Shown here: piece by piece, positions 1-29,058 of the stretch
How the letters are laid out: each line of letters opens with the position of its first letter
How positions within the stretch are numbered: position 1 is the stretch's first letter
Source of the DNA: a virus
Strand: one strand, 5' to 3'
Virus record (IMG/VR): IMGVR_UViG_3300046002_003948
Span: 1 to 29,058 of that record
Length of the DNA stretch: 29,058 bases
The notes under the pieces: generated by a model
Database searches by the model: none
Seen by the model: only the letters and a program-made list of their open reading frames with translations
What the model was told of the DNA's origin: nothing
Made by a program: the position numbers and the translations under genes

Positions 1-372
1 GAATAAATCTTTTTTATGAGCCGTACCTGGGGTCTTTGTTTTATCTTTAGATGGATATTCCATATCTTTGTTTAACCAAATGTCATCATCCATTGCAAAT
101 GGAAATTTATCGGCTTGCACTTCTTCATCAAACTCTGGAACCTGGTACTGGCCTTGATTTCGTGTTTTTGATTCATACTGTGCATTTTTTTGTTTCCATT
201 TTCCTGGCTTAGCAAACGCTGCTGGTATATTATATCCTGCAATTGCACCAGTAACATTTTGTTCATCAATCTCGTCATCACATGCACATTGAGACTTAGG
301 TGTGTCGCATTTATCACATGACTCTTCAAGATCTAAAAATTTGTCTTCAATTTCTTTTAAAAATGATCTCAT
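1..372 (-). CDS. Truncated virion-associated protein candidate, cysteine-containing (N-terminal 124 aa)
   Basis: This open frame begins with ATG at 372 and runs off the left edge without a stop, giving at least 124 residues. The start overlaps the stop of the preceding gene as TAATG, a typical translational-coupling junction, which supports both the start and the frame. The protein begins MRSFLKEIEDKF and has four close cysteines (C19, C22, C29, C31; spacing C-x2-C-x6-C-x-C), which could bind zinc. A segment around residues 40-58 (VTGAIAGYNIPAAFAKPGKW) resembles, from memory, a stretch seen in virion proteins of marine T4-like phages. Its place after the portal gene suggests a head or prohead role, but no family could be assigned. 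A 258-base minus-strand frame inside this region (72-329) is a shadow. Confidence 0.8.
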   Translation of the reverse strand, partial: MRSFLKEIEDKFLDLEESCDKCDTPKSQCACDDEIDEQNVTGAIAGYNIPAAFAKPGKWKQKNAQYESKTRNQGQYQVPEFDEEVQADKFPFAMDDDIWLNKDMEYPSKDKTKTPGTAHKKDLF

Positions 373-1220
373 TAATGCATCCCTTGTAATTCGCGAACTA
401 AATCAAAATAACGTAACAATGATAATACATGTGATTCTTTAATAGTTTTCATTGATTCAACATTACAAAGCATTTCTGATAATTTTGCTACTTTAATTTT
501 AGTTGCTGCGTCTGTTATAGATTTTGATTGATTTGCTAAATCAGATTTAATTCCTGGAATTATTTTTTTAATATATTCACGCAATGCATTTGTATCATTT
601 ACATGAGTAATATATTTGTTTAATAATTGTTTTTGCGACTCATCTAATCCTGAATATTTTTCGTTAAATTTATCAACTAATATTTTATATGTTAATAAAC
701 GCATATCTTTTGGCTGCGATGTAAATGATTCAATTAATTCATCTTTTTTTGGTGCAACTCGTTCTGTAATTAAATTATGATCAATTATTACATTTTTACA
801 TTCCAATAACTGTTTAGGATTTTCATTTTCTGCATATTCAAATATCATGTTAATAGACGCTAATACTTTATAGTTATTGATATGCATTTTTGACATATCC
901 GGAAATACAAACTTATCTGAAATTTCTTTTACTAAATTGTAACGTTGTCGTTTTAACACACTTTGATTCAATTTATCATATGCGCCTTTAACAGTCCGTA
1001 TATAATCTAATGCTTGAGCTTCACTTCGAAACTGTTCTTTAACTAATGAATTGTATAATTGTAATTCTTTAGATAATTCAGTATTTCGGCCAAAATATTT
1101 TTTAATAATATCAATAGTTACTGATTTATTTGATGTTAATGTTTCAGATGTTAGTTTCCTAACCAACATTTCAAATAGTATACCCGTATTTTTATATTTT
1201 GAATGTTTTAATTTCTTCAT
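372..1220 (-). CDS. Conserved helical protein of unknown function, directly after the portal gene
   Basis: A 282-residue protein, mostly predictable helix, rich in Lys, Asn and Ile, with no signal peptide or membrane segment. The N-terminus (KLKHSKYKNTGILFEMLVRK) looks like a family I recall from distant T4-like phage genomes, always without a known function. It follows the portal gene with 41 intervening bases that carry a copy of the repeated promoter-like motif, and its stop overlaps the next start. In T4 the genes after the portal encode prohead core and protease proteins. A prohead or head-assembly role is therefore plausible by position only. The cysteines (C141, C252 region) form no metal-binding pattern. 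The gene is secure and the function unknown. Confidence 0.88.
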   Translation of the reverse strand: MKKLKHSKYKNTGILFEMLVRKLTSETLTSNKSVTIDIIKKYFGRNTELSKELQLYNSLVKEQFRSEAQALDYIRTVKGAYDKLNQSVLKRQRYNLVKEISDKFVFPDMSKMHINNYKVLASINMIFEYAENENPKQLLECKNVIIDHNLITERVAPKKDELIESFTSQPKDMRLLTYKILVDKFNEKYSGLDESQKQLLNKYITHVNDTNALREYIKKIIPGIKSDLANQSKSITDAATKIKVAKLSEMLCNVESMKTIKESHVLSLLRYFDLVRELQGMH

Positions 1221-1243
1221 GTATATACGATGCCTTGTGTTTT

Positions 1244-1253
1244 TAATAAATAT
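1244..1253 (-). promoter_or_regulatory. Repeated promoter-like motif (copy 1)
   Basis: On the coding strand this reads AAACATATTTATTAAAAACA, 24 bases before the ATG at 1220. It belongs to an eight-member family of near-identical intergenic sequences in this window. A weak AAGG lies between it and the start codon, but too far away (13 bases) to be a good ribosome-binding site. Promoter function is an inference from recurrence and position. Confidence 0.4.
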
Positions 1254-1261
1254 GTTTATAA

Positions 1262-3106
1262 TTACAAAATGTTGTTTTCATCTAATAATGTACCTGCATC
1301 GGTATCTGTTTCACTTATCTTATTAGATTTTAATGATTCTGTAATAATTGACGCACCTTTATTTTTTGACTTTATTTGTTTTAATATATCATGATGTTCT
1401 ACTGCAACTGCGCCTGCTCTATTTTTAAAATTAGTATCAGGTTGGAATGTTGTTTTTTGGTGCTCAGGATTAATTTCTTGTTTAATTCCTTTGATTCCGG
1501 TAGGATCCCAACCAAATTCATTTTTATGTTGTCCAAATTTAATTCCTTCTTTTGGACGGCCACCCTTATCTTTTTCTCCAACATCGTTGCTACTCATATG
1601 TATTGATGCTAAATCATGTGGTGTTCCAAATGATGTTCCTGTGATTGCTGGATCATTTCCTTCTTGTTCAATTTGATTTTGACGGAATCTAAGTTTTAAA
1701 TCTTCAACAACATTTGTTCTTTCTTGCAACCATTGATCTTCAGACATATTAAAAATATACTCATATATGTATTTATCAGAAACTAATTTTGAATCTTTCA
1801 TTGCATTTGCTAAAGTTATTTTTTCATTCATTAATGCAACTTTTTGTTGATCATAAATAATTGACGGTGCTGTTAATTCTAATTCAAATCCTACTAAATC
1901 TTCTCCTTCAAATCCTTGAGCATATAAATGTATAATTGCAATTTTAACAAGCTCAGAACATACAATTTTTTGTACACGTTCAATTGTTCTAGCAAAACGA
2001 ATATCCATTGATGCTAATGTAGATTTACCTTCAACTGCCTCTGAATACCCTAAGAATGGTGCTGGAATTTTTAGGGCTGACATCATCTTTGTTCTAATAT
2101 ATTCAATGTCATCCATTCCTGTAAATGTCATACCCGGTAATGTATCAATTGTTGTAGATGATTGACCTCCGCGAACTGGTAGATAATAATCTTCCAACAT
2201 GTTGTTAATATTAAACTTTAAATTGTAATTTCCAGTTTGCGGATCAATGTGTGGAATCTTTTTCATTTTATTGATAATTTGTTCCATGAATGAATCTACT
2301 TCATTTGTAGGAATATTACCAATATCAATTTTAAAAATACGTTTTTCAGGTGCGCGCATTATTCTATGAATAAGCATTGCATCTTCCATCATCATCAATT
2401 TTTGAAATTCTTTTCTAGCTCCTTCTAACATGGATCTACCATATGGTAAAAAGTTAGAATCTGATAACATGCGGAAATGTGCTACTTCAAACACATCGTA
2501 TGTCATTTGTTCTGACGCAACGTTTTTGAATTTGATTTCATATTCTCCAGTAGATTGGTTATATTCTTCCCATCTTTCCATTTCATAACTTGAAAATGGA
2601 CGTGCATTTAAAATTCCAATTTCTTCAGCAATATCCAACTTTAAAAAGAAATCACCATATTTTGTCATGTTACGAATCCAAGTCCATAAATTGAACTCAA
2701 TATTCAAAACATCATAAAATAAATTATAAAGTATTTTTTGTATTTGTGTTTTATTAGTTCTGATAGTTAAAATATCACCAAATTGATCAGCTAATGTAGA
2801 TTCATCTGAATATATATCTAATGCTGAAGATATAATTGGATCTTTATCCATCATTTCATAGTCAGCATATAATTGCAGACGATTTTGATGCATATAATAA
2901 TTTGAATCATACCCGCCATTTCCGCCGACACGATGTTTATTTGCTCCGTGCAGACGAGTATATCTATCTGCAACTTTACTTTGACTTAAATTACCTACTG
3001 ATTGTAATCGGTTTGTATCAACTACTCGTAGCTGATCTTTACCATATGCTCTAACAACCACATTGGTACTAAATAAATTCTGTAAACGTTTTCTTAATGA
3101 CGCCAT
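1262..3106 (-). CDS. gp20: Portal vertex protein (T4 gp20 family)
   Basis: The portal forms the dodecameric ring at one head vertex through which DNA is packaged and ejected, and on which the head assembles. The product has 614 residues, against 524 for T4 gp20; the extra length is mainly a charged, low-complexity tail after about residue 500. T4-portal-like signatures are DKDPIISSALDIYSDE (88-103), MLEDYYLPVRGG (303-314), the turn TIDTLPG (319-325) and MDDIEYIRTKMMSALKIP (331-348). The DYxLPxR...DTLPG...DDIEYF order is characteristic of gp20. The gene follows the terminase, but no sheath or tube gene (T4 gp18, gp19) lies between them as in T4. The start MASLRKRL is 13 bases after a repeated promoter-like motif. 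Confidence 0.95.
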   Translation of the reverse strand: MASLRKRLQNLFSTNVVVRAYGKDQLRVVDTNRLQSVGNLSQSKVADRYTRLHGANKHRVGGNGGYDSNYYMHQNRLQLYADYEMMDKDPIISSALDIYSDESTLADQFGDILTIRTNKTQIQKILYNLFYDVLNIEFNLWTWIRNMTKYGDFFLKLDIAEEIGILNARPFSSYEMERWEEYNQSTGEYEIKFKNVASEQMTYDVFEVAHFRMLSDSNFLPYGRSMLEGARKEFQKLMMMEDAMLIHRIMRAPEKRIFKIDIGNIPTNEVDSFMEQIINKMKKIPHIDPQTGNYNLKFNINNMLEDYYLPVRGGQSSTTIDTLPGMTFTGMDDIEYIRTKMMSALKIPAPFLGYSEAVEGKSTLASMDIRFARTIERVQKIVCSELVKIAIIHLYAQGFEGEDLVGFELELTAPSIIYDQQKVALMNEKITLANAMKDSKLVSDKYIYEYIFNMSEDQWLQERTNVVEDLKLRFRQNQIEQEGNDPAITGTSFGTPHDLASIHMSSNDVGEKDKGGRPKEGIKFGQHKNEFGWDPTGIKGIKQEINPEHQKTTFQPDTNFKNRAGAVAVEHHDILKQIKSKNKGASIITESLKSNKISETDTDAGTLLDENNIL

Positions 3107-3118
3107 ATTATCTTTTTT

Positions 3119-3128
3119 ATATAAATAT
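3119..3128 (-). promoter_or_regulatory. Repeated promoter-like motif (copy 2), upstream of portal
   Basis: The coding strand reads TAGTTATATTTATATAAAAA, ending 13 bases before the portal start. It lies in the 50-base gap between the terminase stop and the portal start. It matches the family consensus ATATTTAT followed by a run of A/T. Its presence suggests the portal can be transcribed independently of the terminase. Confidence 0.45.
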
Positions 3129-3156
3129 AACTATCGATAGAACCATGTATGTTTTT

Positions 3157-4734
3157 TTATTTGATAAGCCATGTTAGTGATTCATCATCTCGGCCGTTGT
3201 TCCACGACCATCCATTATCGGTGTTATTTTTGTTGCCTGTATATATAACTGGACTTGTTTTTTGAAATGATGAAAGTGCTTTTTTATTGAGCTCAATTCC
3301 TTGTTGTCGTAATTTAAGAGTTGAATCGCGCAACCAAAGACCAATACAAAATGACATTACTAAGTCATCATTATATCCATTTTGTGATTGGGCTTTACCA
3401 TTAAGCCAAATAAATACTAGTAGTTCTTGTATAAGTCTTTTACTACGAATTATAGGAGTTCGTTCACGCATATACATTTCTAATGCAGAAATCATTAATG
3501 GCCTTGTACGAGTTGTAGTTGATACTCCAGGAACCATTTGGCCCTTATCTTTCATATCATATCCTTTTTTCAATTGTACATCTGCATCTGTGTATCCATC
3601 ATCTTTATATGTATAATGTAGATTTTGATATCCTCTATCTAATGCCGGTTGAATTGCTGCCCAACCAATATTTGCATTTTCAATTGCTAATAATGCATTG
3701 TTCCATTCTGTTGCAACCGTTACTAGCATGTTGCCAAATTCATTAGGAGGAATTTTTCCTTTGTACTCAGCAACCTGACGTACATCTTGTACATCAAAAA
3801 CATGGAATGCAGAATAATCTGCGCCATCTCCTCGCGCAACGTCAGCTACTACTAAATAGTCTCTAGTATAGTCCGGATATTCCCATACCCAATAGTTTCC
3901 GTCAAAGCCTCTACGTTCAATTGGATCTTCAGTTATTGCATCATATTCTAATAATAATGGGCCATCAACTACAGTATGACCTGAACTAACAAAGTCACAA
4001 TCACATTCTTGTGCTGCGCCACGTTCACCTAATAAACGAGTTTGTTCATCTCGCCAATCTTGGTCGCGTTCTGGATGAACTGTCCAATGTAGTTTAACTG
4101 TATGAAATCCATTAATGTCTGCTTCTGCGTCAGCCCATGTTTGATGAAACCAATTACCAACTCCGTTTGGAGTAGATAATACTATTGCTCCACCACCCGT
4201 AGATAATGTTGCTTGAGATGCAATCCATATCTCTTCAATGTTTCGAATAAATGCAGCCTCATCAACTATTAATAATGATAATGCTTCAGATCGTGCTCCT
4301 GTCCCGGCAGACGATACTGCTTTAATCTGCGAACCGTTTTTAAATTTTAATGATAGTTTATTGTCTGCATCAACTGTACCTTTTAACCAACTAGGCAAAT
4401 TGTCATGCATGACACGAACTTTTGTTACCAAGTTTTTTGCTACTTCTTGTGTTGTTGCAATAACTAATACGTTAAAGTCTTCGTTGAATAACATGCTCCA
4501 TAAAGCAAATCCAGCTGCCAATGTTGATATACCTAACTGTCGTGATTTCAATATTACATTGTAACGATTATCACGCAATTCAGTTAATGAATCTTCCTGG
4601 AAAGGGAATAGATTAAATTTAATCTTTCCTCGTTTAGGATGTTGTATATAACAATAATTACGCATAAAAAATACAGGATCTTTAGCACACATCATGTACT
4701 GTTGCTGTATTATTTGTTTTATGTTTGCAGACAT
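3157..4734 (-). CDS. gp17: Terminase large subunit (T4 gp17 family), packaging ATPase-nuclease
   Basis: This motor packages DNA into the prohead through the portal and cuts the concatemer. With the start chosen at 4734 (MSANIKQ), the protein has 525 residues. The frame extends 24 codons further to 4806, but that extension overlaps the previous gene and is Arg/His-rich without family resemblance, so it is rejected. The ATPase domain has a deviant Walker A, KSRQLGIST (63-71), with the lysine at the front as in many terminases, where T4 has GKT. Walker B is LLIVDEAAF (154-162). The nuclease domain shows VVADVARGDGADYSAF (295-310) with D298 as the first acidic metal ligand, E352 in AIENANIGW, and a distal NDDLVMSF. 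The start lies 5 bases after the previous stop with no clear Shine-Dalgarno. Confidence 0.96.
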   Translation of the reverse strand: MSANIKQIIQQQYMMCAKDPVFFMRNYCYIQHPKRGKIKFNLFPFQEDSLTELRDNRYNVILKSRQLGISTLAAGFALWSMLFNEDFNVLVIATTQEVAKNLVTKVRVMHDNLPSWLKGTVDADNKLSLKFKNGSQIKAVSSAGTGARSEALSLLIVDEAAFIRNIEEIWIASQATLSTGGGAIVLSTPNGVGNWFHQTWADAEADINGFHTVKLHWTVHPERDQDWRDEQTRLLGERGAAQECDCDFVSSGHTVVDGPLLLEYDAITEDPIERRGFDGNYWVWEYPDYTRDYLVVADVARGDGADYSAFHVFDVQDVRQVAEYKGKIPPNEFGNMLVTVATEWNNALLAIENANIGWAAIQPALDRGYQNLHYTYKDDGYTDADVQLKKGYDMKDKGQMVPGVSTTTRTRPLMISALEMYMRERTPIIRSKRLIQELLVFIWLNGKAQSQNGYNDDLVMSFCIGLWLRDSTLKLRQQGIELNKKALSSFQKTSPVIYTGNKNNTDNGWSWNNGRDDESLTWLIK

Positions 4735-4739
4735 TGTAT

Positions 4740-5129
4740 TTATTTTATAAGTTGATTTATTAATATGCCGGTGCCTAATGCTGATAGAAATCCTGCGCCA
4801 TACCATAAACCTTTTTTATCATACCATTTTGGTTGTAATAATTTTTCTCTACTTACATATAAATCAATATTTTCTTGCAACAATTTAATTTGATTGTTTT
4901 TATATTGTAATTGTACTGAATCTAATTTAATCAAAGTACTTTGTGTGCGAAATGCTGTATCATATGATTTAATTAAATTGTTATTAATATCATCAGCTGT
5001 CCAAAGTGAATCTAATACAAATGATATATCAGCAAGTTCTTGTTGAGTAAAACATGTATCAGGTAATTGCTTTTTTGTTTGAGTAAATGATATTAGCGGA
5101 AACAATAATATAATTAATAGCTTTTTCAT
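4740..5129 (-). CDS. Small exported protein with C-terminal membrane segment (lysis or envelope role possible)
   Basis: 129 residues. The N-terminus MKKLLIILLFPLISFTQT is a clear signal sequence whose end resembles Bacteroidota signal peptidase I sites. A charged, helical middle (about 30-97) probably forms a coiled coil. A C-terminal hydrophobic stretch, GLWYGAGFLSALGTGILINQ (107-126), looks like a membrane anchor. Signal plus periplasmic coiled coil plus C-terminal anchor resembles a unimolecular spanin, but there is no lipobox: the only early cysteine (C26, in LPDTC) is in the wrong context. Its start overlaps the stop of another small membrane protein by four bases (ATGA), so the two are probably coupled and may work together. 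A spanin or holin-like role in lysis is conjecture. Confidence 0.85.
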   Translation of the reverse strand: MKKLLIILLFPLISFTQTKKQLPDTCFTQQELADISFVLDSLWTADDINNNLIKSYDTAFRTQSTLIKLDSVQLQYKNNQIKLLQENIDLYVSREKLLQPKWYDKKGLWYGAGFLSALGTGILINQLIK

Positions 5130-5464
5130 TTTGTTTGTTTTTTTGCTCGACGCACATTTTTTAAAATATTTTGTTTGGCATCTTCAATTGGAACTTCTTC
5201 AACAATTAAATTGTCTTTAGCTTCTTGCAAATCAGCAATTGCTGCTGTTTGTTCTACTAAATCTTGTTTTGTTTTAATTCTTGTTTCTTCTACTACTTCT
5301 ATTTTGCCTTGCAATTTATCAATTGACGAATCATTATCATCAATTTGTTTTGCAGTTTTTCTTAATTTTTTACTAGTAAGTTTTGATGATGTTACTGCAA
5401 AAATACCTATAATAGCAACTATTGCTCCTACTATAAATGCCCAATATTTTTTAATTGTTTTCAT
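5126..5464 (-). CDS. Small N-terminally anchored coiled-coil protein (i-spanin-like architecture)
   Basis: 112 residues. One membrane segment at about 8-25 (WAFIVGAIVAIIGIFAVT) follows a short basic N-terminus. A long charged region (about 30-100) of heptad-like Lys/Glu/Ile/Leu follows, ending in a basic tail (RRAKKQTK). An inner-membrane anchor plus periplasmic coiled coil is the layout of Rz-type inner-membrane spanins, though many unrelated phage proteins share it. It overlaps the preceding gene by 14 bases and the following one by four, so it is embedded in the head/packaging operon rather than in a separate lysis cassette. No lysozyme or obvious holin is seen next to it. Function inferred from architecture only. 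Confidence 0.82.
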   Translation of the reverse strand: MKTIKKYWAFIVGAIVAIIGIFAVTSSKLTSKKLRKTAKQIDDNDSSIDKLQGKIEVVEETRIKTKQDLVEQTAAIADLQEAKDNLIVEEVPIEDAKQNILKNVRRAKKQTK

Positions 5465-6101
5465 TTGTTTCCTTGTTATTTAGTTTGTTTAAAAAATTTT
5501 CTTTAAAAATATCAAATTGTTTTTGTATTGTATCTTCAAATTCTTCTGGAGTCATTTTTGCGGACCAAGATTCTTGTTCGCCTTCGGAATTTGTAACAAA
5601 TTGTGCTGCGGTTGTATATGCGTCTTTTAACATTTTAACATCTCGCTCTGCGGATTCTAACCATGCAAGTGCATTTTCGCGAATTTTATTTTGCTCATAT
5701 TCTTCATATGTTCCAGCTTTTTTTAATTCATGTTCCATATCAATTGTACAATCAAAACACATTCCATGCACTTTACGCATTTTTTGATCTATATGATGTG
5801 TACCTAAACATGTACATGTATCTTTTCTACAATTAGGAAATGATTTTAATTCATCTCGGACTGATTGCAATACATCTGTGCCTTTTGACTTGCGTATACG
5901 AAAGCCGTCTTTTTGCTCAATGATGTGTGTGATTCCTGTTGATGAATTTGTTTCTTCCCATATGTCGCCAATTTCATGACGATCATTTTTCTTTGCAACC
6001 GATGCAACATCGGAAAATCCTACAGTTTTTTTTGTTTGAAACTTGTGGGTGCCATCCAACATTTGTTGTACAGCTTTAACATTTTGTAACTTTTTAGACA
6101 T
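5451..6101 (-). CDS. Cysteine-rich putative zinc-binding protein in the packaging operon
   Basis: 216 residues. A central cluster of cysteines and histidines (C91, C96, C98, H102, H103, C115, C118, within CRKDTCTCLGTHH and MRKVHGMCFDCTIDMEHEL) looks like a zinc-binding knuckle. The rest is helical and acidic towards the C-terminus (MTPEEFEDTIQKQFDIFKEN). The MCFDC...MEHEL pattern recalls, from memory, unnamed proteins next to the terminase in marine T4-like phages. By position it could serve as the small terminase subunit or another packaging factor, but it shows no similarity I can see to T4 gp16, so no name is given. It starts 3 bases after the preceding stop, without a visible Shine-Dalgarno. 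Confidence 0.85.
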   Translation of the reverse strand: MSKKLQNVKAVQQMLDGTHKFQTKKTVGFSDVASVAKKNDRHEIGDIWEETNSSTGITHIIEQKDGFRIRKSKGTDVLQSVRDELKSFPNCRKDTCTCLGTHHIDQKMRKVHGMCFDCTIDMEHELKKAGTYEEYEQNKIRENALAWLESAERDVKMLKDAYTTAAQFVTNSEGEQESWSAKMTPEEFEDTIQKQFDIFKENFLNKLNNKETNENN

Positions 6102-6104
6102 TAT

Positions 6105-6902
6105 TTATTTTTTAGATTTATTTCCCGTTGAAAGTTTATTAATTGCTAATGAACGAAGTAACTCATAAAAATTAGTATAATCTTCTGGTTCTGCTTCACG
6201 CATTGTTGCATTAATAACTTTTGATATTGCTTTAATCCTAGCAATATTTCCTGTTTCACTTTTTAAGTGATCAACAAATCTTTGTACAGCTAACGCTTCT
6301 TTTGCTTCAGGATCTAATTCTTTTTCAGCGTTATCTGCTGCAGGTTCTTCAGTTGGGGCTGGCTCTTCAGTTGGTGTTTCTGGTGCAGGAGTTTCTGCGG
6401 CTGCCTCTGGTGCAGTCGGTGTTGTTTCAGGAGCTGGTGCTTCTGGTGTTGGAGCTTCAGGTGCTTCTTCTGCAGGAGCATCTTCTGGCTTTTCTTCTTG
6501 CTCGTATAAAACTTTTTCAATCTTCCTACGAATATATTCTCTAACTAAACGTTCTTTTTGTTCTCTCGTTAAGTTTTCAATTTTATCTTTAATGACATCT
6601 TTAACATCTTTAGCTTCATCATTTTGACGCTTTGTTAAACGTTTTAATGCTGTTTTAGAATCATAATCAGCATCTTCTAGATCTTTATATAAACGATCAT
6701 CTGCTTCATACTTAGGAACTAGATTTCCATTATCTATTACTTCTTTGTCTGTTTTACGCAAAATGATAGGTAATTTTTCACCTGAAGATTTTGGATTTGA
6801 TTTGCCATCTTTGTCATCCAATGTATAATCTTTTATATCTTTACGATATGTAGGTTTTTTGTTTTCTGGTTTTTTGTATTTGCTTTTATGTTTTTCAGCC
6901 AT
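6105..6902 (-). CDS. Protein of unknown function with Pro/Glu/Ala-rich linker
   Basis: 265 residues in three parts: a very basic, hydrophilic N-terminus (MAEKHKSKYKKPENKKP); a charged helical segment (about 68-136); then a low-complexity linker of repeated Pro, Glu, Ala and Thr (about 137-190, with units such as PEAPAPE). A more ordered helical C-terminal region (about 195-265, FVDHLKSETGNIARIKAIS) ends in a basic tail. No catalytic motif, signal peptide or membrane segment is seen. It opens the head/packaging operon, preceded by a promoter-like motif and a good AGGA seven bases before the ATG. A linker of this kind would suit a virion or scaffold protein joining two domains. Function not known. 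Confidence 0.85.
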   Translation of the reverse strand: MAEKHKSKYKKPENKKPTYRKDIKDYTLDDKDGKSNPKSSGEKLPIILRKTDKEVIDNGNLVPKYEADDRLYKDLEDADYDSKTALKRLTKRQNDEAKDVKDVIKDKIENLTREQKERLVREYIRRKIEKVLYEQEEKPEDAPAEEAPEAPTPEAPAPETTPTAPEAAAETPAPETPTEEPAPTEEPAADNAEKELDPEAKEALAVQRFVDHLKSETGNIARIKAISKVINATMREAEPEDYTNFYELLRSLAINKLSTGNKSKK

Positions 6903-6918
6903 TATAATATCCTATTTT

Positions 6919-6928
6919 ATATAAATAT
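6919..6928 (-). promoter_or_regulatory. Repeated promoter-like motif (copy 3) with good ribosome-binding site
   Basis: The coding strand reads TAACATATTTATATAAAATAGGATA. The motif is 17 bases from the ATG at 6902, and AGGA (6910-6913) follows with a 7-base spacer, so promoter and ribosome-binding site fit a very short leader. It occupies the 27-base gap after the ligase fusion gene. Confidence 0.45.
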
Positions 6929-6929
6929 G

Positions 6930-9458
6930 TTATCGTGTATATTTCAATACCCCTAGTAGTTGATTAACCGGAGCAAATGCTCCTGTCATTTTATATGTAT
7001 TTCCTTGAAATGTAAATACAACTCCTTCAGTTGGTACAATTGCATCAAAACCGCCTAGTTTTTGTATGCGTCTTAGTTCATGTTCTAATTTTTGTATTGT
7101 AGCAGCATCGCCTTTGGCTTGCAAATCTTTAATAAGTTGAGCTAATTCTGTTTTTATTTCTTGAACCGTTTGGTCTGGATTTGCTGCTAGATAATTGGTT
7201 GCATTTTGTAATACCAAAACTCCTAGACGCAAAAAGATTGATTCAAATGGTTCTAAATTTTGTTTTTTGTATTGTTTGAAATCTTTTTTATCAAACTCAT
7301 CAACCCATGCTAAAAATTCAGGATTTGCAATTTGTTTTTTAAGTATGGATATATTTGTTGATTTATCATTAAATGACCATCGATACATCAATGTATCAAC
7401 CAACTCGTCTGTAATATCATATCCCAATTGTTGGGCTTTTGATTTGATAACATCTCGCCACCATGATTTGTGATATTCGCTGATTAAATCTGTCTCTTTA
7501 AGATTAAATTTTGTTTGTAATTGTGCAATCTCATTAAAGAATGCTGCTTGTTGATCTTCAAAATCATATACTCGACCCAATTTAATACGTTGTGGTGGAA
7601 TAAATGAAAATGTTTTTTGCATATGTGAATTTGCATCTTGAATGATTTTTTGCATGGTTGCCCCGCCGGTTAAATCAGTTTCAATTACTTTTCCTTTTTC
7701 ATCATATTCAACCAAATTATGAAATTGTAAATGAGCTTTATCATATGCAATTACATTTTTAGTTGCTGGATAAATAATTTCCATGTTAGCAAATACTCTG
7801 CCATTTTTAAATATTTGATTCAATGTATTTTCAGCAATTGCATTAAATGCTTCTGTTAAATCTTCAGCGCAGGCCTGATATGCATCTACTACCGGTTGAT
7901 AATTTGCTCCCGCTTCAGCTCCTTTTTCTGCAATTGCTTTTTGTTGTTTGCGTTGGAAATCTGCAATAATTTCAGACGTTGTCATTGGATTAATTATAGT
8001 TCCAGATCCTCGGGCAAATCCAATTTCATTGTTTTTCCAAGTTACAAAAATATTTTGTCCATCAGTCTTTTCAGTTACTGCTTGTTCAATATCTAAACGT
8101 CCTTCTAATGCTCTAGACACAATTTCTTTCATATCATTAAATGATAATCCGTGATCGTCCCATGGATGCGCCATATGTCCCGCCGCGCCACCTTCAGTAA
8201 TAAGTTTAGATTCAGATTGAATTCTATTATTACTTCTAGGCATCACTGATTCAATTTTATAAATTACATCATTAGGATTATTTGGTTGCCATTGTTTACG
8301 TTGTGCTTTAATAGTGCGAGGAATCAATTTAATCTGACCTAACTGACGATCAAACTCTAATTGGAATGGCATATGTAATGGAACATCGAATTGATAATCA
8401 GATTCTACCGCAGTAGGATTGCCAGATTGGAATTGTTGTACAATTTTTTCGCCGTATTCGTCTGATAAGTCTTTGAATAAGTTTTCTAAATCATCTAATC
8501 TAATAGTTCCTTCATTTCTAGGATCATTTAAACGTTCAATAAAGTGAGTAAATTTACCTTGAAAATCTACATCGATACCAAAACGTTTAAAAAATCTATC
8601 AATTACTGGTTCTATTTGTTTTAATTCATCTCGTGTAATATAATTTTCTACAATTATTGATTCTATTAATTTAGCACCAACAACTGTTTTAGCAAAATTA
8701 TCAAAATCATATACAAATGATTCTCCTCGATGTTTTTCTAAGAATGAACGCAAATGATTAATTTTTGATTCATGCCGATCTTTTTCCTTGGGATTCATTA
8801 TTGCTTCAAAAACTTCATCTACTTCTTCTTGCAATGATGAAGTCCACCAATCTTTACTAAATACGGTTGCTTCCTGAACTCCTTTAAGTGTTTGCCATGC
8901 ATTTTTAACTAGTGCATCTTCAAATTGTGGATATGATAAACGAAATGTATCATAATCATTATCTTGAATTGATTGTCGAACAATTGTTGCTGATATTGGT
9001 TCTCCGTTATTATATGTTAATGGATCAACATTAACATTTAATTCAATTGCATCAATACCGCTAGGAATCGTACGGCCTTTTTTATCGCCAATTGTAGCAT
9101 ACTTATCTACATTTGGAACAAAGTCTTTAGCGCGAACATAATCATTGCCTTTAGTTGAAGCTGCCATTGCATACCGTCCCGTTGCATCTTTTGGTAATGC
9201 AAAAAGATATTCATATGCGGCTGTTATTGGAGAATTAAATTCAGTTGCCTGTATTTCAATGTTTGGATCGGAATTTAATAGATTGAATATTTCAATTGTT
9301 TTGCTTCTAGTAATTCCTTCTCGCTCTGTTGGTCCAATCAACAAAATTACTTGGTCAACTGCAGGATCTTCAGCATATCGTTGTGCTAATGCTAAATGTG
9401 CTCCAGTTAATGGTTTGAACCCGCCTGGGAAAAGTATTGTTGTTTTAGTTGTTTGCAT
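6930..9458 (-). CDS. Fused HIGH-type nucleotidyltransferase and KxDG polynucleotide-ligase-like protein
   Basis: 842 residues. The N-terminal domain (about 5-190) is a cytidylyltransferase/NMNAT-type Rossmann fold: PGGFKPLTGAHLAL (11-24) holds the TGAH form of the (T/H)xGH nucleotide-binding motif, and ISATIVR (155-161) is the second signature. The C-terminal half carries covalent nucleotidyltransferase (ligase/capping) motifs in order: motif I EKTDGQNI (463-470) with K464 the likely adenylylated lysine; RVFANMEIIYP (554-564) with E560 as motif III; EGVVF (811-815) as motif IV; YKMTG (822-826) with K823 as motif V. Between them a conserved-looking GGAAGHMAHPWDD (423-435) precedes motif I. Nucleic-acid repair, RNA ligation or cofactor metabolism are possible. 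The substrates of neither half can be read from the sequence. The architecture is confident; the exact activity is not. Confidence 0.85.
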   Translation of the reverse strand: MQTTKTTILFPGGFKPLTGAHLALAQRYAEDPAVDQVILLIGPTEREGITRSKTIEIFNLLNSDPNIEIQATEFNSPITAAYEYLFALPKDATGRYAMAASTKGNDYVRAKDFVPNVDKYATIGDKKGRTIPSGIDAIELNVNVDPLTYNNGEPISATIVRQSIQDNDYDTFRLSYPQFEDALVKNAWQTLKGVQEATVFSKDWWTSSLQEEVDEVFEAIMNPKEKDRHESKINHLRSFLEKHRGESFVYDFDNFAKTVVGAKLIESIIVENYITRDELKQIEPVIDRFFKRFGIDVDFQGKFTHFIERLNDPRNEGTIRLDDLENLFKDLSDEYGEKIVQQFQSGNPTAVESDYQFDVPLHMPFQLEFDRQLGQIKLIPRTIKAQRKQWQPNNPNDVIYKIESVMPRSNNRIQSESKLITEGGAAGHMAHPWDDHGLSFNDMKEIVSRALEGRLDIEQAVTEKTDGQNIFVTWKNNEIGFARGSGTIINPMTTSEIIADFQRKQQKAIAEKGAEAGANYQPVVDAYQACAEDLTEAFNAIAENTLNQIFKNGRVFANMEIIYPATKNVIAYDKAHLQFHNLVEYDEKGKVIETDLTGGATMQKIIQDANSHMQKTFSFIPPQRIKLGRVYDFEDQQAAFFNEIAQLQTKFNLKETDLISEYHKSWWRDVIKSKAQQLGYDITDELVDTLMYRWSFNDKSTNISILKKQIANPEFLAWVDEFDKKDFKQYKKQNLEPFESIFLRLGVLVLQNATNYLAANPDQTVQEIKTELAQLIKDLQAKGDAATIQKLEHELRRIQKLGGFDAIVPTEGVVFTFQGNTYKMTGAFAPVNQLLGVLKYTR

Positions 9459-9479
9459 ATGATAGTTAACATGTTATTT

Positions 9480-9489
9480 TAATAAATAT
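9480..9489 (-). promoter_or_regulatory. Repeated promoter-like motif (copy 4), upstream of the fusion enzyme
   Basis: The coding strand reads TAATCATATTTATTAAAATAAC, 22 bases before the ATG at 9458. It lies in an 80-base AT-rich gap (9459-9538). That gap also begins, just after the preceding stop, with a small A/T palindrome (ATAAAATATTTTAT), too weak to call a terminator. Confidence 0.4.
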
Positions 9490-9538
9490 GATTAGAATAT
9501 ATTATATAAATTTATTTTTTTGACGAATATAAAATATT

Positions 9539-10327
9539 TTATGTTATTGAACCAAAAATTGAATTAGTGGCAGTGCCAAAGTTTTGTACATGAATATAAG
9601 CTGCGCCATAATCTGCATCAATAGTTTTTGAACTGCCCCAAGCTCCGGTGTATTTTGCTAATGCTAACCCTACACCTCCGGCAGTTCCGGCACTTCCACT
9701 AAATGTTATTGTGCGTGATGCTGCGTTGGTGTTTTGAATATAGGCTTCAAACTTTCTTCCCTTTGTTAAGTTAGTAATAAATAACGCTCTATCTGCTGTA
9801 AACTCAACCACCCATGCTAATGATTGAGTTACAGCAGCATCGACTGTTAAATTGGAGTCACTAGTATTGTAAAAAACAAAATTATTATTTACAATGCCAG
9901 AATTAATGTCGCCACTACTACTAACATTAATGCTACCGGTAACCGTTAATCCTTCATTTACATGTAATATGCGCGAACCTGAATGAACATGGAATACTAC
10001 CCGGGTGGCGGTTGTGCTAGCTAGAGTATTGCCGGTACCTAAAGCAAATCGGTTTTGGCTATCGTCATATCCTAACACAAAATTTTGTAGGGCTACAGTG
10101 CTAGGCTTAAACACAATATATGAGTCTGAACCGGCGTTTGTGTTTGTTAATTCAATATAACCAGTGTTGAAAATAGTAGTTCCCGCGCCAGCTGAACCGG
10201 TTAATTGTATATCATTTCTTATAAACAAATTTTGTTCTGCAGAATCAGTTGATGATTTAATATATGCAACGTTGTTTTTTTTGGATAATACAAAAGTTTC
10301 GCCTGATGATAATGGTATGTTTGGCAT
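9539..10327 (-). CDS. Tail-fibre-like structural protein
   Basis: 262 residues, Ser/Thr/Asn/Gly-rich and beta-structured, typical of phage fibre or appendage proteins. It contains LHVNEGLTVTGSINVSSSGD (about 115-134), the type of short beta repeat seen in trimeric fibres, and a Gly/Ala/Ser-rich C-terminal half (TFSGSAGTAGGVGLALAKY). No enzymatic motif, signal or membrane segment is visible. It starts 18 bases after the long fibre gene without a promoter-like motif between them, so it is probably cotranscribed. It could be the distal tip, a fibre partner, or a separate decoration or receptor-binding protein. There is no conserved chaperone domain at its end. Confidence 0.78.
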   Translation of the reverse strand: MPNIPLSSGETFVLSKKNNVAYIKSSTDSAEQNLFIRNDIQLTGSAGAGTTIFNTGYIELTNTNAGSDSYIVFKPSTVALQNFVLGYDDSQNRFALGTGNTLASTTATRVVFHVHSGSRILHVNEGLTVTGSINVSSSGDINSGIVNNNFVFYNTSDSNLTVDAAVTQSLAWVVEFTADRALFITNLTKGRKFEAYIQNTNAASRTITFSGSAGTAGGVGLALAKYTGAWGSSKTIDADYGAAYIHVQNFGTATNSIFGSIT

Positions 10328-10345
10328 ATTATTTTTCTTTTATTG

Positions 10346-13300
10346 TTATGATTTAGTTCCTTCAGCAATTGGAGCGTCAGCTATTGTGTTTATTAAAGTA
10401 ACTCCAGGGGTGCTTATAAATAATGTTACGTCTGTTAATTGGTCGGAGCCGCCGGCGGTTGTTATTCCACTAATTTGAAATCCGGTGGTTGTTGCTATTG
10501 TCATTGCACCAATTGGATTGCCACCAGCTGATCCGTCAAAAACTAAATTTTTGCTAGCTACAGTAGAGCCGGCTGTTTGATATGACCCGGAGTTTGAATC
10601 TAACAATTTAATATGAGATTGCACAAACGATAAAGCTTCAATTCGTCCTCCAATATTTGCATTTGATGCAGTTACATCGCCATTTGCTTTTACATTGAAT
10701 TTTGATGATGATATAAAAAATTCATTTCCGGTGGCAGATCCTGATAAGTAAAATCCTGAACCTGTTATTGCATTCTGCGTAATTGCAAACCCTCCAATAT
10801 TTCCGGTGGTTGCGTTTATGGTGCCTGAAACTATTAATGTGGTACCATTCCATGAAAGTTTGTCTTTTAAAGAAAATTGGCCGGCATTGTCTAAATAAAA
10901 TCCAGTATTAGAATTATTAAATGTACCTGTGCCTGTAAATAATTTGCTTGAAGTCATGTTGATGCCGCCGATACTACCCGTATTAGCAATAATACCACCT
11001 TGCAAAAATACATTATCGGTAGCTAAACCAAAACCAGGATTAGATTTTCCAAACACATAACTGCTATTTGCTAATCCGGATAAATCACCTAAACGAGCTT
11101 TTAGTGCAACATCATAAATTCCACTACCGGTTCTTTCAACAATGTCAATATATGGAGTTGCTGTATCATTTGGATTAGCATTAATACGAATGAATCCAGT
11201 ATTTAATTTACCGGTTGACACAATTACTTGCGAGCCTGAATAACTTTGAGCTGCGCTAGGTGATTCTCCTAATGATGCCGAATTTCCTGTAAGTCCATTT
11301 CCATATGCTCTAGTTACATATAGTCTACCCGTTAAATCTGTGTCGCCTACTCCATCTCGAGATGCTGAATTTACATATAAATATTCTGTTGCAAATCCGG
11401 TACCACTAAACTTTTTAGCAGTAAGTATTTCTCCAGTCTCGAATCCTGTAACATTTTCTACAGACATTGTTGTTTGCGTAGGAGTATAATTACCATTTGG
11501 ACTTGCTCCTGCAAAACTTGATCCTGTTAATGTAGTTGAATTTGCAACATATAATTGTCCTCCAACTGCATTAACTGATGTTTTTTCAAATACAGTGGTT
11601 GCTAACGTTCCTCGAATTTTTGCATTTTCAAATTCTGCAGATCCATTTCCTGCGGCAGAAATTTTCCATCCTTTTAAATCAGATGCATAATCAGACGTTT
11701 GAATTGAGCCTGCACTATCTATTACAATGTTTGTGCCAGTAATTTTTGAAGAATTAATTGTAAATCCGCCAACTTTGCCTCCGTCAAACAATACTTGAGA
11801 CCCAGATATTGTGCCATCTTGTCGAACATTGAATTTGCTTGAACTTATAAAAAATGCTGTACTTAAATTACCTACATCGACTGAACTTGATATTAAAAAT
11901 GTAGATCCTGCACTTAATGCGTTGTTAGTTAATGTAAATGATCCAATTTTGCCGCCGGTAAACAATACTTGCGAACCAGTAACATCCCCTGAAGCTTTAA
12001 CATTAAACTTCGAAGATGAAATAAAGAAATCATTTCCAGAGGCAGCACCTGATATATAAAAATTGTTTGCGTTGGATAAAGTATTATCACTAATTGTAAA
12101 TCCGGCTATTTTGCCTCCAGTAAACAACACATTGCTTCCTGTTATATCGCCATTTGCTTTTACATTGAATTTGCTTGAACTTATAAAGAAACCATTACCA
12201 GTTGCAGAACCTGACAAATAAAATCCTGATCCTGTAATTGCATCTTGAGTTATTTCAAATCCGCCAATTCTACCTGATGTTGCAGTTATTTTTCCGGTCA
12301 TTGTTACATCACCAGAGGCACTTAAATAAAAATTAGAAGATGATATTGCAAGTTTGCCGCCGCTACCACTTATGTATTGATTTGTGCCACCCAAAAAGAA
12401 TTTTGATGTGTGTATATCTAATTCACTGTCTGATGTTGAATATCTAAAATAGTTGTTAGTATCTTGATATAATTCTAGGCCGACACCTGAATATGGATTT
12501 CCTTTAGATGTTTTTCCAGGTAGTGCTGATCCCGACCACATTAGGAATCCGGACGCGCCATAGTCAAAACCTTGATATCCTAAAGTTCTAATATAACCAG
12601 TACTGGTATTGCCGGCTATTTCAATACCACTACCTAACGAATCTGCAACATACAATGAACCCGTAAGCATTGAAAAATCACCGTCTACGTAACGGTTGCC
12701 TCCTTGCCAATTGTTGTTTAAACTATAATTAATTTGTTTACTTTTAACTCCAGCAACATTATAATATTCAATCTTAAATGAAAGTTGATTGTTTGATTTA
12801 TGTGCGGTTGGTACTAAACTTTTTATTCTGGTATAATCAGGTGTATATCCAGCATCATTATCTGATGTAGTTCTAATGTTAGCAACTTGCCAATTGCCTG
12901 ATTCAACAACTAATTGTAAAATACCGGTACCAGTATAGTCAGAATTAAAATTTACTACATAATCGTCAAAACGTTGATTATTACTAGTTACACGTAATTC
13001 TCCTATTCGTTTTCCAAATTTTGTAGAAAATTCCTGATTAAAATAATCTGTTGGATCTTGATAAAATGAACTACCTGACATATATATAGCTAATACCGGG
13101 GCTACACTTCCTGATCTAGTACCTAATGCATCTATTGTTATTTTATATGATGCATTTTCCTGGAATATACCGTTTATATCAGATCGTATTTTTAAAACAG
13201 TATCTTTTGCATCTAAATTAAGTGCACTAGATATTTTCATTGCATTATCAATAGATGCAGTACTCCATACCAACGTTGGTGCTGTTAATGTAGTCTTGCC

Positions 13301-14377
13301 TCGGTAAGCATTTCTTGACCAATATGCATCAATAATATCTTGTGATGTAAATGATCCTATAGATGTATCCGGGAATAATGATGCTGTATCGGTTACAAAT
13401 ATTTCCGTCTCTGCCAATTCTACATCATTGATCAACTCCCATGTTCCAACGGTACCGTTATTGTTCATGAACGTTTTAATTCTAGAAACATCACCTGTTG
13501 CTGGTTGCAACCCTGAAATTTGTATTAATGCATATGATTCAGAATTTTGTGTTTCTGTATATGTTGGGGTTGATTCATATGTTAATGAAAATGATGAATT
13601 TGCAAAATTTGTGTAAATATGTGGAAAAATAGTTTTACTACTGTATACCGTATATGCTGTATCTAACAATGCGGTAGTTGAAGATAATACTTTTTTAATG
13701 CTCGATGTATATGCCGTCGTAGACGGAGTATATGTTGGCAATGGGGCTGCATTTTGAGGGGCAGCAACAGTAACTGTTCCAGCAGTCATATCATTTATAA
13801 ATGATCCACCACTAATTTCAATAGCAGGTTGATTATTCAATAAAAAATATTTAATTTTTCCGGTTGTATATATAGGAAATTGGTCTGTTGTATATGTTCG
13901 ATCTAAATGCGGACCAATTTGTTCTGATAATGTTATTGACGGCAATGTTTCAAAAATAATTTCTGAATCATTTGGTACTGTAGGATTAACTTGTACGGTG
14001 CGCGTCCATTTGATGTTTGCACGACCTTGCCATTCCGGTGGTGCATTTACTGATTCAGCAGTTAATGTTATTGTGCAGTCGCCCGGAGGTGTATCTTCAT
14101 AAATATAAATTGCAATTACTCGGCTCGTGTCTTCATCAATATAATTAACAACTTCATAATAAATTGGATCGCCATTATAATCTAAAATTTCAAGGTTAAG
14201 ATATCCGCCGACTTTTAACGTTGTTGGGTTTCCTAGCAATTTAAATAAATTTTTGCCGGCAGTTAATCTAGTTGGAAATTCAGAAATTTGAAAATAATCA
14301 GGCGAAGTTAATGATGTATCAGTATACCATACATCGATAAACTGTAAACCCTTATAGACTGTTTTTTTACGTTGCAT
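10346..14377 (-). CDS. Long repeat-containing tail fibre protein
   Basis: 1343 residues. The N-terminal 200 or so residues (for example VGGYLNLEILDYNGDPIYYE) look like an attachment region, and I recall similar N-termini in marine T4-like fibre proteins. The middle is beta-rich with many Ser/Gly/Thr. From about residue 704 a repeat unit of 53-58 residues recurs: a GGxxI-type start, a variable loop, then FFISSSKFNVKANGDVTGS. Clear copies begin near 704, 757 and 811, a degenerate one near 869, and another at 1194. Such repeats usually build a triple-stranded shaft. The C-terminus (about 1240-1343) is not repetitive. The gene starts with a good AAGGTG 4 bases before the ATG, just after a promoter-like motif. 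It probably determines host adsorption. Confidence 0.85.
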   Translation of the reverse strand: MQRKKTVYKGLQFIDVWYTDTSLTSPDYFQISEFPTRLTAGKNLFKLLGNPTTLKVGGYLNLEILDYNGDPIYYEVVNYIDEDTSRVIAIYIYEDTPPGDCTITLTAESVNAPPEWQGRANIKWTRTVQVNPTVPNDSEIIFETLPSITLSEQIGPHLDRTYTTDQFPIYTTGKIKYFLLNNQPAIEISGGSFINDMTAGTVTVAAPQNAAPLPTYTPSTTAYTSSIKKVLSSTTALLDTAYTVYSSKTIFPHIYTNFANSSFSLTYESTPTYTETQNSESYALIQISGLQPATGDVSRIKTFMNNNGTVGTWELINDVELAETEIFVTDTASLFPDTSIGSFTSQDIIDAYWSRNAYRGKTTLTAPTLVWSTASIDNAMKISSALNLDAKDTVLKIRSDINGIFQENASYKITIDALGTRSGSVAPVLAIYMSGSSFYQDPTDYFNQEFSTKFGKRIGELRVTSNNQRFDDYVVNFNSDYTGTGILQLVVESGNWQVANIRTTSDNDAGYTPDYTRIKSLVPTAHKSNNQLSFKIEYYNVAGVKSKQINYSLNNNWQGGNRYVDGDFSMLTGSLYVADSLGSGIEIAGNTSTGYIRTLGYQGFDYGASGFLMWSGSALPGKTSKGNPYSGVGLELYQDTNNYFRYSTSDSELDIHTSKFFLGGTNQYISGSGGKLAISSSNFYLSASGDVTMTGKITATSGRIGGFEITQDAITGSGFYLSGSATGNGFFISSSKFNVKANGDITGSNVLFTGGKIAGFTISDNTLSNANNFYISGAASGNDFFISSSKFNVKASGDVTGSQVLFTGGKIGSFTLTNNALSAGSTFLISSSVDVGNLSTAFFISSSKFNVRQDGTISGSQVLFDGGKVGGFTINSSKITGTNIVIDSAGSIQTSDYASDLKGWKISAAGNGSAEFENAKIRGTLATTVFEKTSVNAVGGQLYVANSTTLTGSSFAGASPNGNYTPTQTTMSVENVTGFETGEILTAKKFSGTGFATEYLYVNSASRDGVGDTDLTGRLYVTRAYGNGLTGNSASLGESPSAAQSYSGSQVIVSTGKLNTGFIRINANPNDTATPYIDIVERTGSGIYDVALKARLGDLSGLANSSYVFGKSNPGFGLATDNVFLQGGIIANTGSIGGINMTSSKLFTGTGTFNNSNTGFYLDNAGQFSLKDKLSWNGTTLIVSGTINATTGNIGGFAITQNAITGSGFYLSGSATGNEFFISSSKFNVKANGDVTASNANIGGRIEALSFVQSHIKLLDSNSGSYQTAGSTVASKNLVFDGSAGGNPIGAMTIATTTGFQISGITTAGGSDQLTDVTLFISTPGVTLINTIADAPIAEGTKS
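10660..10798 (-). repeat. Isolated copy of the fibre repeat unit
   Basis: Residues 1194 to about 1240 of the long fibre (IGGFAITQNAITGSGFYLSG onward to NGDVTAS) repeat almost exactly the unit at residues 704-750. The DNA is similar but not identical, so the copy is either old or under selection for protein sequence. About 320 residues of non-repeat sequence separate it from the main block. Confidence 0.8.
11765..12268 (-). repeat. Tandem fibre repeat block (three full units and a partial one)
   Basis: Three successive units begin at residues 704, 757 and 811 and a shortened unit at 869. Each has a GGxxI/F start and the core FFISSSKFNV followed by a xxGxxTGS turn. Unit spacing rises from 53 to 54 to 58 residues through insertions in the variable loop (the third unit contains SSVDVGNLSTA). 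The pattern suggests shaft growth by duplication within the gene. Confidence 0.8.
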
Positions 14378-14406
14378 TACACCTTAATATTCTTTTATAT
14401 AAATAT
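14378..14406 (-). promoter_or_regulatory. Repeated promoter-like motif (copy 5) plus strong ribosome-binding site for the long fibre
   Basis: The coding strand reads GATATTTATATAAAAGAATA, with the core at 14397-14406 directly abutting the stop of the preceding recombination gene. AAGGTG (14380-14385) then lies just before the ATG at 14377. The motif core is 20 bases from the start codon. The short junction suggests that fibre expression is reset separately from the upstream DNA-processing genes. Confidence 0.45.
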
Positions 14407-17400
14407 CAATTGTGTTGAATACAGCTAAAATTATTTATTTTGTTAACTTCAATTAAATTATCAACCATATCTCGCATTGTATCTACATGTGATATGATAA
14501 TTGAAAAATCAAACTTAGTGCGAAAATAATCAAACAAATTTACTACTGCTGAGATATGTTCTGCATCTAAACTTCCCCAACCTTCGTCAATTGCAATAAA
14601 ATTAGGACGAGGTAATGCGGAAACATTGATTAATGCAATGCGTATTGCTAATGAGCTAATAAATCGTTCCATTCCACTTGTTAATTCTAGAGGCCAAAAA
14701 TTGTCTTCATCATAAATAATATATCCATTGATATTTTTGCCGTCACTTTGAAGCACCATATTAAAATCAACTACTTGATTCAATACATTGTTAATTTCAG
14801 CTTCAATCTTTGGCATTGCTTTTGCAATTAATTCATACGGGACGCCATCACGTTTAACTGAATCTAAATAATATTCATAAGCTTTATATTCAGTTTCTAA
14901 TTGTTTGTAGGTGTCTAAAGATTCGATTGCTGTTTTCTTTGTAGTTTTAGCAACTTCAATTTTGCCATGTTTACTTCGAATTGTATCTGTAGTTTGTTTT
15001 ATTAATTTTGTTAATGAATCAATTGTTTCTTTGCAAGTTGCAATTTCCGAATCTACCGTTTTATTATGTATAATTGCCGATTCATTAGCACGAAATAATT
15101 CTTGTCGCTCTAAACATGTTTCTAATTCAGATTCACGAGTTTGTAAATCATTTTCTAAAATTTGAATTTGCAATTCTTGTTTTTCTATCGATAACCGATT
15201 TGTTTCATGTAGTTGTTTTAAATTGTTCAATGTCGACAACTCCACACGTACAGCATCATATTCTAATATTGTATTGTTTAAAGTTTTTTGATTAAGTTGT
15301 AATTCGTCTAATATTGATCGATCTGTATCAATCGTATTTTGAGCCGCAATTGCATCTTGTACGAAAACGTTAGATGTACAGTATTTGCATTCCGGATCAT
15401 ATTCATGGTCGGAAAGATGATTAATTTTTTCTTGCTTTGCATTTATAATTCCTTGTTGTTTTTTAACAGTTAACTCAATTTGTTCTAATTCAGTTTCAAA
15501 TTTTTCTAGTGATCTTAATTCTGTAACTAGTTTATTTTCATTAAATGCTCGTATATCTCGTTTGATTATTAAATATTTACTAACAACCGTTTCTAAATTT
15601 ATTTCTGCTAATTCAATGTCTGTTTGTAATTGTGTAACTTTTTTTGTAAGTGTTGTTTCTACTTGTATTAAATCATCAATGTCTGGACCGTTATATGTTG
15701 TTGGCTGTTTTGTCTCAATAAGTTGCAACATTTTAGTTTGTAGATCATTTCTAGATTCTTGATATACATCTTCCTTTTTTTCTAGGTTAGTAATATCTTG
15801 TTGATTATTTGTAATAATAGTATCAGCATCATTGATAATGATATCGAAATCTGTTTTTTTATATGTTTTTAATTTTCCGGCAGTTTCTTTAATTTCGTCA
15901 GCTGCAAGTTGATATAGTTGTTCAAATACTGTAATATCTAAAAACTGTGAAAGCAAATCTTTGCGTTCTTTTTGAGACTTTTCAATAAAATTATTATTAT
16001 CAGCTTGAAGTGAAAATGCAGTTAAAATAAAATCATCATATGTGCCTAAATAACGACGAATTGATTTGTTTGTATCACTTCGTTCTTCACCATTTAAATT
16101 TTCAGTGTCAGTATAAAAATCTACATCTACCTTAACATGTTTTTCTTTTTTCTTGGTGCCGCGCCTTTCAATTGTATATTGAATGCCATTCATTTCAAAT
16201 TTAAAAATGCCATTAAATGTAGTTTTTTTGTTGTTCAAAACTTCATTTGCTTTACCTGTTTTACTACATTTATCAAATATAGTATATGTAATTGCATCTA
16301 ATAGTGATGATTTACCTGAGGTATTTGCCGCAAATAAACCACATACATCTGATAACTTTTCAAAATTAATAACATTGCCTTCGCCATATGAAAACATGTT
16401 ATCGAATTCAAATGATATAGGATGCCATGTTGTATGTCGTATTGATTCTACTGCTGGTAATTTTGAATTAATTGTTCGATTAATATATCTAATTGCATCA
16501 GTTTCTTCAGCAGTTGCTTGTGGATGATTAATTGAAATATAATCAGTAATTAACGTGTTTTGATATTCTACATCTCGTACATTGCCAATTGTAAATGATG
16601 CTGTTGCATTAGAATCTGGTCCTGATGTACTACGTTGTATTGTAATGTCCTGAACATCATATTTTTTACGAATTGTTGCAATCAACCGTTTCATGTCAGC
16701 TGCACTAGTTTCATGAAATTTTATTCTGACTCTAGGTTTGTTTGGCATTCGATGTGGAGACTTGACAATTGTAGTCCCATCAACTTCTATTGTAACATAA
16801 CCATAATCATTTTGAATTTCAACAAACTTAGCACTTTTAGATTCAATATCCCAAACTAAAATTCCATGGTCTAATGCTTCGCCATGATTTTGTTGAATCA
16901 ATGAACCTGGATAAGCAATTGTTTGGGCAGCATCTAAAAATTGTGCAGGTTTATGAATATCTCCTAACAATGTTAAATCATGTCCTGCAAATAATTCTGT
17001 AGTTACATGTTCGTTTGATATTTGGTATCCTATATCAGTCTTAGCAGTATTTACAGCACCATGGTGCATTGCAATTTTATAAGATGCAGTAAAATCTTTT
17101 GCCATAATGTATTCAGTTGGTGCAACATCAACCGCCATATGGTTCCATGTAATTCCGCCGCATTCAAACAATCCGTTATCTTTAATAAAGATGATATTTT
17201 TATTATTGATAACATCTAGAATAGGACTAACAGCATCAATTCTCTGCATATTATTCAAATTCATGTCATGGTTTCCTAGAATAACAATTGTAGGTATTGT
17301 AAATCCATTAAAAAATTCTACTAGCATCTGAATTAGCTCCGGAGACATATCTAATTTGCTGTGCACAATATCTCCAGTAACAACTGCAATACTATTTTTA

Positions 17401-17546
17401 GTTGAATGACAATTAATATGGTCAAACATGTTTTGAAATACTTCGCGATATTCTTTATGTCGTTTTAATGTTCGGATATGAATATCTGATACGTGAAAAA
17501 TTTTATCAATCTTATCAATACCAATATCAATCTTTTTTATGCCCAT
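14406..17546 (-). CDS. Fused Mre11-Rad50 (SbcD-SbcC; T4 gp47-gp46) recombination nuclease-ATPase
   Basis: 1046 residues combining two proteins that are separate in T4 and bacteria. The N-terminal part (about 1-345) is an Mre11/SbcD calcineurin-like nuclease: SDIHIR (20-25), TGDIVH (57-62), GNHD (91-94), MHHGA (160-164) and GDIHK (195-199), the metal-binding set in order. The rest is SbcC/Rad50-like: Walker A FAANTSGKSS (405-414), where an alanine replaces the usual first glycine; long coiled coils (about 550-700 and 735-895) flanking a zinc hook CKYC (C720, C723); the ABC signature LTSGMERF (955-962); Walker B FIAIDEGWGSLD (983-994); and H1020. The complex resects DNA ends for recombination-dependent replication. 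It overlaps the primase gene by 10 bases. Confidence 0.93.
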   Translation of the reverse strand: MGIKKIDIGIDKIDKIFHVSDIHIRTLKRHKEYREVFQNMFDHINCHSTKNSIAVVTGDIVHSKLDMSPELIQMLVEFFNGFTIPTIVILGNHDMNLNNMQRIDAVSPILDVINNKNIIFIKDNGLFECGGITWNHMAVDVAPTEYIMAKDFTASYKIAMHHGAVNTAKTDIGYQISNEHVTTELFAGHDLTLLGDIHKPAQFLDAAQTIAYPGSLIQQNHGEALDHGILVWDIESKSAKFVEIQNDYGYVTIEVDGTTIVKSPHRMPNKPRVRIKFHETSAADMKRLIATIRKKYDVQDITIQRSTSGPDSNATASFTIGNVRDVEYQNTLITDYISINHPQATAEETDAIRYINRTINSKLPAVESIRHTTWHPISFEFDNMFSYGEGNVINFEKLSDVCGLFAANTSGKSSLLDAITYTIFDKCSKTGKANEVLNNKKTTFNGIFKFEMNGIQYTIERRGTKKKEKHVKVDVDFYTDTENLNGEERSDTNKSIRRYLGTYDDFILTAFSLQADNNNFIEKSQKERKDLLSQFLDITVFEQLYQLAADEIKETAGKLKTYKKTDFDIIINDADTIITNNQQDITNLEKKEDVYQESRNDLQTKMLQLIETKQPTTYNGPDIDDLIQVETTLTKKVTQLQTDIELAEINLETVVSKYLIIKRDIRAFNENKLVTELRSLEKFETELEQIELTVKKQQGIINAKQEKINHLSDHEYDPECKYCTSNVFVQDAIAAQNTIDTDRSILDELQLNQKTLNNTILEYDAVRVELSTLNNLKQLHETNRLSIEKQELQIQILENDLQTRESELETCLERQELFRANESAIIHNKTVDSEIATCKETIDSLTKLIKQTTDTIRSKHGKIEVAKTTKKTAIESLDTYKQLETEYKAYEYYLDSVKRDGVPYELIAKAMPKIEAEINNVLNQVVDFNMVLQSDGKNINGYIIYDEDNFWPLELTSGMERFISSLAIRIALINVSALPRPNFIAIDEGWGSLDAEHISAVVNLFDYFRTKFDFSIIISHVDTMRDMVDNLIEVNKINNFSCIQHN

Positions 17547-18481
17547 ATCATTCCCATTTTTAATTGCATTAATCGTTCAAATGTTAAAACATCGATATCT
17601 GCTAATATATTTGTAATTTTTTTAAATCCTAATTCTGATGCATCTTCACTTTTTAATTCTACAAAATATACATTTAATCCTTCTCCCATAAATCGCTCAG
17701 CAATTTGAAGTGCATTTTTTAATGCATCTGCATCTAAACATATATAAATGTTTCGTACACGCTCTTGAATAATTTTTTTTTGAAGTTGTGGTTGTATTAT
17801 TTTTCCAAATAATGGAATTGCATTTCTTTTAATAGAAATTGCATCAAATGAACCTTCGCAAAGTATAATAGGTTCTGCCCAATTTATAAACAGTTCGAAC
17901 CCAATAATATCTTTTGATATTTTAGGATTTTTATGTTTTTGTTTGTCATTCTTATAAAATGCTCTAGATACAAAATAATTTAATTGACCATTTCCATCAT
18001 AACTTGGAATAATAATTTTGCCGGAATATTCTCCATTCTCGCAATATCCAATTCGATATTTAATAATATCAAAAATAGTAATTCCTCGAGATTCTAAATA
18101 ATAAATTGCATTTCTATAATCAGGAGTTAATTTTTTTATCCATAATGGTCGATAATCGTCCGGCAATTGTATTGCAACACTTTTTTCTGTTGTAGTATCA
18201 TGATTACGATACTTTGAAGTTTCAATGATACGGGCTAATTGTTCAAACTTTTCTTTTGATAAATTTAATTGTTTAAACAATGAAACAATGCTTCGACCTT
18301 TTTTTTCAGATATCCAACAATGCCATGGATTTTCGCCGTTATGATTAGTATTGATATCAATTTCTAATTTTGGCTTGTAGTGAGAAATAAAAGGAGAGAA
18401 AAATGCAATGTTATTCCCGGAAGTAGATTTACCTTTACCTAATACTGATTCCAGTAACTGTAATAACTTAAGATTCTTCAT
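17537..18481 (-). CDS. DnaG-type primase with TOPRIM domain and degenerate zinc site
   Basis: 314 residues. It would synthesise RNA primers at the fork, as T4 gp61 does. The TOPRIM core is visible: ILCEGSFDAI (207-216) with E209, YICLDADALKNA (246-257) with D250 and D252, and D280. The N-terminal zinc-binding region keeps its framework (SPFISHYKPKLE, 29-40, and NPWHCWISEKKGRS, 51-64), but three of the four ligand positions of the CPxC...WHCxxC pattern are replaced: S29, I32 and S58, leaving only C55. The polymerase core between about 105 and 200 (GKIIIPSYDGNGQLNYFVSR) is well kept. It is shorter than bacterial DnaG and has no helicase-binding C-terminus. It overlaps the fused recombination gene that follows, suggesting coupled expression. 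Confidence 0.9.
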   Translation of the reverse strand: MKNLKLLQLLESVLGKGKSTSGNNIAFFSPFISHYKPKLEIDINTNHNGENPWHCWISEKKGRSIVSLFKQLNLSKEKFEQLARIIETSKYRNHDTTTEKSVAIQLPDDYRPLWIKKLTPDYRNAIYYLESRGITIFDIIKYRIGYCENGEYSGKIIIPSYDGNGQLNYFVSRAFYKNDKQKHKNPKISKDIIGFELFINWAEPIILCEGSFDAISIKRNAIPLFGKIIQPQLQKKIIQERVRNIYICLDADALKNALQIAERFMGEGLNVYFVELKSEDASELGFKKITNILADIDVLTFERLMQLKMGMIWA

Positions 18482-18662
18482 TATATATAATATAATGAAT
18501 TATTAGTTCTTTTCCAATTAAATATAATAATATAAATAATATTAGTTAGACACATACATTACATTCCTGGTCTAACGATCGATTCAATAAAAGAATCAAT
18601 CTATTAATTAAATAAATTAATTATCATGAATATATTAAAAATATTTTACGAATCAAACCTAA
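18482..18662 (-). other. Intergenic region with three tandem hairpins upstream of the primase
   Basis: At 181 bases this is the longest gene-free stretch. It is very AT-rich and holds three adjacent inverted repeats: GTTAGAC at 18545-18551 with GTCTAAC at 18570-18576 (18-base loop); GATCGATTC at 18577-18585 with GAATCAATC at 18593-18601 (9-bp stem, one G-U pair in the minus-strand RNA, 7-base loop); and TAATTAA at 18605-18611 with TTAATTA at 18617-18623 (5-base loop). A degenerate copy of the promoter-like motif lies near 18530-18540. No open frame and no tRNA fold were seen. A replication origin, a structured leader of the primase mRNA, or a processing/termination site after the endonuclease gene are all possible. 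Confidence 0.5.
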
Positions 18663-19142
18663 TTAGAAAAAAGTTTTAGGTTTTTTTAATTCTTCACCGG
18701 TTTTAATACATTCCGTGAGCCACTCCATGGGAATATCTTTTTTTGCTACATGTTTAATTCCTAGCTTTAATGCATATGATTCATATGTTGTTTTGCTACC
18801 TTTTGAAATTTTTTGTGTAGGTGTTTGAAATACTAGGCGAATATCAATGCCTGGATTCGAAGCTAAAACATGTTTCATTTTAAGTCGATCAATACTAGTC
18901 CATCGTCCTTTAGTTTCAATGTACATAATATTGCCATCTTTTTTTGTAAAAATAAAATCAGGTGTATATTTTGCTTTGCGTTCTGGAACTACGTAATTTA
19001 ATGTTTCTGTCTCATAATTCAAATCATATTCAGTGTTTTTTATTTGATCAGCAACTGTATGTTCTAAACCTGATTTATAACCGTATTTATATGCTTCAGC
19101 TCGTTTAGAGCTTCCTGCACTATGCCAATGATTTTTAGCCAT
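18663..19142 (-). CDS. T7-type endonuclease I (Holliday junction resolvase)
   Basis: 159 residues from the ATG at 19142 (MAKNHWHSAG). The frame extends back to 19220, but that extension overlaps the preceding gene and lies outside the family, so it is rejected. The similarity to phage T7 gp3 (149 aa) runs the whole length. It includes YGYKSGLEHTVADQ with E27, YTPDFIF with D62, MYIETKGRW with E76 and K78, and the C-terminal IRLVFQ...KGSKTTYESYALKLGIKH...IPMEW. These are the acidic and lysine residues of the T7 active site (E20, D55, E65, K67). The enzyme cuts branched DNA such as Holliday junctions, resolving replication and recombination intermediates before packaging. In T4 that job belongs to the unrelated gp49. 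Confidence 0.93.
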   Translation of the reverse strand: MAKNHWHSAGSSKRAEAYKYGYKSGLEHTVADQIKNTEYDLNYETETLNYVVPERKAKYTPDFIFTKKDGNIMYIETKGRWTSIDRLKMKHVLASNPGIDIRLVFQTPTQKISKGSKTTYESYALKLGIKHVAKKDIPMEWLTECIKTGEELKKPKTFF

Positions 19143-19158
19143 AACTTGTTGTTTATAT

Positions 19159-19914
19159 TTATTTTGTTTTAGGTTTAATTTTAAACAGTTTAATTTGTTC
19201 TTGCCATATAGCCATAACACGTTCGTGTATTTGCGAATCAGTAAATTGCATATTTAATATAAACTTATTGTTTGCTGGACTAGCTAATTTAAATGCTGCA
19301 GACCCGCCTGTTAAATTATTAAGTACTTGTATTCCTTGTTTACTATCCCAATCAAACCAATTTCCAGGCCTAGTATTACTGTTAAATATTTGATTAATAC
19401 CACGTACAATCGTTCCGCTACTATTTTCTGGGTCAATTTCTTGAAACTGTTGTGATTTTAATGTTATAGTTGAATAATTTCTACTAAAAAAATATTGATA
19501 TGCATCTTTATTGCTAGCAATTAATTTTTGCATGGTTGCATTTGGATATATTAATCTTAATATAACATCGACATAACATGCTTTAATAGCTGTGCTTAAC
19601 CGTTTAGTGCAAATACGATAAACTGCATTTTCATCGATATCTAAAGTTTTTACCTGTTTTGCAATTTCTCTATTAAAATAAATTGCGTTTATTATTAATT
19701 TGCCAATTAACTCACCATGCTCAGCTAACTGTTTTCCAAATGTAGTTTGTGTATCATCATTATGTATTTTTGGATCTAGTTTAACTACCGGTGGAGGAAT
19801 GGGCTTATCCTTAGGTTTTGTAACTACGGTAGTACGTACATCCAATGGTGTTGTTGTTTTCCCGCCACTTAAAGCAGCATCTAAGTCAAAATCTTGTTCT
19901 AATAGTATTTTCAT
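19159..19914 (-). CDS. Unknown protein with N-terminal LLE tag (candidate packaged head protein)
   Basis: 251 residues, no recognised family. It begins MKILLEQDFDLDAALSGG, followed by a Lys/Pro/Thr-rich flexible segment (about 19-47, with PKDKPIPPPV) and a mainly helical domain (about 55-150: KLIINAIYFNREIAKQVKTL). The C-terminal half contains PGNWFDWDSKQGIQVLNNL and a final helix (ERVMAIWQEQIKLFKIK). No catalytic motif was found. The start follows the preceding stop by 5 bases and its own stop is 16 bases before the endonuclease I start, so it is in one transcription unit with both. The N-terminus resembles those of the two preceding gene products, discussed in the findings. Confidence 0.83.
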   Translation of the reverse strand: MKILLEQDFDLDAALSGGKTTTPLDVRTTVVTKPKDKPIPPPVVKLDPKIHNDDTQTTFGKQLAEHGELIGKLIINAIYFNREIAKQVKTLDIDENAVYRICTKRLSTAIKACYVDVILRLIYPNATMQKLIASNKDAYQYFFSRNYSTITLKSQQFQEIDPENSSGTIVRGINQIFNSNTRPGNWFDWDSKQGIQVLNNLTGGSAAFKLASPANNKFILNMQFTDSQIHERVMAIWQEQIKLFKIKPKTK

Positions 19915-19919
19915 ATGAA

Positions 19920-21116
19920 TTATAATTTTAATTTGTTAACAAACTCGGCGTCTACAACTTTATCTGATGTAGTCATTTTAAACCCATCCTTTAAAAACTT
20001 AACCATTTTTTGTGTACCATCGCCATAATTTCCATGATTTGCTTGAGTTGCTAACGCTTTTTTCAATGTTGTATAAGTTTTATAATGTGGAGAAGCTTTT
20101 AATGCTTTTTCAGCTTTTGGTATTTTTAATAAGTTTTCAAAATATTCTATCATCAACTGTTGTACTCGGTAAAATTCAACATCGCCTTTAATTCCGTACG
20201 TAAATCCACCTTCCGGAACTTTTATATTAGTAACTACATCAATTACTTGTCGATTTGCTATTTGACATTGTCCAACAAATTGTTTAACACCGAATTGATC
20301 CTTAAATACATATATGTTTTTCTTTAAACTAGTTGCAAATTTCATGGTAGCATTATCATAATCTCCTGTAACAGTAAGACCATTTTCAGTTTGAAATTGT
20401 TGAATTGCTCCTTTTAATTCACATCCAAATTTATTTTGTACTGTATAGTTAAATAATGATGATTCTAAATTAAAATATGCATATAATTCTCGTACGACAC
20501 GACTTTCATCGCCATATGATACAGTAACATATGGAGCATTTGCTAACGTTACTGGTTCTATATTAATTTCGCGTGTCCATTCATTAAAATTAACATCTTC
20601 TAAATTAAATACTAGTGCGCCCCCAGATAACTTATTAATATATCCTTCCATGGTGTTTATTAATGTTTTTGGAATTAATGATGTTTTAACATATGTTGCA
20701 ACTGAATAATAATTTGCAATTATACGATCCGATTTAGGATTCCGGGCATCTCGCTTTGCATCAGTTTTTAAATCTCCAGTAATTATCCAAACATAATCTG
20801 GCCCTGTCATTGGTAAATAACCACCTCGAAGTCCATTTAATTTTAATACTACATTTGTTTGAAATTCAATTGGCGTTATTTCCCTGCTACGTTTTCCTGT
20901 TACGTCATCTTTATCACGTAAGCCAACACGTTTCAACGTAATCCGCGTTCCTCCTAAGTTATAGAAATTCATATCTTTTGACGCAATTCCTAACGGCGTT
21001 CGAATTTGCGAATTAATAAAAGTTAAATCCTCAGCTTGTAATGGTTCTATCCCTAAAACCATACTATCCTCTGTTAATATATTACGAATTATTTGTTCTA
21101 ATAATTTACTCATCAT
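19920..21116 (-). CDS. Virion protein candidate with peptidoglycan-binding-like segments
   Basis: 398 residues (or 397: the second ATG at 21113 is better spaced from the upstream GGA). The N-terminus MMSKLLEQIIRNILTED is a short amphipathic tag. A segment at about 232-265 (LKGAIQQFQTENGLTVTGDY then DNATMKF) matches the common peptidoglycan-binding repeat of the PG_binding_1 type (helix, FQxxxGLxVTGxxDxxT). A second, weaker match is at about 364-398 (YGDGTQKMVKFLKDGF). The region before 230 is beta-rich, without a recognisable enzyme; no lysozyme, amidase or peptidase motif was found. It could be a structural cell-wall-contacting tail component or an injected protein. The gene is preceded by a strong promoter-like motif. 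Confidence 0.82.
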   Translation of the reverse strand: MMSKLLEQIIRNILTEDSMVLGIEPLQAEDLTFINSQIRTPLGIASKDMNFYNLGGTRITLKRVGLRDKDDVTGKRSREITPIEFQTNVVLKLNGLRGGYLPMTGPDYVWIITGDLKTDAKRDARNPKSDRIIANYYSVATYVKTSLIPKTLINTMEGYINKLSGGALVFNLEDVNFNEWTREINIEPVTLANAPYVTVSYGDESRVVRELYAYFNLESSLFNYTVQNKFGCELKGAIQQFQTENGLTVTGDYDNATMKFATSLKKNIYVFKDQFGVKQFVGQCQIANRQVIDVVTNIKVPEGGFTYGIKGDVEFYRVQQLMIEYFENLLKIPKAEKALKASPHYKTYTTLKKALATQANHGNYGDGTQKMVKFLKDGFKMTTSDKVVDAEFVNKLKL

Positions 21117-21127
21117 TATTCCATTTT

Positions 21128-21137
21128 ATATAAATAT
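21128..21137 (-). promoter_or_regulatory. Repeated promoter-like motif (copy 6)
   Basis: The coding strand reads GATACATATTTATATAAAATGG, 12 bases before the first ATG (21116). This is the shortest spacing in the family. It fits the 24-base gap between the kinase-like gene and its downstream neighbour. Confidence 0.45.
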
Positions 21138-21140
21138 GTA

Positions 21141-21683
21141 TCACCAATCAACCATTACCATGTTACCATCCCATAACATGATATTGCTGGAATTAAAATC
21201 TAAATCTAAATCTAAATCTTCAATTCCGGTTTTGTTAATGTCTTGTTGCAAAGCCCGTAAAAAATTAACTAGTTTTTGATTAACATTTCTTGCTCCATCA
21301 TTATCTAGAAATTCAAAAATAGTAACTTCTCCGCCTTCTGCACGTGCATATTGAGCAAATTTGTTCATGAATTTATCAATCATTATTTTATCCGCCTGTG
21401 GCAACGATTCCGCGTTTGCCATTATGTACATATGTTGTTTTTTATCAACATAATAAATTGGAATAAACGTTGTAAATTCAGACCACCTACCTACTATTAC
21501 CGTAGCAACGTCAAACTCATCTCGTTCTTGTGTAATTTTAAAACAACGATCTTCGCCATCTATTTCATAAACACGACCGTTATCTCCAGCACCAATAAAT
21601 CTAAATTGCTTATTTTTAATTTTATCTAATAAACGCTTTAAATCTGTATCTACTATTTCCAATAATGATTTTAATCGTATCAT
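21141..21683 (-). CDS. Compact protein-kinase-fold protein ending at the DFG-equivalent, N-terminal LLE tag
   Basis: 180 residues. The order of kinase signatures is visible: a glycine-rich loop, FIGAGDNGRVYEI (29-41); a beta-3 lysine, CFKIT (K49); a hinge-like YIMANAESL (86-94); a catalytic-loop equivalent with D162 and N167 (DFNSSNIML, the D-x4-N spacing of HRD...N); and D179 in VMVDW, 12 residues after N167, where DFG (or the DW of aminoglycoside-phosphotransferase-like kinases) would stand. The protein stops at W180, so the activation segment and later C-lobe helices are absent. It starts MIRLKSLLEIVDTD. The start is fixed by AAAGGA overlapping the previous gene's last codons. An active kinase, a pseudokinase, or a binding module are all possible. 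The fold assignment is by motif only. Confidence 0.8.
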   Translation of the reverse strand: MIRLKSLLEIVDTDLKRLLDKIKNKQFRFIGAGDNGRVYEIDGEDRCFKITQERDEFDVATVIVGRWSEFTTFIPIYYVDKKQHMYIMANAESLPQADKIMIDKFMNKFAQYARAEGGEVTIFEFLDNDGARNVNQKLVNFLRALQQDINKTGIEDLDLDLDFNSSNIMLWDGNMVMVDW

Positions 21684-21694
21684 GATTATCCTTT
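21684..21694 (-). promoter_or_regulatory. Ribosome-binding site of the kinase-like gene
   Basis: AAAGGATAATC precedes the ATG, with AGGA 5 bases away. It is built from the last two sense codons and the stop of the upstream gene, so the two genes are probably translationally coupled. This decides the start at 21683. Confidence 0.6.
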
Positions 21695-23260
21695 AAACGC
21701 AATATTTGTATCCAAGTCAATGCGAATCAAAAAATTCATATCAACATCATTTCTTTTTTTAATTGGTTGAGCTAATTTTCCAATTGCAACTAGTTGTCCT
21801 GCATCATCATATAAACCAATTGTAGTTATATACGGAGCAAAATCACTGCCACTAACAAATGGAAAATATGTTTGATCATCATCTTGTGTCAATGATAAAT
21901 TGGTCGACATATTAAAATCACCAGCATCTAAACGGGCAATAGCACTTAATTCATGTATAGTAACTGTACTACGATAACTTGCAGTATATGGACTAGACAA
22001 AAGGCCGTTATATCGATAATCCGGAGTTGATATTACAACTACGCCATGTTTGCCAAATACGTTGCCTACATTTGCTGTTTGCAAAAATGTACCACCCTCG
22101 CTACGGTCGGATAACGCACTTATATTGGCAGTTGTAAGCGACTTATTAAAGACTCTAATTTCATCTAGTACAGCACTTAGACCTGAATATCCGCTGGCAT
22201 AACCGCCTATTTTTACTGTGCTAGTATTATCAATTCTGGCGCTAGCAGTAAACGGAGACATTGTATTTATTAATAACGAATCGGTTACTGAATTATTCAA
22301 TGTTCCATTAACATGTATTTTTAATAAACTGCCTGATTTTTGGCAAACAACATGATTCCAATCTCCAGATAATACTGAACTAGTAACTTGTGTTTTAAAT
22401 GATGTGCTTCCTGCTGCAGAAAATACAATACTATTACTACCACTTAATTCAATTTTAAATGGATATTGTGCTTGTGAAGAACCTGATGCTTTTGCTAGTA
22501 TCAATTGATTATCGCTAGACCCATGTGCAGAAGAACTTATAAACAATGAAATTGCATAATCATGATCACGATCATAATATCCATCAATTGGAATATCAAT
22601 ATATCCTTTAAGATTAAATTTAGCAGCTAAACCAATTGATAGTGTTGACCCCGTGCTAGTTTTAACGCCAGGCACATATGTTACGTTTTCCGATGTATAT
22701 TTAATTCTGCTTGTATCAAAATATTCATTGAATCCTTCATACAATGTTTCGCCACCAACGATTGAACTAGTATTAAATGCAGTATCATATACATTGCTAT
22801 ATACATCAGATGCTAATGAATAACCAGTTGTTGTTAATGCAAATGAAGCCGGTTTAATTGCTTCTCCAATTTTTAATTGTGGAATTGCAATAATTGATGC
22901 CGATTGATACAAAGCTTTTTTTGTGCGATTTAAATTGGTCGGACCAAATGTTTTTGCTGGCTGATCTTTATATTTGTAATATAAATGATTGATTGAATAA
23001 TATGTTATTGATTGCAATGTTCCATCAATATTCATCAAATCATTGTATGTTAATTCAGATCCGAGTGCCGGTAAATTATTGATGTCGGTATATACACCAT
23101 TTAATGGTAATGCGCTAGAAGTAGAACTGCCTGAATAAATAGACCAAGATTTATATGCCTTAAACGGATTGACAGATACGTCTGAACTGTCAATTTTTTT
23201 GAAGACCGTAGGATATAATCCTTGATACGTTTCTGTATTTATAATTCTAGATTCTGCCAT
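21686..23260 (-). CDS. Tail/appendage structural protein with central LamG-like domain
   Basis: 524 residues. The N-terminal part (1-200) is rich in Tyr, Ser and Asn, including a KYKDQPAKTFGPTNLNRTKK segment. A concanavalin/LamG-like jelly roll spans about 210-385: AAKFNLKGYIDIP (strand), GDWNHVVCQKSGSLLKIHVN (299-318; the typical W-H-V-x-K-G...VNG signature), VKIGGY, and AVLDEIRVFNKSLT (363-376). Such domains usually bind carbohydrate, here possibly a host surface glycan. The C-terminal module (about 475-518, PYITTIGLYDDAGQLVAIGK) is shared with the preceding gene's product. The protein probably belongs to the tail or baseplate periphery. Its promoter-like motif is inside a terminator-like hairpin. 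Confidence 0.85.
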   Translation of the reverse strand: MAESRIINTETYQGLYPTVFKKIDSSDVSVNPFKAYKSWSIYSGSSTSSALPLNGVYTDINNLPALGSELTYNDLMNIDGTLQSITYYSINHLYYKYKDQPAKTFGPTNLNRTKKALYQSASIIAIPQLKIGEAIKPASFALTTTGYSLASDVYSNVYDTAFNTSSIVGGETLYEGFNEYFDTSRIKYTSENVTYVPGVKTSTGSTLSIGLAAKFNLKGYIDIPIDGYYDRDHDYAISLFISSSAHGSSDNQLILAKASGSSQAQYPFKIELSGSNSIVFSAAGSTSFKTQVTSSVLSGDWNHVVCQKSGSLLKIHVNGTLNNSVTDSLLINTMSPFTASARIDNTSTVKIGGYASGYSGLSAVLDEIRVFNKSLTTANISALSDRSEGGTFLQTANVGNVFGKHGVVVISTPDYRYNGLLSSPYTASYRSTVTIHELSAIARLDAGDFNMSTNLSLTQDDDQTYFPFVSGSDFAPYITTIGLYDDAGQLVAIGKLAQPIKKRNDVDMNFLIRIDLDTNIAFKG

Positions 23261-23267
23261 AATCAGT

Positions 23268-23303
23268 AAAAACCCTGCTACATTTAATATAAATATAACA
23301 GGG
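23268..23303 (-). terminator. Terminator-like hairpin containing promoter-like motif (copy 7)
   Basis: In the minus-strand RNA, CCCUGUUA (23296-23303) can pair with UAGCAGGG (23273-23280) in 8 bp including one U-G pair, followed directly by a run of U (23268-23272). This is the layout of an intrinsic terminator after the 425-aa gene. The 15-base loop, TATTTATATTAAATG, is itself the core of the repeated motif (plus-strand ATATAAATAT at 23287-23296), which lies 27 bases from the ATG at 23260. Termination and restart may thus share one site. Confidence 0.5.
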
Positions 23304-23322
23304 CCTAATTCAGTGTATTATT

Positions 23323-24600
23323 TTAGTAATCTAACTTCACTCGTATAAGAGCTTCTCTTTGGAAAGATTTTAATAATGGCTTACTTAATTTTGCAACTGC
23401 TAATAATTCTTGACTATTACTATACAACCCAATTGTAGTTATATATGTTTTAGGATCACCAATAAATGAACTTTGTGCAATTTGCCCTACACTTCCGGTA
23501 ACATATGATGGATTATTTGAAAAATTATATTCTGCATTTTTAATTCGTACAAAATAATGTGTACTTGTAATTTTTTCTGAATTTCTTGCTAGGAAACTAT
23601 AAGGATCACCTGTTGATGGATTAGTTGTTAGAGATGAACCTGAAATTGAATGATATAATACAAAATGATTATTTCCTTCAACACTTGATCCAGATACAGT
23701 TTTAAATCCTAATTGTTGATCCATCATTTTGCCATCTAATATCAAAGTTCCATAATCCGGATACATTAATCCATAATAAACAGGCGCTGTAGGATTATAA
23801 ACTCCTGAATTAATCGAGCCTGATACTATATTAAATACTTTGCCTGAGCCCACTAATGTTGCAGAAGCAATAGATGAATCATCAATCAATGTAAAAACAC
23901 CAGAGGCTGTTGTTACAGAACCTGTTGCATTTGATGTTCTTGTATTAATTTTACTTAATGGTAATTCAAAATTTCCTGGATCCATACGTTCTTTCAAACG
24001 ATTACGTTTAAAGTTAACAACGTATATGTAGTCAGTGCTACCCGATCCTTTTGTTGTAAACCGAGTATCAGTTGGATTCAATAATAATTGCCGATATTGA
24101 GAATAAATTGCTTTACTAGGAGAATCATTAAGTTGCCCTTGTGAATCAGATCCACTACCTAATGCATGTCCCCAAGCTATTGAAAATTGAGTTGCTGATC
24201 CTGACACACTTGGATTAGATTGTAATACATCTACATAATATGCTCGTTGCGTGTTTGTTTGAGTTGATGATGTAAAGTAAGTTTTTAACCCAGCTACATT
24301 ATCGCTCCATAAACCTGCAGTAACAATTTCAGTCTGATTAGAAATAACATCATTTACCATATCAAATTTAGTATATACACGACCATTTCTTGCTGTAATT
24401 TGTGCTTGTTGCTGTTCTGCAACCATTTGATTTGCTAATTGCTGAGCTAATTGTTGAACTTGTTGACTTACAGCCGCAGCGGCTGTCTGTGGTGCGCCTG
24501 ATCTAGTATCTGGAAGTTGGCCTGCCATATTTGTTCTTGCAGGAGTTATTCCTTGTCTAGATTGTTTTTTTAATTGATCAATTAATATCGATGTATTCAT
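23323..24600 (-). CDS. Tail structural protein with shared C-terminal module
   Basis: 425 residues. The N-terminal 70 or so residues are Gln/Ala-rich and likely helical (QQVQQLAQQLANQMVAEQQ), a low-complexity stretch that could trimerise. The rest is beta-rich with many Ser, Gly and Thr (VTGSVGQIAQSSF). It includes VDVLQSNPSVSGSATQFSIA and DYIYVVNFKRNRLKERMDPG, residues of a type I recall from T4-like marine phage structural genes, without a firm name. The last 47 residues (TYITTIGLYSNSQELLAVAK onward) are closely similar to the end of the next gene's product. No enzyme motif, signal peptide or anchor. It is probably a baseplate or proximal-tail component. Confidence 0.85.
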   Translation of the reverse strand: MNTSILIDQLKKQSRQGITPARTNMAGQLPDTRSGAPQTAAAAVSQQVQQLAQQLANQMVAEQQQAQITARNGRVYTKFDMVNDVISNQTEIVTAGLWSDNVAGLKTYFTSSTQTNTQRAYYVDVLQSNPSVSGSATQFSIAWGHALGSGSDSQGQLNDSPSKAIYSQYRQLLLNPTDTRFTTKGSGSTDYIYVVNFKRNRLKERMDPGNFELPLSKINTRTSNATGSVTTASGVFTLIDDSSIASATLVGSGKVFNIVSGSINSGVYNPTAPVYYGLMYPDYGTLILDGKMMDQQLGFKTVSGSSVEGNNHFVLYHSISGSSLTTNPSTGDPYSFLARNSEKITSTHYFVRIKNAEYNFSNNPSYVTGSVGQIAQSSFIGDPKTYITTIGLYSNSQELLAVAKLSKPLLKSFQREALIRVKLDY

Positions 24601-24614
24601 ATTTTTATTTCTAT

Positions 24615-25265
24615 TTACTGAGTTGCAGTCGTTACGCGTTTAACTGTTAAATTAATTGTAATACTACCACCCGTTTCATTTGCAATAATTGTAATACTAG
24701 CAGTTTTATCAGCAAGCATTTGAGTTTTTCCTACAATACGGAATTCAAATCCTGATACTGCTACACTTTGTGCATCTTCATTATCTCCAATAAATCTAGG
24801 AGTAGTTGGAACAACGGAGTTTTGTAATGCTCTAGTAACTTGTATATCAGCTGCAGTTGAATCAGATAATATTGCTGTATATCCTAATGTTGCATTTCCG
24901 CCTTGGAAATTGCTTGTATTAGGAGAAATAATAGCACTATTTCCAGGAGCAGCCAACGTTATCGATGTATTACCAACAGTTATAACCGGTATGTTTATCG
25001 TTTGTTTTGGCAATGAAATTAATTTGTATTTTAATGCCTGTGTCTCATCCGGTATTGCTTCAGTTACCGGCATATTTTCTATAATAGTACCATAATAGTT
25101 TGTTCCGAGCGGATGATCTGGATTCCATAATGAATAATCTACTTCATCATCGCCTACAGCAAATTGAGTAATATTAAATGCATTGCCGCCTCTTGCTAGC
25201 AACTCTCGTCCTTTGATTGTTAATATAGCGTCTATAGTTACGCTTGTATTATCTAAATATCCCAT
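24615..25265 (-). CDS. Small tail/baseplate structural protein
   Basis: 216 residues. The N-terminus has TIDAILTIKGRELLARGGN and FNITQFAVGDDEVDYSLWN (residues about 10-48), a conserved start I recall from phage tail proteins of several far T4-like groups. The C-terminal region is beta-rich with repeated TIT/VSV strands (SITIIANETGGSITINLTVK), possibly an immunoglobulin-like fold. No catalytic residues, signal or membrane segment. It begins the shorter-gene part of the tail block after a promoter-like motif and is followed after 14 bases by the 425-aa structural gene. A role in baseplate or tail assembly is inferred from neighbours. Confidence 0.83.
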   Translation of the reverse strand: MGYLDNTSVTIDAILTIKGRELLARGGNAFNITQFAVGDDEVDYSLWNPDHPLGTNYYGTIIENMPVTEAIPDETQALKYKLISLPKQTINIPVITVGNTSITLAAPGNSAIISPNTSNFQGGNATLGYTAILSDSTAADIQVTRALQNSVVPTTPRFIGDNEDAQSVAVSGFEFRIVGKTQMLADKTASITIIANETGGSITINLTVKRVTTATQ

Positions 25266-25284
25266 ATTGTTTTAACCTTATTTA

Positions 25285-25294
25285 ATATAAATAT
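25285..25294 (-). promoter_or_regulatory. Repeated promoter-like motif (copy 8)
   Basis: The coding strand reads ATGTATATTTATATTAAATAAGG, 20 bases before the ATG at 25265, in the 49-base gap after the 1159-aa gene. The AAGG that follows could act as a distant ribosome-binding site (10-base spacer). Confidence 0.42.
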
Positions 25295-25314
25295 ACATGT
25301 TGTTAATTTTGATG

Positions 25315-28300
25315 CTAAACTAATACAAAACTACCTTGTGTGCCGCCATTTTGAATTATTAATTGATTTGGATTAGCTCTTCGGTATTCGACTACTGGGC
25401 CACCATCAACTGTTTGGGTTGAATTTATATTAAATCCAGGCGAAGTAAGTTTTGATCCATTATATCTTTGATTGTTAATACCTGTTGGTAGATAATCTTG
25501 TACTTGCGCTAATATTGACTTTGACGCAAATCTGAATTCAGAAGTAACTGCAGATGTTATAACAGGTAATTCAGCTTCACTACTCCAATACGGCGAAGAT
25601 CCTGTTATATATCGGCTACCTGATAATATTAAATAATCATGTGAATATATAGTACCTGATTTAGATGCAGCCCGCGGAGACGTTAAATATGCTTGCCATT
25701 GGTCATCATCGATTGCATTGATTGATAATATTTTGTTAGAAATGCTGCCAACATATTGCAAATAATCACCCGATGCAGTTGGGGCTGTATCAAATATTTC
25801 AATTGAATAACTAACATCTTCACGTTTAATTGTTGGTAATACTGCATCTTTACTACGTTCTAATAAATTTGGTTGTATTAATATACCAGTTAATTTGTCA
25901 GCACGTGCAGGTAATAATTGTTCTAATTGTTTAAAGAATGATAAATCAAACAATGTAAACATGTTAATATAAGCATTAAAGTCATTGCTAGTTGAATATT
26001 TTTTCCAATAGTTTTGAGCAGCTTGTATTAATCCAGGATATGATCTAGATTCATTGTTTCCTGGATCTCCAATATATTGATCTAATTCTGTAAATCCTAG
26101 TTGTGCAATGATATCTTCATCAATCATTGTTTGTGGAGAAAAATAAATTCCTAAACGTTTGCTGTCTAATGGCGCTTTATCAAACTGACTGCGTTCGGCT
26201 CTAGTTTTAACATCTAGCGTTCCAACCAAATCATTGTCTTCCAACCGAATTTTATTATCATCAAATGTGCCCATTCCTAAAGAAGGTGCATCATAATAAT
26301 ATGTTTCTTCAATTGAATCATATGGAGTAGCAGAAGACCAACCAGCGAATGATGCTGATATTGTAGACAACTTAGGTTGTACGCCTGTTAATGAACTTGT
26401 TAATGTATGATTAATCTTTTGAGTCAATGGTAATCTAAATACTAGGTCATTGTAAGGATCTAAACTATTATATGCCGCCGGCGATTTCGTATGATTTTCA
26501 AAATAAGAAGTGTCTAAACTTGAACTCCATAATCTTAATTCTTGAAGTTCGCCTTTCAAACGAGTATAGCCGGCGCTAGTACTACCCAATACAACAGATC
26601 CTGAATTGTCAAATGATGCTGTTGCTGATGCTGATACTTCCGCTACAATTTTTCCGTATTTAGAACGAGCGGCTACTACTTGCAAATTAGCTCCAGATGT
26701 TTTAAGCATCATGTTTATCCAACCGCCGTCAAACATTTCAATGTTAGCAGATCCAGTACCATTAATTTGTATTTTACCTAATGTCCCAGATGTATATTTT
26801 AAAGTAACTGCATTTGAACCCACGTTAAACAAATTCATGGTACTTGATATACTAGGATTAGTAATTACATTGTCTGTACGGAAACGAAGTTCAACTGTAT
26901 TAATTGATTGTGAATAATTTACAGTAACCGTACCTGCAGAATTGGCAATTGAATCTAATGCATAATCAAAATTTAATTTTTCATATACTGGTGCTCTATC
27001 TAATCTAGGACCTCCATATTCATTGATTGATATCATTGATTGTGGAATACCATAACAAGATAATAATGCTTGCACACTTCGTTTGGTGCCTTTACTTTTT
27101 AATAATAACGGCAAGTTATTTACAATACGTCTCCATACTGCATAAGTCATATCGCGACCCGGAACTGATGGTTCCCCAACTGTATTAGACCCCGTTAACG
27201 GAATTCCGGCTTCATTTGTTCCTAGAACATATTGCCATAAATCCTGATATTGATTACCTTCAGTTAAATGCCAACCAAATTGTTTTGCTACTGAATATAG
27301 CAATTCATTTGGCATACCTAAATTAGGATTTTCATCTCGATTGTTAATTCTAGACATATTACTAATGTAAGTATACAATATGTCATAATGATGTCCTAAC
27401 ATGTTAGCAAATGTTGTTATACCATCATTCATTGCATCATATCGAATAAATTCTGGAATAGCATATACTAATGCATTATAATTTAATGTATCATATAATG
27501 ATGCAGAATCATATACATTTTGGTACCATGTTTTAAATTGACTGCCTGTTGTATTAGCCAATGTATATGGTACTGTTGAATTAGTTTTAGGAATTGGACT
27601 AATATAGCTTCCCGTAACTTGTGCAACTATAGGAGATTCGTGTGGAATTGGATTTGTTGATAAAATTGATGATGATTGATAATATAAATATTTTTCAAAA
27701 GAATCAAATCCACTAATTAAACTAGTTTTGCTAGAAGCATAATCTGCGACATTTGTTGTAGCAACACTTCCAGATAATTGTGCTACAACTAAACTTTGTG
27801 ATGTATAATATTCTAGTAATTCTAATTTGTATTTAAAGTTTTCTAATCGTTCAGTTGCTGAGCTATAAAATATAAAATTGTTAAAATCAGAATAATCAAC
27901 GTTTAATGTCATTCCGGATAAGCTTCCGGAGAAATATGTATCAACAATTTGTTGCGATGTTTGTACGGATGATCCTAATAAATCATGCCATGTTTGCATA
28001 CTAGTTTCTGATGATACATTATGTATTGCGTTAGCATTCCAATTTGGGTTTGCTAATTTATATGATTTTGATAATGCAGCTGCTAATACAAAAGCAACAT
28101 TATCAATATATGCTGGTTTAAGTTCTTCTACGACCCAGCATTTAAAATTTATATCAAATATATCAGCTAATGGTTCGTAAAGTTTAACGTAAACATACTC
28201 GCCAATAACGACGCTATTTACAACTAACGCAGTTTGATTTCTACTAAAGTTTAATAAATATGTTTTATAAAACGATGACGATGTGTGTCGTACTGTGTTT

Positions 28301-28794
28301 ATATAATCTGTTATCTGCGCTAAAAATGCTGGATTTGTATCATCAATAGCCCGTAAACGTATTTCGGTTCTATCTGGAGATATTTCATCAATTCTTAAAT
28401 GTTGCTGGTCATAACTACCAATTAAATTTTTAAAGAAATTAACCGCAATTTTAAAATTTCCTGCTGTTAATTTTAATTTATTAAATTCATCATATAAATT
28501 GATTGCAATCGGGTCAGTTGGAAACGTAATAGTCCGGCCAGTAGTTTTATCTACATATGTTGGTATTTTTGTTTGTAATTGAATTTTATGATTACCGGTT
28601 TGCCAAACACCACCCGAATAAACATGTAATTCAACACAACTTGGGTCTTTTTGCTTAGAAATTGCAGGAATGAGTGTAAAGCGATTATCTGCAGAATAGC
28701 TTAAAAATTCAGTTACTGATTTGTCTAAACGTGTTGCTGAAACAGATTTAGTTGCACTATTTATTTGGTCAATATTTTTGTATTGTGTTATCAT
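25315..28794 (-). CDS. Large tail/baseplate structural protein with inserted LamG-like domain
   Basis: 1159 residues, the largest tail-block protein here. The N-terminal third is mixed alpha-beta (VELHVYSGGVWQTGNHKIQ, about 55-73). A helical core at about 545-597 (TYAVWRRIVNNLPLLLKSKG, then TKRSVQALLSCYGIP and NEYGGP) is a conserved stretch I recall from far T4-like tail proteins. A LamG-like jelly roll follows at about 620-770 (MFDGGWINMMLKTSGANLQV, ELQELRLWSSSL). The C-terminus is Ser/Pro-rich, with helical segments at about 930-990. The start sits directly on the previous stop (TAAATG). A baseplate wedge or tail appendage is likely. It is not T4 gp6 or gp7 by any similarity I can see, so no symbol is given. 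Confidence 0.85.
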   Translation of the reverse strand: MITQYKNIDQINSATKSVSATRLDKSVTEFLSYSADNRFTLIPAISKQKDPSCVELHVYSGGVWQTGNHKIQLQTKIPTYVDKTTGRTITFPTDPIAINLYDEFNKLKLTAGNFKIAVNFFKNLIGSYDQQHLRIDEISPDRTEIRLRAIDDTNPAFLAQITDYINTVRHTSSSFYKTYLLNFSRNQTALVVNSVVIGEYVYVKLYEPLADIFDINFKCWVVEELKPAYIDNVAFVLAAALSKSYKLANPNWNANAIHNVSSETSMQTWHDLLGSSVQTSQQIVDTYFSGSLSGMTLNVDYSDFNNFIFYSSATERLENFKYKLELLEYYTSQSLVVAQLSGSVATTNVADYASSKTSLISGFDSFEKYLYYQSSSILSTNPIPHESPIVAQVTGSYISPIPKTNSTVPYTLANTTGSQFKTWYQNVYDSASLYDTLNYNALVYAIPEFIRYDAMNDGITTFANMLGHHYDILYTYISNMSRINNRDENPNLGMPNELLYSVAKQFGWHLTEGNQYQDLWQYVLGTNEAGIPLTGSNTVGEPSVPGRDMTYAVWRRIVNNLPLLLKSKGTKRSVQALLSCYGIPQSMISINEYGGPRLDRAPVYEKLNFDYALDSIANSAGTVTVNYSQSINTVELRFRTDNVITNPSISSTMNLFNVGSNAVTLKYTSGTLGKIQINGTGSANIEMFDGGWINMMLKTSGANLQVVAARSKYGKIVAEVSASATASFDNSGSVVLGSTSAGYTRLKGELQELRLWSSSLDTSYFENHTKSPAAYNSLDPYNDLVFRLPLTQKINHTLTSSLTGVQPKLSTISASFAGWSSATPYDSIEETYYYDAPSLGMGTFDDNKIRLEDNDLVGTLDVKTRAERSQFDKAPLDSKRLGIYFSPQTMIDEDIIAQLGFTELDQYIGDPGNNESRSYPGLIQAAQNYWKKYSTSNDFNAYINMFTLFDLSFFKQLEQLLPARADKLTGILIQPNLLERSKDAVLPTIKREDVSYSIEIFDTAPTASGDYLQYVGSISNKILSINAIDDDQWQAYLTSPRAASKSGTIYSHDYLILSGSRYITGSSPYWSSEAELPVITSAVTSEFRFASKSILAQVQDYLPTGINNQRYNGSKLTSPGFNINSTQTVDGGPVVEYRRANPNQLIIQNGGTQGSFVLV

Positions 28795-29058
28795 TTAGCC
28801 TTGACCCCAATTATCTTCATTCTCGTATATCTCGTACCATACATTGTTATAAAATGACCATGAACCAAGTATTTGACCGGTGTTAACAGTTAATAAATTT
28901 CGCACCTCATTTTCAAATCCAGGGAAGCCAAACGGAAAGTACTCACCAGTAATCAAGTAACCTGTACCATCATCTGGAAAGTTATACGCAGGTGGCGGGG
29001 TACTAGTATTATCTGAACTTGGTGTTGTCGTACTTGTCGTTCCCGGAAGCGCATATCT
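28795..29058 (-). CDS. C-terminal end of a structural protein, truncated by the window edge
   Basis: The frame is open from the right edge to a TAA at 28795-28797, giving 87 residues of C-terminus. A Thr/Ser/Pro-rich linker (TSTTTPSSDNTSTPPPA) is followed by a compact Tyr/Phe/Trp-rich end (NFPDDGTGYLITGEYFPFGF and SWSFYNNVWYEIYENEDNWG). The stop is immediately adjacent to the next ATG, so the two are coupled, and a tail or baseplate protein is likely. It is too short to identify a family. Confidence 0.72.
   Translation of the reverse strand, partial: RYALPGTTSTTTPSSDNTSTPPPAYNFPDDGTGYLITGEYFPFGFPGFENEVRNLLTVNTGQILGSWSFYNNVWYEIYENEDNWGQG

Follow-up and report, generated by a model that had tools for sequence, protein, structure and literature searches.

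A candidate head-packaged polyprotein of T4-type phages joins a HIGH-superfamily nucleotidyltransferase to a ligase-like domain

Introduction

Head-packaged enzymes and polyvalent multidomain proteins have both been described already (PMC5512222, PMC9503650). The internal proteins and Alt of phage T4 carry a capsid-targeting sequence that is cut by gp21 (PMC9026906, PMC3012670). Polyvalent proteins combine several catalytic domains per chain with exchangeable modules in a terminase–portal context, and are predicted to be packaged in the head and injected (PMC5512222). Single HIGH nucleotidyltransferases with a capsid-targeting-like N-terminus are found as gp154 of S-CREM2, a cytidylyltransferase (PMC10665884), and gp184 of Syn9. 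Phage NadM/NadR-type NMN adenylyltransferases, which are HIGH nucleotidyltransferases as well, have a fused Nudix or kinase partner (PMC9503650). On the ligase side, the comparison is with T4 RNA ligase 1 (Rnl1; gp63, RnlA; PF09511).

Here we describe P0001, an 842-residue protein encoded in a virus record of 29,058 bases, the whole of which was analysed and is called the window below. P0001 shares with the T4 internal proteins and Alt an [IL]xE/G or A site (the slash marks the cut here and below), a gp21-family protease in related genomes and, in its stand-alone relatives, a start resembling MKxFxxFLxE; it differs from them in that the candidate cut site lies inside a multi-enzyme chain, the N-terminus lacks a targeting-like peptide and packaging is predicted. 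Its several catalytic domains, exchangeable modules, terminase–portal context and proposed packaging and injection recall the polyvalent proteins, whereas the processing of those is ascribed to built-in zincin-like peptidases and P0001 carries prohead-protease-type sites; in the consulted parts of PMC5512222, no HIGH nucleotidyltransferase is found paired with an RNA-ligase-like domain. S-CREM2 gp154 and Syn9 gp184 lack a fused ligase and are distantly related to the front domain only, and in the NadM/NadR-type enzymes the place of the ligase is taken by Nudix or kinase. With T4 Rnl1, motifs I, Ia and III can be aligned, and the EG of motif IV and the lysine of motif V are present, but the P0001 domain has no Pfam match, a helical insert between motifs III and IV, KxTG in place of KxK and a fused HIGH nucleotidyltransferase, and its chain stops 19 residues past K823, so that the C-terminal helical domain of Rnl1 is missing. 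Within the literature searched, the following appear to be new: a ligase-like family that Pfam does not cover, the joining of this family to a HIGH nucleotidyltransferase, the exchangeable slot, and prohead-protease-type sites between enzymes. On balance, we lean towards reading P0001 as a modular head-packaged polyprotein that would be cut in the prohead and deliver nucleotide or RNA repair enzymes.

Results

P0001 is encoded by a single intact ORF on the minus strand of the window (9458–6930), with an ATG start and without an internal stop; the plus strand of 6930–9458 has many stops. A T4-type portal (PF07230, 7.8e-66) and a terminase lie near the gene, and the virus is a T4-type virus of bacteria. 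The chain is laid out as three domains: a HIGH-superfamily nucleotidyltransferase (residues 1–190), a middle domain (270–401) and a ligase-like domain (423–842). The first-pass annotation had placed a HIGH-type nucleotidyltransferase and a KxDG ligase-like domain on one chain, and both this arrangement and all the motifs and residue numbers that it quoted (PGGFKPLTGAH 11–21, ISATIVR 155–161, K464, E560, E811, K823) proved correct; it had overlooked the separate middle domain, as well as the short [IL]xE sites that are conserved at the borders between domains. Since these residues are invariant or nearly so in relatives and purifying selection acts on all the domains (dN/dS roughly 0.06–0.21 against L002, L004 and L007), the motifs are not there by chance. 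The features of the locus are as follows, with the basis of each in brackets:

8889–9458, minus strand: HIGH-superfamily nucleotidyltransferase domain, residues 1–190 (PF01467 in relatives, PPAT/NMNAT profile matches, motifs)
9396–9428, minus strand: HIGH-type motif PGGFKPLTGAH, residues 11–21 (motif conservation)
8976–8996, minus strand: ISATIVR motif, residues 155–161 (motif conservation)
8652–8888, minus strand: linker 1, residues 191–269, variable, a cassette insertion slot in relatives (comparison with relatives)
8643–8669, minus strand: LIES and IVEN, candidate [ILV]xE prohead-protease sites before the middle domain, residues 264–272
8256–8651, minus strand: middle domain, residues 270–401, a facultative cassette (phrog_14518/phrog_23027)
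8187–8204, minus strand: LITE/GG, candidate prohead-protease cleavage site, residues 419–424 (conservation)
6933–8192, minus strand: ligase-like domain, residues 423–842 (AF2, Foldseek against PDB and BFVD, hhalign to Rnl1)
8052–8072, minus strand: motif I EKTDGQN with the predicted nucleotidyl-lysine K464 (conservation, hhalign)
7767–7787, minus strand: motif III NMEIIYP with E560, aligned with T4 Rnl1 E159 (hhalign)
7041–7562, minus strand: helical insert between motifs III and IV, about residues 633–806 (AF2 secondary structure)
7014–7028, minus strand: motif IV EGVVF with E811 (conservation)
6981–6995, minus strand: motif V YKMTG with K823 and the invariant T825 where Rnl1 has a second lysine (conservation)

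The assignment of the front half to the HIGH superfamily, made in the first-pass annotation, is borne out by profile matches of the family. The P0001 sequence alone scores 13.3 bits against PF01467, under the cut-off of 21; all six aligned family members match it (best 1.6e-9), and L143 and L266 score above the cut-off. Against solved structures, a profile of six relatives retrieves phosphopantetheine adenylyltransferase (PPAT, 2.6e-6) and the archaeal NMNAT MJ0541 (1.6e-3). All 93 relatives keep the last histidine of the HIGH motif, and 91 of them keep ISxTxxR. ISxTxxR is a motif of the NadM/NadR-type NMN adenylyltransferase family and is common to the front domain of P0001, for which an NMNAT-type nucleotidyltransferase is a possible assignment, with odds below even. 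Six contigs related to that of P0001 differ from the setting of the NadM/NadR-type phage enzymes in that they yielded no match to the phosphoribosyltransferase NadV (PF04095); a phage-encoded NAD salvage pair is therefore not apparent there, and the case for a complete pathway is weakened. A scan of the genome contigs for cellular origin, run with the nucleotidyltransferase profile only, returned only two weak archaeal matches.

The back domain very probably belongs to the nucleotidyl-lysine ligase superfamily, as the first-pass annotation had proposed, given its profile alignment, invariant motifs and predicted fold. Across 58 ligase-domain sequences with 38–86% identity to P0001, K464, D466, G467, E560, E811, G812, K823 and T825 are invariant; motif V has the unusual form KxTG in place of the two-lysine form KxK. 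The domain has no match in Pfam, including PF09511, the T4 Rnl1 family. Its AF2 model, for which three rows from annotated records were left out of the input, has a pLDDT of 85.9 and a pTM of 0.82. All of Foldseek matches 1–21 in the PDB are to RNA ligases or DNA ligase-like enzymes, and the top matches in the PDB and BFVD are RNA ligases in particular; the best PDB match has E 2.6e-3 and a probability of 0.96 with a TM of only about 0.2, which may reflect the helical insert, about 175 residues long, that separates motif III from motif IV. This insert, likewise foreseen in the first-pass annotation, is present in the model. When aligned by hhalign with 17 T4 Rnl1 sequences (E 0.0025), the domain places EKTDGQN on KxDG and NMEIIYP on motif III, in a register that spans motifs I, Ia and III and pairs K464 with K99 and E560 with E159. 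A six-sequence profile scores 32.1 against a maximum of 22.3 for column-shuffled profiles, a score that none of 60 shuffles reaches, whereas the 28.1 of a 61-sequence profile is reached by two of 60; for this reason the evidence from sequence for membership of the superfamily is moderate.

With KxTG instead of KxK at motif V and little sequence beyond it, the domain is not placed in the Rnl1 family itself. An ordinary Rnl1 is encoded as well in two relatives, so the ligase-like domain need not be the tRNA-repair ligase and, if it is a packaged ligase, is not simply a replacement. We give RNA an even chance of being the substrate. It is possible, if rather doubtful, that the domain has diverged within the superfamily into a nucleotidyltransferase that joins no RNA and may instead act in RNA capping, protein AMPylation or DNA-end modification, with KxTG marking the change, a reading that would be compatible with packaging. 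The missing Pfam family, the invariant threonine in place of the second lysine of motif V, the lack of any domain beyond that motif, the large helical insert and PDB fold matches no better than E 2.6e-3 all fit such divergence, whereas the best fold matches are specifically to RNA ligases, the hhalign register takes in Rnl1 motifs I, Ia and III, and a kinase-fused relative fits end healing followed by sealing.

DUF6267 (PF19782), a KxDG protein that adjoins a nucleotidyltransferase in cyanophages and pelagiphages, was considered as a homologue of the ligase-like domain and set aside, though kept as a lead: the order of motifs is similar, but the hhalign comparison with 69 DUF6267 sequences scored no higher than shuffled profiles. 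In Pelagibacter phage HTVC008M (L310, 1598–5791) and Syn9 (L309, 1797–3909), a DUF6267-like protein with KxDG and EG motifs and a nucleotidyltransferase are encoded by separate genes that are adjacent or nearly so, with a P-loop kinase-like protein in HTVC008M only.

At least 135 close relatives of P0001 are present in IMG/VR, 80 of which were kept. The ligase-domain profile marks at least 579 loci there (579 of the 599 pattern matches listed were confirmed), and the middle domain was confirmed in 524 of 600 pattern matches; both families are abundant, the ligase-like family in aquatic viruses. The fusion in P0001 is not a quirk, because 86 distinct complete ORFs of related phages carry both the nucleotidyltransferase and the ligase. 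Among cultured phages, Microcystis phage Mel-JY01 has the fusion (protein WWT39297.1). The commonest architecture is nucleotidyltransferase–middle–ligase (46 distinct complete ORFs), followed by nucleotidyltransferase–ligase (23) and nucleotidyltransferase–'DDGP' region–ligase (11); the middle domain alone (9), the ligase alone (5) and nucleotidyltransferase–middle (4) occur as well. The slot between the two enzymes may thus be empty or hold the middle domain, an HNH, HAD-like or SGNH-like segment, or other contents, and in relatives of 683 aa the middle domain is cleanly missing. Single or few ORFs contain HNH, HAD-like, SGNH-like, ART-like, Zn-peptidase-like or P-loop kinase segments; all but the last of these labels come from reading motifs and are leads only, and the P-loop kinase segment of L143 matches Zeta_toxin and AAA_33 above the Pfam cut-offs. 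In L063 the nucleotidyltransferase and the ligase are two separate ORFs.

In L066 (5995–9192) and L058 (5989–9276), the linker that precedes the ligase domain contains an in-frame insertion of an HNH-endonuclease-like segment. A reading of the L066 insert as part of a group I intron was dropped, as the Rfam search found none and the insert reads through in frame.

The middle domain, which is also found alone or in other fusions, matches two PHROGs without assigned function, phrog_14518 and phrog_23027. Its AF2 model has a pLDDT of 68, and Foldseek with this model gave no significant fold match. The conserved His and Arg and the order of helices and strands had prompted comparison with RelE-like RNases; this was not upheld, with Pfam matches at chance level only (RegB 0.033, in one of 43 members), an empty PDB profile search and nothing significant from Foldseek. 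In Sinorhizobium phage phiM12 (L083, 6639–8447), the middle domain forms the C-terminus of a protein of about 600 aa, the N-terminal half of which is nucleotidyltransferase-like and has lost the HIGH motif.

The linkers of P0001 and its relatives are hypervariable except for [IL]xE/GG directly before the ligase domain, which is the T4 prohead-protease consensus. At this site, P3 is Ile or Leu in 61 of 61 sequences, P1 is Glu in 57 and P1' is Gly in 60; over 88 distinct contexts the counts are 84 for P1 Glu and 87 for P3 Ile or Leu. P1 and P3 have entropies of 0.31 and 1.04 bits; P2 varies, and values from P5 outwards are 2.7–3.7 bits. The LITE/GG stretch is predicted to be disordered (model residues 1–21, pLDDT below 50). 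Of the 54 distinct contexts at the N-terminal border of the middle domain, 49 show a loose [ILV]xE pattern, including one match that lies off the site in a truncated frame. The linkers contain 176 instances of [IL]xE[GAN] against a shuffled mean of 21.7 (maximum 36 in 500 shuffles of each linker), counts that are not independent events since the sequences are related; site density is 2.0 per 100 aa in linker 1 and 0–0.19 inside folded domains. As controls, the T4 sites gp23 LTE65/A and gp24 LRE10/S fit the [IL]xE rule, the propeptide of gp23 being 65 residues long (PMC5694885). A gp21-type protease (PF03420) and gp23 (PF07068) are encoded in 12 of 13 related contigs, the gp23 of which has a QLVKE/A-like junction; the window ends before that region.

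These patterns bear on a second alternative, in which P0001 is an ordinary intracellular bifunctional enzyme whose domains stay joined and cooperate inside the infected cell, for example with NAD made by the nucleotidyltransferase being used by, or regulating, the ligase, and in which [IL]xEGG is the N-terminal arm of the ligase. The EGG conservation could indeed serve the ligase itself: conservation runs on beyond the site (GGAAGHMAHPWDD), both enzymes share one chain in all 86 of the fused ORFs, and P0001 has no N-terminal targeting-like peptide. We nevertheless consider this alternative unlikely, as the site lies in a segment predicted to be disordered, P1 Glu and P3 Ile or Leu fit the protease rule while P2 and the positions from P5 outwards vary, a similar site precedes the unrelated middle domain, and the two parts are separate ORFs in L063, with stand-alone ligases occurring elsewhere. 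The proposal in the first-pass annotation that the front half might supply or recycle a nucleotide for the back half is not supported, since the [IL]xE/GG site between them suggests proteolytic separation and the ligase and nucleotidyltransferase are found apart in other phages. A head or neck structural or assembly factor that keeps enzyme folds for binding rather than catalysis, for which one might cite the position of the gene near terminase and portal, the additional annotation of T4 Rnl1 as a tail-fibre attachment factor and the fusion of the middle domain in phiM12 to a nucleotidyltransferase-like half without an intact motif, is highly improbable given how little, if at all, the catalytic residues of the two enzymes vary across 58–93 relatives.

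Discussion

Returning to the head-packaged polyprotein, we consider that P0001 is probably packaged in the head and cleaved, judging from its linker sites and from the N-termini of its relatives. Capsid-targeting N-termini of T4 are cut by gp21 (PMC9026906). Similar N-termini are found on stand-alone relatives of each module, namely on ligases (MKFLKSYEEFLNE.. and MAKILTYTEFLTE..), on a middle domain (MKSFKEYISE/G) and on a nucleotidyltransferase (MKTYTEYLEE/A). P0001 itself starts MQTTKTTILFPGG and lacks such a peptide, so its targeting, if it is packaged, would reside elsewhere, for example in a linker or in binding to the core. The nucleotidyltransferase gp154 of Synechococcus phage S-CREM2 starts MKNFSSFLTE/A and was detected by mass spectrometry in CsCl-purified virions (PMC10665884). 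This virion support applies to a distant homologue of the N-terminal domain, not to the fused protein. We know of no virion peptide from any ligase-fused member.

We propose the following model, in which packaging, cleavage, injection and both enzyme activities are inferred. P0001 would be made alongside the head genes and taken into the prohead, where a gp21-like prohead protease would cut it at the [IL]xE/G sites between modules, freeing the HIGH-superfamily nucleotidyltransferase, the middle module and the ligase of the nucleotidyl-lysine superfamily. Carried in the virion, the freed modules would then be brought into the host together with the DNA. Early in infection, the ligase, acting through a lysyl-AMP at K464, might seal broken RNA such as tRNA cleaved by host defences, and the nucleotidyltransferase might rebuild a dinucleotide-type cofactor (NAD, if it is NMNAT-like) or otherwise act on nucleotides. 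The P-loop kinase of the Zeta-toxin/AAA_33 type that is added in one relative fits such a repair kit, and the four tRNA genes of one related 169-kb contig make tRNA repair at least plausible there.

More speculatively, there might be a widespread class of T4-type phages that carry a pre-made repair kit in the head, encoded as a polyprotein with an exchangeable cargo slot, so that the same prohead protease that matures the capsid would also cut the kit into separate enzymes whose action on RNA or nucleotides of the host would begin in the first minute of infection. Besides the nucleotidyltransferase and the new-family ligase, such a kit would include exchangeable modules, a kinase or phosphatase for example. 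If this is true, phages can deliver an RNA- or nucleotide-repair ligase ready-made with their DNA, without the need to express it, and [IL]xE/G or A between folded modules becomes a search rule for head-packaged effectors in thousands of uncultured T4-type phages. The analysis also adds a ligase-like family outside all Pfam models and a similarly abundant middle-domain family.

Several other proteins of the window and of a related contig deserve mention in their own right. A 1046-aa ORF (14406–17546, minus strand) matches SbcD-like (phrog_100) and SbcC-like (phrog_77) families and is a fusion of the counterparts of T4 gp47 and gp46. Two small overlapping ORFs precede the terminase (4740–5464, minus strand), one with weak Rz-spanin-like matches and the other with a signal-peptide-like start. 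A 180-aa protein (21141–21683, minus strand) without a PHROG match at 1e-3 has a protein-kinase-like look, a leader-like start (MIRLKSLLEI) and the ending DFNSSNIMLWDGNMVMVDW; an APH/ChoK-like kinase is present in S-CREM2 virions (PMC10665884). A 398-aa protein (19920–21116, minus strand) with a weak endolysin match (phrog_2649) has a targeting-peptide-like N-terminus, MMSKLLEQIIRNILTEDS, with an LTE/D site. On the related 169-kb contig (L184–L192), several proteins at 16014–17364 and 85268–88870 start like MKKLENILAENMRRFGTKNL, a repeated N-terminal tag that is perhaps a targeting peptide.
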